The notes below the pieces were generated by a model. The model had not been told where the DNA came from and searched no databases. It worked only from the letters and a program-made list of their open reading frames with translations. A stretch of DNA of 64,000 nt from Barnesiella viscericola DSM 18177. Lineage in GTDB: Bacteria; Bacteroidota; Bacteroidia; Bacteroidales; Barnesiellaceae. Of the stretch, positions 1 to 64,000 are shown one piece after another. The position numbers and the translations under genes are program-made. The stretch is taken from assembly GCF_000512915.1 (NCBI RefSeq), contig NZ_CP007034.1:744001-808000 (forward strand), read 5' to 3'. The first letter of the stretch is position 1. Each line of letters opens with the position of its first letter.

Positions 1-3000
1 AGTTTCAACAAAAATTGTTCGTCGGCATTGCTGAATGTCTGGTCTTTGGGCACGATGGTCACCGGACCGGCATTCCTGTAATAGCTCTTGATCTGCTCGC
101 GGTTCCACAACAGATTGCGAATGATGGCAAGCAACACATCGTCGTCGAAGGGCTTCGACAGGTAAAAGTCGGCTCCCAGCTTGTAGCCTGCCGACTGGCT
201 CTCGGGATTGTCGCGGGCCGTCAGCAAGATGACCGGGATATGGCTTATCTGTATGTCGCTCTTCAACAACCGGCAGAATTCGAAGCCGTCCATGCGGGGC
301 ATCATGATGTCGCAAATAACCAGATCGGGCTGATACTGATGCACCATCATGAGACCGTCTTTCCCGTCGTCGGCCGTGTAGATTTGCTTGAACACATCGG
401 CAAACGAACTCTTCACAAACGACTGTATCTCTTTCTCGTCGTCGATAATCAGAATCGAATACTCCTTCAACGGGAAATCTTTTTCCGACACGGCCGGCTC
501 GGTCACATTCTCGGCAAACTGAATGTTGTTCAGATACATGCCCGGGGCACATACCACCTCTTCATCTTGATGCGAGAGAGGCAACTCGAACCAGAAGGTG
601 GCCCCCCTCGTTTCGTTATTATAGGCGCCAATCTCCCCACCGTGCAGTTCGAGCAACGTTTTGGAATAGGACAAACCTATACCGCTGCCGCTCAACCGGT
701 GCTCACCCTGATAGAAGCGGGTAAACAGGTGAGAAAAGTCACTCTCGTTCAATCCGATACCTTCGTCGGTTACCAATACCCTCACCCGCTCGTCACGCAC
801 CTCGGTCGAGACACGCACGGTGGTCGCCTCGTCGCTGAATTTCAACGCATTCATCAACAAGTTGGAGAGTACGATTTCGCACTTGTCCTTGTCGAACGAG
901 ATGCTCTCGATACGTTCGTCGGGAACAAAATCCAAGTTTATCTTCTTGGCCTTGAACTCCTCGGTAAAATCGTCGACAATCGATTCAACCCACGCATTGA
1001 ACGGGTGGGACGACAAGTGCAAAGCCTCATACCCCACCTCCATGCGCCGCATATCCAGCACCATGTTGATGATGCTGCGCATACGGCGAGCTTGCTTGAA
1101 TATCTGGGTCAGTTGCGTTTTCAGCGGCTCATCGACCATCTCATGCCGCAACAGCCGTTTCAGCGGGGCATAAATGAGGGTAAGCGGCGTGCGCAACTCA
1201 TGACTTACGTTGATGAGGAAACGCACTTTGTCTTCATACACCTTGCGCTCCCGCTCCTTCATTTCGAGCTGCATGCGGTCGTTTTTCTTTTTAATGGTGT
1301 AGACCATTGCCAAAACATACATGACAATCACGGCAACCACCATCAGCACAATAAACCACGGTGTCTTCCACCAGGGCGGCACAACCTCGATTTGCAGAAT
1401 ACACTGCGAGGGGCTCCACCCACCATCGGCCGTACTGCATGATGCCATCACCCGATAGGAGCCTACGGGCAGGGAATAGAGGGTGAGCGTGTGGTCATAC
1501 GATTCGATGGCAGAACGCCCCAACCCCTGTATGTCGAAGCGAAACATCTTCTTGCGGAAAATATCTTTCTCGCGCACCATCGTTTTCAACGTCAGCGAGG
1601 TATAGTTCCAGGGTATGCGTATCGACTGGTCACTGGCATCGATTCGGTTCATCACGGTCTTACCGTCGAGATCGACATCAGACAGCAACACAACGGGAGT
1701 CACCGACGACTTGTACTGCTTGAACCTTTCACGATCGATACGCAGCAAGCCCGAGATGCCACCCATATAAATATCCTTCCCGTCACGGGAAATCAAAGTC
1801 GATTTATGCAGATACTCATTGGGCACCGCACCATCTGAATCTCCATAAATGAAAATGCGGTCTTCCTGAATCGAATAGCGGAAAAGCAACCCGTCGGCAC
1901 CCAGCCACAGACTGCGATCGGCATAGGCTACCGAGGTAACCTCGCGGAACATGTTGGTCTTGACGGCTCGCAATGCCCGGTTAGGCACATCATAATACAA
2001 CAGGCCCTTATCGGTACCAATCCAGAAGTTTCCCCGATCGTCGCAGCAGGCGGCATTAATCTGATAGCGATAGCCGAGCGACAGCAGGCTCTCGGCCTCG
2101 TTGGTCGCATGGTCGAGCCTCAGAATATAATTGTGCCCGAAAAGATAGGTAAAATCCTTATTGGAATAAAAACGCTGTACGGCCCCGTAATAGCGAGTGG
2201 AATCGGCTACCCGAACCGATGAGAAAGAGTTGCGCTGCTTGTCGTAGGTATAAATCCTGTCGGCAAAGAAATGAATCTTGTCGGTATCGAAACAGTCGAC
2301 ATTGACCGATATGCCCGAATGAATCACCTCTTCGTTGCGGCGCGGGTCGAGGAAGACAAAGGGGCGCAAGTTGCCCGTGCGCTTGTCGAAAATGTAGAGC
2401 CCGCGGGAGAAGAAATACATGAGCAGCTCGTGGTCGCTGTACCGGGTAATCGAAGCTACCTTGGCCCCAAACGTATTCGGATAATGGGTAAAGGTGTGTG
2501 TCGAGGGATCAAGCCGATTCAAGCCACCACCATCGGTACCGAGCCACACCACACCCCCATCGTCCTCATAGAGGCACAACACGGTTTTGTCGCTCATGCC
2601 ATAGCGGTTGCCGGGCGACACATCGCGATAGGTGCGCATGAACACCTCCTTGATACCGAACAGTCCGCCCCGTATGGTACCCGCCCACATGTTGCCGTCG
2701 CGGTCGCGGTAGAGGCTGAAGACCGAACTGAACGGGAAGGAGTAGACATCGCCCGGCACGTACCGGATATTGGAAAAGGTGTTGTTGATGCTATTCAAAA
2801 TGCTGATGCCTCCACCATCGGTAGCCAACCACAACTGGTTGTCATTCTCCTCGATGTCGAGTATCACATCGTTGGTCAGAGCCGAGTTGGATACATCGTA
2901 GTGAGTGCGTACCCGACCTCCCGAGCCATATCGGTCTATTCCTTTTCCGTAAGGAGAAATCCACAGGTTGCCCTGGCGGTCGACCTCCATTGCCATAATC

Positions 3001-3638
3001 TCCTTCTCCCGGCAGAAGTCGGGACGGTCAATCACACCGGTCTGCCGATCGAGCAACCACAACCCGTTCCACCGCGACGAAAGCACCCAATAGCGTTCGT
3101 TCCAGCGAGCCATGCGGTTAAAGAATGCCCGCGACGGTTCTTTCCACCGCAATGCCACCGTGTCGAGAGTGGACTCTTCATAGCTCCATCGGTAAATGAC
3201 ACCCCGGCCTCCCAGGTAAAGACCGTCGTCGGCCAACATGTAGGAGTGAGCCTGCAAAATCTTATCGTTCCAATAAACCGGCTGAAAATCATCATACTCG
3301 CGCCGGTAGACACACATACCCCGGTCGGTCGAAATCCAGATGTGATTTTGCTCATCTTCCACAATAAAGTGTATGAGATTGCCCGGCAGCGAATTGGACG
3401 AGTCGGGAACAGCCGTATAATTCTTGAATTCGTAGTAATCAAAACGACTTACCCCCGATTTCGTACCAATCCACAGGAAGCCTTTGTGGTCGAGAATAAT
3501 CGTGCGTACCGAATTTTGAGGGAGACCGTCGCGTTGCGAGAGCTGTTTAAAATAGAAATCGGATGCCGCCCCGGCCATGAAGCAGCCCCATATCACGCTA
3601 CATAAAAAGATACAAATATGTAGTTTGCTCTTTCCCAT
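1..3638 (-). CDS. Hybrid two-component system sensor/regulator (HTCS), C-terminus cut by window edge
   Basis: One-component fusion of sensor kinase and response regulator that in Bacteroidales usually controls a nearby polysaccharide-use locus. Start taken at 3638 because the protein then opens with a signal peptide (MGKSKLHICIFLC, cleaved near AGA-A). About 700 residues of periplasmic two-blade propeller repeats (motifs such as GLWIGT, NLWISP, VVWLGTDGGG) and a Y_Y_Y-type domain follow, then one membrane helix near residues 757-780. The HisKA box NVSHELRTPLT places the phospho-histidine at H813; the ATPase G-box is GSGIGLSYS. The receiver domain has CDIMMP with the acceptor at D1110. About 1,212 residues are in the window; the AraC-type DNA-binding end should lie to the left. 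The target locus is not in view. Confidence 0.93.
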   Translation of the reverse strand, partial: MGKSKLHICIFLCSVIWGCFMAGAASDFYFKQLSQRDGLPQNSVRTIILDHKGFLWIGTKSGVSRFDYYEFKNYTAVPDSSNSLPGNLIHFIVEDEQNHIWISTDRGMCVYRREYDDFQPVYWNDKILQAHSYMLADDGLYLGGRGVIYRWSYEESTLDTVALRWKEPSRAFFNRMARWNERYWVLSSRWNGLWLLDRQTGVIDRPDFCREKEIMAMEVDRQGNLWISPYGKGIDRYGSGGRVRTHYDVSNSALTNDVILDIEENDNQLWLATDGGGISILNSINNTFSNIRYVPGDVYSFPFSSVFSLYRDRDGNMWAGTIRGGLFGIKEVFMRTYRDVSPGNRYGMSDKTVLCLYEDDGGVVWLGTDGGGLNRLDPSTHTFTHYPNTFGAKVASITRYSDHELLMYFFSRGLYIFDKRTGNLRPFVFLDPRRNEEVIHSGISVNVDCFDTDKIHFFADRIYTYDKQRNSFSSVRVADSTRYYGAVQRFYSNKDFTYLFGHNYILRLDHATNEAESLLSLGYRYQINAACCDDRGNFWIGTDKGLLYYDVPNRALRAVKTNMFREVTSVAYADRSLWLGADGLLFRYSIQEDRIFIYGDSDGAVPNEYLHKSTLISRDGKDIYMGGISGLLRIDRERFKQYKSSVTPVVLLSDVDLDGKTVMNRIDASDQSIRIPWNYTSLTLKTMVREKDIFRKKMFRFDIQGLGRSAIESYDHTLTLYSLPVGSYRVMASCSTADGGWSPSQCILQIEVVPPWWKTPWFIVLMVVAVIVMYVLAMVYTIKKKNDRMQLEMKERERKVYEDKVRFLINVSHELRTPLTLIYAPLKRLLRHEMVDEPLKTQLTQIFKQARRMRSIINMVLDMRRMEVGYEALHLSSHPFNAWVESIVDDFTEEFKAKKINLDFVPDERIESISFDKDKCEIVLSNLLMNALKFSDEATTVRVSTEVRDERVRVLVTDEGIGLNESDFSHLFTRFYQGEHRLSGSGIGLSYSKTLLELHGGEIGAYNNETRGATFWFELPLSHQDEEVVCAPGMYLNNIQFAENVTEPAVSEKDFPLKEYSILIIDDEKEIQSFVKSSFADVFKQIYTADDGKDGLMMVHQYQPDLVICDIMMPRMDGFEFCRLLKSDIQISHIPVILLTARDNPESQSAGYKLGADFYLSKPFDDDVLLAIIRNLLWNREQIKSYYRNAGPVTIVPKDQTFSNADEQFLLK

Positions 3639-3993
3639 TCAATTCACGAAAAACTAATCAAATATGGCACAACAGATTACCGATTTCTGACCCTGCAATA
3701 AAAACAGATCGGCCTACTCTGCGGCTCAACAAAAGACGGCTGTTCAAATATCCTCTTTCGATGGATTACTGTACTCTCTCTCAATGCGTATCCATTCATG
3801 GGAACAGGAGCTACTGATTTTCATCATATTGATTGCCTGCCGGATACTGCTATCTCGACAAAGATAAACATATTTCTAATTTCTCAGACATATTTCCAAT
3901 TTTTTTTCAATCTTCTCTCCTCCCCCCGGTAACCCACATGTGATACACCCTGTTATTCGTCCATCTCACGATACGAATCTCACAAAATCTTTT

Positions 3994-4001
3994 TACCTTT
4001 G
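3994..4001 (+). promoter_or_regulatory. Bacteroidetes -7 promoter box (TACCTTTG) for the DUF4286-ruvC pair
   Basis: TACCTTTG matches the Bacteroidetes sigma-factor consensus TAnnTTTG and lies 31 nt before the start at 4033. The gap 3639-4032 is otherwise AT-rich and shows no gene; it must also hold the promoter of the divergent HTCS, for which no clear box was found. Confidence 0.6.
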
Positions 4002-4032
4002 TCTTACGGAATCATTCAAACTCCTTGTCGAT

Positions 4033-4341
4033 ATGATTATCTTCAACACCACCTACCATGCCGACAACGCCCGCAAAGACGAGTTCATCGGCTGGCTCAA
4101 AGAGTCGTACATACCTACCGTGCTGGAACACGGCCTGTTGCAAGAACCTCAGTTGACCCGCATCTTTGCCGACAACGAAGAGGAGGGCACCAGCCTGTCG
4201 CTCCAATTCAAGTCGCCCGATACCCAGGCGCTGGAACGCTGGCACGAAGAGTGCGGCGAAGCATTGCTGGCCGAGATGCAGAAGCGGTTCGGCGACCAAG
4301 TATTGGGATTCAGTACGCTGCTCGAAGTAATCGATTTATAA
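4033..4341 (+). CDS. DUF4286 family protein
   Basis: Protein of 102 residues that begins MIIFNTTYHAD and has no signal peptide or membrane helix, so it is probably cytoplasmic. Sequence style and length fit the DUF4286 family, small alpha/beta proteins of unknown function common in Bacteroidetes. The open frame extends upstream to 3940, but the ATG at 4033 is preferred: the promoter box at 3994-4001 would lie inside the longer version and family members start at this point. The stop codon is followed directly by the ruvC ATG, which suggests a two-gene operon with coupled translation. No catalytic role can be read from the sequence. Confidence 0.8.
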   Translation: MIIFNTTYHADNARKDEFIGWLKESYIPTVLEHGLLQEPQLTRIFADNEEEGTSLSLQFKSPDTQALERWHEECGEALLAEMQKRFGDQVLGFSTLLEVIDL

Positions 4342-4929
4342 ATGACACCCGAGAACGACAGAGTCATCATAGGCATCGACCCCGGCACCAACGTCATGGG
4401 GTATGGCATCTTGCGCATCGTGGGCAACAAACCCGAGGTGGTGGCCCTGGGGGTAATCCAGCTCAACAAATTCGAGAGCCACTACCTGCGGTTGCGCCGC
4501 ATCTTTGAGCGGGTTCTCTCGCTCATCGAGCAGTACCTCCCCGACGAGATGGCCATCGAGGCCCCCTTCTTCGGCAAAAACGTGCAGTCGATGCTCAAAC
4601 TCGGCCGGGCCCAGGGGGTAGCCATGGCGGCCGCCCTCTCGCGCGACATACCCATCACCGAGTATGCTCCCCTCAAAATCAAGATGTCGATTACCGGTAA
4701 CGGCGGTGCCTCGAAAGAGCAAGTGGCCGCCATGCTGCAACGCATTCTCCATATCCCCGACGAGAACATGCTGCCCCAACTCGATGCAACCGACGGACTT
4801 GCCGCCGCGCTCTGCCACTTCTACCAGACCAACCGCCCCCAGGTGGCCAAGAGCTACAACAGCTGGAAAGACTTTATCAACAAAAATCCCGACAAGGTAT
4901 CGATGGGAAAGAAGCCGCTCGACAAATAA
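4342..4929 (+). CDS. ruvC: Crossover junction endodeoxyribonuclease RuvC
   Basis: Resolves Holliday junctions at the end of homologous recombination by paired symmetric cuts, working with RuvAB. The 195-residue protein shows the RNase H-like catalytic set: D13 in GIDPGT, E73 in AIEAPFF, and D148 and D151 in LDATDG, matching the four acidic residues of the family. The start abuts the preceding DUF4286 stop with no gap. The lysine-rich tail after about residue 165 is slightly longer than in E. coli. No ruvA or ruvB is nearby, as is common in Bacteroidetes. Confidence 0.96.
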
Positions 4930-5073
4930 GCGTGGCTCCTCACGTCATTCTATCCACATACGGCAGAAAATTTGATTATATTTTCTGCAATTCTCCCCAA
5001 AAAACAGAATATTTCACTACTGCTTCCTCCCCAAACAGGAAAGGAATCGAGCAAAGCAACCGATAAATAAACT

Positions 5074-5081
5074 TATCTTTG
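5074..5081 (+). promoter_or_regulatory. Candidate upstream promoter of metH (TATCTTTG)
   Basis: Exact TAnnTTTG box about 180 nt before the metH start; transcription from it would give a leader of roughly 175 nt. The leader holds a small GACC/GGTC hairpin and GC-rich segments, but I see no cobalamin-riboswitch B12 box and cannot assign it to a known SAM riboswitch class. The gap 4930-5262 carries no gene. Confidence 0.45.
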
Positions 5082-5230
5082 TAAGCGACAAAATGCCGTG
5101 TGACCATCTCCGGTCGGGAAACCTCGGCTTCGGCTGTTTGCACGACACCTTTTATATATAACAGGGAACGACCCGGCAATCGCCCCAAGAAGAAACGGGA
5201 TTGGCACTTGCACCGGTCGTCGCCGCTTAT

Positions 5231-5258
5231 TATCTTTACACCATATGCCATACATTTG
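5231..5258 (+). promoter_or_regulatory. Two promoter-like boxes directly at the metH start
   Basis: TATCTTTA (5231-5238) lies six bases before the ATG at 5245, and TACATTTG (5251-5258) lies four bases before the ATG at 5263. Either would produce an almost leaderless metH transcript. The boxes also make the start ambiguous between 5245 and 5263. Confidence 0.35.
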
Positions 5259-5262
5259 TGAT

Positions 5263-8200
5263 ATGACTACGCTGCAACAACTGCTTGACCAACGCATTCT
5301 CGTGCTCGACGGAGCCATGGGAACCATGATACAACGCTACGGACTGGGCGAAAAGGAGTTCCGGGGCGAACGCTTTGCCCTCGCCGACGTGGAACTGAAA
5401 GGCAACAACGACCTGCTGTGCCTCACCGCTCCACACGTCATCGACGAGATACACCGGGCCTACCTCGAAGCCGGGGCCGACATCATCGAGACCAATACCT
5501 TCAATGCCAACGCCATATCGATGGCCGACTACCGGCTCGAAGGGTATGTGAGCGAAATCAACCTCGCGGCGGCCCGCCTTGCCCGGCAGGCGGCCGACGA
5601 CTACACGACCCCGCAGCGGCCCCGCTTCGTGGCAGGATCGGTGGGCCCCACGAACAAGAGTTGTTCCATGTCACCCGACGTGGAGAATCCCGCCCTGCGC
5701 AGCCTGCACTTCGACACCCTCGCCGAGGCTTACCGCGAACAGATGACGGCGCTTATCGAAGGGGGGGTAGACCTGCTGCTCATCGAGACCATCTTCGATA
5801 CCCTCAACGCCAAGGCGGCGCTGTGGGGAGCCCGGCAGGCCATGGAGTCGGCCGGACGGGAAGTCCCCGTCGTGCTGTCGGTCACGGTCACCGAGAGCGG
5901 ACGTACCCTCTCGGGACAAACGCTCGAAGCCTTCCTCACCTCGGTATCGCACGCCCCGCTCCTGGCCGTGGGTCTCAACTGCTCGTTCGGTGCCCGCGAC
6001 ATGAAGCCCTGGTTGCAACGACTGGCGGCCATCGCTCCCTGCTACGTGAGTGCCTACCCCAACGCCGGGCTGCCCAACCAGTTGGGCGAATACGACGAGA
6101 CACCCCAGTCAATGGCCGTACAGATTAAAGAGTTTATCGACGAAGGGCTGGTCAACATCGTGGGCGGGTGTTGCGGCACCACCCCCGAGCATATCGCCGC
6201 CTACCGCTCGCTGGTAGCCGGAGCCTCGCCGCGTCGCCCGGTGCCCAGGGACCCGCGTCTGCATCTGTGCGGACTCGACGATCTGGTGGTCTCGCGCGAG
6301 AACAATTTCGTCAACATCGGCGAACGGTGCAACGTGGCCGGTTCGCGCAAGTTCCTGCGGCTCATTCACGAAAAGAACTACGCCGAAGCCCTCGACATCG
6401 CCCGACAGCAGGTCGAGGCCGGCGCCCAGATTATCGACATCAACATGGACGATGCCATGCTCGATGCCCGCGACGAGATGGTCAACTTCCTGAACCTCGT
6501 CGTCTCCGACCCCGACATCTACCGCGTCCCCGTAATGATCGACTCGTCGAAATGGGAGGTCATCTCGGCCGCCCTCCGATGCCTGCAAGGCAAGGCCATC
6601 GTCAACTCCATCAGCCTCAAAGAGGGCGAAGAGCTGTTTCTGCAACACGCCCGCGAAATCAAGCAGATGGGGGCGGCCATGGTGGTCATGGCGTTCGACG
6701 AGCAGGGACAGGCCGATACCTACGAACGCAAAATCGAGGTGTGTGCTCGCGCCTACCGTCTGCTCACCGAGGTGGCCGGCGTAGCTCCCTGCGACATCAT
6801 CTTCGACCCCAACGTGCTGGCCATCGCCACCGGCATCGAGAGTCACGACAACTATGCCGTGGACTTTATCAGGGCGACCGAGTGGATTCACCAACACCTG
6901 CCGGGAGCCAAGGTGAGCGGCGGGGTAAGCAACCTCTCCTTCTCCTTCCGCGGCAACAACTACATACGCGAGGCGATGCACGCCGTCTTCCTCTACCACG
7001 CCATCGGCAAGGGGCTCGACATGGCCATCGTCAACCCGGCCACTTCGGTCACCTACGACGACCTGCCGGCCGATACGCTCACCCTCATCGAGGACGTGGT
7101 GCTGAACCGCCGTCCCGACGCCACCGAACGGCTTATCGAGTTTGCCGCCCGCCATCGGGCCGAAGCGACCGTCCCGTCGACCGACTCCCCGACCGACCGC
7201 CGTAGCCAACCCGTGACCGACCGTCTGCGACAGGCACTCGTCAAGGGCGTGTCGACCCACCTCGAAGAAGATCTGGCCGAAGCGGTGGCCCAATACGGCT
7301 CGGCCATCGCCGTCATCGAACAGCCCCTCATGGAGGGTATGAACCGCGTGGGGCAACTCTTCGGCGAGGGAAAGATGTTCCTCCCCCAAGTGGTCAAGAG
7401 TGCCCGCACCATGAAGCAAGCCGTAGCAATCCTGCAACCCCTCATCGAGCAGGAGAATGCCCGCACGGGCGAAACCTCCAAACGGGGCAAATTCATCGTG
7501 GCCACAGTCAAGGGCGACGTGCACGACATCGGCAAAAACATCGTCTCCGTGATTCTCGCCTGCAACAATTTCGAAGTGATAGACCTGGGCGTGATGGTCC
7601 CGGCCGAACGGATTGTCGAACGGGCCATTGCCGAACAGGCCGATTTCGTAGGACTGAGCGGTCTCATCACCCCCTCGCTCGAAGAGATGGGCCACGTCGT
7701 GAGCGAGATGGAGAAGGCAGGTCTGCGCACCCCCGTCATCATCGGCGGGGCCACCACCTCGCGCCTCCACACGGCGGTAAAGATTGCCCCACGGTACAGC
7801 GGACCGGTCATTCACGCCGGCGACGCTTCGCAAAATCCGCTCATCGCCGCCCAACTGCTCAACCCACAGACTCGCCAGACCTTTATCAACTCGCTGCAAG
7901 CCGAGCAGGAGGCTCTGCGCCGCTCGATGAAACCGGCCGATACCCTGTCTCTGGCCGAGGCCGAGCAGCGGGCTCCCCGCATCGACTGGACCGGCTACAC
8001 GGCTCCCCGCCCCCGGCAACCGGGCCGCCACACGGTCAGTCCCACCCTCACGGAGATTCGCCCCTACATTAACTGGCGAGCCTTCTTTGCCGTGTGGAAG
8101 ATAGGGGCACAATATGCCGCCATAGCCGACATGCGGGGCTGCGACCACTGCCGGGCTGCCTGGCTGGCCGCATTCCCCACGGCCGAACGGGCCAAGGCTA

Positions 8201-8949
8201 CCGAGGCCATGCAACTCTACAAAGAGGCCAACCGACTGCTCGACACCCTCGAACGCGAGAACAACGACTCGCCGAGAGGTGTCTACCTGCTGGCCGAGGC
8301 TTCGACCCGCGGCAACCTCATACGCCTGCAACTGCCCGAAGGCGGGGTGCTCGAAATACCCTGTCTGCGCCAACAGGTGCGCAAACCCGAAGCCGATGCC
8401 TGCTATTACTCCCTGAGCGATTTCATACGCCCCGAAGAGGCGGGTGAACCCGACTACGTGGGTCTCTTCGCCATCACGGCCGGAGGCGACATACAACGCC
8501 GCATCGAGCGGCTGCGGCTTGCGGGCGACGACTACAACGCCCTGTTGCTGCAATCGCTGGCCGACCGCCTGGCCGAAGCGGCCTCGGAGTGGCTGCACCT
8601 GCACGTGCGGCGCGAGCTGTGGGGGTATGCCCCCGATGAACCTGCGCTCGGCCTGCCGGCACTCCTGGCGGGCGACTACCGGGGCATTCGTCCGGCCGTA
8701 GGCTACCCCTCTCTGCCCGACCACTCCCTCTTCTTCGACTGGAACCGGGCCCTCGACCTCGGCCAAATCGAGATTACCCTTACCGAGAACGGAGCCATGT
8801 ATCCCAATGCCTCGACGGCCGGCCTCTACATCGCTCACCCCGAAGCCCGCTATTTCCACATCGGCCACATCGCCCCCGACCAGCGCGAACGGTATGCCCG
8901 CCAGCGGGGTCTCACCCTCGACGAGACGGGCAAGTGGCTCTCGGTATAG
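5263..8949 (+). CDS. metH: Methionine synthase, B12-dependent
   Basis: Transfers the methyl group of 5-methyltetrahydrofolate to homocysteine through cobalamin to make methionine; cytoplasmic. The 1,228-residue protein has the full modular layout of E. coli MetH (1,227 residues). First is the homocysteine domain with [12 protein letters not shown] and the zinc cysteines in GLNCSFG and GGCCGTT (C303/C304). Next come the pterin-binding domain, the cobalamin cap, and the B12 domain with DVHDIGKN (axial histidine near H754). Last is a C-terminal AdoMet-dependent reactivation domain (about residues 885-1228). The ATG at 5263 gives the N-terminus [20 protein letters not shown], aligned with relatives; an in-frame ATG at 5245 would add six residues. 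Long antisense frames over this gene are shadows. Confidence 0.97.
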
Positions 8950-8966
8950 CCGTGAACCAAACGGCC

Positions 8967-9006
8967 GTTGTGATTGTTATATCCATAACAGACCGCTCAT
9001 CACAAC
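8967..9006. repeat. Nested inverted repeat between metH and the next gene
   Basis: Outer arms GTTGTGAT (8967-8974) and ATCACAAC (8999-9006) enclose inner arms TGTTAT (8975-8980) and ATAACA (8985-8990). It ends five bases before the ATG at 9011. It may be an operator or a structured leader; it lacks a T-run and is an unlikely terminator. Confidence 0.4.
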
Positions 9007-9010
9007 GACT

Positions 9011-10204
9011 ATGACACACCATCGATTGGAGATTCTCCTCCTCGGGATTTTCACCGGTCTTGCCTCCCTGCAAGCGCAGGAGGGCGTGGACCGGATTGCC
9101 GCACGGCTCGACTCGATAACGAACTACCGGGCCACGTTCTCCTATTTCGTCACGCTGCCCATCACCGACTCCGACATCGAATATCGGGCCCGACTCGATT
9201 ACCGTCGCGAACCGGCCGACACGCTGTGCGGATACAGTTACCTCGTCGACTACAAGGCCGAGAACGACACCTGCCCCTACTCCAATTTCGCCGCCTACTC
9301 CCAGGGCGACTGCTTCCGCTTCGACCGCAACCGGCTGCGCGAATACCACAACGAGAGCAACCCCGAGCCCTTTGCCCGGCACGGGAACTACCCCGGGATT
9401 CATCGCTCGGGGCTCTTCGCAGAACTCTTCCCGGCCGAGATTGCTCGCCAACTGCGGGAGTACCGACAACGGCCCGACTGCCGGGTACAGTTTTTCCCCG
9501 ACACGCTCGTGCAGGGGACCCGCTGCAACGCCATATTCGTGACCGACTCAGTGCGGGGTGAGGTGGCCCGCACGCTCCTGTACGCCTTCGCTCCCAACGG
9601 ACTACCCCTCTATCGCGAGACCGAAAACAATCCCGGACACCTGGGTTCGCAGACCGTCATCGTACGCTATGAATCGAGCGATACCCATACCTCGTTCCCT
9701 CCCGACCACTTCGACGAATCGCACCTGCTTCAAACCTACGGAGAGGTGTTTCGCCTGTACCGCGAAGGCGACTTCGCCGCCCGCGACCGGGTGGGACAAA
9801 TGGCACCTCCGTTCTCCCTGCCCTGGGGCGAACACCGCTTCGCCTCAACCCAACTGAAAGGGCAGCCCGCTCTGCTCCTCTTTCTCGACGACCGAGGCGA
9901 ATTTTGCACCCCCGTACGCCGCATGGCCGAGGAGCTGTCGTTACAGGAAAGGCTCACCCTAGTCTTTCTCTATGCCGGACAACAGCCCGGCTCCTCCCTC
10001 AACCCGGCCGGAGCCATCGTATTGGAACAGACAGCCAAGACCGCCGGGGCTTATGGGGTAACCGGCTACCCCACCCTCTTTCTGCTCGACCCCGAAGGGA
10101 TTATCCGTTACGTCAAGGTAGGATACACCCCCTCGTTGACCGAAGAGGTGCGACAAGCCATCGGGCAGATGCAAACCTCTCACACCCATCGTCCTCCACA
10201 ATAA
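9011..10204 (+). CDS. Secreted thioredoxin-fold protein with incomplete CxxC motif
   Basis: Predicted 397-residue exported protein. The N-terminus MTHHRLEILLLGIFTGLASLQAQ has a signal peptide cleaved near LQA-Q. Residues about 25-270 form a domain typical of Bacteroidetes lipoprotein-like folds with no motif I recognise. Residues about 275-390 resemble a TlpA/peroxiredoxin-like thioredoxin fold: VGQMAPPFSLP at its start, then DDRGEFCTPVRRMAEEL, and the cis-proline region GYPTLFLLDPEGII. The active site has one cysteine only (FCTPV instead of WCxPC), so classical disulfide exchange is unlikely. The start at 9011 is chosen for the signal peptide; the frame is open further upstream inside metH. 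It is followed 23 bases later by tpx, which suggests a thiol-redox theme. Confidence 0.7.
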   Translation: MTHHRLEILLLGIFTGLASLQAQEGVDRIAARLDSITNYRATFSYFVTLPITDSDIEYRARLDYRREPADTLCGYSYLVDYKAENDTCPYSNFAAYSQGDCFRFDRNRLREYHNESNPEPFARHGNYPGIHRSGLFAELFPAEIARQLREYRQRPDCRVQFFPDTLVQGTRCNAIFVTDSVRGEVARTLLYAFAPNGLPLYRETENNPGHLGSQTVIVRYESSDTHTSFPPDHFDESHLLQTYGEVFRLYREGDFAARDRVGQMAPPFSLPWGEHRFASTQLKGQPALLLFLDDRGEFCTPVRRMAEELSLQERLTLVFLYAGQQPGSSLNPAGAIVLEQTAKTAGAYGVTGYPTLFLLDPEGIIRYVKVGYTPSLTEEVRQAIGQMQTSHTHRPPQ

Positions 10205-10227
10205 AAAACATTTATACATTCACTACA

Positions 10228-10728
10228 ATGGAAACAACCGCATTCAAAGGCACCCCCGTACACACCTGCGGGCACCTGCCCCACACCGGGAGCCAAGCTC
10301 CCCGGTTCACCCTCACCCGAGGCGACTTGACCGAACTGCGCAGCGAAGAGCTGAAAGGCCGGCGCATCGTCCTGAACATCTTCCCCAGCCTCGACACGGC
10401 CGTCTGCGCCACCTCGGTACGCAAGTTCAACCAACTGGCCGCCTCACTCGACAACACGACCGTCGTAGCCGTGTCGAAAGACCTCCCCTTCGCCCAGTCG
10501 CGCTTCTGCACCACCGAGGGCATCGAGAACCTCATCGCCGCCTCGGCCTTCCGCTCGCCCGAGTTTGCCCGGGAATATGGCGTCGAAATGGTCAACGGCC
10601 CCCTGGCCGGACTGCTGGCCCGCGCCGTCGTAATCATCGACGGAACCGGCCGGATAATCTATACCGAACTCGTGCCCGAGATTACCCACGAACCCAACTA
10701 CGAAGCCGCCCTCAAAGCGCTGAAATAA
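10228..10728 (+). CDS. tpx: Thiol peroxidase (Tpx, atypical 2-Cys peroxiredoxin)
   Basis: Reduces hydrogen peroxide and alkyl hydroperoxides using thioredoxin. The 166-residue length matches the family. The peroxidatic cysteine is C60 in SLDTAVCATSVRKF and the resolving cysteine is C94 in SRFCTTEG, the usual Tpx spacing. NIFPSLDT and the TELVPEITHEPNY C-terminus are also characteristic. The gene lies 23 bases after a thioredoxin-fold gene and is closed by a strong terminator, so the two may share a transcript. No signal peptide, so probably cytoplasmic. Confidence 0.95.
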   Translation: METTAFKGTPVHTCGHLPHTGSQAPRFTLTRGDLTELRSEELKGRRIVLNIFPSLDTAVCATSVRKFNQLAASLDNTTVVAVSKDLPFAQSRFCTTEGIENLIAASAFRSPEFAREYGVEMVNGPLAGLLARAVVIIDGTGRIIYTELVPEITHEPNYEAALKALK

Positions 10729-10751
10729 CATAAAAACGCTGTGAATTCCAA

Positions 10752-10795
10752 AGACCGACATCAAGTAGTATGAGCTTGATGCCGGTCTGTTTTTA
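10752..10795 (+). terminator. Rho-independent terminator after tpx
   Basis: Stem AGACCGaCATCAAG / CTTGATGcCGGTCT with a nine-base loop, followed by a T-run at 10790-10794. Confidence 0.85.
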
Positions 10796-10891
10796 CGATC
10801 TTCTTCTATCTTTTTCTTATATAATATTATAAATTCTTCACAAAATTATGAAATATACAAGGTGAATATTTCATAATAATTTCTATAATAT

Positions 10892-10899
10892 TATATTTG
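10892..10899 (+). promoter_or_regulatory. Promoter box (TATATTTG) upstream of the sulfatase pseudogene
   Basis: TAnnTTTG match in an AT-rich stretch (10796-11043) about 145 nt before the degenerate start at 11044. The stretch holds no gene. Confidence 0.45.
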
Positions 10900-11043
10900 C
10901 CGCTGGATATTTTCTCTCGGCCAAAGGCCATAAAAAAGGGGGATAATGGAGATACAGCGCTATCCATCTCTCTCCACAAAGAACCATGCAAATATCTATT
11001 TATCTGCCGATTACAAATCATACCATAAACACAAACAACACCT

Positions 11044-13501
11044 ATGATCAATTTGAAAAAAAATTTTTACCCCTGAGTACGGCAGTAGCCGGAATGGTTG
11101 CCACATCGAGTTTGTGGGCGGCCGATGAATGACCCAACATTATTTTGTTCCTCGTAGACGACATGGGTTGGCAAGAGACCTCTGTCCCCTTCCACTCCGA
11201 AGTGACACCTCTGAACAACCGCTACCAAACGCCCAACATGCAGAAACTGGCCGAGAAAGGCGTAAAATTCATGCAAGCCTACGCTTGCGCCATCTCCTCG
11301 CCATCGCGATGCAGCCTCATGTCGGGTATGAATGCCGCCCGTCACCGGGTAACCAACTGGACACTCAATTACAACTCGAACAACGATGCCACCGGGGGCA
11401 GTATCACCCTGCCCGACTGGAACTACAACGGAATCCAACCGGCCGGCACAACGGTAAACAACGCCACCTCGATTACCTCATTACCCCAAATTCTGCACGA
11501 CAACGGCTACTACACCATTCACTGCGGCAAAGCGCACTTCGGAGCCAAGAACACGGCCGGTGAAGACCCGTTGAAATTTGGATTCGACGTGAACATAGCC
11601 GGAGGTGCCAACGGTGGCCCGGCCAGCTATTTGGGCTCGGACAACTACTGCACTGCCGGTTCGGACTTCTGGATCAACGGGTTGGACGAATATGCCGAAC
11701 AGGGAATGTTCCTTACCGAAGCCCTCACCCAAGAAGCCTGCCGTGTATTAGGGGAGCACCTCGACAGCCAGTCCAATCAACCATTCTACCTCTACATGGC
11801 CCATTATGCCATACACGCCCCCTACAATGCCGACTCTCGTTTCACATCGAGATACACCGGTGTTTTCGACGAGCAACTGGGACAGACTCTCAACAGCACC
11901 GAAGTCAATATCGCCGCATTGGTTGAGGGTATGGACAAAAGTTTGGGGGACATCATGACCTTCCTCGACGACCGGGCAATTGCCGAAAATACCATCTCTT
12001 CATGTCCGATAACGGAGGTCAGGCCGTAGCCCCCCGTCAAGGCCGTCACAACCGAGATCAAAACTATCCAGCCCGTGGTGGTAAAGGCTCGTCGTATATG
12101 GGAGGCGTGCATGAACCCATGATGGTCTACTGGCCCGGCGTAACCGTAGCTGGTACCGAAAACCACAACCCGGTGATGATCGAAGATTTCTTCCCCACCA
12201 TTCTCGAAATGGCCGGTGTCACCGATTATGAAACGGTACAAACTGTCGACGGTCACAGTTTTGTCGACGTAATCAAAAACCCCGGGATACAGCGCGACCG
12301 CACCACCATCTGGCACTTCCCCAACCGCTGGGGCGAAAGCCAAGACAAGAACGAAGGATACGGCGCCTACTCGGCTATCCTGAAAGGCGATTATCACCTG
12401 ATTTATTTCTGGGAGAATCAAGAGCGCCGGCTGTACAACATCAGAGAAGATGTGGGCGAACAAAACAACATGGCCGATCAATCGGCCTACGCTCAAACCT
12501 TGACCGAGCTGTCGGAAGAACTGACCGACTCGCTCATCGCCTTTGACGCCCAACGGTCCACCCAAAACGGGGAATATGTAGCCTGGCCCAAAGATGCCGT
12601 ATATGTTGAAACCGTCGAGATTGGCGACCCGGTGACCATTACCGATGCCATCTTCAAGTTCAGTAACGAGAATAACAAATACTACTACTCGATTCAAGAC
12701 AATCGGGGAGACGACATGGCTGGCCCCTTCTACTGGACTCTGGGCAATCACAACGACTACAAGGCCATTCAGGTAAGCAACGAGAACAAAACGACTGGCG
12801 AAGAGAAAAATACCCAACTCTTCTATTTCATGCCGGGAACAGGTGAAAACATGTTCAAAATTTACACCTACGACGGACAAATGGTCGATTATCTCGACGG
12901 GCTCACTCTCGACTCCTGGAATGGTGGCAACACGACAACTACAACCGAAACTCATAATTTGCGAACCCGAACTCGTTTGGACCCGTCAAACGCTCTTCAT
13001 CGACTGGAACAACGACAAGGAATTTGCCGGTGCAGACGAGGTATATGCCACAATGGGCAACGGCAACTCGGACAACAACTTCGGCGACACCAACGGTAGC
13101 GCTGCCGAAGGTTGGCAACGGACAATCAGCGTTCCGGCCGGAACCGAAGCCGGCACCTACCGCATGCGTGTCGTTTACATGGCCCCAACCCCTATACCGA
13201 AGATTGGCCTTCAAAAGTATTTACCGATTTCTTCGGTGAATTGAGAAACGGTATCGCCTATGATTTCGAGATTCAAATCGCCCAGGCCTCGGCCATCGAT
13301 GCCGTTACCGAAAGCGCCATCTACTACGATGCTCAGGCTCAGCTTCTCGTGGCTCCCCGCATGAGCGAAGTAGCTGTCTATAACCTGGCCGGACAACTCG
13401 TGCTCGATGCACAAGGCGCTGAAATCATCTCGGTAGCCTCGTTGGCACAAGGTATATACATTGCCAAGGTGGGCAACCAGGTAATCAAATTCGTGAAATA
13501 A
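11044..13501 (+). pseudogene. Decayed T9SS-exported sulfatase (sulfatase + GEVED + sorting domain)
   Basis: Remnant of a secreted sulfatase of about 815 residues. Reading needs four frame changes and one stop: a one-base loss in the A/T run near 11060 inside the signal peptide; an in-frame TGA at 11130-11132 (probably CGA before); a one-base loss near 12000 just before MSDNGGQ; a one-base gain (or two-base loss) near 12945; and a one-base loss in a C-run near 13184. Recognisable parts are the sulfatase start PNIILFLVDDMGWQ, the serine-type formylglycine signature SSPSRCSLMSG, MSDNGGQ, a GEVED-type segment LFIDWNNDKEFAG, and a T9SS type-A tail ending YIAKVGNQVIKFVK. Neighbouring genes are intact, so true decay is likelier than poor sequence. 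The 3' half closely resembles the 3' end of the gene at 18045. Confidence 0.85.
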
Positions 13502-13520
13502 CCATTTGCCCCTATATCAG

Positions 13521-13559
13521 AGAGGCGTACCCCGATAAACGGGATACGCCTCTTTTTTT
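13521..13559 (+). terminator. Terminator after the sulfatase pseudogene
   Basis: Arms AGAGGCGTAcCCCG and CGGGaTACGCCTCT enclose a short loop and are followed by seven T. The structure survives although the gene in front is broken. Confidence 0.85.
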
Positions 13560-13621
13560 ATTATCAAGAACAAGTCTTATACAAAACTACCCGGTATAGT
13601 TGACTGGGACGTCCGAGGAAA

Positions 13622-14743
13622 TCAAGCAAACCGATTGATGATAGAGACAATCTCGCGCACCTCGTCGTCGGTCAGATAGTCCGACATCGGCAGGCTCAAC
13701 ACCTCGTGGGCCAACTGCTCGGCCACGGGCAGAGAGAGGTGGTTGTATTCGCGATAGCACTGCTGCTTGTGCGGCGGTATGGGATAGTGTATGAGGCTCC
13801 CTACCCCCTCGGTTTCGAGGTAGTGCATCAACCGGTCACGTTCGGCACAACGCACCACATACTGGTGCCAGATGTGCTCGCCTTCGGCCCCGGCCTGCGG
13901 GAGCACAATCCGTTCGTTGCGGATAGAATCGGTATAAAGGCGGGCAATCTCGGCCCTACGGCGATTCCCGGCATCGAGGTATTTCAGCTTGACCAGGAGA
14001 AAGGCAGCCTGCAAGTCGTCCATACGACTGTTCACCCCCTTGTATTCGTTGACATACCGCACGGACGACCCGTAGTTGCCCAAGGCACGCACCACATCGG
14101 CCAAGGCCGGGTCGTCGGTCGTCACCGCACCGGCATCGCCCAAGGCACCCAGATTCTTTGTCGGGTAGAAACTCTGCCCCGAAGCATCGCCCAGGGCTCC
14201 CGTATGGAACGCCCCCTGCAACCCGGCCACCGGCGAGACGGCCCCGAAGGCCTGGGCATTGTCCTCGACGATTTTCAATCCGTGACGGGCGGCCACGGCT
14301 TTCAGCTGCTCGTCCCAGCAGGCCCGGCCATACAGGTGCACCACCATGATGGCCCGCGTGCGGGGTGTGACAGCCTGCTCGACCAGCGAGGTATCGAGAT
14401 TATGGGTCTGCTCCGAAGGCTCGACAAAAACGGGTACCAACCCGTTGTCGGTGATAGCCAGCACCGAAGCCACATAGGTGTTCGAGGGGACAATCACCTC
14501 GTCGCCCGGGTGCATCACACCCAACTCGATGTAGGCGCGCAAGATGAGCCGCAAGGCGTCCAGTCCGTTACCCGTAGCCACGGCATGACGGCAACCCAGG
14601 TAGCGACACAACTCGGCTTCGAGTTGCGACACATACTTGCCCCGGATATACCAGCCGCCCTCGATAACCTCGGCAGCTACGGCTTTCATCTCGGCCATAT
14701 AGGGCTCATTGGCCCGTTGTAAAGAGAGATGAGGATATTTCAT
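13622..14743 (-). CDS. PLP-dependent sugar aminotransferase (DegT/DnrJ/EryC1; FdtB/QdtB-like)
   Basis: Likely transfers an amino group to the C3 keto group of a dTDP-3-keto-6-deoxyhexose, giving dTDP-Fuc3N or dTDP-Qui3N. The 373-residue protein has the family pattern: substrate/PLP region GNGLDALRL, D161 in VEDNAQAFGA (pairs with the PLP nitrogen), and K196 in SFYPTKNLGALGDAG as the Schiff-base lysine. It is the last gene of a minus-strand operon after rmlB, rmlA and two ketoisomerase genes, with a four-base overlap with the gene before it. No N-acetyltransferase or glycosyltransferase follows, so later steps must be encoded elsewhere. The exact sugar product is inferred. Confidence 0.9.
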   Translation of the reverse strand: MKYPHLSLQRANEPYMAEMKAVAAEVIEGGWYIRGKYVSQLEAELCRYLGCRHAVATGNGLDALRLILRAYIELGVMHPGDEVIVPSNTYVASVLAITDNGLVPVFVEPSEQTHNLDTSLVEQAVTPRTRAIMVVHLYGRACWDEQLKAVAARHGLKIVEDNAQAFGAVSPVAGLQGAFHTGALGDASGQSFYPTKNLGALGDAGAVTTDDPALADVVRALGNYGSSVRYVNEYKGVNSRMDDLQAAFLLVKLKYLDAGNRRRAEIARLYTDSIRNERIVLPQAGAEGEHIWHQYVVRCAERDRLMHYLETEGVGSLIHYPIPPHKQQCYREYNHLSLPVAEQLAHEVLSLPMSDYLTDDEVREIVSIINRFA

Positions 14744-15147
14744 TTCTTAAAATCACTATATTCGCGTATGTAATCGGCCTCATCGTAGTAGTCGGAGGTC
14801 AAGACGAGACAAACCGACCCCGACGAGAAATTGTTGAGCACCCGCCAGATGCCCGGGACAATGAGCAGACCGCAGGAGGGACGATTCAACGTCACCGTGC
14901 GGGTGTGCTCCCCGTCGTCGAGCAACACGTCGAACGAGCCGCCGGCAGCCACCAAAAACTCGTACAGTTGCTTGTGCGAATGGCCGCCACGCTCCTCGCC
15001 ACCCGGTACATCATACAGATAGTAGACCCGCTTCACGGCAAAAGGCAACTCGCGGTTGTTCTCCACCACCGTGATGCTGCCGCTCTCCTGCATGTGCTTG
15101 GGCAGCTGAACGAGGCGACAATCGTCGACCGATACCCGTTTACTCAT
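14740..15147 (-). CDS. dTDP-4-oxo-6-deoxyglucose 3,4-ketoisomerase (FdtA/QdtA cupin family)
   Basis: Predicted to shift the keto group from C4 to C3 of dTDP-4-keto-6-deoxyglucose, the step between RmlB and the aminotransferase. The 135-residue cupin has the active-site pair H56 and H58 in RGGHSHK and the family tail TSDYYDEADYIREYSDF. It lacks the DxRGxL motif usually found near residue 20 (here MQESGSITV). The gene overlaps the aminotransferase by four bases and the paralogue in front by eight, so the three are probably translationally coupled. FdtA (galacto product) versus QdtA (gluco product) cannot be decided by eye. Confidence 0.85.
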   Translation of the reverse strand: MSKRVSVDDCRLVQLPKHMQESGSITVVENNRELPFAVKRVYYLYDVPGGEERGGHSHKQLYEFLVAAGGSFDVLLDDGEHTRTVTLNRPSCGLLIVPGIWRVLNNFSSGSVCLVLTSDYYDEADYIREYSDFKK

Positions 15148-15562
15148 GGCTACCTCCTTTCAATAATGTGCAATACTCCTCGAAATCTTCTATATAATCG
15201 GCTGCATCGTAGGGTGTCGACGAGAGGACAAGTGCCAGCGAATTGGTCGAGAAGTTGTCCAGTTCGCGCCACATCATGCGCGGCACATAGAGACCGTAGT
15301 ACGACCGGGCCATGTGGTAGCGCCGGGTCTCGCTCCCGTCGTTCAGCACCACATCGAAACTGCCCGACAGGGCTACGATAAACTCTTCCTGCCGACGAAA
15401 GGCATGCCCGTTGCGACGCTCGTCGCCCGGCACATCATACAACCAGTAAGTGCGGGAAATCTCAAAGGGGATATGCCGCGCACTTTCGATAAACGAGAGG
15501 TTGCCCCGTTTGTCGGCCACCTTGGGCAACTGAATCAGCCGTACCTGTTCAAAGCTCATCAT
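15140..15562 (-). CDS. FdtA/QdtA-like cupin protein with altered active site
   Basis: Paralogue of the next gene (both about 135-140 residues, same cupin fold with [14 protein letters not shown] and a [14 protein letters not shown] tail). It keeps the N-terminal DKRGNLSF motif that its neighbour lacks, but the active-site H-x-H is changed: [11 protein letters not shown] has H53 followed by F55 instead of a second histidine. It may be an inactive or altered-specificity partner, or contribute a subunit to a mixed enzyme. A start at 15559 is also possible (MM start). It overlaps the end of rmlA by 11-14 bases and the following gene by eight. Confidence 0.8.
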
Positions 15563-16439
15563 TCGCCAGTTTTATCAAATATTGTCCATATTGGTTCTTC
15601 TTCATGGGCTCGGCCAGTCGGAGCAGCTGCTCCCGGTCGATCCACCCCATGCGATAGGCCACCTCTTCGAGCGAGGCCACTTTGAGCCCCTGCCGGTGTT
15701 CGATGGTCTCGATAAAGTTCGAGGCCTCGTAGAGCGACTCGTGAGTGCCGGTATCGAGCCAGGCAAAACCACGGCCCATCAACTGCACGGCCAGACTCTT
15801 CGATTCGAGAAATGCCTGGTTGACCGAGGTTATTTCCAGTTCGCCACGGGCCGAAGGCTTCACCTGCTTGGCCACCTCGACCACCCGGTTGGGATAGAAA
15901 TAGAGCCCCACCACCGCATAGTTGGAACGGGGCTTGGCCGGCTTTTCCTCAATGCTCACGGCACGGCCCTCCTCGTCAAACTCGACCACGCCGTAGCGTT
16001 CGGGATCTCCTACCCGGTAACCGAATACGGTAGCAATCCCCTTCTCGGCCTCGGCGACCGACTGGCGCAACATGCGGGTAAAGCTCTGCCCGTAGAAGAT
16101 GTTATCGCCCAACACCAGGCAGACGGTGTCGCCGCCGATAAACCGCTCGCCAATGAGAAAGGCCTGGGCCAAACCGTCGGGAGAAGGCTGCTCGGCATAC
16201 TCGAACCGCACGCCAAACTGACTGCCGTCACCCAACAGCCTCTCGAACAGGGGCAGGTCGACCGGTGTGCTGATGATGAGTATCTCGCGAATCCCCGCCA
16301 GCATCAACACCGATATGGGGTAATAAATCATAGGCTTGTCATACACGGGCAACATCTGTTTCGAGACTCCGCGCGTGATGGGATACAACCGCGTGCCCGA
16401 CCCTCCGGCCAATACGATACCTTTCATGGTTCTATTCAA
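15549..16439 (-). CDS. rmlA: Glucose-1-phosphate thymidylyltransferase RmlA
   Basis: Makes dTDP-glucose from dTTP and glucose-1-phosphate, the first step of dTDP-deoxysugar synthesis. The 296-residue length fits RmlA. The nucleotide-binding motif is [14 protein letters not shown], followed by [43 protein letters not shown] and [10 protein letters not shown] are family landmarks. The start may be four codons later at the ATG of MKGIVLAGG (16427). It lies ten bases after rmlB and overlaps the cupin gene that follows. Confidence 0.96.
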
Positions 16440-16448
16440 TTAGGGCAA

Positions 16449-17651
16449 TCAACGATTGCCATACATTTGTTCATAATACTTTTGATAGTCGCCGCTCACC
16501 ACCTCGTCGACCCACGCCTGATGGTCGAGATACCAGCGCACGGTCTTCTCGATGCCCACCCGGAAGGGGGTCTCGGGATACCAGCCCAGTTCGCGGGCAA
16601 TCTTCGAGGGGTCGATGGCATAGCGCATGTCGTGCCCCGGGCGGTCGCCCACAAAGGTAATCAACCGTTCGTCGATATTCTCGACATCGGTCTTCAACAC
16701 CCGGCGGTATTCGGGCTCCTCGCGCATGATGCGGGCAATGATGGCAATCACGAGCTTCACGATATTGAGGTTGGTCTCCTCGTTGAATCCACCTATGTTA
16801 TAAACCTCGCCCGTACGGCCACGCTGCAACACGGCATCGATAGCCTTGGCATGGTCCTCCACATAGAGCCAGTCGCGCACATTCTCGCCCTTGCCATAGA
16901 CCGGGAGCTTCTGCCCGGCCAGGATATTTCGGATTATCAGCGGTATCAGTTTCTCGGGAAAGTGATAGGGCCCGTAGTTGTTGGAGCAGCGGGTAATGTT
17001 CACCGGCAAGCCATAGGTCTCGTGGTAAGCTCGCACAAAGAGGTCGGCACTCGCCTTCGAGGCCGAATAGGGCGAACGGGGATCGAGCGGAGTCGTCTCG
17101 GTAAAGAATCGCTTGCCATAGGTGTGGAGATCGGTACGCCCGCTCACCACCCGGCGCACGTCGGGGTCGGTAATTTCGAGCGGGTGCGGCTCGTCATAAT
17201 CTTTCGTCAGCGACCCGTACACCTCGTCGGTCGACACCTGCAAGAACTTCTTACCCTCGGCATATAGCGGGTGCCCCTCGGCGTCCTTCCCCCGATACCA
17301 CGCCTTACGGGCACAGTCGAGCAGATTCTGCGCTCCCAATATGTTGGTCTCCAAGAAAAGCTGCGGATTGGTAATGCTGCGGTCCACATGCGACTCGGCC
17401 GCAAAGTTGACCACATAGTCGATGTCGGTCTCGGCAAAAATCTGAGCCACCAACTCGGCGTTGCCGATATCGCCCTTGACAAAACGTACACGCTCATCGG
17501 CAATCTCCTGCCTGATTGTACCCAGGTTACCGGCATAGGTGAGTTTGTCCAACACAACCACATATATATCACGGCCATACTTACCCAGCAAGTATTTCAA
17601 GAAATTGGCGCCAATAAAACCGGCGGCCCCGGTGACCAAATATTTTTTCAT
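16449..17651 (-). CDS. rmlB: dTDP-glucose 4,6-dehydratase RmlB
   Basis: Converts dTDP-glucose to dTDP-4-keto-6-deoxyglucose with bound NAD. The start at 17651 gives MKKYLVTGAAGFIGANF with the Rossmann GxxGxxG at the very N-terminus; the frame is open 126 bases further upstream, but that extension has no family match. STDEVYG and the catalytic YSASK (Tyr/Lys) are present, as are FAAESHVDRSI and RCSNNYGPYHFPEKLIP. At 400 residues it is about 50 longer than typical RmlB because of insertions around RKAWYRGKDAEGHPLY and DPDVRRVVSGRTDLHTY, seen in some Bacteroidetes forms. First gene of the amino-sugar operon. Confidence 0.95.
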   Translation of the reverse strand: MKKYLVTGAAGFIGANFLKYLLGKYGRDIYVVVLDKLTYAGNLGTIRQEIADERVRFVKGDIGNAELVAQIFAETDIDYVVNFAAESHVDRSITNPQLFLETNILGAQNLLDCARKAWYRGKDAEGHPLYAEGKKFLQVSTDEVYGSLTKDYDEPHPLEITDPDVRRVVSGRTDLHTYGKRFFTETTPLDPRSPYSASKASADLFVRAYHETYGLPVNITRCSNNYGPYHFPEKLIPLIIRNILAGQKLPVYGKGENVRDWLYVEDHAKAIDAVLQRGRTGEVYNIGGFNEETNLNIVKLVIAIIARIMREEPEYRRVLKTDVENIDERLITFVGDRPGHDMRYAIDPSKIARELGWYPETPFRVGIEKTVRWYLDHQAWVDEVVSGDYQKYYEQMYGNR

Positions 17652-18044
17652 ACCAGATTTTTTAAATCTGTCGCAATTTACGACTTTTTTAAGAAATAAT
17701 ACCACGGAGTATTCTAATATTGTCAACACTCCCCACGTGATTATCCCCAAATCTCCAGCAGAATAATCGTTCATCACTCATCACAGGTCCTGCGGTGAAA
17801 TGCCCTGATTATTTTATCAGGACAAAAATTTTCTTCTACCGTAAGTTCATATTTTTCAAGACAATATTATATATTTTTATTATTATTCCCAAAAAAAATT
17901 ATTTCCCCGCTAGGGGTAATCCCATTTTTTTCCGTTTAATATTATGTGAAAGTTTACTGTAAGGGGGAAATATTTTACTCCTATGAAAAACAAAACAGAA
18001 AAAAACAAATGATAACCAATTACCCATAAAAACACTTATTTATC
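17652..18044. other. AT-rich divergent intergenic region, no gene seen
   Basis: 393 bases between rmlB (minus) and a secreted-protein gene (plus). It contains a small hairpin CCTGAT/ATCAGG (17804-17821) and long A/T tracts. No exact TAnnTTTG box was found on either strand, though promoters for both flanking genes must be here. Confidence 0.5.
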
Positions 18045-19760
18045 ATGAAGAAAAATTTATTCCTTTCGTTACTTTGCGTAACAAGTCTATTCGTGTCCAA
18101 TTCGGCCTCGGCCGCAGTGACACCTGTTGCAGGCTATTCCACCGACCCGAAAATCAGTACGTCCGAGAATCCTGTATGGTACACGATGATGTCATCGCAC
18201 CTCACAGCGTCGACCCGCCAAAACCGTTTCTTGAAATGGGACGAAGCAAACAACCGTTTGTGTACCGAACAATACTCAAAGGGTATTCCCGCAAGTTCGC
18301 TTACCGAAGGCCACTTGTGGCGACTGGAATCGGCCAACGACGGCAACGAGAGCCACGTATATCTGGTAAACTTCAATGGAAAGCGTGTATTTGTACCGGC
18401 TACCGCAGTTGCCGAAGATGGAGATAATCCCAATAGAAATACCCCGCTCGAAATGAACGAGACCGGTTCTATTTGGGACTTGAAAACCAGTACTTCTACG
18501 GGAATCAGCACCGACTGTGCCGAAGGTCAATACGTACTGCAATTCGTGGACTATTCGGGAGAGCGTGCGTTCCTAAATGCCATGGATGGTGGTGAGCTCA
18601 ATTTTGGCGTGACAGTCTATGCAGCCGGTGTACACCAGGCTTCGGGCTGGTTCTTCTACGAGACCGAGTACACACCTGCCGTTAAAACCATTTCGGTTGC
18701 AGCCAACGACAACGCGTTTGGTACGGTAGCCATTGAAGGCCAAACCGGCAACAGCGTGGAAATTGCCCAATCGAAAGCCGTAACCGTAACGGCCACCGCC
18801 GCAGAGGGGTACATGTTCCACCGCTGGGTTGAACAAGGCACCGAAAACGTATTGAGCTATCGTCCTACCTTCACCTACAATGGAACCGAAGATAAAGCCT
18901 TCGTAGCTGAGTTCGTAGAAAAAGACTACCCCATCATGACCCGCTTCTATGTCGTAAACCTGACCCAACAGAACCGTTACCTGGGTGCTGCGTCCTACAC
19001 CGTAGGTGATGAAACTCACGAATTGTTCTCGTACACCAGCGAAGCCGAACTCCCCTTCACCCAATATATGGAGTTGAACAAAGTACAGGAAGAAGGTGCC
19101 GTAATTGACAAAACCTCGACCCCCATCAAACTTACGACAGGTGTAGAGTCGTTCAGCATGAAGTTCAAACAATACAACAACACGATTACCTTCAACAGAA
19201 ACAACGAAACAATTACTTGTAACCCCGAGTTGGTATGGACCCGTCAGGCCGTTTATATCGACTGGAACAACGACATGGAGTTTGCCGGTGAAGGCGAAAT
19301 CTATGAATCGATGGGCATAAACAGCGAGACCAACAACTTCGACGACCCCAACGGTAGCATCGAAAACGGCTGGCAAAGAAGCATCACCATTCCCGAAGGG
19401 ACGGCTGCCGGTACCTACCGCATGCGTGTCGTTTACATGGCCCCCGACCCCTTCACCGAAGATTGGCCTTCGAAGGTCTTCACCGACTTCTTCGGCGAGT
19501 TGAGAAACGGCGTAGCCTATGACTTTGAGATTCAAATCGCCCAGGCATCGGGTATCGAAGCCGTTACCGAGAGCGCCATCTACTACGATGCACAAGCACA
19601 GGTTCTCGTAGCTCCTCACATGGGTAAAGCTGTCGTTTACAACCTGGCCGGACAAGTTGTTATGCAGGCCGAAAATGCCGATGAGGTATCGGTTTCGGCT
19701 CTTGCCAAAGGCGTATATGTAGCCAATATCGACGGAAAGATGATTAAATTCATCAGATAA
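18045..19760 (+). CDS. Secreted GEVED-domain protein with T9SS sorting domain
   Basis: Exported 571-residue protein of unknown role; signal peptide MKKNLFLSLLCVTSLFVSNSASA. Visible modules in order: a WY-type module (about 43-206, from PVWYTMM to SGWFFYE, ricin-like in look); a bacterial repeat of the InlB B-repeat style (about 214-292, GYMFHRWVEQG then VAEFV); a GEVED domain (about 300-500, with VYIDWNNDMEFAGEGEIY and GTYRMRVVYMAP); and a T9SS type-A C-terminal signal (about 507-571, AVVYNLAGQVV ... GVYVANIDGKMIKFIR). It is therefore probably passed through the outer membrane by the Por system and anchored or released. The C-terminal third is nearly the same as the end of the sulfatase pseudogene at 11044. 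The neighbour at 19845 has the same modules in a different order. Confidence 0.85.
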   Translation: MKKNLFLSLLCVTSLFVSNSASAAVTPVAGYSTDPKISTSENPVWYTMMSSHLTASTRQNRFLKWDEANNRLCTEQYSKGIPASSLTEGHLWRLESANDGNESHVYLVNFNGKRVFVPATAVAEDGDNPNRNTPLEMNETGSIWDLKTSTSTGISTDCAEGQYVLQFVDYSGERAFLNAMDGGELNFGVTVYAAGVHQASGWFFYETEYTPAVKTISVAANDNAFGTVAIEGQTGNSVEIAQSKAVTVTATAAEGYMFHRWVEQGTENVLSYRPTFTYNGTEDKAFVAEFVEKDYPIMTRFYVVNLTQQNRYLGAASYTVGDETHELFSYTSEAELPFTQYMELNKVQEEGAVIDKTSTPIKLTTGVESFSMKFKQYNNTITFNRNNETITCNPELVWTRQAVYIDWNNDMEFAGEGEIYESMGINSETNNFDDPNGSIENGWQRSITIPEGTAAGTYRMRVVYMAPDPFTEDWPSKVFTDFFGELRNGVAYDFEIQIAQASGIEAVTESAIYYDAQAQVLVAPHMGKAVVYNLAGQVVMQAENADEVSVSALAKGVYVANIDGKMIKFIR

Positions 19761-19844
19761 ACCAGCGAAATAGGCGGGAGGGGAGGAATCACCTCCCCTC
19801 CCGTTTCGTTTTTTATCCACCCCTATCACAAAAAAAAATCCCCT

Positions 19845-21422
19845 ATGAATCGTTTTTTAAAATCCTTATTTCTCATACCGTTCGTAGCCTCGGCCCTCCC
19901 GATGGCGGCATCCGGGACCAACCCCGAAAGCTACATCACATCAGACCCGTTCGAGACTATGGTTCGGTTGGGACGTTTCAGCGAAACGAGCCCCATCTAC
20001 CAAATGCCCGCAGGATCGGCCTCGGGCGGATACATCTCGATGGCCACCACATCGGGCGACGCCATCATCTACCCACTGGGATACAACAAGACAAGCGCTC
20101 CCAGCAGCTATTTTACCATTGTTTCCAAAGAGACCTCCCTGCTTATTGCCGGCGAGAGTTTTGACTTGAACGCCACACTGACCGTCGACCCGTCGAGCTA
20201 CACCATCACGGCCTATACCGACTGGGATCGTAACGGGGTATATGAAGAAGTGACTCAAAAAGCACAAATCAACGCCTCAACCCGCAGTTTCGTGCAACCC
20301 ATTACGATTCCCGAAACGGCAACCATAGGCAAGACCCGCGTACGTGTGCGCATCGAATCGTCAACACCGGCAACGGCCGATGCCTCGATTTCGGGCCGTA
20401 TCTACGATTTCGTAGTCTACGTCATGGAAGCCACAGAACGCACCGACTGCTTCATCAGCGTCACCTCCAACAACAACGACTGGGGTACCGCCCTTATCGA
20501 GACCCAGCCCAATGACGCCGGTCGCTATGAAAAAGGGAGCCAGGTTACCGTCAAAGCCCTTATCAATGAAGACTCTGAAACCGAAATCGAATTCAAAGGC
20601 TGGCAAGAAGGCGGCGAAATCGTGAGCAAGGATCTGGTATATACATTCACCGTATCAAAGAGTACAAGCCTCGTTGCCCTGTTCCAAGCCGCAGTACCCG
20701 AATTGGCTACCCCCCAGGTAAGTACGGCCGAAGAGCCCATCTGGTATCAAATCATGAATGCTCACACCAACGAAGCCCGCAAAGAGCGTTACATTGCCTA
20801 TGACACCAATATAAACTCCACCTACACCAAAGCCTTGCGTGTGGAGAAACCGGCCGACCAAAGCGACAAATTCCTGTGGCGTCTCGAAGATGCAGGAAAC
20901 GACCGGGTATATATTGTGCACAAAGGTACAGGAATGAGCATTTCGGGTCAGAAAATACTCGAAAAGGAATATTTCACACTCTCGGCCAACGGCAATCAGT
21001 TTGTCATCGCCCCGAGCGGAAATGCCAACGGCAGCTACTCGATTAAATACGAAGGCGATGACTCGTACCTGCTGAATGCCCAGGAAGGCACATGGGGTGT
21101 CGTATTGTACAATGCCGGTATCGGTACTGGTTCGGGCTGGTATTTCTACAAGGTCCCCATTAAAACGCCTACCGCTATCGACGAGGCTCAACAAGTAGCC
21201 CCCAAGGGTCGGCTCTACGACGGACATCTCACCCTCACGGGTCTGGACGGCCGCAACCGCGTGAGAGTATTCAGCCTCACGGGACAGTTGCTGGGTGATT
21301 TTCTCACCACCGAAACGACGTTTGAAGGCGATTTGAGATATGCCGAACGGTTTATCCTCATAGCCATCGAATCGGCAACCGGCAACCACACGACTCTCAA
21401 ACTTATCGACAGCAAACTCTAA
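19845..21422 (+). CDS. Secreted GEVED-domain protein with permuted module order
   Basis: Exported 525-residue protein; signal peptide MNRFLKSLFLIPFVASALPMAAS. Modules: GEVED-like domain first (about 28-195, AYTDWDRNGVYEE, ITIPETATIGKTRVRVRIES, GRIYDFVVYVME), then a B-repeat-like segment (about 200-284, WGTALIETQP, FKGWQEGGE), then the WY module (about 298-435, PIWYQIMNAHTNEARKERYI to GSGWYFYK), then a divergent sorting-domain-like tail (about 448-525, RVRVFSLTGQLLGDF). It is the mirror image of the order in the preceding gene, 84 bases upstream. A sulfatase starts 19 bases later, suggesting one operon for a host or dietary sulfated glycan. Function of the modules (binding) is inferred. Confidence 0.8.
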   Translation: MNRFLKSLFLIPFVASALPMAASGTNPESYITSDPFETMVRLGRFSETSPIYQMPAGSASGGYISMATTSGDAIIYPLGYNKTSAPSSYFTIVSKETSLLIAGESFDLNATLTVDPSSYTITAYTDWDRNGVYEEVTQKAQINASTRSFVQPITIPETATIGKTRVRVRIESSTPATADASISGRIYDFVVYVMEATERTDCFISVTSNNNDWGTALIETQPNDAGRYEKGSQVTVKALINEDSETEIEFKGWQEGGEIVSKDLVYTFTVSKSTSLVALFQAAVPELATPQVSTAEEPIWYQIMNAHTNEARKERYIAYDTNINSTYTKALRVEKPADQSDKFLWRLEDAGNDRVYIVHKGTGMSISGQKILEKEYFTLSANGNQFVIAPSGNANGSYSIKYEGDDSYLLNAQEGTWGVVLYNAGIGTGSGWYFYKVPIKTPTAIDEAQQVAPKGRLYDGHLTLTGLDGRNRVRVFSLTGQLLGDFLTTETTFEGDLRYAERFILIAIESATGNHTTLKLIDSKL

Positions 21423-21441
21423 ATACTAATATACCCAACAC

Positions 21442-22848
21442 ATGAATACTTGCAAATTTATATATCCGGCCGGCGGTCTGCTCCTCACCTCGGGACTGTG
21501 CTTTGCCCAAGAGAGAGATGCCGTAGCCACTATCGAACGCCCCAACGTCATCTACCTGCTTTGCGACGACATGGGATACAGTGACATCGAGGCCTATGGC
21601 CAGCAGATGATCTCGACACCCAATCTGAACCGGCTTGTCAGCCAAGGTATGACCTTCACCCAATTCTATGCCAGCACGGCTGTGAGTGCTCCGTCGAGAG
21701 CCTCGCTGATGACCGGCCAACACACCGGCCACACCAAGATCAGGGGCAACAAGGAGATTCAACCCGAAGGTCAGGAACCCCTCGACCCAAACGTGGAGAC
21801 CCTGGGACACCTGTTCCAACAAAACGGCTATGTGACCGGTTGTTTCGGCAAATGGGGCATGGGTTACCCCGGTTCGGGCGGTGAAGCCAACGACATGGGA
21901 TTCGACGTGTTCTACGGCTACAACTGCCAGCGCAAAGCCCACTCCTACTATCCCGCATACTTGTGGAACAACAAGACCAAGGAGGACCAAAACGGGCGCT
22001 ACTCGCAAGATGCCATTCACGAGCATGCCATGCAGTTTATCGAAGACAACAAGGATAAAGCCTTTTTCGGCTACTTTACCTATACCATTCCTCACGCCGA
22101 GCTGTGCCAACCGCAAGACAGCATCGTAGAGATGTACAAAGGCAAGTTCCAGGAACCCAAACCCTGGCATAGCGACGGCGACTACGGAACGGCTATCGAC
22201 CCGCGCACACAGTTCGCCGCCATGATTACCCGCCTCGACACCTATGTGGGACAAATCATCGACAAACTCGAAGAACTGGGTATCGCCGAGAAGACCCTCT
22301 TTATCTTCACCAGCGACAACGGCCCTCACAACGAGGGTGGTGCCGACCCCACCTTCTTCAACACCGAAGCCCGACTCAGAGGTTTGAAACGTGCCTTGTA
22401 CGAGGGCGGTATGCGGGTACCCTACATTGCCTACTGGCCCGGGACCATCGCCCCGGGTTCGATTACCGACCTGATGGCTGCCGGCTGGGACATGATGCCT
22501 ACCTTCGTAGAGCTGCTGGGCGAGGATACCAACTGGCGCGACGAGGCCATGGACGGATTGTCGATACTCCCCACCCTCACGGGTAAAGGTGAGCAACAGC
22601 AACACGAGTTCCTCTACTGGGAGTTCCACGAAGAGAACGGACGTCAGGCTGTCAGAGCCGGCGACTGGAAACTGATTCGCCAGAACATCAAGAACGGCAA
22701 CCCCACACACGAGCTTTACAACATTGCCGAAGACCCGCACGAGGATAACAACGTGGCCAGTACCTACCCCGACAAGGTAGAGCAGCTGAAAGAGATTATG
22801 GACCGGGAACACACCCCCTCGACCATCTTCAACTTCGGTCGTTATTAA
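21442..22848 (+). CDS. Sulfatase (S1 family, serine-type, anSME-dependent)
   Basis: Predicted periplasmic or surface sulfate-ester hydrolase of 468 residues with a signal peptide ending near CFA-Q. The signature SAPSRASLMTG places the residue converted to formylglycine at S82 with R86; serine-type sites are matured by the radical-SAM enzyme anSME, the only route in most anaerobes. Metal-binding D42/D43 (LLCDDMGYSD) and the SDNGPH motif are present, and the end NPTHELYNIAEDPHEDNN is typical. Unlike the pseudogene at 11044 it has no T9SS tail. The substrate cannot be read; co-location with secreted GEVED proteins suggests a complex glycan. Confidence 0.93.
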   Translation: MNTCKFIYPAGGLLLTSGLCFAQERDAVATIERPNVIYLLCDDMGYSDIEAYGQQMISTPNLNRLVSQGMTFTQFYASTAVSAPSRASLMTGQHTGHTKIRGNKEIQPEGQEPLDPNVETLGHLFQQNGYVTGCFGKWGMGYPGSGGEANDMGFDVFYGYNCQRKAHSYYPAYLWNNKTKEDQNGRYSQDAIHEHAMQFIEDNKDKAFFGYFTYTIPHAELCQPQDSIVEMYKGKFQEPKPWHSDGDYGTAIDPRTQFAAMITRLDTYVGQIIDKLEELGIAEKTLFIFTSDNGPHNEGGADPTFFNTEARLRGLKRALYEGGMRVPYIAYWPGTIAPGSITDLMAAGWDMMPTFVELLGEDTNWRDEAMDGLSILPTLTGKGEQQQHEFLYWEFHEENGRQAVRAGDWKLIRQNIKNGNPTHELYNIAEDPHEDNNVASTYPDKVEQLKEIMDREHTPSTIFNFGRY

Positions 22849-22873
22849 GACACTCGATTCCCACCATACACAA

Positions 22874-22907
22874 AAAGCGGCCCCGAAATTTCGGGACCGC
22901 TTTTTTA
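22874..22907. terminator. Bidirectional terminator between sulfatase and mdh
   Basis: Arms AAAGCGGcCCCGAAA and TTTCGGGacCGCTTT with T-run on the plus side and A-run on the other, serving both converging genes. Confidence 0.85.
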
Positions 22908-22942
22908 TTCTATCCGAGAGCCTGTCGGCTATTGTCGACCGC

Positions 22943-23944
22943 TCAATCGATATGGCTGTTGAGCTTGTGCCACTCGGCAACAGGCGGAATAATACCCATG
23001 GCAATCACCTCGTCGCGCAGTTCGCACAGGTGCTTGTAGCTGTTCTCCAACTCCTTCTCCTCTTCGGGCGTACCGTAAACGGGGTTGTAGTGAACGCCGG
23101 CACGGTCGATAATCGTCTCCATGGCCATGAGAATGTGGTTGAACTTGCCCTCCGACAGATATACACCGGCAGGCCAGGTGAAGGGATTTCCACCCATGGC
23201 GGCGGCAATCATCTCGATCGAGAGGTAGGCCGGACTCTGGAACGACGAACGTCCGCGCAGGTCGATGATGTGCTTGCCTCCTTGAACCACATGATGACGA
23301 ATTGTCTCCCAATCCTCGGCAGGCAACTTGTCGGTACCAATCAGGTCGGTCAGCGGCGTACCCTTCACCTTGGTCGTCGAAGCAAATACGGCCATCTGCT
23401 CGCCGTGACCGCCATAGGTACGGCAATTTTCAATCTCATCGGCCACCGTGTGGAAATACTTGGCCAGCTCGCTTTGCAGACGGGTGCTGTCGAGAGCGGC
23501 GAGCGTCGATACCTGCGAAGGTTTCAAGCCCGAGTAGAGCAGCACGATGAGACCGGTAATGTCGGCCGGGTTGAAGATAACCACCACGTGTTTCACATCG
23601 GGACAATAGGCCCGCAGATTTTTACCAAACTCGGCAGCGATCTCGGCATTGCCTTTGAGCAAATCCTCACGAGTCATGCCGGCCTTGCGTGCGGCACCAC
23701 CCGACGATACGACATAAGCCGCACCGGTGAGCGCCTCTTTCACATCGCTCGTGTAGGTGAGATTCACCCCCTTGAAAGCACAGTGGCGCAACTCCTCGGC
23801 CACCCCTTCGAGAGCGGGAGCATAAGGATCGTACAAGCAGATATTGGGTGTCAGATGCATCATCAAGGCCGTTTGAGCCATGTTTGAACCAATCATACCG
23901 GCAGCGCCGACGATTGTCAGTTTCTCGTTTGTCAAAAATTCCAT
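22943..23944 (-). CDS. mdh: Malate dehydrogenase
   Basis: Interconverts malate and oxaloacetate with NAD; in gut Bacteroidales it serves the reductive branch toward succinate. The 333-residue protein has the nucleotide fold TIVGAAGMIGSN, substrate arginines in RKAGMTREDLL (R86, R92), DSTRLQSELA (R155) and catalytic H180 in YGGHGEQMAVF. Single gene with its own promoter box (TATATTTG, 23989-23996) and a shared terminator. Confidence 0.95.
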   Translation of the reverse strand: MEFLTNEKLTIVGAAGMIGSNMAQTALMMHLTPNICLYDPYAPALEGVAEELRHCAFKGVNLTYTSDVKEALTGAAYVVSSGGAARKAGMTREDLLKGNAEIAAEFGKNLRAYCPDVKHVVVIFNPADITGLIVLLYSGLKPSQVSTLAALDSTRLQSELAKYFHTVADEIENCRTYGGHGEQMAVFASTTKVKGTPLTDLIGTDKLPAEDWETIRHHVVQGGKHIIDLRGRSSFQSPAYLSIEMIAAAMGGNPFTWPAGVYLSEGKFNHILMAMETIIDRAGVHYNPVYGTPEEEKELENSYKHLCELRDEVIAMGIIPPVAEWHKLNSHID

Positions 23945-23988
23945 AATCTTTCTATTTTAAGTAACGTATTTCGTCTTGAATTGCATTA

Positions 23989-23996
23989 CAAATATA
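23989..23996 (-). promoter_or_regulatory. Promoter box of mdh (TATATTTG)
   Basis: Exact TAnnTTTG on the minus strand, 44 bases before the mdh start. The remaining gap up to 24256 contains no gene. Confidence 0.65.
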
Positions 23997-24256
23997 ACAA
24001 GTAAAATACGATTTTGATTATCATTCTTTGTTACTCCCGATAACCTTTTGTTATCCCACAAACGGCTCGATTCCATAATCAATTCATACAAAAACGATTA
24101 GAGCAACCCCCTGTCACTCCACGCCGCAAAAGCCGACAAAAAAGAGGATACTTTCCCCGTCATAAGGGCTCTGCCACCTTGAAACAGAAATTTCAAATCT
24201 TTTACACACCCCTGTAAATTCATGGCTTTTTTTTATTCGATTTTCCAAATAATCTG

Positions 24257-24264
24257 TACTTTTG
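24257..24264 (+). promoter_or_regulatory. Promoter box (TACTTTTG) for the phosphatidyltransferase gene
   Basis: TAnnTTTG match 15 bases before the ATG at 24280, implying a very short leader. Confidence 0.65.
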
Positions 24265-24279
24265 TACAAAATTTAGGAT

Positions 24280-24969
24280 ATGGGGAAAGAAACATCAGAA
24301 AGAATACAGACCTCTCTGCTCAATGCAGCCGAGAAAAAGGCATTGGTTTGGTTAGCTCAACGTCAGCCCTCCTGGGTTACGTCGGACTTTCTCACCTACA
24401 CCGGTTTGATCGGCGCCGTAATATGCGCCTTGGGATTCATATTGGCACACATTGACAAGAATTATCTGTGGCTCTCATCGTTTGGCTTGTTTGTCAACTG
24501 GTATGGCGACAGCCTCGACGGAACACTGGCGCGTGTGCGTAACACACAAAGACCCGTCTACGGCTTCTTCATCGACCACTCCCTCGATGCCATCACCATC
24601 TGCATCATGTGTATCGGAGCCGGATTGTCGCCGATGTTCCGCCTCGATGTAGCCATGCTGGTACTGGCCGGTTATCTGGTACTCTCGATTTATACCTATA
24701 TCTCGACCATCGTCAAAGGGAAATTCCTGCTTACCTACGGCAAGCTGGGACCCACCGAATTGAGACTGGTCATTATCCTCATCAACACCGTGTTCATCTA
24801 CACGTCGCTCGAAGACCTCAAATGGACTATCGGCGGCCAGACACTGGGGCTGTTCGACATCGCCGGTCTCTTCATCGCCTGCTTCCTCTTCATCGCCTGG
24901 CTGGTACAATTTGTTACCGACCGTCGCCTGCTGGCTCAGCAAGACCCGTTGAAACCCTTCCAAAAATAA
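24280..24969 (+). CDS. CDP-alcohol phosphatidyltransferase family membrane protein
   Basis: Integral membrane enzyme of 229 residues that would join a CDP-linked lipid or alcohol to a second alcohol. The diagnostic motif D-x2-D-G-x2-A-R-x8-G-x3-D-x3-D is complete: DSLDGTLAR, then YGFFIDHSLD. About five or six membrane helices follow the usual pattern. The short spacing to the next gene (nine bases) suggests co-transcription with the GtrA-type protein. The acceptor alcohol (glycerol phosphate, inositol, serine) cannot be told from sequence alone. Confidence 0.88.
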   Translation: MGKETSERIQTSLLNAAEKKALVWLAQRQPSWVTSDFLTYTGLIGAVICALGFILAHIDKNYLWLSSFGLFVNWYGDSLDGTLARVRNTQRPVYGFFIDHSLDAITICIMCIGAGLSPMFRLDVAMLVLAGYLVLSIYTYISTIVKGKFLLTYGKLGPTELRLVIILINTVFIYTSLEDLKWTIGGQTLGLFDIAGLFIACFLFIAWLVQFVTDRRLLAQQDPLKPFQK

Positions 24970-24978
24970 AAGACAGTT

Positions 24979-25464
24979 GTGAAAGCTGGAATACTGAAAC
25001 TGCGTATTTATCTGCAATTCGTAGTCAGTCGCCTGTTTGGTACAGGGGTCGACACGTTTGTGCTATGGATATGTGACCATTTCATATTCAGCAGCTACTT
25101 CGGCAAATACATACTCTCGCCGACCATCAGTTTCGAATTTGCCGTATTGAGCAACTTCATGTGCTCCTATTTCTGGATCTGGAAAAGCCGGGTGGGGCAC
25201 CGTTCCACACGCGACTTCTTCCTCCGTTTTCTGGTCTTCAACCTCTCGTCGGGAGCCGGCTTCCTCATCAAGATGGTCTTCCTGCTCATCTTCCAAAAGA
25301 TTTTCGAGTGGAATGTGGTCTATTGTAACCTGGCCGCCCTGCTCATCTCGGGCATATTCAACTACCTGGTAGCCGATATGCTGGTATTCAAATCGCGCAA
25401 ACAGGTGAAAGTGGGCAGCGTGGGCGGAGGCAATAACGAAGAGTGCGACTCGATGGGTGCCTGA
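24979..25464 (+). CDS. GtrA family membrane protein
   Basis: Small polytopic protein (161 residues, four predicted helices) of the GtrA/DPMS family, generally thought to move lipid-linked sugars across the inner membrane. Family-like segments are LRFLVFNLSSGAGFLIKM and the end FNYLVADMLVFKSRK. The likely start is GTG at 24979; no ATG fits before the first helix. The C-terminal 20 residues (glycine- and serine-rich) are unusual. The stop lies 21 bases before a pentanucleotide repeat. Confidence 0.85.
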   Translation: MKAGILKLRIYLQFVVSRLFGTGVDTFVLWICDHFIFSSYFGKYILSPTISFEFAVLSNFMCSYFWIWKSRVGHRSTRDFFLRFLVFNLSSGAGFLIKMVFLLIFQKIFEWNVVYCNLAALLISGIFNYLVADMLVFKSRKQVKVGSVGGGNNEECDSMGA

Positions 25465-25485
25465 TTCTTCATATAGAGAGGGGGC

Positions 25486-25555
25486 CACTACACTACACTA
25501 CACTACACTACACTACACTGCTCTACACTACACTACTCTACACTACACTACTCTA
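25486..25555. repeat. Pentanucleotide tandem repeat (CACTA/CTCTA)n
   Basis: Fourteen 5-bp units, mostly CACTA. From 25521 they form a higher 15-bp pattern (CTCTA-CACTA-CACTA). No recognisable gene covers it; the rest of the gap 25556-25759 shows no gene either. Slippage-prone, and five is not a multiple of three. Confidence 0.95.
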
Positions 25556-25759
25556 CTTATTTCACTTATTAACGGCTCCTTTACTCTTTCCTTCTCTGTT
25601 TAGGCGTGTTACCTACTTTTCTGACTGTCGGGAGTAGACTTGCATTCACTCTCCAACAAGTTCCGCCGGCAGACTCTATCCATTCCCCACACACTCGTAG
25701 CAACACCACACCAACACAAGGTGTTCTCACAGACTTTCACTCCCGGCAATAACGTGTAT

Positions 25760-25797
25760 CATAAAAGAAGCGAGGCCAGTTTACAGCTGGCCTCGCT
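25760..25797 (-). terminator. Terminator of the RND efflux operon
   Basis: Perfect 11-bp stem AGCGAGGCCAG / CTGGCCTCGCT with a seven-base loop; on the minus strand it is followed by a T-rich stretch (25762-25766 complement). Confidence 0.8.
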
Positions 25798-25825
25798 CGG
25801 TTCAAATATCTATCGCAACGGTGTA

Positions 25826-27184
25826 TCAATACCCTCCTCCCAACGCATGATAGAGATTGATAACCCCCTGTATCTCGTCGAAGCGATCGGCTACGGCCGA
25901 GAGTTCGGCATCGAGCAGAGTCTGTCGGGCGGTGAGCACTTCGAGGTAGTTTTGCGAACTGTGCAGCATCAACAGTTCGGAACTGCGCACGGCCGATTCA
26001 AGCGAAGCAATCTGCTGCTCGTCGAGTTTCAACCGCTGGCGGGCCGTCTGCCACTGCAACAGGGCACTGTTCACCTCGGTACCGGCATCGAGCAACGACT
26101 GCCGGAAGGTGAGCAAAGCCTCCTCCTGTTGGGCCTTGGCCACTTTCAGGTTAGCCACATTCTGCCCCCGGTTGAAGAGCGGCTGTACCAGCGACCCCAC
26201 GGCCGAGAGCAGCCACTCGCCGGGATTGGTAATGAGGGCTCCGGCCGCATTGGTCCACCCGGCCGACCCGCTGAGGGTAATCGACGGATAGAAGGCGGCA
26301 TAGGCCTGATTGGTCACATAAAAGGCGGCAGCCAGGGCAGCCTCGCTCTGCCGCACATCGGGACGCCGTTGCAACAGTTGCAAGGGCACTCCTACCAAGA
26401 GGGTGTCGGGGAACGACTGGGCATCGAGCGTGGAGCGTTCGATCTGCCGGGGCACATCGCCCAGCAGCGACGAGATGGAGTTTTCCATCTCGGTAATCTG
26501 TTGCTGCAACGAGAGCAACGAGGCATCGACCGCCAGTTTGCTGGCCTCGATTTGAGCCACGGCCATCTCGGTAGTCTGCCCGGCTTCTTTCAAGGCCTTC
26601 ATCACCCGCAGATTCTCGGCCCACAGCTCGGCCGTCGAGCGACTTATCTCATACTGCTTGTCGAGCATCAACAGCGAGTAATAACTGTTGGCGATGGTGG
26701 CCACCAGCTGGGTCTGCACCGCCTGCCGGTAGGCCTCGCTCTGTTCCAGCACCGCTTTGGCCTCGCGTTTGGCATTGGTGATGCGACCGAAGATGTCAAT
26801 CTCCCAATCGGCCGAAGCCGCCAGATTATAACTCTTGGTGGCACTCTCTCCCTCGACCTTGCGAATGGTTCCCTGCGGGGTAAGCGATACCGAAGGCAAG
26901 TAGGCCAGTTTCGAGGCAGTGAGCAAAGCCTCAGCCTCTTTCACTCGCAAGCGGGCGATACTCAGGTCGGTATTATGGGCAATCCCGGTCTCGATCAGTT
27001 GCTGCAACAGCGGGTCGGTGAAGAGCTCCTGCCACGACAGGTCGGCAATCGAAGCGGTGTCGCCGCTCACCGCCAGACGCTGATAGAGGCTGTCGGTCTG
27101 AGGCATCTCGGGACGTTCATACGTGCGGTATTGGCAACCGGTCAGGCCGGTCAACAAAAGCAATCCTATATATATCTTTTTCAT
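25826..27184 (-). CDS. Outer-membrane efflux lipoprotein (TolC/OprM/NodT family)
   Basis: Outer-membrane channel of a tripartite RND pump. The start at 27184 gives the lipoprotein signal MKKIYIGLLLLTGLTGC with lipobox cysteine C17; an upstream in-frame ATG at 27214 would overlap the RND stop by four bases (ATGA) but bury the signal peptide. The 452-residue protein has the duplicated coiled-coil pattern of the family: DLSIARLRVKEAEALLTASK and its second-half counterpart, and the motif PGEWLLSAVGSLVQPLF. Last gene of the operon adaptor-pump-channel; a terminator follows. Confidence 0.92.
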   Translation of the reverse strand: MKKIYIGLLLLTGLTGCQYRTYERPEMPQTDSLYQRLAVSGDTASIADLSWQELFTDPLLQQLIETGIAHNTDLSIARLRVKEAEALLTASKLAYLPSVSLTPQGTIRKVEGESATKSYNLAASADWEIDIFGRITNAKREAKAVLEQSEAYRQAVQTQLVATIANSYYSLLMLDKQYEISRSTAELWAENLRVMKALKEAGQTTEMAVAQIEASKLAVDASLLSLQQQITEMENSISSLLGDVPRQIERSTLDAQSFPDTLLVGVPLQLLQRRPDVRQSEAALAAAFYVTNQAYAAFYPSITLSGSAGWTNAAGALITNPGEWLLSAVGSLVQPLFNRGQNVANLKVAKAQQEEALLTFRQSLLDAGTEVNSALLQWQTARQRLKLDEQQIASLESAVRSSELLMLHSSQNYLEVLTARQTLLDAELSAVADRFDEIQGVINLYHALGGGY

Positions 27185-27210
27185 ATCGTCAGTGAGTTCT
27201 TGAAGTCGTA

Positions 27211-30200
27211 TCATTTCTTTTCGTCTATTTGCGGCAACTTGCGAGCAGGCATCAGTCGCTCTTGCAGCGTCTGGAAGACAATGAAGAGCACGGGCACGAT
27301 AAAGAGCAGGGCTATCGTACCGATGAGCATACCGCCCACAGTACCCACACCGATCGAGATATTACCATTGGCCCCTACCCCCGTGGCAAACATCATGGGT
27401 AGCATACCGAATATCATGGTGAGCGAGGTCATGAGGATAGGCCGCAACCGCACCTGAGCGGCCGAGATGGCTGCCTGCGAGATGGTCATGCCGTGGCGGC
27501 GGCGCTCCGAAGCGTACTCGGTCAACAGAATGGCCGTCTTCGCCAGCAAGCCGATGAGCATGATGAGACCCGTCTGCAAATAGATGTTGTTTTCGAGCCC
27601 GAACATCTTGGCAAAGAGGAAACTGCCGGCCAGGCCGAAGGGTACCGACAGAATCACGGCCAACGGGACAAAGAGGCTCTCGTACAAGGCACACAGAATG
27701 AGATAGATGAAGACTACGCAGATGACAAACACCAGTGTCGTGGTGTTACCCGTGTTGGACTCCTCACGCGACATACCGCCAAACTCAAAGCCGTAGCCCG
27801 TAGGCAGGGTCTGCGCAGCCACCTCCTTCACCGCCTGAATGGCCTGTCCCGAGCTGTATCCGGTAGCCGGAGCCCCGTTCACCTGAATGGCCGAGAAGAG
27901 GTTGAAGCGGGTCAACACCTCGGAGCCGTAGATGCGGGTAAGCGTGAGGTATTGGGTAATGGGGCTCATCTCGCCCGCATCGTTGCGTACAAAGATGTTG
28001 TTGAGCGCCTCGGTATCAAGCCGGAACTGTGCCGGAGCCTGCACCATAACCCGATAGAGCTTCGAGAAGCGGTTCATGTTCGAGGCGTAGTTACCGCCGA
28101 TATACCCCGACAGGGTACTGAGCACATCGCTGGGCGACACGCCGTTGCGCTTGCATCGGGCCGCATCGACCTCGACGAGGTACTGCGGGAACTTGGTATC
28201 GAACGAGGTGGTGGCCCGACCGATTTCGGGTCGCTTGTTCAACTCGGTGAGGAAGTTGCGCGTGTATTTCAAAAGGTCTTCAATCGTGCCACCCTTCTGG
28301 TCCTGCACATAGACCTCGAAACCGCTGCTGGCCCCGTAACCCGGAATCATGGGCCGGGTGAAGGCCATGATGTCGGCACTCGAAATGAAGGCCGTGCGGC
28401 GCTGTATCTCCTCGATGATGGCATCGACGGCATCCTCCTTGTTGGGACGTTCGCTCCAATCCTTCAACCGAATGGTAAACATACCGTTGCAGGCCCCCTG
28501 ACCGCTCAACATCGAGTTACCCGTGATACTCGAAAGGACTTCGATTTGCGGTATTGTGTTCAGGCAGCTGTCTACCTGCTCGATAACCTTGCGAGTCTCA
28601 TACACACTGTTGCCCGGCGAGGTGCGCACGTCGACAAAGACGGTACCCATATCTTCGTTGGGCACCAGACCGGTCTTGGTCGTTTTCAGCAGGACGAAGA
28701 AGCCCACACAGGCAATCACCAGCAGCACACCGGCCAGCCACTTGCGTTTGAGCATGAAGAAGACGCCCACCTTGTATTTCATCACCAAGCGGTGGAAAGC
28801 ACTGTCGAATGCCATGTGGAAGCGCGACGAGAAACTCAGCTTCTTGCCGTCGGTTCCCGTCTGGTGCGGCGTCATGATGAGGGCACACAAGGCAGGACTG
28901 AGCGTCAGGGCATTGAGCAGCGAGATGGCTACAGCCGCCGCCATGGTGAGACCGAACTGGGTGTAGAACGTACCGGTGGTCCCCCCGATAAAGCTCACGG
29001 GAATGAACACGGCCATGAAGACAAAGGTGGTGGACACCAAGGCCGAGGTGATGCCGTCCATGGCATCGATCGTAGCCAGGTAGGCCGACTTGTACCCTTC
29101 GTCAAACTTGGCCTGCACCGCCTCGACCACCACTATCGCATCATCGACCACCGTACCGATAACCAGCACAAGGGCAAACAGGGTGAGCATGTTGAGACTG
29201 AATCCCACCAGATAGAGGAAAGCAAAGGTTCCCACCAGCGACACGACGATGGAGACCGCCGGTATAAAGGTGGAGCGAAAGCTCTGCAAGAAGACATAAA
29301 CCACCAGCACCACCAGCAAGATGGCTTCGAGCAAGGTCTTAATAACGGTCTTGATGGAGGCGTCGAGGAAGTCTTTGGTACTCATCAGATCGACGATCTT
29401 GATACCCTTGGGCAGCGTCTTGGAAATCTCAGCCAGCGAGCGGTCAATCTCCGTAATGATTTCGTTGGCATTCGAGCCCGAAGTTTGCGAAATCATGATG
29501 ATACAGCCCGGGTGACCGTTCACCTCGCCGATGTAGTCGTAGGAACGGGTACCCAATTCGACGGTCGCCACATCTTTCAGACGCAGCACCTCACCGCCGG
29601 GCAACGACTTGATGACCATGTTTTCATAGTCCACCTCGTTTTCATACCGTCCCCGATATTTGAGCACATACTGGAAGGTATTCTCAGCCTCGGCACCCAG
29701 GGTACCCGTGGCCGCCTCGATGTTCTGCTCGTCGAGCACACCGGTAATGTCGGAAGGCACAAGGCCATATTTCTTCATCTTACTGGGATCGAGCCAGATG
29801 CGCATGGCATACTCATAGCCAAACACATTCACCTCACCCACACCGGCAATACGCGAAAGACGCGGCTCGATATTGATTTTCATGTAGTTGGCCAGGAAAG
29901 CCCGGTCGAACGAGTCGTCGGGGCTGTACACGGCCAGCTGCTTGATGTTACTCGTCTGACGCTTGCGCACATTCACACCGCTGCGGGTCACCTCTGCCGG
30001 TAAGAGGCCCTGCGCCGAAGCCAGCCGGTTCTGCACATTCACGGTGGCCATATCGGGGTCGGTCCCCTGGCGGAAGTAGACGGTGATGCGGGCCGAACCG
30101 TTGTTGGAGGCGGTAGAGGTCATGTAGGTCATGTTCTCCACCCCGTTGAGCGCCTCTTCGAGAGGCACGACCACACTCTTCTGCACCGTCTCGGCATTGG

Positions 30201-30357
30201 CTCCGGTATAGGAGGCCGACACGCTCACCGTAGGCGGCGCAATCTCGGGGAACTGCTCGATGGGCAGCTGGGTCAACCCGATAATTCCCAGAATAAGAAT
30301 CAACACCGAGATAACTCCGGCGAAGATGGGACGGTCGATAAATGTTCTTATCTTCAT
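27211..30357 (-). CDS. RND multidrug efflux pump, HAE1 family inner-membrane permease
   Basis: Proton-driven trimeric pump related to AcrB/MexB, 1,048 residues with twelve membrane helices and two large periplasmic loops. The start MKIRTFIDRPIFAGVISVL is typical. The proton-relay residues are conserved: D405 and D406 in GTVVDDAIVVVEA and K940 in GLLAKTAILLTEYA, matching AcrB D407, D408 and K940. The gene follows the adaptor after six bases and precedes the channel. Substrates may be bile salts, dyes or antibiotics, but this is inferred from the family. Confidence 0.96.
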   Translation of the reverse strand: MKIRTFIDRPIFAGVISVLILILGIIGLTQLPIEQFPEIAPPTVSVSASYTGANAETVQKSVVVPLEEALNGVENMTYMTSTASNNGSARITVYFRQGTDPDMATVNVQNRLASAQGLLPAEVTRSGVNVRKRQTSNIKQLAVYSPDDSFDRAFLANYMKINIEPRLSRIAGVGEVNVFGYEYAMRIWLDPSKMKKYGLVPSDITGVLDEQNIEAATGTLGAEAENTFQYVLKYRGRYENEVDYENMVIKSLPGGEVLRLKDVATVELGTRSYDYIGEVNGHPGCIIMISQTSGSNANEIITEIDRSLAEISKTLPKGIKIVDLMSTKDFLDASIKTVIKTLLEAILLVVLVVYVFLQSFRSTFIPAVSIVVSLVGTFAFLYLVGFSLNMLTLFALVLVIGTVVDDAIVVVEAVQAKFDEGYKSAYLATIDAMDGITSALVSTTFVFMAVFIPVSFIGGTTGTFYTQFGLTMAAAVAISLLNALTLSPALCALIMTPHQTGTDGKKLSFSSRFHMAFDSAFHRLVMKYKVGVFFMLKRKWLAGVLLVIACVGFFVLLKTTKTGLVPNEDMGTVFVDVRTSPGNSVYETRKVIEQVDSCLNTIPQIEVLSSITGNSMLSGQGACNGMFTIRLKDWSERPNKEDAVDAIIEEIQRRTAFISSADIMAFTRPMIPGYGASSGFEVYVQDQKGGTIEDLLKYTRNFLTELNKRPEIGRATTSFDTKFPQYLVEVDAARCKRNGVSPSDVLSTLSGYIGGNYASNMNRFSKLYRVMVQAPAQFRLDTEALNNIFVRNDAGEMSPITQYLTLTRIYGSEVLTRFNLFSAIQVNGAPATGYSSGQAIQAVKEVAAQTLPTGYGFEFGGMSREESNTGNTTTLVFVICVVFIYLILCALYESLFVPLAVILSVPFGLAGSFLFAKMFGLENNIYLQTGLIMLIGLLAKTAILLTEYASERRRHGMTISQAAISAAQVRLRPILMTSLTMIFGMLPMMFATGVGANGNISIGVGTVGGMLIGTIALLFIVPVLFIVFQTLQERLMPARKLPQIDEKK

Positions 30358-30363
30358 AGGTCA

Positions 30364-31476
30364 CTATTCGTTTGACGGGGTTGACGACTGTTCTATATCG
30401 ACGGCAATACCTTCGTGCAGCAAGCCGGCCCCCTCGGCAATAATCACATCGCCGGCAGTCAGACCCGAAAGCACGATGTAGTTCTGCCCGTCGTTGTATT
30501 TATATACGGTAATCGGGGCCGACTGGGTTTTGCCATCGACCACCTTCCACACGAATACCTTGTTTTGCAACTCGTAGGTGGCCGACTGCGGTATCACCAG
30601 ACTGTTCTTGTAGACCGTGGGCACCACAACCGAGGCGCTGCCGCCGTTGCGCAACAAGCCGTCGGGGTTGGCAAAGGCTGCCCGCAGGCTGATGGCCCCC
30701 GTACCCTCGTCGACCGTACCGCTGATGGCATCAATCTTACCCCGCCGGTTATAAGGCTTGCCGTTGCTCAACAGGAGCTCCACCTCGGGCATCAGCTCCT
30801 TGGCCTTCTGCAATGAGCCGTATTGCTGGAGCAGGTCGAGTATCTGGTTCTCCGACATGGAGAAATAGGCATAGACCTCGGCATCGTCCGAGACGGTAAC
30901 CAGCGGTTCGGTAATCGAACTGTTCACCAGAGCACCCACCCGGTAGGGTATCATGCTGGCCACCCCGTCGACGGGACTCTTTACCTCGGTATACGAGAGG
31001 TCGTTGCGGGCATTGATTTCCTGAGCCTTGGCCTGAGCCAAAGCAGCCTTGGCCTCGGCCAGGTCGTTCCGGGCCATCTGCCGGTCAAACTCCGACACGA
31101 CACGCTCCTGGAAAAGTGCCTCCTTGCTGTCGGCCGAGAGCTGAGCCGTAGCCAGCTTGGCCTCGGCGCTACGCACATTGGCAACCGCCGTTTCAAGCGC
31201 AGCCTTGTAGGGCACCTGGTCGATGACGAAAAGCGTCTGTCCCTTGTGCACGACATCGCCCTCGTCGATGCGAATTTCGGTAATGATTCCGCTTACCTGC
31301 GGCCGCACCTCTACAAACTGACGGCCCCGAAGCGTAGCCGTATAATGCGATGTTAACGTTTGATCCTTAGGCTCCACAGTAACCACTTTGTACTTCTCGC
31401 CCGCGCTCGGTTTCTGCTCCTTACAAGCCACGAGCAAAGGCAATACTGCTATCGCCAGAATGATAAAATGTCTCAT
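30364..31476 (-). CDS. Efflux RND periplasmic adaptor (HlyD/AcrA family lipoprotein)
   Basis: Links the inner-membrane pump to the outer-membrane channel. The 370-residue protein begins with a lipoprotein signal, MRHFIILAIAVLPLLVAC (C18). The lipoyl half-motifs VRPQVSGIITEIRIDEGDVVHKG and VKSPVDGVASMIPYRVGALV flank an alpha-hairpin rich in alanine and lysine (about 95-150). First gene of the three-gene operon and divergent from a LytS/LytTR pair, which may regulate it. Confidence 0.94.
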   Translation of the reverse strand: MRHFIILAIAVLPLLVACKEQKPSAGEKYKVVTVEPKDQTLTSHYTATLRGRQFVEVRPQVSGIITEIRIDEGDVVHKGQTLFVIDQVPYKAALETAVANVRSAEAKLATAQLSADSKEALFQERVVSEFDRQMARNDLAEAKAALAQAKAQEINARNDLSYTEVKSPVDGVASMIPYRVGALVNSSITEPLVTVSDDAEVYAYFSMSENQILDLLQQYGSLQKAKELMPEVELLLSNGKPYNRRGKIDAISGTVDEGTGAISLRAAFANPDGLLRNGGSASVVVPTVYKNSLVIPQSATYELQNKVFVWKVVDGKTQSAPITVYKYNDGQNYIVLSGLTAGDVIIAEGAGLLHEGIAVDIEQSSTPSNE

Positions 31477-31518
31477 TGTTTCTGTTTTATGTGATAAATA
31501 CTAAAATAATGCGAATAA

Positions 31519-31526
31519 TAAAGGTA
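31519..31526 (-). promoter_or_regulatory. Candidate promoter of the RND operon (TACCTTTA)
   Basis: Near-consensus TAnnTTTG (last base A) 42 bases before the adaptor start, in the 241-bp divergent region. Confidence 0.5.
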
Positions 31527-31659
31527 CGCTTACCTATCGTAAAAACCTGTTCTCAAATTTATAAAATCTTGTCTAATTATGCCAATCTTTATTGATAAAC
31601 GGCAAAAAAGTGATGCCGAACGGCAAACCCGAACGATTGACCGGTCGACAAAAAATCAC

Positions 31660-31667
31660 TACCTTTG
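31660..31667 (+). promoter_or_regulatory. Promoter box (TACCTTTG) for the LytS/LytTR pair
   Basis: Exact TAnnTTTG box 50 bases before the kinase start at 31718, facing away from the efflux promoter. Confidence 0.65.
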
Positions 31668-31717
31668 TCATTGTCAGGGGCTCACCCCGCCCCGGTACAA
31701 AACCAATCGACACAACG

Positions 31718-32728
31718 ATGACCAACTACACTCGCATCAGCACCTACATCGACCTCATATTCTGTCTGGTTATCCTGCCGCTCCTCATCATGCTGGTCCC
31801 GGTAGAGAAGTGGATTATCCACCACACCTATTTCATGCTCACCCTCATTGTCTACATCTACCTGCTCTACTTCACCTACCGCAAGGCCAACATACCCGGG
31901 CTCGTCATGCAGCACAAGTTCGAACACGTAGCCATACTCTTCACTGCCCTCCTGCTGATTACCTGGGGCATCAGCCAGATACCCATACCCAAAGACGATT
32001 TCATCAATTCGCCCCGCGACTGGGGCATACGTCAACACATCAGGACCCTGAGCGTGTGGTTCTTCTTCCTGGTGGTCACGGGGTTCAGCCTGACTATCGA
32101 GGTAACGGTCGAGCTGTTCCGGCAAATCCTCTCGAAGCAGGAAATCGAGGCCGAGAAAAACAAGGCCGAACTGGCACTCTACAAGGCGCAAATCAATCCG
32201 CACTTTCTCTTCAATACGCTCAATGCCCTCTACGGGCTGGTACTCACCAAGTCGGACAAGACAGAGTCGGCCTTCATTCAATTCTCCAACATCTTGAAAT
32301 ACATGTATGCCCAAACGACGCTCGACACCATACCCATCTGCAACGAAATCGACTACATCAGGCAATATGTCGACCTGCAATCGCTGCGGCTCAACAAACA
32401 CACCCACATCGAATTTCACACCGAGACTGACGACGAACAGGCCCAGATACCTCCCATGATTCTCATCACCTTTGTGGAGAACGCCTTCAAGTACGGCACC
32501 TCGTCCGACATTGACTGCACCGTCTACATCAAGATTGCAGTGAAAAGCGGAGAGCTTGTCTTCGAGACCGAAAACAGCATCATGAAGGAGAAGAAGGAAC
32601 CGACCCCGGCCATCGGCATCGAGAACTGCCGCAAGCGGCTCGAACTGCTCTACCCCGACCGTTTCACCCTCGTCACGGCTCAGGAGGGCAACCAATTCAA
32701 AACCAAACTAACCATTCAACTGCAATGA
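31718..32728 (+). CDS. LytS/YehU-type sensor histidine kinase
   Basis: Membrane sensor kinase of 336 residues. Four membrane helices occupy about residues 1-135, without a large external sensor domain. The phospho-acceptor is H162 in QINPHFLFNTLNAL, characteristic of the His_kinase family PF06580, followed by an ATPase domain with ENAFKYG and the GIGIENCRKRLELLYP-type end (IGIENCRKRL). The open frame begins further upstream with TTG at 31592, but the ATG at 31718 lies after the promoter box and starts the first helix. It overlaps the regulator gene by four bases. Confidence 0.93.
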   Translation: MTNYTRISTYIDLIFCLVILPLLIMLVPVEKWIIHHTYFMLTLIVYIYLLYFTYRKANIPGLVMQHKFEHVAILFTALLLITWGISQIPIPKDDFINSPRDWGIRQHIRTLSVWFFFLVVTGFSLTIEVTVELFRQILSKQEIEAEKNKAELALYKAQINPHFLFNTLNALYGLVLTKSDKTESAFIQFSNILKYMYAQTTLDTIPICNEIDYIRQYVDLQSLRLNKHTHIEFHTETDDEQAQIPPMILITFVENAFKYGTSSDIDCTVYIKIAVKSGELVFETENSIMKEKKEPTPAIGIENCRKRLELLYPDRFTLVTAQEGNQFKTKLTIQLQ

Positions 32729-33447
32729 AAACGACCACCTGCATAGCTATCGACGACGAACCACTGGCGCTGCTCGTCATCACCCAATTCTGCGAACGGT
32801 TCGGCGGATTGGAGCTCACCACGTTCAGCGAACCGCGTGTGGGACTGGAAGAGATACGCCGCCGCAAACCCGACCTGGTGTTCCTCGACATCGAGATGAA
32901 CAGCATCAGCGGACTCGACATTGCCCGCGACCTGCCACCCGAGTGCTGTTTCATCTTCACCACGGCCCACGCCCAGTATGCTCTCAACGGGTTCGAGCTC
33001 GACGCAGTCGACTTCCTGCACAAGCCGTTTGCCTACGAGCGGTTTGAAAAAGCGGTCGAAAAGGCCATTCGCCGCATCGAGACCCGCCACGACCGCACGC
33101 CCGACAGCATCGTGGTCAAACAGGAATACAACAACGTGACTATCCCCGTCAACGACATACTCTACATCGAGGCGATGGAAAACTACACCAAAATCTTCCG
33201 CGTGAGCGGCGGATACATCTTGTCGCGCACCAACATGAAAACCCTGCAAGAGATGCTCCCCGAAGAGAATTTCCTGCGCATTCACCGCTCCTACATCGTC
33301 CCTGTCGACAAGGTTGAGATGTTCTCCAAGAAGCGTATCAAGCTCGTGGGACAAGAGGAACTCCTGCCCGTGGGACGCCAGTTTGCCAACCACATCTACG
33401 ACACCCTGCTCACCCGCAACTCGGGCGGAGCTATTCCAAACACCTGA
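32725..33447 (+). CDS. LytTR-family response regulator
   Basis: Partner of the preceding kinase, 240 residues. The receiver domain (about 5-120) has the acceptor D55 in LVFLDIEMNSISGLD and the conserved lysine in LHKPF. The LytTR DNA-binding domain (about 140-238) shows ILYIEAMENYTKIF and FLRIHRSYIVP. The four-base overlap with the kinase indicates coupled translation. Divergent position relative to the RND operon makes that operon the first candidate target; LytTR regulators usually bind imperfect direct repeats. Confidence 0.94.
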   Translation: MKTTTCIAIDDEPLALLVITQFCERFGGLELTTFSEPRVGLEEIRRRKPDLVFLDIEMNSISGLDIARDLPPECCFIFTTAHAQYALNGFELDAVDFLHKPFAYERFEKAVEKAIRRIETRHDRTPDSIVVKQEYNNVTIPVNDILYIEAMENYTKIFRVSGGYILSRTNMKTLQEMLPEENFLRIHRSYIVPVDKVEMFSKKRIKLVGQEELLPVGRQFANHIYDTLLTRNSGGAIPNT

Positions 33448-33554
33448 ACCCCCGATTCCGCTCCCACAGATTAGCCCCTTCATACAGTAACGATAATACT
33501 TTAATTTTCGCAAAGAAAAGAGTGTGTCTGCATGTAATCTTTGCGCGAAAATAT

Positions 33555-33562
33555 TATCTTTG
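33555..33562 (+). promoter_or_regulatory. Promoter box (TATCTTTG) for the fucosidase gene
   Basis: Exact TAnnTTTG 34 bases before the ATG at 33597. Confidence 0.65.
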
Positions 33563-33596
33563 TCCCCAAACAACTAATTATCGCACCCTTATCACA

Positions 33597-35468
33597 ATGA
33601 AACACACAAGCATCACCGCGGCACTACTCGGCCTGCTGCTCATGAGCTGCCAGTCGAGCAAGACCCAGTATTACGAGAAACACCTCGTATTTCCCGAAGG
33701 GGCTACCCTTGAAGAGAAGGTCGACATGGCCTCGCGCCTGGTACCCTCGCGCCAACAACTGCAATGGCAGGAACTGGAACTGACCGCCTTCCTGCACTTC
33801 GGCATCAACACCTTCACCAACAAGGAGTGGGGCGACGGGACAGAAGACCCGCAACTGTTCAACCCCACCGAACTCGACGCCGAGCAATGGGCCCGCACCT
33901 TGAAAGAGGCTGGCTTCAAAATGGTAATTCTCACCGCCAAGCATCACGACGGCTTCTGCCTGTGGCCCACCGCTACCACGCGGCACTCGGTAGCCTCGTC
34001 GCCCTGGAAAGCTGGGAAAGGCGATGTGGTGAAAGAATTGAAAGAGGCTTGCGACAAATACGGACTGAAATTCGGCGTCTACCTCTCGCCCTGGGACCGC
34101 AACGCCGAGTGCTACGGCGATTCGCCCCGATACAACCAGTTCTTCATTCAACAGCTCACCGAGCTGCTCACCAACTACGGCGAAATACACGAGGTGTGGT
34201 TCGACGGAGCCTGTGGTGAAGGGCCCAACGGGAAGAAACAGGTTTACGACTGGGACGCCTTCTATACCACCATACAACAACTGCAACCCCACGCCGTGAT
34301 GGCCATCATGGGCGACGACGTGCGCTGGGTGGGCAACGAACGGGGCTTCGGCCGGGAGACCGAGTGGAGCGCCACGGCTCTCGTGCCGGGTATTTACCAA
34401 CGGGCCGACAGCGTGAACCAGGCACTGGGGCTGAACAACAAGAGCGAAGACCTGGGCAGCCGTGACCTGCTGGCCCGAGCCCACGAACTCTTCTGGTACC
34501 CCTCGGAAGTCGACGTCTCGATTCGCCCGGGGTGGTTCTATCACCCGACCGAAGACAATCAGGTGAAATCGCTGGCCCATCTGGTCGACATCTATTTCGA
34601 GTCGGTAGGCTACAACTCGGGCCTGCTGCTCAACATACCGCCCGACACACGAGGCCTGATACACGAGAACGACGCCCGGCGCTTGCATGAGCTGGGACAA
34701 TACATCGAGCGCACCTTCGCCACCGATTACAGCAAAAACGGCAACCGCCCGGTTACCGGCAAGGAGGGCGACTCCTTTGAAATCGACATACAGGACAACG
34801 TCCCTGTCAACACCCTGATGCTGCAAGAAGAAATCGAGAAGGGGCAGCGTATCGAAGCCTTTACCGTAGAGGCCTCGATCAACGGTGCCTGGACCCCGGT
34901 GGCCGAGGGTACGACCGTGGGCTACAAGCGGCTCATACGATTCGACGACCTCATTGCCGACAAGCTGCGGATAACCGTCGACCGGTCGAGAGCCGACTTC
35001 TCCATCAAGCGGGCCGGCATCTACTATGCCCAACCGGTCACCGATTCTACCGATACCGAGGGTGCCTCGCTCTTCTCCCCCAAAAGCTGTCAGATAGGTA
35101 ACCATAATGCACCCGAGGCTATCGACGGCAACAGCTCGACAGCCGCCTATGCCGAAGGTCTTGTACCCATTCTGATCGACCTGGGCGAGGTCAAGACCGT
35201 GAAAGGCTTCTGCTACACCCCCGTGGCCGAAGGTCGAACCGAAGGGACCATCTTCCGCTACCGCCTCTCCCGCAGCAACGACGGCAAGAGCTGGGAGCGC
35301 ATCGTCGACCGGGCCGAGTTCAGCAACATCAAGAACAACCCCATACCTCAATATGTCACTTGGGACAAACCGGCCGAGGCCCGTTACCTGAAACTCGAAC
35401 CGCTCGAAGAGATGAACGGGCAGGCCAAAACCTCGGTTGCCGAGTTTGGTGTCATGCTGCCCGAATAG
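33597..35468 (+). CDS. Alpha-L-fucosidase, GH29, with C-terminal F5/8-type domain
   Basis: Retaining fucosidase that removes alpha-linked fucose from host or dietary glycans. The 623-residue protein starts with a lipoprotein signal (LLGLLLMSC, C18), so it is membrane-anchored, probably at the periplasmic or outer surface. The catalytic nucleophile is D203 in EVWFDGACGEG; HFGINTFTNKEWG, TAKHHDGFCLWPT and GYNSGLLLNIPPD are GH29 landmarks. The region after about residue 345 contains two beta-sandwich parts, the last (about 510-620, APEAIDGNSSTAAY, LGEVKTVKGFCY) being discoidin/CBM32-like. It has its own promoter and terminator, so it is separate from the fructan-type locus that follows. Confidence 0.94.
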   Translation: MKHTSITAALLGLLLMSCQSSKTQYYEKHLVFPEGATLEEKVDMASRLVPSRQQLQWQELELTAFLHFGINTFTNKEWGDGTEDPQLFNPTELDAEQWARTLKEAGFKMVILTAKHHDGFCLWPTATTRHSVASSPWKAGKGDVVKELKEACDKYGLKFGVYLSPWDRNAECYGDSPRYNQFFIQQLTELLTNYGEIHEVWFDGACGEGPNGKKQVYDWDAFYTTIQQLQPHAVMAIMGDDVRWVGNERGFGRETEWSATALVPGIYQRADSVNQALGLNNKSEDLGSRDLLARAHELFWYPSEVDVSIRPGWFYHPTEDNQVKSLAHLVDIYFESVGYNSGLLLNIPPDTRGLIHENDARRLHELGQYIERTFATDYSKNGNRPVTGKEGDSFEIDIQDNVPVNTLMLQEEIEKGQRIEAFTVEASINGAWTPVAEGTTVGYKRLIRFDDLIADKLRITVDRSRADFSIKRAGIYYAQPVTDSTDTEGASLFSPKSCQIGNHNAPEAIDGNSSTAAYAEGLVPILIDLGEVKTVKGFCYTPVAEGRTEGTIFRYRLSRSNDGKSWERIVDRAEFSNIKNNPIPQYVTWDKPAEARYLKLEPLEEMNGQAKTSVAEFGVMLPE

Positions 35469-35496
35469 CGAGAAACTGTTCAATACCATCATACCT

Positions 35497-35540
35497 GCCG
35501 ACACCCGGCCTCATAACGAGGTCGGGTGTCGGTGCTTTTT
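35497..35540 (+). terminator. Terminator after the fucosidase gene
   Basis: Arms CCGACACCCGgCCTC and GAGGtCGGGTGTCGG with a four-base loop, then a T-run at 35536-35540. Confidence 0.85.
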
Positions 35541-35564
35541 CACCCCGTTCCGTCTGCTGTCAAA

Positions 35565-35627
35565 AATGTTACATTCCCTGTCACAAAGGTTTCGTGTAAC
35601 ATTTGTAGGAGCTTTCGCAACATTTGT
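35565..35627 (+). promoter_or_regulatory. Candidate regulator-binding repeats upstream of the receptor gene
   Basis: AATGT-T-ACATT (35565-35575) is followed by two direct copies of AACATTTGT at 35598-35606 and 35619-35627, spaced 21 bp start to start (two helical turns). They lie just upstream of the promoter box at 35654. Position fits an activator site for the HTCS at 44875; this link is inference. Confidence 0.4.
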
Positions 35628-35653
35628 TCTATGTGCTGGGGCGAACCTTGTTC

Positions 35654-35661
35654 TATTTTTG
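35654..35661 (+). promoter_or_regulatory. Promoter box (TATTTTTG) of the fructan-type locus
   Basis: TAnnTTTG match 45 bases before the receptor start at 35707. Confidence 0.55.
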
Positions 35662-35706
35662 CTCTCACTAAGCCAAAAACAAGAACTTAACAAAACCCAA
35701 CTTACC

Positions 35707-38070
35707 ATGAAAAAAGGTATGATAAATCAAATTCTCCACAAAACCAGTACAGTCCTGCTGCTCGTTGCGCTGACCTGCGGAAACGCTTGGGCACAAGAGC
35801 AAGCCAACACCAATCAATCGGAAGACGCTTCTACCTCGAAAGAGGAAGGGAATCGTAACGTGATGCTCAACGCCGCCAGTGCCAACGGCCCGCGCGAAAT
35901 ACAAATCGGCCTCCCTTCGGCCGATGTCAACGTACTCGAAAACGGTATGCTCGTGACCTACGCCACCAACCCCCACACGGTCAACACCCTGTGGCGTGCC
36001 GATGCCAGCCTGAGCCACGTGGGGCTGCTCAAAATCTCCGAAACGGCCATCACGACCGGTAACATCGGTTATGCCGTCAACTCCTTCACCCAGCTGGGCG
36101 AGAAGGGATTCCACGGCACCCTCAACTACAAGAGCAACCATTTCGGCTTGCAGGAGTTCTCGCTCAACGTCAACGGCGGTATCGCCAAAGACTGGTATTA
36201 CAGCGGAAGCATCTACCAGGACTTCGACCCGGGAACGTTCAAAATCAAATCGACTCCGTTCCAGGACCGTACGCAAATCTACAAATTCGCCCTTACCAAA
36301 CGCTATAACGACAACCGGGGCGAGTTTACCGCCATCTATCATTACAGCAACAGCCACCCGGTTTACAACTATGCCACCCAATCGGCGCCCTTCATCTATG
36401 TAGGCGACGGTAGCGTGCGCGAGTTCGGTGACTTTGCCCTGGGTACCACCTCGTACCTGCCGATGGACAACGAAATGATATATCGCGACATGCGCACCGG
36501 CGAGGTGAAGCAGACCAACCTCTACGATGCCGCACAGAATATAGGTAGCATGGCCACCCTCATGAACACCTACACGTGGGACAACGGGCTCAGTTGGAAA
36601 GCCGTCATGAAATATGACCACTCGACAGGTTCGTGCGTATACCAAACACCTATGTCGCTCGACCAGAACGAAGCCAAAATCAACTACCTGTTCGAGGCTG
36701 CCGACGGCAGCATGCAACCCTACACGGGCGACTATGTGCAGAGCCGCATGTCGTGTCTGAACCGTGGCTTTATCAACTCGTTCATGTTCACCAGCGAGCT
36801 GTCGAAAAAGAATGCCAACAACACTTGGCGCCTGGGTGTGAACGAATGGTTCTACGACATCGACTACACCTCGTCGACCACCATGTATGACCAGTCGGTA
36901 CCCATGGACGGCAGCTATCCCGTGCGCCTCTACAACGCCGACTATGCCACCTATACCGACCGCACCTACGCCGGCAACGGATACTACTACGATTTCAACA
37001 AGAACGCCTCGGAGTATTACAAGGGATATGAAAACAAGGTAGCACTCTATTTCACCCACGACTGGGACATCACCAGCAAACTGAACCTCTACTACGGTGC
37101 CCGGGTTGAATACCAGGCCCTGCGGGGTGAGAATGCTGCCGTCAAGAATGCCGCAGGCGAATATGTAGGCCGCTTTGCCAACTACTACTTGGGAGCAACG
37201 GCTCCCGACGGTGTGACCAAGATTACCCCCAACTCGATCGACCACGACTGGTTCAACTACGCACTCACGGCCGCTGCCACCTACAAGTTAACCAAGCAGT
37301 TCGGTCTCACGGGCGACTTCACCTACATTACCCAACACCCCAAAATCGAGAACTTCGCACCGGCCACACTCCCCAACGTAGGCCAAATCTCGGTGCCTCT
37401 GGGTCGTGCCGGTATCTATTACAACAACAGCTGGTTGAGCTTGACCTCGCTCTTCTCCTACATCTCAAAGACCAACAACAACTCGACCCTGAACCTGCAA
37501 CACAAAACGGCTGGCGGACAGACCGAAATCATGGCCGCACCGCTCAACTTCGACATACAGACGCTGGGTTGGACCACCGACGTGGTAACCCACCCCTTCA
37601 AGGGATTTGACCTGCACTTCCTCTTCACCTACCAACAACCGACCTACAAGAAATACGAGACTTCGGTCACCTTCTCCGACGGTTACGTAGGACAGATCAA
37701 CGCCACGGGCAACATCGTAGCCGAGATTCCGCAAATCATCATCGAGATTGACCCCAGCTACATGATTACCGATGACTTGAAGATTTGGACCAGTTTCCGC
37801 TATTTCAGCAAGACCTACGCCAACATCAACGATGCCTACTACTTCAACGGCCGTTGGGAGACCTTCGGTGGCGTAAACTGGCAGGTGAACGACAAGCTGG
37901 CCCTGGGTTGCACGGTGGTCAACTTCCTGAACCAGACAGGTGCCAAGGGTAGTATCGCCGGTGCCGAACTAATCGAGAAAGAGGAGGCCAGTCAATATGC
38001 CGGGCACGTGATGGCCGGTAGCTACATACGGCCCTTCACTGTCGAGTTCAGCGCCAGCCTCAAATTCTAA
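35707..38070 (+). CDS. Outer-membrane TonB-dependent receptor-like protein
   Basis: Predicted outer-membrane barrel of 787 residues; signal peptide ends near AWA-Q. Residues about 60-125 resemble a receptor plug (IQIGLPSADVNVLENGM ... HVGLLKISETAIT); the rest is an amphipathic, aromatic-rich barrel ending in FSASLKF with a terminal phenylalanine. No N-terminal carboxypeptidase-like or STN domain is visible and no SusD partner gene follows, so it is not a standard SusC/D pair. First gene of the locus with GH32, GH36, transporter and fructokinase, it probably imports the oligosaccharide. ATG at 35707 preferred; 35719 also possible. Confidence 0.75.
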   Translation: MKKGMINQILHKTSTVLLLVALTCGNAWAQEQANTNQSEDASTSKEEGNRNVMLNAASANGPREIQIGLPSADVNVLENGMLVTYATNPHTVNTLWRADASLSHVGLLKISETAITTGNIGYAVNSFTQLGEKGFHGTLNYKSNHFGLQEFSLNVNGGIAKDWYYSGSIYQDFDPGTFKIKSTPFQDRTQIYKFALTKRYNDNRGEFTAIYHYSNSHPVYNYATQSAPFIYVGDGSVREFGDFALGTTSYLPMDNEMIYRDMRTGEVKQTNLYDAAQNIGSMATLMNTYTWDNGLSWKAVMKYDHSTGSCVYQTPMSLDQNEAKINYLFEAADGSMQPYTGDYVQSRMSCLNRGFINSFMFTSELSKKNANNTWRLGVNEWFYDIDYTSSTTMYDQSVPMDGSYPVRLYNADYATYTDRTYAGNGYYYDFNKNASEYYKGYENKVALYFTHDWDITSKLNLYYGARVEYQALRGENAAVKNAAGEYVGRFANYYLGATAPDGVTKITPNSIDHDWFNYALTAAATYKLTKQFGLTGDFTYITQHPKIENFAPATLPNVGQISVPLGRAGIYYNNSWLSLTSLFSYISKTNNNSTLNLQHKTAGGQTEIMAAPLNFDIQTLGWTTDVVTHPFKGFDLHFLFTYQQPTYKKYETSVTFSDGYVGQINATGNIVAEIPQIIIEIDPSYMITDDLKIWTSFRYFSKTYANINDAYYFNGRWETFGGVNWQVNDKLALGCTVVNFLNQTGAKGSIAGAELIEKEEASQYAGHVMAGSYIRPFTVEFSASLKF

Positions 38071-38310
38071 GGGAAAGACCTATAACGATAGGTATTAATC
38101 CCCGGGCCGGAGAAATCTCCATATTACAAGAAGCAGCAACATAAAAGACGAGGTCGTCGAGCACCAGTTGCGACCTCACGGAGTCCGGACCCGGACCAAC
38201 ACAAGCCTTGCCTGCTCAGGCTCGATAAATAGGAACAGGTAAAAAAGATTGTTTTTAGGTTATTACAAAATTATTTTCAAGTATTCAAATCAATAAATAA
38301 CATAACAGCC
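38071..38310 (+). other. Intergenic leader with hairpins, receptor to GH32
   Basis: 240 bases without a gene. It holds a hairpin with arms GAGGTCG (38150-38156) and CGACCTC (38171-38177), a second GTCCGG/CCGGAC element just after it, and an AT-rich stretch before 38311. It may be an mRNA-stability or attenuation element, or contain an internal promoter. Confidence 0.35.
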
Positions 38311-40197
38311 ATGAAAATGAATTTCAGACATTCAACAAAAGTGCTGGCCACAGCAGCCTCCTTGGCCGCTCTCGTAGCCTGCCAGCCGCAAAAAGGGAAC
38401 ATCAGCCTCGAACATCAAGGCGATACGCTCACCATCGTTCACATCAAGAACCCCTCGAAATATTTGATTCTCCCCATTCAGGAGTCACGCCCCGAAGGTA
38501 AGGTAAAACTCGACACCGGCAGTGCGGCCGACGTGGCCATGGACGTTCGCCTGGCCATCGATAGCGTGGACTACTACGTACCCTTCGCCCTGCCCGAGGG
38601 TGTCAAGGAGGCTACCGTAACCATCGGACGCGTAGCTGCCGACGCCATGTGCTGGGACAGCCTCCGTCTGGCCGACACGTTCGACACCACCAACCGGGAG
38701 TACTACCGTCCCGTCTACCATCACACCCCGCTCTACGGCTGGATGAACGATGCCAACGGTCTGGTCTACAAAGACGGCGAGTATCACCTCTATTTCCAAT
38801 ACAACCCCTACGGTTCCAAGTGGGGCAACATGCACTGGGGACACTCGGTGAGCAAAGACCTCATTCACTGGGAACACCTCGCACCGGCCATCGCCCGCGA
38901 CACCCTGGGGCACATCTTCTCGGGTAGCTCGGTAGTCGACCACAACAACAGCGCCGGCTACGGCAAGGACGCTCTGATTGCCTTCTACACCTCGGCCAGC
39001 GACGAGCATGGACAAATCCAGTGCATGGCTTACAGCACCGACAACGGCCGCACCTACACCAAGTATGAGGGCAACCCCATTCTCACCCCGTTCGACGGAT
39101 TGAAAGACTTCCGCGACCCGAAAGTATTCTGGTACGAACCGGCTCAAAAGTGGTACATGATTGTATCGGCCGACAAGAACATGCGCTTCTACAACTCGAC
39201 CGACCTGAAACACTGGGAATACCTGAGCCAGTTTGGCGAAGGCTACGGCGTTCAACCCAACCAGTTCGAGTGCCCCGACTTCATTCAACTGCCTGTCGAC
39301 GGCGACAAGAACCACATGAAATGGGTGATGATTGTCAACGTCAATCCGGGTTGCCCCTTCGGCGGTAGCGCCACCGAATATTTCGTAGGCGATTTCGACG
39401 GCAAGGAGTTCAAATGCGACAACGACAAGAGCGTGTCCAAATGGCTCGACTTCGGTAAAGACCACTACGCTACCGTATGCTTCTCCAACACGGGCGACCG
39501 CACCATTGCCGTGCCCTGGATGAGCAACTGGCAATATGCCAACGCCACCCCGACCCGTCAATACCGCAGCGCCAATGCCCTGCCCCGTGAGCTCTCGCTC
39601 TATACCAAGGACGGCGAAATCTACATGGCTGCCAATGCCGTGAAAGAGACCCAAGGTCTGCGCAAGGGTACGACCGAACTGAACAACATCGACCTCAAAG
39701 ACGAATATACCGTCAACCCCATCACGACGGGTCCCGAAGGTGCCTGCGAACTGGAAATGGACATCACCCCGGGTAAAGCCGATACCGTAGGCTTCGCCCT
39801 CTGCAACGACAAGGGCGAGAAGGTCGACATCTACCTCGACATGAAGGCCGGCCGTGTGGTTATGGACCGTACGCAAAGCGGTATCACCGACCTCACCCCT
39901 TATGGCGAAATGACCGTACACGACAAGGAGACCGACGACCACCGCAAGACCCTGTCGGTGAACTACGTCAACGACTTTGCACTGGGCACCTGGGCTCCCC
40001 TCTCGCTCTGCAACGGGAAGAGCTACCACCTCGACATCTTCGTCGATAAATGCTCAATCGAAATCTTCGTCGACGGTGGACGCATCGCCATGACCAACCT
40101 TGTATTCCCCACAGCTCCTTACAACGCCTTGCGCTTCTATACCCGTGGCGGTGAAGCTCAGGTCGAAAACTTGAAAGTACACCAACTGAGTCTGTAA
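38311..40197 (+). CDS. GH32 fructan hydrolase / sucrase (lipoprotein)
   Basis: Cleaves beta-fructosyl bonds in sucrose, raffinose, inulin or levan. The 628-residue protein has a lipoprotein signal (SLAALVAC, C24). An N-terminal beta-sandwich (about 30-125) typical of Bacteroidales GH32 precedes the five-blade propeller. The nucleophile is D147 in WMNDANG, the transition-state stabiliser D269 in FRDPK and the acid/base E320 in FECPDF. A C-terminal beta-sandwich (about 465-628, CSIEIFVDGG) completes the fold. Exo versus endo action is not readable. It sits between the receptor and a GH36, which points to raffinose-family sugars or mixed fructans. Confidence 0.95.
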   Translation: MKMNFRHSTKVLATAASLAALVACQPQKGNISLEHQGDTLTIVHIKNPSKYLILPIQESRPEGKVKLDTGSAADVAMDVRLAIDSVDYYVPFALPEGVKEATVTIGRVAADAMCWDSLRLADTFDTTNREYYRPVYHHTPLYGWMNDANGLVYKDGEYHLYFQYNPYGSKWGNMHWGHSVSKDLIHWEHLAPAIARDTLGHIFSGSSVVDHNNSAGYGKDALIAFYTSASDEHGQIQCMAYSTDNGRTYTKYEGNPILTPFDGLKDFRDPKVFWYEPAQKWYMIVSADKNMRFYNSTDLKHWEYLSQFGEGYGVQPNQFECPDFIQLPVDGDKNHMKWVMIVNVNPGCPFGGSATEYFVGDFDGKEFKCDNDKSVSKWLDFGKDHYATVCFSNTGDRTIAVPWMSNWQYANATPTRQYRSANALPRELSLYTKDGEIYMAANAVKETQGLRKGTTELNNIDLKDEYTVNPITTGPEGACELEMDITPGKADTVGFALCNDKGEKVDIYLDMKAGRVVMDRTQSGITDLTPYGEMTVHDKETDDHRKTLSVNYVNDFALGTWAPLSLCNGKSYHLDIFVDKCSIEIFVDGGRIAMTNLVFPTAPYNALRFYTRGGEAQVENLKVHQLSL

Positions 40198-40218
40198 TGT
40201 TCAAATCACCCGCATTCC

Positions 40219-42414
40219 ATGAAACACACCCTTATCGTGGCAGCAGCCACCCTGCTTGCCATCAACACAACGAATGCCAGTGAGATGAAACAGATTCGCA
40301 TCTCTACCGACCGCACCGACCTCGTGCTGAAAGTGGCCGAAAACGGCCGCCTCTACCAAAGCTACTTCGGCGAGAAATTGCTGAACGAGGCCGACCTCAA
40401 CCAGTTGGGGTGGAGCGTGCATGCCGCCTCCGACGGCAGTGTAAGCCGTCGGGGCTGGGAGGTGTACAGCGGCTCGGGCAACGAAGATTTCTTCGAGCCG
40501 GCCCTGGCCATCACCCACAACGACGGTAACCCCTCGACGTGGCTCTACTACGTATCCCACTCGACCCGCGAGGTCGAGGGAGGCGTGCAGACCGACATCG
40601 TGCTGCGCGACGACCAGTATCCCGTAGAGGTGACCCTCCACTATGTGGCCTACCCCAAAGAGAATGTCATCAAGACATGGAGCGACATACGCCATGAGGA
40701 GAAGAAACCGATTCTCCTCTCGGCCTATGCCTCGACCATGCTCTATTTCAGCCGTCCGGCCTACTACCTGACCGAGTTCAGCAGCGACTGGGCCAAAGAG
40801 GCGCAGATGAGCACCCTGCCCTTGCAGTTCGGCAAGAAGGTTATCGACACCAAGCTGGGCAGCCGGGCCGCCATGCACACCCACCCCTTCTTCATCGTGG
40901 GGCTCGACCAGCCCGCACAGGAGCGACAAGGCGAGGTACTCATGGGCACACTGGCCTGGACCGGGAACTTCCGCTTCACCTTCGAGGTGGACAACGTGGG
41001 TAACCTGCGCGTGATTCCCGGCATCAACCCCTATGCCTCGACCTATAAACTCAAACGCAACGAGACCTTCACGACGCCCGAGTTTATCTTCACTCTCAGC
41101 ACCGAGGGTACGGGGCAAGGCAGCCGCGACCTGCAAACGTGGGCTCGCAACTACCAGCTGAAAGATGGTAAGGGCCCGCGCCTCACGCTGCTCAACAACT
41201 GGGAGAACACCGCCTTCGACTTTGACCAGGAGACGTTGGCCGAACTGATGCGCGAAGCCAAAGACCTGGGGGTAGACATGTTCCTGCTCGACGACGGCTG
41301 GTTTGGCAACAAATATCCCCGTAAAGACGACAAAGCCGGACTGGGAGACTGGGAGGTAACTCACGACAAACTGCCCGGCGGTATCGGTGCCCTGACCGAT
41401 TCGGCCCGCGAGGCGGGTGTGAAATTCGGCCTGTGGATCGAGCCCGAGATGGTGAACCCCAAGAGCGAACTCTTCGAGCGTCACCCCGAGTGGGCCATTC
41501 ACTACCCCAACCGCGAGACCTACTATTACCGCAACCAGCTGGTGCTCGACATGAGCAACCCCGCCGTACAGGAGTATGTCTACGGCGTGGTGGACCAGTT
41601 GCTGAAAGAGAACCCCGGCATCGCCTACTTCAAATGGGATTGCAACAGCCCCATCACCAACATCTACTCGCCCTACCTCAAAGCCGATCAGGGTCAGCTC
41701 TACATCGACCACGTGCGGGGCATCTACCGGGTGTTGCAACGGGTGCACGACAACTATCCGCAAGTGGCCATGATGCTCTGCTCGGGCGGCGGCGCACGCT
41801 GCGACTACGAGGCACTGAAATACTTCACCGAATTCTGGTGCAGCGACAATACCGACCCCGTGGAACGCATCTATATCCAATGGGGATTCTCGCAGTTCTT
41901 CCCCGCCAAGGCCATGTGTGCCCACGTGACCAGCTGGAACCGGAAGGCTTCGATCAAGTTCCGCACTGACGTCGCCTCGATGTGCAAACTGGGCTTCGAC
42001 CTGGGGTTGAAGGAGCTGAACGCCGACGAACTGCTCTACTGCCAGCAGGCGGTAGCCAACTGGAAACGTTTGCAAAGTGTTATACTCGATGGCGACCAAT
42101 ACCGACTGGTATCGCCCTATGAAAGCAACCACATGGCGGTAAACTACGTGAATGCCGACGGCGACAAGGCCGTGCTCTTCGCCTACGACATCTATCCCCG
42201 CTATCAGGAGAAGCTGTTGCCCGTGAAGTTGCAAGGGCTCGACCCCCACAAGTTCTACCGGATAGAGGAAATTAACCTCATGCCCGGCGTAGCCTCGGCC
42301 CTGCCCACCAACGGCAAGGTGCTCTCGGGCGACTATCTGATGAAAGTGGGACTCGACGTGTTGGGATTCACCCCCATGCAGAGTTGCGTGGTCGAACTCA
42401 CCGCTGTCAAATGA
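40219..42414 (+). CDS. Alpha-galactosidase, GH36
   Basis: Removes alpha-galactose from raffinose, stachyose or melibiose. The 731-residue protein has a signal peptide ending near TNA-S, so it acts in the periplasm or outside. Catalytic residues: nucleophile D474 in YFKWDCNSP, acid/base D543 in WCSDNTDP. Other family marks are LLDDGWFG, GLWIEPEMVNPKS and SGGGARCDYEALKYF. Only 21 bases separate it from the GH32 gene. Together they would take raffinose to galactose, glucose and fructose. Confidence 0.95.
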   Translation: MKHTLIVAAATLLAINTTNASEMKQIRISTDRTDLVLKVAENGRLYQSYFGEKLLNEADLNQLGWSVHAASDGSVSRRGWEVYSGSGNEDFFEPALAITHNDGNPSTWLYYVSHSTREVEGGVQTDIVLRDDQYPVEVTLHYVAYPKENVIKTWSDIRHEEKKPILLSAYASTMLYFSRPAYYLTEFSSDWAKEAQMSTLPLQFGKKVIDTKLGSRAAMHTHPFFIVGLDQPAQERQGEVLMGTLAWTGNFRFTFEVDNVGNLRVIPGINPYASTYKLKRNETFTTPEFIFTLSTEGTGQGSRDLQTWARNYQLKDGKGPRLTLLNNWENTAFDFDQETLAELMREAKDLGVDMFLLDDGWFGNKYPRKDDKAGLGDWEVTHDKLPGGIGALTDSAREAGVKFGLWIEPEMVNPKSELFERHPEWAIHYPNRETYYYRNQLVLDMSNPAVQEYVYGVVDQLLKENPGIAYFKWDCNSPITNIYSPYLKADQGQLYIDHVRGIYRVLQRVHDNYPQVAMMLCSGGGARCDYEALKYFTEFWCSDNTDPVERIYIQWGFSQFFPAKAMCAHVTSWNRKASIKFRTDVASMCKLGFDLGLKELNADELLYCQQAVANWKRLQSVILDGDQYRLVSPYESNHMAVNYVNADGDKAVLFAYDIYPRYQEKLLPVKLQGLDPHKFYRIEEINLMPGVASALPTNGKVLSGDYLMKVGLDVLGFTPMQSCVVELTAVK

Positions 42415-42430
42415 ATTAACCGGGCAAGCC

Positions 42431-42464
42431 CTCGGGAGAGCAGCCGACTCGCCGCTCTCCCGAG
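42431..42464 (+). repeat. Intercistronic hairpin between GH36 and transporter genes
   Basis: Arms CTCGGGAGAGC (42431-42441) and GCTCTCCCGAG (42454-42464) around a 12-base loop. There is no T-run directly after the stem (an A-run follows near 42475), so processing or partial attenuation is more likely than full termination. Confidence 0.6.
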
Positions 42465-42501
42465 ACTTTCCCTCAAAAAAAATAGAAACGCTTATACGAT
42501 T

Positions 42502-43665
42502 ATGACTGCTAAACAACAACTGAAATACGGGCGACTTATCCCCGTCATGCTCTGCTTCTTCGCCATGGGCTTTGTCGACCTGGTGGGTATCGCCTCGAAC
42601 TATGTCAAGGCCGACCTGGGATTGACCGACTCGCAAGCCAACATCTTCCCGTCGCTCGTCTTCTTCTGGTTCCTCATCTTCTCGGTCCCGACCGGCGTAT
42701 TGATGAACCGCATCGGCCGCAAACGCACCGTGCTGCTGAGCCTCGTGGTAACGGCCATTTCGCTGCTGTTGCCCCTCTTCGGCGACGGCTACGCTCTCAT
42801 GCTCTGCTCCTTCTCGCTGCTGGGTATCGGTAACGCTCTCATGCAAACCTCGCTCAACCCACTGTTGAGCAACATCATCTCGGGCGAACGGCTGGCCAGC
42901 TCGCTCACCTTCGGGCAGTTTGTCAAGGCCATCGCCTCGTTCCTGGCCCCCTATATCGCCATGTGGGGAGCCACACAGGCCATGCCTACCTTCGGACTGG
43001 GGTGGCGCGTACTCTTCCCCGTCTACATGGTCATCGCCATCATCGCCATTCTGTGGCTCTCGTCGACCCCCATCGAGGAGGAGAAACCCGACAAGGCTTC
43101 GGGCTTTGCCGCCTGCCTGCGGTTGCTGGGCAAACCCTTTATCCTGCTCTGCTTCCTGGGCATCATCTGCCACGTGGGTATCGACGTAGGTACCAACACC
43201 ACAGCTCCCAAGCTGCTCATCGAACGGGTGGGCATCACCCTCGAAGAGGCCGGTTTTGCCACAAGCCTCTACTTCATCTTCCGTACCGCCGGGTGCCTGC
43301 TGGGCTCCTTTATCCTCAACCACCTCTCGGGTCGCAAGTTCCTGGCCATCAGCGTGGCCTGCATGCTGGTAGCGATGATTGGGCTGCTCTCGACCGAGTC
43401 GCTCCCCATCATCTACATCTGCATCTCGCTCATCGGATTCGGCAACTCCAACGTCTTCTCCATCATCTTTGCACAGGCACTCACCTTTGTCCCCGAAAAG
43501 AAGAACGAGGTATCGGGACTCATGATCATGGGCCTCTTCGGTGGCACCATCTTCCCGCTGCTGATGGGTGTGGCCAGTGATGCCGTAGGCCAGGTGGGAG
43601 CCGTGGCCGTAATGACGGTGGGCGTACTCTACCTGATTTTCTATACCTTGAAATTGAAAAACTAA
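42502..43665 (+). CDS. MFS sugar transporter (FucP/glucose-galactose type)
   Basis: Inner-membrane permease of 387 residues with about twelve helices. The loop between helices 2 and 3 has GVLMNRIGRKRTVLLS, and the second half has GFGNSNVFSIIF and SGLMIMGLFGGTIFP, typical of sugar:H+ symporters of the FHS type. By position next to a fructokinase it most likely imports free fructose, as the equivalent gene does in the B. thetaiotaomicron fructan locus. Specificity is inferred. Confidence 0.88.
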   Translation: MTAKQQLKYGRLIPVMLCFFAMGFVDLVGIASNYVKADLGLTDSQANIFPSLVFFWFLIFSVPTGVLMNRIGRKRTVLLSLVVTAISLLLPLFGDGYALMLCSFSLLGIGNALMQTSLNPLLSNIISGERLASSLTFGQFVKAIASFLAPYIAMWGATQAMPTFGLGWRVLFPVYMVIAIIAILWLSSTPIEEEKPDKASGFAACLRLLGKPFILLCFLGIICHVGIDVGTNTTAPKLLIERVGITLEEAGFATSLYFIFRTAGCLLGSFILNHLSGRKFLAISVACMLVAMIGLLSTESLPIIYICISLIGFGNSNVFSIIFAQALTFVPEKKNEVSGLMIMGLFGGTIFPLLMGVASDAVGQVGAVAVMTVGVLYLIFYTLKLKN

Positions 43666-43687
43666 CTTATCGACGAATACCAACGCC

Positions 43688-44584
43688 ATGTACAACAACA
43701 ATAAGATTATCGTAGGAATGGGCGAAGCACTCTGGGACGTGCTGCCCGAAGGAAAGAAACTGGGAGGAGCTCCCGCCAACTTTGCATACCATGTGTCGCA
43801 ATTCGGCTTGAACAGCCGGGTGGTGAGTGCCGTGGGAGAGGACAAGCTGGGGACGGAGATTCTCGACAACTTCCGCCAGAAACATTTGCAAGGGCTCATC
43901 GAGACGGTACCCTACCCCACCGGTACGGTGCAGGTCGAACTCGACAGCGAGGGGGTTCCCTGCTACGACATCAAGGAGGGGGTGGCCTGGGACAACATTC
44001 CCTATACCGACGAACTCGACAAACTGGCACAACAGACGCAGGCCGTCTGCTTCGGGTCGCTGGCCCAACGCAGCATCGTGTCGCGCAAGACCATCGCCCG
44101 GTTCCTCGACACCATGCCCGACACGCCCGAAACGTTGAAGATTTTCGACATCAACCTGCGCCAGAGTTTCTACACCAAAGAGATTCTGTGCGACTCGTTC
44201 AAGCGCTGCAACATCTTGAAGATTAACGACGAGGAGCTGGTAACCGTGAGCCGGTTGTTCGGCTATCCCGGCATCGACCTGCAAGACAAGTGCTGGATTC
44301 TGCTGGCCAAGTACAACTTGAAGATGCTTATCCTGACCTGTGGCGTGAACGGCAGCTACGTCTTTACTCCGGGGCATGTTTCGTTTTTCGAGACTCCCAC
44401 CGTACAGGTGGCCGACACCGTAGGCGCCGGCGACTCGTTTACAGCCGCCTTCACCGCCGCCATCATCTGCGGCCGCTCGGTGCGTGAAGCTCATCAGCTG
44501 GCGGTCGACACCTCGGCCTATGTATGCACGCAGCAAGGGGCCATGCCCTTGCTGCCCGAGAGCCTTACGAGCCGACTGGCTTGA
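43688..44584 (+). CDS. Fructokinase (PfkB family)
   Basis: Phosphorylates imported fructose at O6. The 298-residue protein has the substrate motif KLGGAPANFAYHVS, the second PfkB signature DTVGAGDSFTAAF with catalytic base D249, and an ATP-site segment ILTCGVNGSYVF. It begins 22 bases after the transporter stop, indicating one operon. Ribokinase-family members can differ in sugar, but the start GMGEALWDVLPEGKKLGGAP is typical of bacterial fructokinases. Confidence 0.93.
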   Translation: MYNNNKIIVGMGEALWDVLPEGKKLGGAPANFAYHVSQFGLNSRVVSAVGEDKLGTEILDNFRQKHLQGLIETVPYPTGTVQVELDSEGVPCYDIKEGVAWDNIPYTDELDKLAQQTQAVCFGSLAQRSIVSRKTIARFLDTMPDTPETLKIFDINLRQSFYTKEILCDSFKRCNILKINDEELVTVSRLFGYPGIDLQDKCWILLAKYNLKMLILTCGVNGSYVFTPGHVSFFETPTVQVADTVGAGDSFTAAFTAAIICGRSVREAHQLAVDTSAYVCTQQGAMPLLPESLTSRLA

Positions 44585-44609
44585 CGCTTACACTTTTTTA
44601 GCTTTTGCC

Positions 44610-44651
44610 GGAGGGCGGCAGGCTCGGGATATCCCGAGCCTGCCGCCCTCC
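44610..44651. repeat. 42-bp perfect palindrome after the fructokinase gene
   Basis: The 21-base arm 44610-44630 (beginning GGAGGGCGGCAGG) is followed without a spacer by its exact complement, 44631-44651. There is no T-run on either side. It could be a strong hairpin terminator acting without Us, or a protein-binding site. Confidence 0.9.
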
Positions 44652-44839
44652 TCCGTTACATTCCTGGCCAGAACAGCCTTATCATCTCATAAAGAGCGTG
44701 TAAGACAACTATCGCCCGGCAATCTTACTCCCCGACAAGAGCTATCCACACCCGCTCGACACACCCGAAACCCAAACCGGGAAAGAGGTTCACAACCAAA
44801 AGATTCACCCGGCAGGCTCGCTCGTCTCATTATATTTTT

Positions 44840-44847
44840 TATCTTTG
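44840..44847 (+). promoter_or_regulatory. Promoter box (TATCTTTG) of the fructose-type HTCS
   Basis: Exact TAnnTTTG 27 bases before the ATG at 44875. The rest of the gap 44652-44839 shows no gene. Confidence 0.65.
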
Positions 44848-44874
44848 CCTATCTTAATCTTCAAAACAGAAGCT

Positions 44875-47643
44875 ATGAGACGCCTGCCTATCCTTATACT
44901 CCTCGCCCTATGCTCCATCGCAGCCTTGATGCTCACTGCCTGCCATCAAGAGAAAAACCGCATCTTGATTGGAGTGTCGCAATGCAGCGACGACGAGTGG
45001 CGCACGCAGATGAACAAGGAGATTGCCCGGGAGGCGCTCTTCTATCCGGGGGTAACCGTCGAGATACGGTCGGCCCACGACGACAATCAAAAGCAGATAG
45101 CCGATATAGAATACTTCATGGACGAAGGGGCCGACCTCATCGTGGTGGCTCCCAACGAAGCCGAGGCTATTGCGCCGGTCATAGAAAAAGCCTATGACCG
45201 GGGAATCCCGGTAGTACTGGTCGACCGCAAAATCGACTCGGACCACTACACCGCCTACATCGGAGCCGACAACTACGACATGGGACACCAGATAGGTACC
45301 TACATTGCCAATCGCCTGCACGGGAAAGGGAACATCGTGGAGCTCACCGGATTGAAGGGCTCTACCCCGGCTCGTGACCGCCACCGGGGACTCATCGACG
45401 CCCTGGCCGACGAACCCGGGATACGCATCGTGGCCACGGCCGATGCCGGCTGGTTCCAGCAATCGGCCGAGCGGGCGTTCGACTCCATTCTCGCCCGGCA
45501 ACCCCTCATCGACCTGGTTTTTGCCCACAACGACCGCATGGCCTCGGGGGCTCACGAAGCGGCCGTGCGCGAAGGTCGTGCCGACGAGATGCTCTTCGTG
45601 GGGGTAGATGCCCTCTCGGGTAAAGGGCTGGGGGTAAACCTGGTGACCGACAGTATTCTCGACGCTACCTTCATCTATCCCACCGGGGGCGACCGGGTGG
45701 TGCAGGTGGCCATGAACATACTCGAAGGGCGCGACTATCCGCGCGAAACTCTCCTCTCGACCGCCCTGGTCAACCGGCAGAACGCCCGCATCATGCAGAT
45801 GCAGACGGCCCACATCAGCACCCTCGACGAGAAAATCGAGCGGCTCAACAGTCAGCTCGACGCCTTCCTGCTGCGCTACTCGGCCCAACGCATGTTTCTC
45901 TATGCCTGCATCGTGATTCTGGTACTGGTAGGCATTCTGCTCGTGATTATGGTAAGGGCCTTCTGGACCAAGAACCGTCTGAATGCCGAACTGTCGCGAC
46001 AGAAACAGCAGCTCGAAGAGCAACGCGATCAGCTCATCACCCTGTCGCGACAGCTCGAAGATGCCACGCACGCCAAGCTGGCCTTCTTCACCAACGTGTC
46101 GCACGACTTTCGCACCCCGCTCACTCTCATTGCCGACCCGGTAGACCAGCTGAGCCAAAGCCACAACCTCGACAAGCACGAGCGGTTCCTGCTCAACATC
46201 ATTCACAAAAACGTCACCGTACTGCTGCGGCTCGTCAACCAGGTGCTCGACTTCCGCAAATTTGAAGACGGCAAGCTGCAAATGAGGCTGAGCCAGTTTG
46301 ACCTGCGGGCCTCGCTCGCCGAGTGGACCGACGCCTTCCGCACCCTCGCCTTCCGCAAACACATTCACTTTGGCATTCAGGCCGACGAGCAAACCGATTT
46401 TACCGTCACGGCCGATGCCGAAAAATTGGAGCGCATCCTCTACAACCTGCTCTCCAACGCCTTCAAGTTTACCCCCGAGAACGGGACAATACGCGTCATG
46501 CTCTCCCGCTTCGACCGGGAGGGCGAACCCTTCCTGCGCCTGCAAGTGGCCGACACCGGTGTGGGCATGCCTGCCGAGCATGTGCAGCATATCTTCGACA
46601 GCTTCTACCAGATTGATGTGCACCACGCCGGTTCGGGTATCGGACTGGCGCTGGTCAAGGCTTTTGTCGAGATGCACCACGGTACGATACACGTCGATAC
46701 TACCGAGGGACAAGGCACCTGCTTCACCATCGAAATGCCGGTTCGGCAAACGGGGGCCCTCGACCCCGACACGACACGCAGCGCCGTGCTCACCAACCTG
46801 AAAGAGGGGGCTGTACTGGCAGCCGACCAGGAATCGTTGCAGACCTCGACACGGGAGTTGCCCCCCGAAGACAAAAAGAGTGTGCTCGTCATCGACGACA
46901 ACCAGGACATTCGCGACTACGTGCGCGCTGTCTTGCAGGACGAATACCACGTGCTCGAAGCGGCCAACGGCCAGGAGGGTATCCAGATGGCCATGAAATA
47001 TGTGCCCGATGCCATCATCTGCGACGTGATGATGCCCGTCATGGACGGCATGGAGTGCTGCCGCCGGTTGAAAGCCGAGATGCAGACCTCGCACATTCCC
47101 GTGATGATGCTCACGGCCTACGCCATGGACGAACAGAAGATAAAGGGTTATGAATGCGGGGCCGACTCGTATATCTCCAAACCGTTCAGTGCCCGACTGC
47201 TCACGGCCCGTCTGCACAACCTCATCGACAACCGCCGCCGCTTGCAGCACTTCTTTACCGACAACCTCAACACGCCCCTGCCTCAGGCCAAACCGGCCGT
47301 CAACGAGGTGGACAAGAGTTTTATGGAAAAGTTGCGCCACCTCATCGACGAGAACCTGTCGAATCCCAACCTCAGCGTCGAGGAGCTGGGCGAACAGATT
47401 GGATTGAGCCGCGTGCAGCTCTACCGCAAGACCAAGGCGCTCTGCGGCTACTCGCCCAACGAACTGCTGCGCATCGCCCGCCTCAAACGGGCCGCTTCGC
47501 TGCTGGCCTCGACCGAAAAGACCGTGGCCGAGATTACCTATGAGGTAGGGTTCAGTTCGCCCTCCTACTTCACCAAATGTTACAAGGAGTATTTCGGCGA
47601 GATTCCCACCGACTTTCTCAAACGGAAAAAGGGCGAGAGTTGA
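44875..47643 (+). CDS. HTCS with periplasmic sugar-binding sensor domain (BT1754-like)
   Basis: Sensor and activator in one chain, 922 residues. The N-terminus has a signal with a lipobox-like end (LMLTAC, C23). Residues about 28-310 are a ribose-binding-protein-like domain (ILIGVSQCSDDEWR, NEAEAIAPVIEKAYDRGIPVV, FAHNDRMASGAHEA), the type that binds free fructose in the known regulator BT1754. A helix lies at about 340-362. Then come the kinase with H410 in NVSHDFRTPLTL, the receiver with D717 in ICDVMMP, and an AraC-type HTH (about 815-920, LGEQIGLSRVQLYRKTKAL). It most likely activates the receptor-GH32-GH36-transporter-kinase genes upstream. Start set by promoter and signal peptide. Confidence 0.94.
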   Translation: MRRLPILILLALCSIAALMLTACHQEKNRILIGVSQCSDDEWRTQMNKEIAREALFYPGVTVEIRSAHDDNQKQIADIEYFMDEGADLIVVAPNEAEAIAPVIEKAYDRGIPVVLVDRKIDSDHYTAYIGADNYDMGHQIGTYIANRLHGKGNIVELTGLKGSTPARDRHRGLIDALADEPGIRIVATADAGWFQQSAERAFDSILARQPLIDLVFAHNDRMASGAHEAAVREGRADEMLFVGVDALSGKGLGVNLVTDSILDATFIYPTGGDRVVQVAMNILEGRDYPRETLLSTALVNRQNARIMQMQTAHISTLDEKIERLNSQLDAFLLRYSAQRMFLYACIVILVLVGILLVIMVRAFWTKNRLNAELSRQKQQLEEQRDQLITLSRQLEDATHAKLAFFTNVSHDFRTPLTLIADPVDQLSQSHNLDKHERFLLNIIHKNVTVLLRLVNQVLDFRKFEDGKLQMRLSQFDLRASLAEWTDAFRTLAFRKHIHFGIQADEQTDFTVTADAEKLERILYNLLSNAFKFTPENGTIRVMLSRFDREGEPFLRLQVADTGVGMPAEHVQHIFDSFYQIDVHHAGSGIGLALVKAFVEMHHGTIHVDTTEGQGTCFTIEMPVRQTGALDPDTTRSAVLTNLKEGAVLAADQESLQTSTRELPPEDKKSVLVIDDNQDIRDYVRAVLQDEYHVLEAANGQEGIQMAMKYVPDAIICDVMMPVMDGMECCRRLKAEMQTSHIPVMMLTAYAMDEQKIKGYECGADSYISKPFSARLLTARLHNLIDNRRRLQHFFTDNLNTPLPQAKPAVNEVDKSFMEKLRHLIDENLSNPNLSVEELGEQIGLSRVQLYRKTKALCGYSPNELLRIARLKRAASLLASTEKTVAEITYEVGFSSPSYFTKCYKEYFGEIPTDFLKRKKGES

Positions 47644-47737
47644 CCCGTGTCCCGGGTTACTCCGCCCCTTGTGATGCTTCTGATTCAATGACACATCGAC
47701 AACCCTGCCGATGTATCGCTGTGCGTACCCGAGCCTG

Positions 47738-48535
47738 TTACAACACGTGCCAGTATTCGAGAGCCTTTCTCACCCCGTTGTCGTCGACCGATGCAGTCAC
47801 ATAGTCGGCCACAGCCTTGATGGGGTCGTTGGCATTGCCCATGGCCACCCCGATGCCGGCTACCTGCAACATGCGAACGTCGTTGCCGCCATCGCCAAAG
47901 GCCATGGTCGACCCGATCGGGAATCCGAAATGGCGGGCCACCGTCTTCAATCCCTCTCCCTTGTCGGCTCCCCGGGCCGTCACATCGGCAAAGGTCGGAT
48001 ACCAGCGGCTCGACTCACACGAGGGGAGTTGCGGCATGATTTCGGCCTCGACCTCGGCCGGAATGATAGGCGTCATCTGCGTAATGCGCTGTTTCAACAG
48101 CGCGTCGAGCGTGATGGGACTCGACACCTGGTCCAAGTCGAGCAACCGGTGGAAAAACTCCTCCACCTCATGGGTAGCGTTATAGAGCAGGGCATCGGTC
48201 TCGCCCACCAAGATGCAGGAGAAACCGCGTTCGTCGGCAAAGCGCATCATCGTCCGCACATCGTCCATGGGTATGGCGTGGCAGGCAATCACCTCCCCGC
48301 CGATGACGACGCAGCCCCCGTTGGTAGTCACATAGCCGTCGATGAGATGGGCGATGTCGCCCAGATTGTTGATATAGACCAGCGGACGTCCCGTAGCGAT
48401 GAAAATCTTTATCCCCTTCTTCTTGGCCGCCTCCAACGCCTCGATTGTGGAGCGGGGAATGCGGTGTGTATTGAAACTGACAAGCGTGCCGTCGACATCG
48501 AAGAACAGCGCTTTGATATCCCTTTTCTTTTCCAT
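47738..48535 (-). CDS. HAD-superfamily sugar-phosphate phosphatase (Cof-type)
   Basis: Cytoplasmic phosphatase of 265 residues. HAD motifs: FFDVDGTL (nucleophile and acid Asp), IFIATGRP, the lysine in ADKGEG, and MAFGDGGNDVRML. The C2-type cap and length fit Cof/YbiV phosphatases acting on sugar phosphates or flavin nucleotides. The start at 48535 is chosen because the frame upstream runs through a promoter box; the resulting mRNA would be almost leaderless. Position beside a sugar locus does not prove a link. Confidence 0.9.
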   Translation of the reverse strand: MEKKRDIKALFFDVDGTLVSFNTHRIPRSTIEALEAAKKKGIKIFIATGRPLVYINNLGDIAHLIDGYVTTNGGCVVIGGEVIACHAIPMDDVRTMMRFADERGFSCILVGETDALLYNATHEVEEFFHRLLDLDQVSSPITLDALLKQRITQMTPIIPAEVEAEIMPQLPSCESSRWYPTFADVTARGADKGEGLKTVARHFGFPIGSTMAFGDGGNDVRMLQVAGIGVAMGNANDPIKAVADYVTASVDDNGVRKALEYWHVL

Positions 48536-48539
48536 ACTG

Positions 48540-48547
48540 CAAAGATA
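48540..48547 (-). promoter_or_regulatory. Promoter box (TATCTTTG) abutting the HAD gene start
   Basis: Exact TAnnTTTG with only four bases between the box and the ATG at 48535. Confidence 0.6.
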
Positions 48548-48626
48548 CACCAAAGGCGGCACTCCCCGCGCCGATATAACCTTTTTTCACGTTGAAAATT
48601 GCGGGTAATCCCCCATGCCAAACACG

Positions 48627-48658
48627 AAAAAATCCGCAGGCCATGGCCTGCGGATTTT
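48627..48658 (-). terminator. Palindromic terminator of the hemerythrin-LuxR operon
   Basis: A 30-bp perfect palindrome (48629-48658; half-arm AAAATCCGCAGGCCA) with an extended A-run at its left end, which is a T-run on the minus strand. Confidence 0.8.
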
Positions 48659-48696
48659 CCCAAAAACAACATCAAATAACTTATATAACGAAGTAA

Positions 48697-49314
48697 TCAC
48701 TCCTCACGGTTATAAATAGAATCCTTCACATCGTTGATGTCGACAAACTTGTTGACGATAGCATAGATGGTCAACCCCGCCGGACTGTGTATCTGCAACT
48801 TGCCGGCAATGTTGCGCCGATGGGTGATGACCGTATGGGCCGACAGGCACAACTGTTCGGCAATCTGCTTGTTGGTCATACCCTTGACGACACACACGAT
48901 AATCTCTTTTTCTCGCTCGGTGAGCGGCTCCTGCCGCCCGACCTTCTGCGAAGCGGCATGCACCAGCTTCTCAAACTTTTCGCGTATCTGCTCGGCGGTA
49001 TCGTAGACCGAGATGACCTCGTCGTACATTTTCAACACCGAGGCGTCGACCAACGAGTTTTGCAACGCAATCGACTTCGGAGGTACCTCGTCGGCTCCTC
49101 GCTTCCCCGTCACGACCGGGACCACGCCCGCCAGACTGGGATTGACAATCAGCACGTCGGGTTTATGCCACGACAGCGAAGCGGTGAGCTGTTGCACATC
49201 GGCCACCTCGCTCACTTCGAGATTGAGGGTTGATATCTTTTTCAACACCGAGAGCAACCCCTTGCGGATAATCAACGAAGGCTCTGCTACAATTACTTTT
49301 ACTACCGGCTTCAT
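48697..49314 (-). CDS. LuxR-type regulator with degenerate receiver domain
   Basis: DNA-binding regulator of 205 residues. The NarL/FixJ HTH (about 128-190) is clear: LTEREKEIIVCVVKGMTNKQIAEQL, HTVITHRRNIAGKL. The receiver-like N-terminus (1-115) lacks the phosphorylation site: the acceptor position is N58 in DVLIVNPSL, and the acidic pair near the start is reduced (VIVAEPSLIIRKG, E11 only). It therefore probably responds to protein contact or ligand, not to a kinase. It overlaps the hemerythrin gene by four bases, so the two are co-translated. Confidence 0.88.
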   Translation of the reverse strand: MKPVVKVIVAEPSLIIRKGLLSVLKKISTLNLEVSEVADVQQLTASLSWHKPDVLIVNPSLAGVVPVVTGKRGADEVPPKSIALQNSLVDASVLKMYDEVISVYDTAEQIREKFEKLVHAASQKVGRQEPLTEREKEIIVCVVKGMTNKQIAEQLCLSAHTVITHRRNIAGKLQIHSPAGLTIYAIVNKFVDINDVKDSIYNREE

Positions 49315-50006
49315 CGCGTCTCTTCTATTTTACGTTCCAGCTCCTGAATGGCCGGGACAAACAGATAATCTTCTATGTAGTTGTGCGAGGCCAAATCCTG
49401 CTCACAGGTAAAGATGTCGAACAGCACGCTGTTCAGCTCGTTGCTGCCCGATGCCGGATAATACTTGATGAGTATGTTTTTCAGCTCGGTCAACTTGGCC
49501 TCGACCTGGTCGTGCCGCTTGCGGAAGACGGCAATACTGTATCCCGCGGGTCGTTCGCCCCGCAACAGGGCATTCACATAGGGGAACACCGTACTCTCCT
49601 CGTACCGCATGTGTTTCTGCACCTCGGCCACATACTCGTCGAAGAAGCGGAATATGGCTATGGCAATATCTTCCCCCCCGCAGTCGATAGCCCCCAGCAG
49701 ATTGCGCCGGATAGCCGGCAACCTGAAATGGAGGAAATAGTCGTGTGAGTTGTGCAGATAGCCCAGCAGGGCCCCTACCGAAATGTCGCCCCGATACTCC
49801 TCGGCCTCGCCCTCGTTCAGCAGCAGGTTGACCACAGCCAGAAAGGTACCGGTGTGTACGCCGTTCTCCCGACACACCTCGCCGATGCTCTTGTCGCCGA
49901 AACCCAGGGCGATGCCAAACCGGCTCATCACCAGCAACACCGGATAGTTGTCGCACACCAGATCGCTCATGCGGTCGTCTTGATTGTAGGCTCCCAGTTT
50001 ATACAT
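49311..50006 (-). CDS. Hemerythrin-domain protein (RIC/ScdA-YtfE-like)
   Basis: Protein of 231 residues with a di-iron four-helix domain. Candidate ligands appear in order: HNSHDYFLHFRLP, HMRYEES, KRHDQVEAKL and HNYIEDYLF. The first 70 residues (YPVLLVMSRFGIALGFGDKSIGEVCRENG) resemble the ScdA_N domain of iron-sulfur repair proteins, without the usual double cysteine. The family repairs or protects iron centres under oxygen or nitric-oxide stress. The overlap with the pseudo-receiver LuxR gene suggests an oxygen/NO/iron-sensing pair. Confidence 0.85.
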   Translation of the reverse strand: MYKLGAYNQDDRMSDLVCDNYPVLLVMSRFGIALGFGDKSIGEVCRENGVHTGTFLAVVNLLLNEGEAEEYRGDISVGALLGYLHNSHDYFLHFRLPAIRRNLLGAIDCGGEDIAIAIFRFFDEYVAEVQKHMRYEESTVFPYVNALLRGERPAGYSIAVFRKRHDQVEAKLTELKNILIKYYPASGSNELNSVLFDIFTCEQDLASHNYIEDYLFVPAIQELERKIEETR

Positions 50007-50037
50007 CTTCTCTTGTTCTTATTGGTTCATGTTTACA

Positions 50038-50045
50038 CAAAGATA
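50038..50045 (-). promoter_or_regulatory. Promoter box (TATCTTTG) of the hemerythrin-LuxR operon
   Basis: Exact TAnnTTTG on the minus strand, 31 bases before the start at 50006. The gap to 50262 holds no other gene. Confidence 0.65.
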
Positions 50046-50262
50046 ATCTCTTTGTTTCAAAATCACTACGGTTTCGACAGTACAAAGAAACAGCTTTCTG
50101 CCCGCCCGCACAATCCCCATTTCCCATGAAATCAACACCCCGCCCTACCTAATTGTTGCGATAGGCGACAGGACACAACTTTCTGCCGAGACAAATTTTT
50201 CCCGGCCGATAAACTTTTTACCCGGGCTGCATGTTATAGGAGAAAACCAATTATACAACGAT

Positions 50263-50772
50263 ATGAAAAAAATTGTTTTTACAGTTCTTGCTGCGGCGGC
50301 GCTCATGGCCTGCCAGTCGAACAATAAACAAAATCAGATGGCCGACGAGAGCGAAGCCATAGAAATCGTGGGTGCCGACTCGACCGGTATGATGGACATC
50401 TTTGCCTACGAAGGCGTGGTGCCGTCGGAGTCGGGAAAAGGCGACAGCATCGACTATATGGTGATTATCACCCAGCAGATCGACACGGTTAACGGGGTGT
50501 ATCAACTGACCCAGACCTATGTGACGGCCGACGGTAAAGCGGGCCAGCAAATGAAGAGCAAGGGCAAGAAGTTGTTCCAACGGGGTACACCTCAGGACAA
50601 AATGGCCAAGGTCTACAAACTGGTGCCCGACAGCGGCTCGAATCAGACCGTAAACCTGTGGGTCGAGAGCGATACCACCGTAGTGCTGCTCGACGACCAG
50701 ATGAAGGCCCCGGCCAAACCTGACAATCACCGGCTCAAAGCGGTGAAACATCACCACAAACACCACCTGTAA
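50263..50772 (+). CDS. NlpE-like lipoprotein with His-rich tail
   Basis: Predicted lipoprotein of 169 residues (MKKIVFTVLAAAALMAC, C17). Residues about 45-150 look like the N-terminal barrel of NlpE/copper-resistance lipoproteins: FAYEGVVPSESG, VIITQQIDTVNGVYQLTQTY, VNLWVESDTTVVLLDDQ. The CxxC of E. coli NlpE is absent. The C-terminus ends HHHKHHL, which could bind metal. A terminator follows directly. Function in envelope or metal stress is inferred only. Confidence 0.7.
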   Translation: MKKIVFTVLAAAALMACQSNNKQNQMADESEAIEIVGADSTGMMDIFAYEGVVPSESGKGDSIDYMVIITQQIDTVNGVYQLTQTYVTADGKAGQQMKSKGKKLFQRGTPQDKMAKVYKLVPDSGSNQTVNLWVESDTTVVLLDDQMKAPAKPDNHRLKAVKHHHKHHL

Positions 50773-50804
50773 TTCGGCAATATTGTTTTAGGTTTATAGA
50801 GAGG

Positions 50805-50849
50805 AAGCGGGGAGACCCGGTTGTTATCAACCGAACCTCCCCGCTTTTA
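50805..50849 (+). terminator. Terminator after the NlpE-like gene
   Basis: Arms AAGCGGGGAGacCCGGTTG and CAACCGaacCTCCCCGCTT with a four-base loop, ending in TTTT. Confidence 0.75.
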
Positions 50850-50910
50850 TTGATTCATTCACAAGGGGCCGAACCGCAAACAAGCGGTTCCGCATCTCCA
50901 CACAAAGGTT

Positions 50911-52616
50911 TTATCGCACGGCTATCTTGTAGCGGGCCCCCTCTATGTCGACCACATAGATACCGGGCTCTACATCAACGACAGCCTCACTACCGCGGGT
51001 AGCATAAACTTTCTGCCCGCTCACGCTGTACACGTCGATGGCATATTCCCGATCGGGAGCCGTCCGCACCACAATCTGCCCGTCGCCGGTAGCATAGGCC
51101 ACATGCTTGTCGGCCAACTGTTCGGCCACACCCACCTGGGCACGCTCGTGAACCATGATGTGGTCGATATTGATATTGGTCGTACCATCGACAGCCTCGC
51201 CCACGAACGAGAGACGCAGGGCCTTCTCTCCCTTGTAGGCATCGAGCGGGATAATCATTTGTACCCAACCCTCGGGTTCATTGCCCGAGACGTAGAGCGG
51301 ACCGGCAACGGTCTCAAAAGCACCGTTGTTTCTCGATACCTCGACTACCAGATTGTCGCCGCTCTTCTCGCCCGTGGTCTGGTAGATATAGAATCCCAAG
51401 GCCGGTTCGGTGAGGTTGCTGATGTCGATTTTAGGGCTGGTCAGACGGGTCTTCGTACCGGTATCGACATTGGTAGCCATGAACGAAGCCAGACCACCGT
51501 CGCCGTCCTGCGACTCGGCGTCGGGCGAATAGGCTTGTGCACCTACGCCCCAACCGCCGTCAAGGCCTTCCAGCTTATCGGACATCCACTGGTAGGACAT
51601 CATGCTGCCGGCAAACGATTCGGTGAAGGGTGCCGGATAGGGAGTACCGATGTAATAGAGCTCGGAATAGGTCCGTGCGCCCTCACCCGATTTAATGGTG
51701 TGAATATTGCCGATAGTCCCCAGCGTGGTGAGCTCATCGTCGTTGCTGCACAGAATCATCTGTATCTGAGCCGAATCGCCCTCGTTGAGAAGACGGGCGT
51801 TGAATGCCACTCTCACCTCATTGGCCGACAGCATCTCCAACGGCGGCAAATAGAGAATATCGGGAGCCTCGGAGACTACGCTCGACGAGCATACCAAGGC
51901 ACCGTCCTCGATGTGCCACACTTGACTGTCGGCATTGCCATCTTCCGTATCGAAGCCATCGAGCCCATCTTGGGAAAAATCGCAACGATAAGGCAGTGCA
52001 TAGGTATCGTTATCGGCCAGATAGTGGTTTTCATAAGTCAACGTCGAACCCGACATCCAGTCACTCAGCGCGTCGTCCCAGCGATAGCTCGTTTCGGTAG
52101 CGATGTTGTCATATTCGTCATAGGTGTACTCGTATTTCAGACGTTCGCCCAGAGCCCACGCGTCCAGATACATATAGGAAGATTGCTCCGTGATGTTACC
52201 GTGATCGTCATAGCTGTATGTCACACTGTCGGTAGGGTTATACTTATAGTCACCGGTCTCGAAACTGAACACCCGGTTGTACCGTACCAAAGTAATCACC
52301 CGTCCTTCCGAATCGTATTGGTACCGACGACGGTCGGCCGGAGAGAATGATAACTTTCATAGTCGTTCATACGACCTTGTTCATCATATCCATACACCTC
52401 TTTGCCATTGTTGGCCAGCTCACCGCTGTTATCGGGCATCAAGGTTTCAATCTGTTTCAGGGAGCCATCGCTGTCATAGATATAAATCATCTTCGAGGTC
52501 ACCTCGTCACCCGAATAGACAAAAACATGGTCGAGCTTCTTTCCCGAATTTCCATCTGCCCCAAACGAAACAAAGGCAATCCACGAAAAGAGTGCAATTA
52601 AATAAAGTTTCTTCAT
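50911..52616 (-). pseudogene. Frameshifted secreted protein with adhesin-like domain and T9SS tail
   Basis: One gene in two frames. The first part starts at 52616 with a signal peptide (MKKLYLIALFSWIAFVSFG) and carries YD-type repeats (YGYDEQGRMNDYESY); its frame ends at 52296. The second part continues in a different frame from about 52345 with matching repeats (YQYDSEGRV, YSYDDHGNITEQSSYMY), a cleaved-adhesin/MAM-like region (residues SQVWHIEDGALV to INIDHIMVHE), and a T9SS type-A tail (IDVYSVSGQKVYATRG ... GIYVVDIEGARYKIAVR). A single-base loss near 52342-52347 joins the two. It could be a true mutation, a phase-variant state or a sequence error; the homopolymer context is weak. Whole product about 565 residues. 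Confidence 0.8.
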
Positions 52617-52623
52617 AAACATA

Positions 52624-52631
52624 CAAATTTA
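52624..52631 (-). promoter_or_regulatory. Promoter box (TAAATTTG) abutting the secreted-protein start
   Basis: TAnnTTTG on the minus strand with seven bases before the ATG at 52616. The remaining gap to 52827 shows no gene. Confidence 0.5.
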
Positions 52632-52827
52632 GTTCAACCCTATGTGTGTTACAAAAATTCAATATTTTTCTACAAAAAAAGAGATTTTGCCGCACAAAAC
52701 AGTTAACCTATGATAAAAAAGACATTTATCACAGAGATATGAAAGAATAAATATTTTTCAAGGTTATTTGCGAGACCGACTTTGTTGCGTGATACTCCCG
52801 TCCCCCCTACTCTTGCCAAGCAAAAGA

Positions 52828-53379
52828 TTATAGATTTTTTATCGAGGCTCTTAACCGACTTAACGACTGCTGGGTAATTCCCAAATAGGAAGCTATGTAT
52901 TTCAAAGGCACCTCCTTGACTATTTGCGGGCGCACCTTAATCAGGCTGATGTAACGATTGAGAGCATCGTCTTTCCCGAAAATCTTGCATTTGCGCTCCA
53001 AACAATAGAGTTGTTCGAGGCATATCGTGCGGAAGAGGTTGGAGATGGTCAGGCTTTCATTACACAAGGCTTCCAGTTCGGTCTGCCTGATCGAATAGAG
53101 GGTCATGCGAGTCACCGCCTCGTATTGCAGAAAGGCCGGCTCACCCTTGAAATAGCTGAACATCGAAGCAAAAAAATCGCCACACACCCCGAAGTCTTCT
53201 GTAATTTCATTCCCCTTGGCGTCCCAGAAATAGGCTCGGGTAAGGCCACTCTCGACCAAAAATATTTCGTCGGAAACCTTCTCGGCCTCGATAATGATTT
53301 CGCCCTTGTCAAATTTAACCCGCTTGGAGATGGAGAGGAGCCGTTCAAAATCGGCCGCTCCTATCTGATAATTGTTCAA
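52828..53379 (-). CDS. Crp/Fnr-family transcriptional regulator
   Basis: Regulator of 183 residues with an N-terminal cyclic-nucleotide-binding-type barrel (KFDKGEIIIEAEKVSDEIFLVESG, GDFFASMFSYF) and a short C-terminal HTH (VPLKYIASYLGITQQSLSRLRASI). The length and HTH fit the small Crp/Fnr proteins abundant in Bacteroidetes. There are no N-terminal cysteines for an Fnr-type iron-sulfur cluster. Targets are unknown; the neighbouring secreted-protein gene on the same strand is one possibility. Confidence 0.9.
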   Translation of the reverse strand: MNNYQIGAADFERLLSISKRVKFDKGEIIIEAEKVSDEIFLVESGLTRAYFWDAKGNEITEDFGVCGDFFASMFSYFKGEPAFLQYEAVTRMTLYSIRQTELEALCNESLTISNLFRTICLEQLYCLERKCKIFGKDDALNRYISLIKVRPQIVKEVPLKYIASYLGITQQSLSRLRASIKNL

Positions 53380-53428
53380 AAGCAGGGTCTTTTACTCTTC
53401 CCGAATCGTTTGCATCTTTCTGTTATAT

Positions 53429-53436
53429 TAAAGGTA
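53429..53436 (-). promoter_or_regulatory. Candidate promoter of the Crp/Fnr gene (TACCTTTA)
   Basis: Near-consensus TAnnTTTG (last base A), 49 bases before the start. Confidence 0.45.
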
Positions 53437-53488
53437 TAACTTTTCTCTTTTGTACATATCCGATGGGAGGAGACGGAATTTACTCCGG

Positions 53489-54235
53489 TTACTCCCCCTC
53501 GGCCAACCGCTGCCGCACCACCTCGTACATCATGACCCCGGCGGCTACCGACACATTGAGCGACCCGATGTTTCCCACCTGCGGAATGGCCACCATCTCG
53601 TCGCACAACCGCAAGTTGTCGGGATCTACGCCGGTATCCTCGGCTCCCATGACCAATGCGACCGGCAACGTATAGTCGACACGCGTGTAGTTGAGAGCCG
53701 CCTTCTCCGAAGCGGCAACCACCCGGATACCACTGTCTTTGAGGTAGCGAATGGCACTGTGTATCGACCGTTCACGACAGACCGGGATATGCAGCAGAGC
53801 TCCGGCCGAGGTTTTCACGGCATCGGCGTTGACACTGACGCTGCCCCGCTCGGGCACCACGATGGCATCGACTCCCGTGCACTCGCAGGTACGGGCTATG
53901 GCTCCGAAATTGCGCACATCGGTAATCCCGTCGAGCAACACGATAAAGGGTACCTTCCCCTCCTCGAAGAGCGTGGGGACAATATCGCCCAACCGCTGGT
54001 AGGCAACCGACGAGATGAAGGCTACCACTCCCTGGTGATTCTTGCGGGTGATACGGTTAAGACGCTCGACAGGCACCCGCTGTACCAGATACCCGCGGCC
54101 CTTGATCAGGTCGAAGAGCTCCTTGGCCAGGTCGCCTTGCAGCTCCTTACGTATCAAAATCTTATCTATCTCTTTCCCGGCTTCTATGGCCTCGATTACG
54201 GCCCGAATACCAAAAATCATCTCATTCTTTTCCAT
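53489..54235 (-). CDS. rlmB: 23S rRNA 2'-O-methyltransferase (RlmB/SpoU family)
   Basis: SPOUT-class RNA methyltransferase of 248 residues. An N-terminal substrate-binding domain (about 1-75) is followed by the knot domain with the three SpoU motifs: DVRNFGAIARTCE, VMGAEDTGV and IPQVGNIGSLNVSVAAGV. In E. coli the orthologue methylates G2251. It overlaps recN by 14 bases as the last gene of a long minus-strand operon. Family assignment is sure; the exact target base is inferred. Confidence 0.9.
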   Translation of the reverse strand: MEKNEMIFGIRAVIEAIEAGKEIDKILIRKELQGDLAKELFDLIKGRGYLVQRVPVERLNRITRKNHQGVVAFISSVAYQRLGDIVPTLFEEGKVPFIVLLDGITDVRNFGAIARTCECTGVDAIVVPERGSVSVNADAVKTSAGALLHIPVCRERSIHSAIRYLKDSGIRVVAASEKAALNYTRVDYTLPVALVMGAEDTGVDPDNLRLCDEMVAIPQVGNIGSLNVSVAAGVMMYEVVRQRLAEGE

Positions 54236-55904
54236 CGTTCAATTCGTTACGTTTCAATAATTCGCGGGCATTATCGAGAGCTGCGGCCGTGAGCGACGAA
54301 CCGCTCAACATGCGGGCAATCTCCTCCACCCGCTGCTTGTCGGTGAGGCGTACCAAGTGTGTGGCCGTAGCCGTGTCGGTATCACTCTTGTAGACACGGT
54401 AATGGGTCTGCCCCCAGGCGGCCACCTGAGGCAGGTGGGTGATGCTGATTACCTGCATGCACTGCGCCATCTCGCGCATGATACGGGCCATCTTGTCGGC
54501 AATCTCGCCCGATACCCCGGTATCGACCTCGTCGAAAATAATGGTGGGCAAGGCCATGGCGTGAGCCACCAGCGCTTTGAGCGAAAGCATCAACCGCGAG
54601 ATTTCACCACCCGAGGCAACCTCCGACACCGGTTGCAAAGGTTGGTTCTTGTTGGCCGAAAAGAGGAAGCGAATGGCATCGCCTCCCGTCTCGTCGAGCT
54701 GCGGCCGGGGGGCCACCTCTATCTCGAATTGCAGATGGGGCATACCCAACGGCTTGACCCGCTCGGTGAGGGTCTGCGAAATGCCGGCAGCCGACTGCTG
54801 CCGCACCTCGGTCAACCGGGCGGCCAGGTCGCGCACCTGTTGCTCCTGCTCCTCGACCTGGCGCTTCAAGGCGGCCAACTCCTCGTCGTAGTTTTCGATG
54901 CGGGCCAACCGCTCGGCAAACGAATCGCGCAGGGCCAGCAACTCCACAGCGTTGGACACCCGATGCTTCTGTTGCAACGAGTAATAGGTGTCGAGCCTAT
55001 TCTCCACCCAGGCCAACCGCTCGGGGTCGATATTGAGATTCTCCTGCGACCGGTCGACGGTCGTGGCTATATCTTTCAAGTCGATGTAATCCGATTCGAG
55101 GCGACCAATCCACTCGTCGACCTCGGGATAGAGGCGCGAGAGCGATTTCATGCGTGAGAGCGCCGCATTCAACAACGACACGACCCCGGTCTCCTCGCCG
55201 TGCAGACAGGCTTGCAGCACGGCCAATTCGTTCTTAATCTCCTCGGCGTGCTGCAACGTCTGCAACTCGCCTTCGAGTTCCTCCTGCTCGCCCTCTTTCA
55301 GCTGGGCTTCATCGAGTTGTCCCAACTGGTAACGCAGGTAGTCCTCCTCCTCGCGGCCCGTGCGGTTCTCCTCCTGCAAGCGGGCGAAGGCCTGCAACCG
55401 TTCGCGCCACCGGTGGTAGTGCTCGCGGTAATCGGCCAGCAACGCGGCATCGCCAGCCATCGTATCGACCACACGCAACTGGAAGCGCGAGTCGGCCAGC
55501 AAGAGATTCTGGTGCTGGGAGTGTATGTCGATAAGCTGCTCTCCCAGGGCTTTCAACTGGGCCACCGAAACAGGGGTATCGTTGATGAAGGCCCGCGACT
55601 TGCCCGAGGGGAGAATCTCGCGCCGCAAGATACACTCGCCTTCGTCGTAGTCGAGTTCGTTTTCGTCGAAGAAGTCGCGCAGATGATACGACGCAATGTC
55701 GAACACCCCTTCGATCACCGCCTTCTCGTCGCTGTGCCGCAACGATTTCAAGTCGGCCCGCTGACCGAGTATCAATGACAAAGCTCCCAAGATGATGGAC
55801 TTGCCGGCACCGGTCTCGCCCGTAATGACCGAGAATCCGGGCTCGAAATCGATGTGAAGCTCGTCGATGAGCGTATAGTTGGAAACACTCAGTTTCTTAA
55901 TCAT
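54222..55904 (-). CDS. recN: DNA repair protein RecN
   Basis: SMC-like ATPase acting in double-strand-break repair, 560 residues. The start MIKKLSVSNYTLIDELHIDF leads into Walker A (GETGAGKSII) near residues 31-40. A coiled-coil region (about 160-370, rich in E, L, Q, R) follows, then the signature SGGEISRLMLSLK and Walker B TIIFDEVDTGVSG. The length is typical. It starts 15 bases after the PorD gene and overlaps rlmB. Confidence 0.95.
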   Translation of the reverse strand: MIKKLSVSNYTLIDELHIDFEPGFSVITGETGAGKSIILGALSLILGQRADLKSLRHSDEKAVIEGVFDIASYHLRDFFDENELDYDEGECILRREILPSGKSRAFINDTPVSVAQLKALGEQLIDIHSQHQNLLLADSRFQLRVVDTMAGDAALLADYREHYHRWRERLQAFARLQEENRTGREEEDYLRYQLGQLDEAQLKEGEQEELEGELQTLQHAEEIKNELAVLQACLHGEETGVVSLLNAALSRMKSLSRLYPEVDEWIGRLESDYIDLKDIATTVDRSQENLNIDPERLAWVENRLDTYYSLQQKHRVSNAVELLALRDSFAERLARIENYDEELAALKRQVEEQEQQVRDLAARLTEVRQQSAAGISQTLTERVKPLGMPHLQFEIEVAPRPQLDETGGDAIRFLFSANKNQPLQPVSEVASGGEISRLMLSLKALVAHAMALPTIIFDEVDTGVSGEIADKMARIMREMAQCMQVISITHLPQVAAWGQTHYRVYKSDTDTATATHLVRLTDKQRVEEIARMLSGSSLTAAALDNARELLKRNELNDGKE

Positions 55905-55919
55905 AATGCGTCTCTCTCC

Positions 55920-56816
55920 TTATTCGGTCTGTTTAATCTTGTCAATAATGCTTCTGTCGGTGGGATACATGCCGCTCAATATATCATAGACCGTCTCTTT
56001 CTCGGAAGTCGGGGCCTTGGAATAGACATTCACCAGTTCGTCGAGTTTGGCGTCCCGGAACAGGGTGATTACCACCGACATGGGTGAGGCCTCGTAGACT
56101 TTTTGCAGTTGTTGCAGCGCCTCGGTAATCTTGGCCCGCCCCTTGTCGACACTCAGAGCCATCTCGTCGAGACCGCCGCGGTGATAGTCGTACCACAGCT
56201 GGCGGAAACCCGCGGTGCTCTGTTCGACAAAGGCAGACAGCAGGGCGTGACGGTTGCGGTTGTCCTCGAAGGCTTTCCAGCCGGCCTCCATCGACGATTG
56301 CCCCAGGTTGACCACCTGACGAGCCAACTCGTAGAAGGGGGTCCCGCCCATGGGCGAGAAGCTGTCGAAGTCGACCCCGAGTATCATATAGACATAGAAG
56401 TTGATGATGGCCGTGAGGTTGCTCTCGATGTTGGTTTCGGAGAAGACCAGCGGCTCGTACTCCTGATAGTTAAATTCGACCTGCGTGTCCTTGAAGTTGA
56501 TGAGCGTGGTAGTGTAGGAGCTGTTGTAGACCGGGCGGCGCGACTGCACCTGCAACTCGCACACGAAACGGTTGTCGGCATACTCCTTCACGGTGAAGAG
56601 CATCGAGCAGTCTATCCGCTCGACGGGCGAAATCTGTGCCGTAGACCACTTGCGGTCGTTGATATACTCGGTAATGGCCTCTTTGAGGGTGGTGAATACC
56701 TCCTTGTTGGTGCCCTGTATCTGGTCGCTGTTCACCTCGACACGACAATTCAGCTCCTGAGCAGCAGCCAGGCAGGGGAAAAGGAGGAGCAGCACATACA
56801 AGACATTTCGTTTCAT
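55920..56816 (-). CDS. PorD / DUF4835 family T9SS-associated protein
   Basis: Exported protein of 298 residues, signal peptide ending CLAAA-Q. Features such as ELNCRVEVNSDQIQGTN, RPVYNSSYTTTLINF, FYVYMILGVDFDSFSPMGG and the end SGMYPTDRSIIDKIK fit the DUF4835 family, now linked to type IX secretion as PorD. The gene order coaBC - DUF4835 - recN is familiar in Bacteroidetes. Its presence agrees with the T9SS sorting tails on proteins at 18045, 19845 and 50911. Confidence 0.88.
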   Translation of the reverse strand: MKRNVLYVLLLLFPCLAAAQELNCRVEVNSDQIQGTNKEVFTTLKEAITEYINDRKWSTAQISPVERIDCSMLFTVKEYADNRFVCELQVQSRRPVYNSSYTTTLINFKDTQVEFNYQEYEPLVFSETNIESNLTAIINFYVYMILGVDFDSFSPMGGTPFYELARQVVNLGQSSMEAGWKAFEDNRNRHALLSAFVEQSTAGFRQLWYDYHRGGLDEMALSVDKGRAKITEALQQLQKVYEASPMSVVITLFRDAKLDELVNVYSKAPTSEKETVYDILSGMYPTDRSIIDKIKQTE

Positions 56817-56870
56817 ATCATCTCTTCTTTGAATAGTTTCTTGCCCGAATGGTTCTCGCCTCGTCCTGAG

Positions 56871-58079
56871 TCATCGCCCTTCGTTCATGCACCGGGCCAG
56901 CAGGTCGACAATATCGACGGCCACCTCGGTTTTGAGTTTGCAGGGAATCTCGACCGGCTTGCCCTCCCGGCCGATAACGGTCACCTTGTTGGTGTCGCAA
57001 CGGAATCCGGCACCGGCATCGCGCAACGAGTTGAGCACGATAAAGTCGAGGTTTTTCTTCGCCATCTTCGAGCGGGCATTGCTCTCCTCGTCGTTGGTTT
57101 CGAGGGCAAAGCCCACCAAGTATTGCCCGGCACGCTTGCGGTGCCCCAGTTCGGCAGCAATATCGGGGTTGGGTTTGAGGCGCAACACACGCTCCTCGCC
57201 GCTCCGTTTAAGCTTCACGTCACTCACCGTCTCGGGGGCATAGTCGGCCACGGCAGCACACATGATGGCGGCATCGGCATGGTCATAAGCCTCGACGGCT
57301 GCCCGATACATCTCGGCTGCCGACTCGACATCGATGCGGCGAATCGAGGGGTGGCCCGTCTTCAAGGCCACCGGCCCGGCCACCAACACCACCTCGGCAC
57401 CGGCTTCGGCACAAGCCTCGGCCAGCGCAAACCCCATCTTGCCCGACGAGTAGTTACCGATGAATCGCACCGGGTCTATCTTCTCATACGTGGGACCCGC
57501 CGTCACGAGCACCGTTTTCCCGGCCAACGACTGCTTCCGCTCAAAAAATCGGTCGAGCACGGCCACGATATTCTCGGGCTCTTCCATGCGCCCCTTCCCG
57601 GTGAGATGGCTGGCCAGCTCGCCGGTTGCCGGCTCGATAATGTGATTGCCGTAGGAGCGCAACAAATCGAGGTTGTGCCGGGTCGACGGGTGGGCATACA
57701 TGTCGAGGTCCATGGCCGGAGCCACAAAGACCGGCGCCTTGCACGACAGGTAGGTGGTCACGAGCATGTTGTCGGCTATGCCGTGGGCCATCTTGCCGAT
57801 AGTCGAGGCCGTGGCGGGAGCAATAATCATGGCATCGGCCCACAACCCCAGGTCGACGTGGCTGTGCCACTCGCCGGTATTGGCCGTGAAAAACTCGCTC
57901 ACCACGGGCTTCCCGCTCAGCGACGAGAGGGTAACGGGGGTTATGAACTCTTTGCCCGCAGGGGTCATCACCACCTGCACTTCGGCGCCCTGCTTGATGA
58001 GCAACCGCAGCAGATAGGCGGCTTTGTAGGCAGCAATGCTGCCCGTAATACCCAATATGATATGTTTGCCTTTCAACAT
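56871..58079 (-). CDS. coaBC: Bifunctional phosphopantothenoylcysteine decarboxylase / synthetase CoaBC
   Basis: Carries out two steps of coenzyme A synthesis: CTP-dependent joining of cysteine to phosphopantothenate, then decarboxylation. The start at 58079 gives MLKGKHIILGITGSIAAYKA, the flavodoxin-like CoaC start; a longer frame from 58103 adds eight residues without family match. The active-site region SHVDLGLWADAMIIAPAT and the substrate motif APAMDLDMY are present. The CoaB half (from about 185) shows VLVTAGPTYEKIDPVRFIGNYSSGKMG. The 402-residue length is normal. Confidence 0.96.
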   Translation of the reverse strand: MLKGKHIILGITGSIAAYKAAYLLRLLIKQGAEVQVVMTPAGKEFITPVTLSSLSGKPVVSEFFTANTGEWHSHVDLGLWADAMIIAPATASTIGKMAHGIADNMLVTTYLSCKAPVFVAPAMDLDMYAHPSTRHNLDLLRSYGNHIIEPATGELASHLTGKGRMEEPENIVAVLDRFFERKQSLAGKTVLVTAGPTYEKIDPVRFIGNYSSGKMGFALAEACAEAGAEVVLVAGPVALKTGHPSIRRIDVESAAEMYRAAVEAYDHADAAIMCAAVADYAPETVSDVKLKRSGEERVLRLKPNPDIAAELGHRKRAGQYLVGFALETNDEESNARSKMAKKNLDFIVLNSLRDAGAGFRCDTNKVTVIGREGKPVEIPCKLKTEVAVDIVDLLARCMNEGR

Positions 58080-58112
58080 GTGCTTGAACCTTTCTTGTCG
58101 CACGGCCTCCCG

Positions 58113-58913
58113 TCAGAAGCGGCGGCGTGCGCGGGTGTATATCTCGGTTATGACATTCTTGGTATTCAGCGGGAAGTCGCCCTGCATCATCCAGCTGTAA
58201 TAGCTGGGTTCGAGCTGGAATATCTCCTCGACCGAACGCCCCTTGTATTTGCCGAAGTTGAACACCGGCACATCGTGTTCGTTGAGAATGATGCGCCCGG
58301 CAAAATCGACGTTGCGGTTCTGGGTCGAGAACGACACCCACGAGTCGATGTCGTTGGTGAGGTATTTCCCTTCATACTCATCTTTGGCAGCCTCGGTATA
58401 GCGGTCGAGTTGGGCCTTGAATACCTCGTAGGTAGCCCGGGTATCGGCCAGAGCCGAGTGGGCATCGACCAGCGGCGCGCCGCAATAGAACTTGTAGGCG
58501 GCTTTGAGGGTACGGGGCTCCATGATGTGGTAGATGGTCTGCACGTCGACAAACTTGCGCTTCGAGATGTCGAGATTGACCCCGGCGCGCAACAACTCCT
58601 CGATGAGGAACGGCACATCGAAACGGTTGGAATTGAATCCGGCAATATCGCACCCCTCGAACACCTTGGCGATGTTGCGGGCCACGTCCTTGAAGAGGGG
58701 CTTGTCGGCCACCATCTCGTCGGTAATGTGGTGCACGGCCGTCGATGCGGGGGGTATGGGCATACCGGGATTGACAAAGATATCTTTCTCCTCCACCTCG
58801 CCGTTGGGGAAGACCTTGACATAGGCCAGTTCGATAATCCGGTCGGTGGTGATATTGGTACCCGTCGTCTCCAAATCGAAGAAAACGAGTGGGTTCTTCA
58901 AATTCAGCTGCAT
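58113..58913 (-). CDS. DnaQ-like 3'-5' exonuclease
   Basis: DEDDh-type exonuclease of 266 residues. Exo I is FFDLETTG (D13, E15), exo II lies around GFNSNRFDVPFL, exo III is DAHSALADTRAT with the catalytic histidine and aspartate. A C-terminal segment (about 200-266, VFNFGKYKGRSVEEIF and YYSWMMQGDFP) is the small extension common in the Bacteroidetes family. It lies just after dnaN, which suggests a role in replication or repair as a proofreading-type nuclease. Confidence 0.9.
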   Translation of the reverse strand: MQLNLKNPLVFFDLETTGTNITTDRIIELAYVKVFPNGEVEEKDIFVNPGMPIPPASTAVHHITDEMVADKPLFKDVARNIAKVFEGCDIAGFNSNRFDVPFLIEELLRAGVNLDISKRKFVDVQTIYHIMEPRTLKAAYKFYCGAPLVDAHSALADTRATYEVFKAQLDRYTEAAKDEYEGKYLTNDIDSWVSFSTQNRNVDFAGRIILNEHDVPVFNFGKYKGRSVEEIFQLEPSYYSWMMQGDFPLNTKNVITEIYTRARRRF

Positions 58914-58939
58914 GATTGGTTATTCAATGGATTGAATGA

Positions 58940-60067
58940 TTAAAAATCGCTGAGCATCATAGGCATCAACAGCATGAGCAGGTCTTCATTCTCCTTGTTT
59001 TCCAACGGCACGATGATACCGGCACGCGTGGGATCGGAGAGCTCGACAACCACCTCGGTAGAGGGTATGTTGTTAAGTATCTCAATGAGGAACGAAGCCT
59101 TGAAACCTATCGTGAGGTCGTCGCCCGTGTAGTTGCAAACCACCTTCTCCTCGGCCGAGATGGAGTAGTCCTTGTTTTCGGTCGAGACGAGCAGCTCTCC
59201 GTTTTTCAGTTGCAGCTTGGCCAACCCCAGGGCAGCATCGGCAAAGACCGATACCCGACGCAGCACGTTCACAAACAACGCGCGGTCGATAATCAGGCGA
59301 TTGGTATTGTTGGTGGGGATTACCGAATTGTAGTTGGGATAGTGCCCCTCGATGAGTCGGCAGTTGAGCACGAAGTCGGAGAGCTTGAAGCAGGCGTTCT
59401 TCGAGTCGAACGAGAGCTCTACGTTGCCATTCTCCTTGGGAAGAATCGACTTCAACAGATTGGCCGGCTTCTTGGGCAAGATGAACGAGGCACGCACCCC
59501 GGGAGCCACCGCCTGGTTCTTGAAGCGTACCAGCTTATGCGTATCGGAAGCCACAAACGAGATGCTATCCTCGAAAATGTCGAGATAGATACCGTTCATG
59601 ACGGGACGCAACTCGTCTTCGGCCGTAGCAAACAGCGTGCAGCCGATGCCGTTGAGCAGCTGCTGGGCATCGAGCGAAAGGTTGACAGCCGAGGGATCCA
59701 TAGGCATCTTGGTGGGATACTCGTCGCCATTCACCCCGATGAAGTTGTAACGTCCGTTCTGGAAATGAAGGAAGATTTCGAGATTGTTGTCATCGATTTC
59801 GAAAGTCAACGGTTGGTCGGGCAACTCTTTGAGCGGTTCGAGCAATATTTTGGCATTCACGGCAAAAACCCCTTCGCCATGCGCTTCCATCACGTCGATG
59901 GCCGTAGTCATGGTGGTCTCCTGGTCCGATGCTGTCATCGAGAGGCGCGTACCTTCGAGGCGGAACAGGAAATTGTCGAGAATAGCCATTGAGTTTTTCG
60001 AGTTGATAACCCGGCTGATAGTCTGCAAATGGGATAGCAACAAAGTGCTGGATACAATAAATTTCAT
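58940..60067 (-). CDS. dnaN: DNA polymerase III beta subunit (sliding clamp)
   Basis: Ring-shaped processivity clamp, 375 residues in three repeated domains. Family landmarks are FLFRLEGTRLSMTASDQETTM, PVMNGIYLDI, the third-domain LIEGHYPNYNSVIP and the C-terminal LLMPMMLSDF. First gene of an apparent six-gene operon (exonuclease, coaBC, porD, recN, rlmB) with spacings of 15-54 bases or overlap. No dnaA is near, so this is not the classical dnaA-dnaN origin arrangement. Confidence 0.96.
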   Translation of the reverse strand: MKFIVSSTLLLSHLQTISRVINSKNSMAILDNFLFRLEGTRLSMTASDQETTMTTAIDVMEAHGEGVFAVNAKILLEPLKELPDQPLTFEIDDNNLEIFLHFQNGRYNFIGVNGDEYPTKMPMDPSAVNLSLDAQQLLNGIGCTLFATAEDELRPVMNGIYLDIFEDSISFVASDTHKLVRFKNQAVAPGVRASFILPKKPANLLKSILPKENGNVELSFDSKNACFKLSDFVLNCRLIEGHYPNYNSVIPTNNTNRLIIDRALFVNVLRRVSVFADAALGLAKLQLKNGELLVSTENKDYSISAEEKVVCNYTGDDLTIGFKASFLIEILNNIPSTEVVVELSDPTRAGIIVPLENKENEDLLMLLMPMMLSDF

Positions 60068-60187
60068 AGATATGTCTTTTTGTTTATTTTGTTTCTTAAC
60101 TCATCTCTTTCCACAGGCGGGGAACGCCCGCAGGGCCGAGATTCCGGGCAATCGCCACCACGGCCTGCCCCCTATCTCTTTAACGAA

Positions 60188-60195
60188 CAAATGTA
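60188..60195 (-). promoter_or_regulatory. Promoter box of the dnaN operon (TACATTTG)
   Basis: Exact TAnnTTTG on the minus strand, about 120 bases before dnaN; the leader between is GC-rich and could fold. Confidence 0.6.
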
Positions 60196-60315
60196 GTGAA
60201 AATTTTTGGCCCGACCGCCTAATTCGCAAGAATATATGAATAAGTTATCAACATCGTCCGACAAACGCAACTCATTTAAATGCCATCGCCTCTTGTATTT
60301 ACGTTCTTCTTTTGC

Positions 60316-60323
60316 TACATTTG
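60316..60323 (+). promoter_or_regulatory. Promoter box (TACATTTG) abutting the next gene start
   Basis: Exact TAnnTTTG with six bases before the ATG at 60330, implying a leaderless message. Confidence 0.6.
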
Positions 60324-60329
60324 TAAAAC

Positions 60330-61061
60330 ATGGAGGCCAAAAGGGTGAATCCCAGACATATCAGCTACCTTTGTATTGCCTTGTGCATCATCTTCGCAGG
60401 GGGCTATATCCTGCGACAAAACTACCTGCTCAACCAGGCTTATCAAAATGCGGCTCCCTACGACTATATCCCGGCGGGCGAAATACACACGATTCTCGTG
60501 ACTACCCCAACATTCCCCTACGACTCGACAGTCGGCCTACCCTACGGGCAGCAAGCCCGCATGCTGGCAGGTCTTTGGGAGGAGGTCCGTTCGGCCGCCG
60601 GGCTGACTCGTGTCGACACCCTTGTCTTCTCATTCACTACAACCGGTGAACCAGCCCTGTGGTACCGCACTTCGAAAGCAGAACAAAAACAGCTGGTCCG
60701 ACAACTGCCCCACCTGCTCTCCAACAACTACCGCCCGGTAAGCGAACGCGTCGGCCGCATGACCGTGCGACACTACGCCCTGCACAACGGGAATTTCCTG
60801 CACACTTTCATGGCTCCGGGCGTGATAGCCTTCTCGTTCGAGTCGGCCCTGTTCCGCGAAGCCCTGCAAACGGTCGACGTACTTAGCCGGCGGGAACAGT
60901 TTACCAAAACCCTCCACTCGCTCGACTCCCAAGCTCCCGCCCGACTGTTGCAACAAGTCAACGACCTGGGCTACCGCAGCTCGGGCCGCTGGCAGGGCAT
61001 GAGTCTCAGAGCAGTTTCTACACAGGCCGCCCCCGCCGATTCGGCTACCCTTCGGCCGTAA
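60330..61061 (+). CDS. Unknown protein with one N-terminal membrane anchor
   Basis: I do not recognise this 243-residue protein. One hydrophobic helix (about residues 11-28, ISYLCIALCIIFAGGYIL) suggests a signal anchor with the rest outside the inner membrane. The body has a mixed alpha/beta look with short motifs VDTLVFSFTTTGEPALWY and TFMAPGVIAFSFESALF; there are no cysteines beyond the anchor. The C-terminus is low-complexity (A, P, S, T). It may be truncated relative to longer Bacteroidetes DUF3352-like surface proteins, but this is a guess. Own promoter and terminator, monocistronic. Confidence 0.7.
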   Translation: MEAKRVNPRHISYLCIALCIIFAGGYILRQNYLLNQAYQNAAPYDYIPAGEIHTILVTTPTFPYDSTVGLPYGQQARMLAGLWEEVRSAAGLTRVDTLVFSFTTTGEPALWYRTSKAEQKQLVRQLPHLLSNNYRPVSERVGRMTVRHYALHNGNFLHTFMAPGVIAFSFESALFREALQTVDVLSRREQFTKTLHSLDSQAPARLLQQVNDLGYRSSGRWQGMSLRAVSTQAAPADSATLRP

Positions 61062-61119
61062 GGATTCACCAGCTCCACAGGTTTCAAAAGCAGCCAAGCA
61101 TCGGGGGTAAAAAACAAAA

Positions 61120-61155
61120 GGGTCGGCAACCTTGACGGCTACCGACCCCTTTTTT
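61120..61155. terminator. Terminator shared by the unknown gene and the tRNA cluster
   Basis: Arms GGGTCGG (61120-61126) and CCGACCC (61142-61148) with T-run on the plus side and a complementary A-rich flank on the other side. Confidence 0.75.
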
Positions 61156-61157
61156 CG

Positions 61158-61241
61158 TGTCCGAGATGAGATTCGAACTCACACGAGCCAACGCCCACTA
61201 CCCCCTCAAAGTAGCGTGTCTACCAATTCCACCACCCGGAC
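61158..61241 (-). tRNA. tRNA-Leu (GAG)
   Basis: Acceptor arms GTCCGGG and CTCGGAC pair (one G-T), the T-loop region reads GAGTTCGAATCTC, and a long variable arm marks a class II tRNA. Anticodon loop TTGAGGG gives GAG. No CCA is encoded. Confidence 0.93.
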
Positions 61242-61266
61242 ATACGGCATCTCTTCGTTTTTCTCT

Positions 61267-61351
61267 TGGTGCCCAGAACAGGACTCGAACCTGCATGCCT
61301 CTCGACACACGCACCTGAAACGTGCGCGTCTACCAATTCCGCCACCTGGGC
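61267..61351 (-). tRNA. tRNA-Leu (CAG), CCA encoded
   Basis: Acceptor arms GCCCAGG and TCTGGGC; T-arm GGTTCGAGTCC; long variable arm. Anticodon loop TTCAGGT gives CAG. The 3' ACCA is in the DNA. Confidence 0.94.
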
Positions 61352-61377
61352 ATAATTGTCATCGATAGAGATACCGA

Positions 61378-61453
61378 TGGAGCGAAAAACGGGACTCGAA
61401 CCCGCGACCCCAACCTTGGCAAGGTTGTGCTCTACCAACTGAGCTATTTTCGC
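61378..61453 (-). tRNA. tRNA-Gly (GCC), CCA encoded
   Basis: Acceptor arms GCGAAAA / TTTTCGC with U73; anticodon stem CAACC/GGTTG around TTGCCAA gives GCC. The body is identical to the copy at 61501, but here CCA follows in the DNA. Confidence 0.95.
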
Positions 61454-61500
61454 ATTTCAAGATTTCAACCTTTTCTTATCGGAACACTTTCCGATGTCTG

Positions 61501-61573
61501 AGCGAAAAACGGGACTCGAACCCGCGACCCCAACCTTGGCAAGGTTGTGCTCTACCAACTGAGCTATTTTCGC
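61501..61573 (-). tRNA. tRNA-Gly (GCC), no encoded CCA
   Basis: Exact copy of the 73-base tRNA body at 61381-61453, anticodon GCC. The bases after position 73 are not CCA. First tRNA of the cluster, with the promoter box at 61585-61592 just upstream. Confidence 0.95.
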
Positions 61574-61584
61574 AATTGCGAGTG

Positions 61585-61592
61585 CAAAGATA
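61585..61592 (-). promoter_or_regulatory. Promoter box of the tRNA cluster (TATCTTTG)
   Basis: Exact TAnnTTTG, 11 bases before the first tRNA-Gly, oriented to transcribe Gly-Gly-Leu-Leu. Confidence 0.7.
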
Positions 61593-61683
61593 AACGGACT
61601 TTTCGGTTTATGCAAGCGCTTCGCCGTTTTTTTCACCAAACATTTTTCAAAAAATTGATTATCGTTTGATAAATAGCACATTA

Positions 61684-62289
61684 TTATTCGCAAGAATTTT
61701 TGCCGATGAGCGAATAAAATTCACGGCGCCACTCTTCCTGCTCAAATTTACCGGTACAATCATAGGTCACGGTAACGGCTCCCTGCTTTTCGACCCCCCG
61801 CATCTGCATGCACAGGTGACGGGCCTCGACCATGACAATGACCCCCTCGGTCGACAGAGCCTCGGCCAGACTGTGACATATCTGCGCCGTGAGACGTTCC
61901 TGCACCTGAAACCGACGGGCAAAGACGTCGACCACACGGGCTACCTTGCTGAGCCCGACAATGCCTTTGGAGGGGATATACCCCACATGCACCTTCCCGA
62001 AGAAAGGCAACAGATGGTGCTCGCAAAACGAATAGAATTCAATATCGCGCACGATGACGATGCGCGAACCGGTGTGCTCGAATATCGCCGACGAAATGAC
62101 ATCGCTTGCCGACTGCCGATAGCCCTTGGTGAGTTTCATCATCGCCTTGGCCGCCCGCTCGGGAGTTTTAAGTAGACCCTCACGATTGGGGTCGTCGCCC
62201 AATAAAGAGATAATGGCCCGATAGTGTTCGGCCAGCTCCTTGCAAACCCGTTGTTGTTCTTCCGGGCTCATGACAACCTGTTCCTCCAT
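61684..62289 (-). CDS. folE: GTP cyclohydrolase I
   Basis: Converts GTP to dihydroneopterin triphosphate, the first step of folate synthesis. The 201-residue protein has the zinc and catalytic residues C89, H91 and H92 in SFCEHHLLPF and C160 in ARHLCMQMRG. GLSKVARVVDVFARR and QERLTAQI are typical. A start six codons later (MSPEEQQ) is possible. It follows the SPOR gene after nine bases, so the two are co-transcribed. Confidence 0.96.
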   Translation of the reverse strand: MEEQVVMSPEEQQRVCKELAEHYRAIISLLGDDPNREGLLKTPERAAKAMMKLTKGYRQSASDVISSAIFEHTGSRIVIVRDIEFYSFCEHHLLPFFGKVHVGYIPSKGIVGLSKVARVVDVFARRFQVQERLTAQICHSLAEALSTEGVIVMVEARHLCMQMRGVEKQGAVTVTYDCTGKFEQEEWRREFYSLIGKNSCE

Positions 62290-62298
62290 GCGTTCAAA

Positions 62299-62808
62299 TT
62301 ATTCGGTAAATCCCTGATGTATCTGTATGTGTATCTTGTCACGCACGACGCGCATCTCCCGGGCCATCTGGGGGAACTCTCTTTTCAGTTCCCGCAAGGC
62401 ATTGCCGGCCTCTTCGTAGGAGCGGAAATCGCCTACCCTCAGGCGCCAGAACGGCGAGGTGAAGGTGACATAGGTCTCCATCTCGGGGAAAGCCTGCTTG
62501 ATAAGCCCCTCTTTATAGAGGGCGTTGTTCTTGGCCGTGCGATAGTTGTTGTCGGAGAATACCTGTATGCGGAATCCCGACGACTGGGCATAGCCTTTGT
62601 TGCCGTCGTACTTGATTACGCCTTCGGCCCGACTGACCCGCTTGGCCAGCTCGGCAGGCTGCACCACTTTCACTTTGCCGCCCGTCTCGGGCCGTTCGAG
62701 ATACTGGACAATCGACGTATCGGAAACGGCAACCTGCGCCTGTACCCGACCGACTGTCGTCCCTGCCCAAACCAGGGCTACGATAAAAAGAAGAGAATTG
62801 CGCGTCAT
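62299..62808 (-). CDS. SPOR-domain exported protein
   Basis: Protein of 169 residues with a signal peptide ending near VQA-Q and a C-terminal SPOR domain (about 78-160: GFRIQVFSDNNYRTAKNNA, PFWRLRVGDFRSYEEAGNALREL), a fold that binds denuded peptidoglycan glycan strands. It may help in cell-wall remodelling or division. The order tpiA - SPOR - folE is conserved in Bacteroidales. Confidence 0.9.
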   Translation of the reverse strand: MTRNSLLFIVALVWAGTTVGRVQAQVAVSDTSIVQYLERPETGGKVKVVQPAELAKRVSRAEGVIKYDGNKGYAQSSGFRIQVFSDNNYRTAKNNALYKEGLIKQAFPEMETYVTFTSPFWRLRVGDFRSYEEAGNALRELKREFPQMAREMRVVRDKIHIQIHQGFTE

Positions 62809-62832
62809 AATCTACATCTTTTCAAAAACAAT

Positions 62833-62874
62833 GAGGCTGCAAAAATAAGAATTTATTCCCACTTTTGCAGCCTC
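62833..62874 (-). terminator. Inverted repeat: tpiA terminator overlapping the SPOR promoter box
   Basis: Arms GAGGCTGCAAAA (62833-62844) and TTTTGCAGCCTC (62863-62874); on the minus strand a T-run follows. The box TATTTTTG for the SPOR-folE pair (62840-62847, minus) lies within the left arm, so terminator and promoter share bases. Confidence 0.6.
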
Positions 62875-62891
62875 TGTGAAAATCTATTTTA

Positions 62892-63647
62892 TCAGAATGC
62901 GGTAATAATGCCCATGAACGAGTCGGCTTTCAGGGCAGCACCACCGATAAGACCACCGTCTACATCGGGTTTGGCGAAGAGCTCGGGAGCGTTGCTGGGT
63001 TTGCAGCTACCGCCGTAGAGAATCGAGGTGTTCTCGGCAACTTCCTTGCCATACTTGTCGGCAATGGTTTTGCGGATAAAGGCGTGAATCTCTTCGGCTT
63101 GGTCGGCCGTAGCGGTTTTTCCGGTACCGATAGCCCAAACGGGTTCGTAGGCCAGAATGATTTTACCGAAATCTTCGGCCGAGAGGTTGAACAGCGACTC
63201 TTCTACCTGAGCCTTTACCACCTCGAAGTGTTTGCCGGCTTCGCGCTCTTCGAGAACCTCGCCGATGCAGAAGATAGGAGTCAGACCGTTGGCAAGAGCC
63301 AGGAGGACTTTCTCTTTCAAGATTTCGGGAGTCTCGTGATAGTAGGCACGACGCTCCGAGTGACCCAGGATTACATATTGAGCACCTGTCGAAGCGACCA
63401 TCTTGGCCGAAACTTCACCCGTGAAGGCACCTTCGGTCTTGTCGGCGCAGTTCTCGGCACCTACCCCGATGCGTTTGGTATCGATGGCGTTTACAACCGA
63501 TACCAGGTGAGTAAACGGAGTGGCGATGATGACATCGCATTTGGTAGTTACACCAGCCAAAGCAGCATCAATTTCTTTGGCCAAAGCTACGCCCTCTTGG
63601 ACGGTAGTGTTCATTTTCCAGTTTCCTGCAACAATGTTTTTTCTCAT
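62892..63647 (-). CDS. tpiA: Triosephosphate isomerase
   Basis: Glycolytic TIM-barrel enzyme, 251 residues. Catalytic residues: K11 in GNWKMN, H96 in ILGHSERR and E168 in [11 protein letters not shown]; the phosphate loop GGSCKP and GLIGGAALK are present. It starts 27 bases after the end of a membrane-protein gene and probably shares its transcript. The hairpin after the stop marks the operon end. Confidence 0.97.
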
Positions 63648-63674
63648 AACAAATCTTTTTTATGGGTTAAAAAA

Positions 63675-64000
63675 TTATTTGATTATTTCTCTTTCTTCTG
63701 GTTTCTCTTGGGACTCGGCACGGTCGTCGGCAGGAGGCTCCGGCGCCTCGGGTTCCGGCTCCAATGCGGCACCCGGCTGCGCCTCTTCCGGACGGGAATC
63801 CCCGGCCTCTCCGGTCGATTCGGGGTCCTGAGAGGCATCGTCACCCCCGCTCTCCCCGACCGCCGCAAGCGCATCGCGCTCGGCCCGGCGACGACGGATA
63901 CGGTTGAGCCGCCACAATTTGATACGCCCGATAATCATCGCTACCATCTTCTCGGTCAACAGCAGCACAAGCATGGGAAAGAGATAGGCCACGAAGATAA
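63675..64000 (-). CDS. C-terminal part of a membrane protein (BT_3928/DoxX-like), cut by window edge
   Basis: Only the last 108 codons are present. They start within a hydrophobic helix (FVAYLFPMLVLLLTEKMVAMIIG), then a basic patch (RIRRRRAER), then a long acidic, proline-rich tail of about 65 residues (E, P, D, A). A DoxX-like membrane protein lies before tpiA in Bacteroides genomes, so this is the likely identity, from context. The tail is low-complexity and probably unstructured in the cytoplasm. Confidence 0.65.
   Translation of the reverse strand, partial: IFVAYLFPMLVLLLTEKMVAMIIGRIKLWRLNRIRRRRAERDALAAVGESGGDDASQDPESTGEAGDSRPEEAQPGAALEPEPEAPEPPADDRAESQEKPEEREIIK

What the first reader, a model, noticed from the sequence alone, without database searches (positions are those of the whole stretch)
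14740..15562. Tandem ketoisomerase-like cupins with complementary motif losses
The gene at 14740 has the catalytic H-x-H (RGGHSHK) but lacks the DxRGxL motif. The gene at 15140 has DKRGNLSF but HAF in place of H-x-H. Each lacks what the other keeps, the genes overlap, and the family works as dimers. A mixed dimer or a pseudo-enzyme partner with a changed product is a testable idea.
Basis: partly seen in the sequence, partly recalled or inferred. Interest (0 to 1): 0.6.

Follow-up and report, generated by a model that had tools for sequence, protein, structure and literature searches.

The report
Split sugar ketoisomerase of paired half-enzymes
Two neighbouring genes encode sister sugar-processing proteins that have each lost a different half of the active site, a division kept across many gut and environmental bacteria, which suggests that the two halves must join to make one working enzyme.

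Summary
Both genes are FdtA-family (PF05523) dTDP-sugar 3,4-ketoisomerase cupins in a five-gene operon, rmlB-rmlA-B-A-aminotransferase. B (15140-15562) keeps D-x-R-G-x-L but has H-A-F. A (14740-15147) keeps H-S-H but has lost the arginine. In 131 complete tandem or fused pairs (congeners, same-contig duplicates and broken loci removed), mostly Bacteroidota and Fibrobacterota, B has the Arg in 131 and lacks a complete HxH in 131; A has HxH in 131 and lacks the Arg in 127. Solitary relatives mostly keep both (66 of 89). In 39 of the 131 the two are fused, B then A. Conservation is mosaic: B's N-terminal hairpin and A's barrel look like the solitary enzyme. In related RmlC enzymes this hairpin is swapped into the partner's active site. 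Best explanation: an obligate domain-swapped heterodimer with one composite active site (A barrel plus B strand), probably making dTDP-3-keto-6-deoxyglucose for dTDP-Qui3N. Heterodimerisation and product are inferred, not shown; a small coupling analysis did not support the trans contacts.

The parts
15140..15562 (-). Partner B: FdtA-family cupin, 140 aa, strand donor with a barrel lacking the second His
   Evidence: ORF; PF05523 158.6 bits; B proteins form one clade, 100/96, with trait columns masked
15497..15514 (-). D-K-R-G-N-L motif of B (Arg19 = FdtA Arg15 = QdtA position 17)
   Evidence: Arg kept in B in 131 of 131 pairs
15398..15406 (-). H-A-F of B in place of H-x-H (FdtA His49 kept, His51 replaced by Phe)
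   Evidence: HxH incomplete in B in 131 of 131 pairs
14740..15147 (-). Partner A: FdtA-family cupin, 135 aa, type A1 (Tyr35, Arg95), catalytic barrel
   Evidence: ORF; PF05523 172.9 bits
15073..15090 (-). Q-E-S-G-S-I of A where D-x-R-G-x-L is expected (Arg to Ser)
   Evidence: Arg lost in A in 127 of 131 pairs
14974..14982 (-). H-S-H of A (FdtA His49 and His51)
   Evidence: kept in A in 131 of 131 pairs
13622..14743 (-). DegT/DnrJ/EryC1 aminotransferase, FdtB/QdtB-like, 373 aa, overlaps the end of A by 4 nt
   Evidence: PF01041; best PDB chains 5u1z, 5u21, 7n63 and QdtB 3frk
15549..16439 (-). rmlA, glucose-1-phosphate thymidylyltransferase (overlaps the start of B)
   Evidence: TIGR01207 501.7 bits, cut-off 360.65
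16449..17777 (-). rmlB, dTDP-glucose 4,6-dehydratase (ORF as listed; the true start is probably inside it)
   Evidence: TIGR01181 443.3 bits, cut-off 365.1

Best explanation
The two genes encode the two subunits of one dTDP-4-keto-6-deoxyglucose 3,4-ketoisomerase. They form an obligate domain-swapped heterodimer (a pseudo-heterodimer in the fused versions) with a single composite active site. A supplies the cupin barrel with the proposed base and proton-shuttle histidines (FdtA His49, His51) and, in this A1-type pair, Tyr35 and Arg95. B supplies the N-terminal hairpin carrying D-x-R-G-x-L, whose arginine reaches across into A's site. The reciprocal site (B barrel plus A hairpin) is dead: its second His is Phe (Tyr in others), Tyr36 is Trp, and it receives no arginine. 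The pair evolved by duplication of a solitary enzyme holding both halves, followed by reciprocal loss. With Arg at both product-controlling positions (15 from B, 95 from A), as in Campylobacter WlaRB, titled a TDP-quinovose 3,4-ketoisomerase, the likely product is dTDP-3-keto-6-deoxy-D-glucose, which the adjacent aminotransferase converts to dTDP-Qui3N. Shown: sequence, pairing, fusion, mosaic conservation, operon. Inferred: heterodimer, arginine in trans, product.
For: (1) Reciprocal loss in 131 complete pairs: B Arg15 131/131, B HxH incomplete 131/131, A HxH kept 131/131, A Arg15 lost 127/131. Of 89 solitary proteins of at least 112 aa, 66 keep Arg15+HxH and 85 keep HxH. (2) Pairing: among 72 pairs and 92 solitary units the only ones with HAF/HAY that lack an adjacent A are a fragment (L134) and L089, where B and A of one locus lie about 6 kb apart; B-like is upstream in 72 of 72 pairs. 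(3) B-A fused in one frame in 39 of 131; the fused loci of the genome scan are in Bacteroidota (33) and Fibrobacterota (7). (4) Mosaic: residues 13-22 fit the solitary-enzyme profile better in B in 61 of 62 and 74 of 74 pairs; 105-126 fit better in A in 59 of 62 and 63 of 74; B strand plus A barrel is the best combination in 57 of 62 and 66 of 74 (five pairs are in both sets); with the motif residues left out both trends hold together in 62 of 74. (5) B's barrel can erode while its strand stays: four fused proteins have also lost His49 of B (L272, L285, L286, L288), and L132 lost His49, His51, Arg46 and Arg95 of B but kept ADYRGNLSF. (6) In RmlC-type structures TDP is bound by residues of the partner's swapped strands, R25 apparently among them (PMC9095892 section 9; the marks are lost in the held text and read from spacing, and R25 as the D-x-R-G arginine is my identification); the FdtA dimer is domain-swapped (PMC2943079). 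(7) AlphaFold2 of a natural fusion: pLDDT 90.7, pTM 0.88; halves superpose full-length on crystal chains at 1.3-1.6 A. (8) Purifying selection on both in the genus: median dN/dS 0.044 (B), 0.062 (A). (9) rmlA/rmlB/DegT context.
Against: No complex was predicted or measured. Mean-field coupling analysis (132 pairs, Neff 94) put 2 of 1764 B-hairpin/A-barrel pairs in its top 150 against 9 of 1764 for B-hairpin/B-barrel; its strongest hairpin pairs (B21-B59, B21-B109) are within one chain. It is underpowered and confounded by shared descent, but not supportive. Type A2 pairs (55 of 131) have lost both Tyr35 and Arg95 from A, so their composite site is not canonical. B's barrel keeps His49 in 126 of 131 and Arg95 in 131 of 131 and has strongly fixed residues of its own (Trp36 97%, Thr102 and Asn103 100%), unlike a simply decaying domain. 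Arg15 is also absent in 19 of 89 solitary-unit proteins, all of which keep HxH (one of them is the A of the split locus L089), so its loss need not disable A. Four of the 131 pairs keep Arg15 in A (L140, L154, L264, L273). The profile comparison of FdtA with RmlC was not significant. The review's wording on which strands are swapped (two and three) leaves open whether Tyr35's strand is included. Pairs share descent, so the counts are not independent.
Confidence: 0.6

Rival explanations
1. B is the catalytic subunit with a changed reaction: it keeps Arg15, His49, usually Tyr35, and Arg95, and Phe/Tyr at position 51 removes the proton shuttle so that another product forms. A is an accessory subunit.
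For: B keeps His49 in 126 of 131, Arg95 in 131 of 131 and Arg15 in 131 of 131, and has its own fixed residues Trp36, Thr102, Asn103. The coupling analysis favoured within-chain hairpin-barrel pairs.
Against: A keeps HxH in 131 of 131, hard to explain if A were accessory. B loses His49 in four fused proteins and its active-site residues in L132 while A's HxH stays.
Confidence: 0.15
2. Two separate homodimeric enzymes acting in sequence: A isomerises, and B carries out another step (an epimerisation, or binding or handing on of the product).
For: B is a clade of its own with a distinct fixed signature. Consecutive enzymes are often neighbours and can fuse.
Against: Mosaic conservation in which A's hairpin and B's barrel both drift from the solitary enzyme. 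Solitary family members without B also sit beside such an aminotransferase: 49 of 92 have a same-strand DegT downstream.
Confidence: 0.12
3. Neutral ratchet: duplicated subunits of a homodimer lost one site each by drift and became mutually dependent. Chemistry and regulation are unchanged and A is simply the remaining catalytic barrel.
For: A homodimer with two intersubunit sites can lose one site at little cost if half activity suffices. The pattern fits this.
Against: B's barrel is not drifting freely: Trp36 97%, Phe/Tyr51 95%, Thr102 and Asn103 100%, and dN/dS 0.044. This is a statement about origin and is compatible with the best explanation.
Confidence: 0.1
4. B is an inactive regulatory or stabilising subunit and A alone forms a competent active site without the arginine, as solitary relatives that lack Arg15 presumably do.
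For: 19 of 89 solitary-unit PF05523 proteins lack Arg15 and all 19 keep HxH.
Against: B's D-x-R-G-N-L strand would then not need to be so well kept (Arg 131 of 131; strand kept in L132 where the barrel eroded).
Confidence: 0.03

Closest known systems
FdtA, dTDP-4-keto-6-deoxyglucose 3,4-ketoisomerase of Aneurinibacillus thermoaerophilus (PDB 2pa7, 2pae, 2pak, 2pam)
   Same: Same Pfam family, full-length match; domain-swapped dimer and His49/His51 (PMC2943079); same kind of pathway
   Different: One chain holding Arg15 and both histidines, and His at position 95 (inverting, galacto product). Here these parts are divided between two chains and position 95 is Arg
WlaRB of Campylobacter jejuni (5tpu, TDP-quinovose 3,4-ketoisomerase) and HCAN_0198 of Helicobacter canadensis (7n67)
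   Same: Among the best structural matches; Arg at both product-controlling positions (alignments), the set the composite A1/B site would have
   Different: Single-chain enzymes with both motifs in one chain
QdtA of Thermoanaerobacterium thermosaccharolyticum (4o9e, 4zu5; double mutant Y17R/R97H 4zu7)
   Same: Same fold; positions 17 and 97 correspond to FdtA 15 and 95
   Different: Single-chain enzyme with Tyr17 and Arg97 (from the mutant's title)
RmlC-type dTDP-sugar epimerases (StrM 7pwh, CBU1838)
   Same: Cupin dimer with swapped strands that contribute to TDP binding in the partner's site (PMC9095892); VIA-align Z 12.5 of 7pwh to the fused model
   Different: Homodimers, different reaction; profile comparison not significant
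FdtD of Shewanella denitrificans (4mzu)
   Same: Fused protein containing a PF05523 ketoisomerase domain
   Different: Fused to an N-acetyltransferase, not to a second, complementary ketoisomerase
Trypanosome AdoMetDC-prozyme and similar enzyme/dead-paralogue heterodimers (PMC5201418, PMC6221367; only the start of the abstracts seen, in the listing)
   Same: Works like: activity needs a catalytically dead paralogue
   Different: Unrelated family; one paralogue is described as the enzyme, whereas here each appears to supply a part of one site

Membership tests
FdtA/QdtA sugar 3,4-ketoisomerase family (PF05523), protein A | Full-length PF05523 match above the curated cut-off | tested here: met
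   172.9 bits, cut-off 23, profile 2-128 of 131
FdtA/QdtA sugar 3,4-ketoisomerase family (PF05523), protein A | His-x-His active-site pair (FdtA His49/His51) | tested here: met
   HSH; kept in A in 131 of 131 pairs
FdtA/QdtA sugar 3,4-ketoisomerase family (PF05523), protein A | D-x-R-G-x-L motif (Arg15) | tested here: not met
   QESGSI; Arg lost in A in 127 of 131 pairs. Not universal in the family: 70 of 89 solitary-unit proteins have the Arg
FdtA/QdtA sugar 3,4-ketoisomerase family (PF05523), protein B | Full-length PF05523 match above the curated cut-off | tested here: met
   158.6 bits, profile 2-129 of 131
FdtA/QdtA sugar 3,4-ketoisomerase family (PF05523), protein B | His-x-His active-site pair (FdtA His49/His51) | tested here: not met
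   HAF; incomplete in B in 131 of 131 pairs. B is a sequence family member but by this criterion not an active ketoisomerase on its own
FdtA/QdtA sugar 3,4-ketoisomerase family (PF05523), protein B | D-x-R-G-x-L motif (Arg15) | tested here: met
   DKRGNL; Arg in B in 131 of 131 pairs
dTDP-3-amino-3,6-dideoxyhexose pathway | rmlA, rmlB, ketoisomerase and 3-aminotransferase together | tested here: met
   the same genes on the same strand in 8 of 8 congeners
dTDP-3-amino-3,6-dideoxyhexose pathway | N-acyltransferase (FdtC/QdtC) in the cluster | tested here: inconclusive
   No such ORF recognised next to the operon in the window (read by eye); acyl- or formyltransferase-like genes follow the pair in 7 of 10 chosen loci elsewhere
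Obligate heterodimer with composite active site | Physical A-B association and loss of activity of each alone | not testable with these tools
   Only comparative evidence and an AF2 model of a natural fusion

The most novel reading that the evidence does not exclude
Bacteroidota and Fibrobacterota use a modular two-part ketoisomerase. A universal 'cap' subunit B donates one active-site arginine strand to exchangeable 'barrel' subunits A1 (Tyr35, Arg95) or A2 (Phe35, Ala/Ser95, Glu97). The choice of barrel sets the C-4' configuration of the product, so surface sugars are switched by swapping half of one active site.
Probability: 0.25. Interest if true: 0.75.

Novelty: new variant of a known kind. 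Interest (0 to 1): 0.62.

Why it matters
FdtA-type ketoisomerases make precursors of 3-amino-3,6-dideoxy sugars for bacterial surface glycans. If the pair is an obligate heterodimer with one composite site, reading such loci as two independent FdtA/WxcM-like enzymes would be wrong, single-gene expression would fail, and the naturally fused and eroded versions give a ready series for studying how a homodimer with two shared active sites becomes a heteromer. The product-controlling positions would fall on different chains, which makes the control of sugar configuration directly testable.

Tried and rejected
Considered and rejected: that the losses are a local accident or pseudogenisation (same split in 127 of 131 pairs; dN/dS 0.044 and 0.062); that B has lost the whole HxH (it keeps the first His in 126 of 131); that the change of product follows from B alone (kept as a rival).

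Led nowhere or weak: hhalign of 13 solitary FdtA-like proteins against 10 RmlC proteins was not significant (Prob 0.3, E 0.18), although its register puts DxRG on DxRG and RGGHAHK on RGLHFQK. Mean-field coupling analysis on 132 pairs was underpowered and did not show hairpin-barrel contacts between chains. A viral-contig scan with a fused protein found no confirmed relative. Label changes of partner type were 28 on a quick B tree and 4 on the A tree; this suggests that B changes partners, but I did not check the support of that B tree and do not lean on it. A is not one clade in the masked tree (5 changes; the bootstrap had not fully settled). The second AlphaFold job was not used: no complex can be predicted here.

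Corrected recall: my notes hold a recalled QdtA double mutant 'Y17R/R18G'. The PDB title gives Y17R/R97H, and the argument uses that. Recalled and not checked: Tyr37 of QdtA as catalytic acid (in note 31); the product of HCAN_0198.

Literature: full-text searches of the PMC library listed no paper whose title or abstract start describes paired or heteromeric 3,4-ketoisomerases; some searches listed only 20 of 1,325, 20 of 355, 30 of 75 and 15 of 80 papers, and subscription papers are not held, so this is weak evidence of novelty. Not held: the 2007 FdtA structure paper, the 2015 FdtA/QdtA stereochemistry paper, the 2017 C. jejuni WlaR paper, the 2008 Qui3NAc pathway paper and a 2007 RmlC paper.
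Full report
WHAT IS THERE. On the - strand the window holds a compact operon: rmlB (16449-17777), rmlA (15549-16439), cupin B (15140-15562), cupin A (14740-15147) and a DegT aminotransferase (13622-14743); rmlB and rmlA are 9 nt apart and the others overlap. NCBIfam names rmlA and rmlB above cut-off. The aminotransferase is closest among PDB chains to 5u1z, 5u21, 7n63 and QdtB 3frk. A and B are both full-length PF05523 FdtA proteins. The genome has no other PF05523 gene at E 0.001. In 8 of 8 congeners the pair also has rmlB, rmlA and DegT on its strand in this order.

THE OBSERVATION. In FdtA the active site has His49 and His51, with His95 near C-4'. The published proposal is that His49 is the base and His51 may shuttle protons (PMC2943079 section 4.1, read in full). 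The PDB mutants H49N and H51N fix the register. A has HSH and QESGSI: both histidines, no Arg15. B has HAF and DKRGNL: His49 and Arg15, no His51.

SURVEY. PF05523 was searched in 9 genomes of the family (9 of 9 with exactly two hits), 198 of the order (67 with a hit at 0.001) and 395 of the phylum (89 with a hit at 1e-20). All hits above about 60 bits, and two weaker, were fetched (160 loci). Tandem pairs, fusions included, occur in 37 of the 198 order genomes and 29 of the 395 phylum genomes (counted by hand from the handles, plus G000), and in 38 family codes. Of 72 tandem pairs 67 have exactly the window's pattern, and the B-like member is upstream in 72. The five exceptions are a broken A (L103), a B with L-A-H (L105), an eroded fusion (L132) and two A that keep Arg15 (L140, L154). 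Of 92 solitary units 66 keep both motifs. HAF/HAY without an adjacent A occurs in one fragment (L134) and in L089, where B and A of one locus lie about 6 kb apart on opposite strands; L235 is an N-terminal fragment with a B-like start that does not reach HxH. L213 (a fragment of another subfamily), L122, L125 and L225 lack the second His in other ways.

FUSIONS. The 80 lie in Bacteroidota (67), Fibrobacterota (9), Ignavibacteriota (1), Chlorobiota (1) and two without a phylum; many are metagenome bins, so the rare phyla need checking. In 40 of the 80 loci the two are in one frame; 39 of these are B then A, and the fortieth (L271) has a broken alignment. Merged with the sample, and without 8 congeners and 18 duplicate, incomplete or complex rows, 131 pairs remain, 39 fused. 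B: Arg15 131/131, HxH incomplete 131/131. A: HxH 131/131, Arg15 lost 127/131. HxH is incomplete in 63 of 63 upstream members of the sampled pairs (genus collapsed) against 4 of 89 solitary-unit proteins; descent makes the Fisher p-value a description only.

MOSAIC CONSERVATION. A profile of 37 solitary enzymes with both motifs was used to score segments of A and B. In 62 pairs (genus collapsed) residues 4-12 fit better in B in 59 and 13-22 in 61; residues 41-52 fit better in A in 57, 81-104 in 48 and 105-126 in 59; 33-40 leans to A (43 of 62), and 23-32 and 53-80 show no consistent difference. B strand plus A barrel scores best in 57 of 62. In the second set of 74 pairs (five loci shared with the first set) the figures are 62, 74, 70, 58 and 63 of 74; 33-40 shows no lean (B better in 33), and the composite is best in 66 of 74. 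Leaving out the motif residues, both trends hold together in 62 of 74. The boundary lies between residues 22 and 33-41. In RmlC-type enzymes TDP is held by residues of both protomers; [quoted passage not shown] The stars are lost in the held text, but spaces after F21, R25, F28 and E30 suggest where they stood (PMC9095892, section 9 read in full). That R25 is the Arg of D-x-R-G-x-F is my identification. A second paper says that RmlC's swapped strands cover the active site of the other subunit (PMC2684688, passages only). The mosaic boundary thus matches the swapped hairpin. The FdtA review speaks of strands two and three as swapped; whether that includes the strand with Tyr35 cannot be decided from the text, and I follow RmlC.

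EROSION. Four fused proteins have also lost His49 from B (L272, L285, L286, L288), and the fused protein of L132 has lost His49, His51, Arg46 and Arg95 from its B half; all five keep D-x-R-G-N-L. In 32 aligned fusions, R-G-N-L of the B half and R-G-x-H-x-H of the A half are invariant.

STRUCTURE. AlphaFold2 of the fusion at L236 gave pLDDT 90.7 and pTM 0.88, with a poorly defined linker. VIA-align matches model residues 2-134 to 7n67 chain B (133 residues, 1.5 A), 4-137 to FdtA 2pa7 chain B (134 residues, 1.6 A) and 168-298 to 5tpu chain C (131 residues, 1.3 A), N-terminal strands included. Each half's strands are therefore placed relative to its own barrel as in crystal chains of this family, FdtA being a swapped dimer. 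Coordinates are not given by the tool, so the distance of the arginine to the partner site was not measured.

PRODUCT. The PDB title of 4zu7 names the QdtA double mutant Y17R/R97H, positions that correspond to FdtA Arg15/His95. The review says that retaining enzymes have Arg and inverting ones His at 95. WlaRB, titled TDP-quinovose 3,4-ketoisomerase, and HCAN_0198, titled only 3,4-ketoisomerase, have Arg at both (alignments). The window's composite site has Arg15 from B and Arg95 from A, hence the prediction of the gluco product and dTDP-Qui3N. In 71 of 131 pairs the composite site holds Arg15, His49, His51, Tyr35 and Arg95. Of the other 60, 55 are type A2 (Tyr35 to Phe and Arg95 to another residue, Ala, Ser or Thr in 53, with Glu97 in 48) and 5 have Phe35 with Arg95. 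The product of A2 pairs may differ; Tyr35 and Arg95 of A are the strongest couple in the coupling analysis.

ORIGIN. With the trait columns masked, B is one clade (100/96, one origin in all of 200 bootstrap trees; the bootstrap had not fully settled) and A lies among solitary enzymes (106 rows). The simplest history is a duplication of a both-motif enzyme with one origin of B. Both genes are under purifying selection in the genus (9 genes each, median dN/dS 0.044 and 0.062).

CONTEXT. A same-strand DegT aminotransferase follows in 56 of 72 pairs; rmlA directly precedes in 21 and is present in 24. Genes directly after the pair in 10 chosen loci were hexapeptide transferases (4), GNAT acetyltransferases (2), a formyltransferase (1), a methyltransferase (1) and unmatched (2). 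This agrees with N-acylated 3-amino-3,6-dideoxyhexoses.

AGAINST. See the Against line. The largest gaps are that heterodimerisation has not been tested, that the coupling analysis gave no support for contacts between B's hairpin and A's barrel, and that A2 pairs do not have a canonical composite site. B's barrel is also more constrained than a dead site needs; Trp36 and Phe/Tyr51 may plug it (inference).

VERDICT. A widespread, ancient split of one enzyme over two genes, probably a heterodimer with one composite active site: a new variant of a known family.

Noticed in passing
window 11145-13501 (+): A sulfatase-like gene appears split over three overlapping or adjacent frames (11145-12029, 12002-13099, 13112-13501), as if carrying frameshifts (read by eye).
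   Followed up: no
window 13112-13501 and 18045-19760: The C-terminal part of the split sulfatase-like region and of the 571-aa protein share a near-identical module (FTDFFGELRNG...YDFEIQIAQAS), on both sides of the sugar operon.
   Followed up: no
A2-type loci, e.g. L082, L083, L092, L144, L253: A second kind of A partner: Tyr35 to Phe and Arg95 to Ala/Ser/Thr change together, usually with a Glu at 97 (W-A-x-E in place of W-R-E-L). Possibly a product switch.
   Followed up: partly
L251, about 4003-5370: One B followed by an A2 and an A1 in tandem, with a further partial B upstream: one B may serve two kinds of A.
   Followed up: no
L132:4976-5719: Fused B-A protein of 248 aa whose B half lost the barrel's active-site residues but kept the D-x-R-G-N-L strand.
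   Followed up: partly
L089: B and A of one locus sit about 6 kb apart on opposite strands and still show complementary losses.
   Followed up: no
f124 loci such as L149, L153, L156, L159: 23 solitary both-motif enzymes of one family (code f124) have no same-strand DegT aminotransferase downstream within the fetched stretch (0 of 23); their pathway is unclear.
   Followed up: no
L122 and L125: Another PF05523 subfamily next to DegT with H-A-L in place of H-x-H, W94/R95 also lost, and no second PF05523 domain in the fetched stretch.
   Followed up: no
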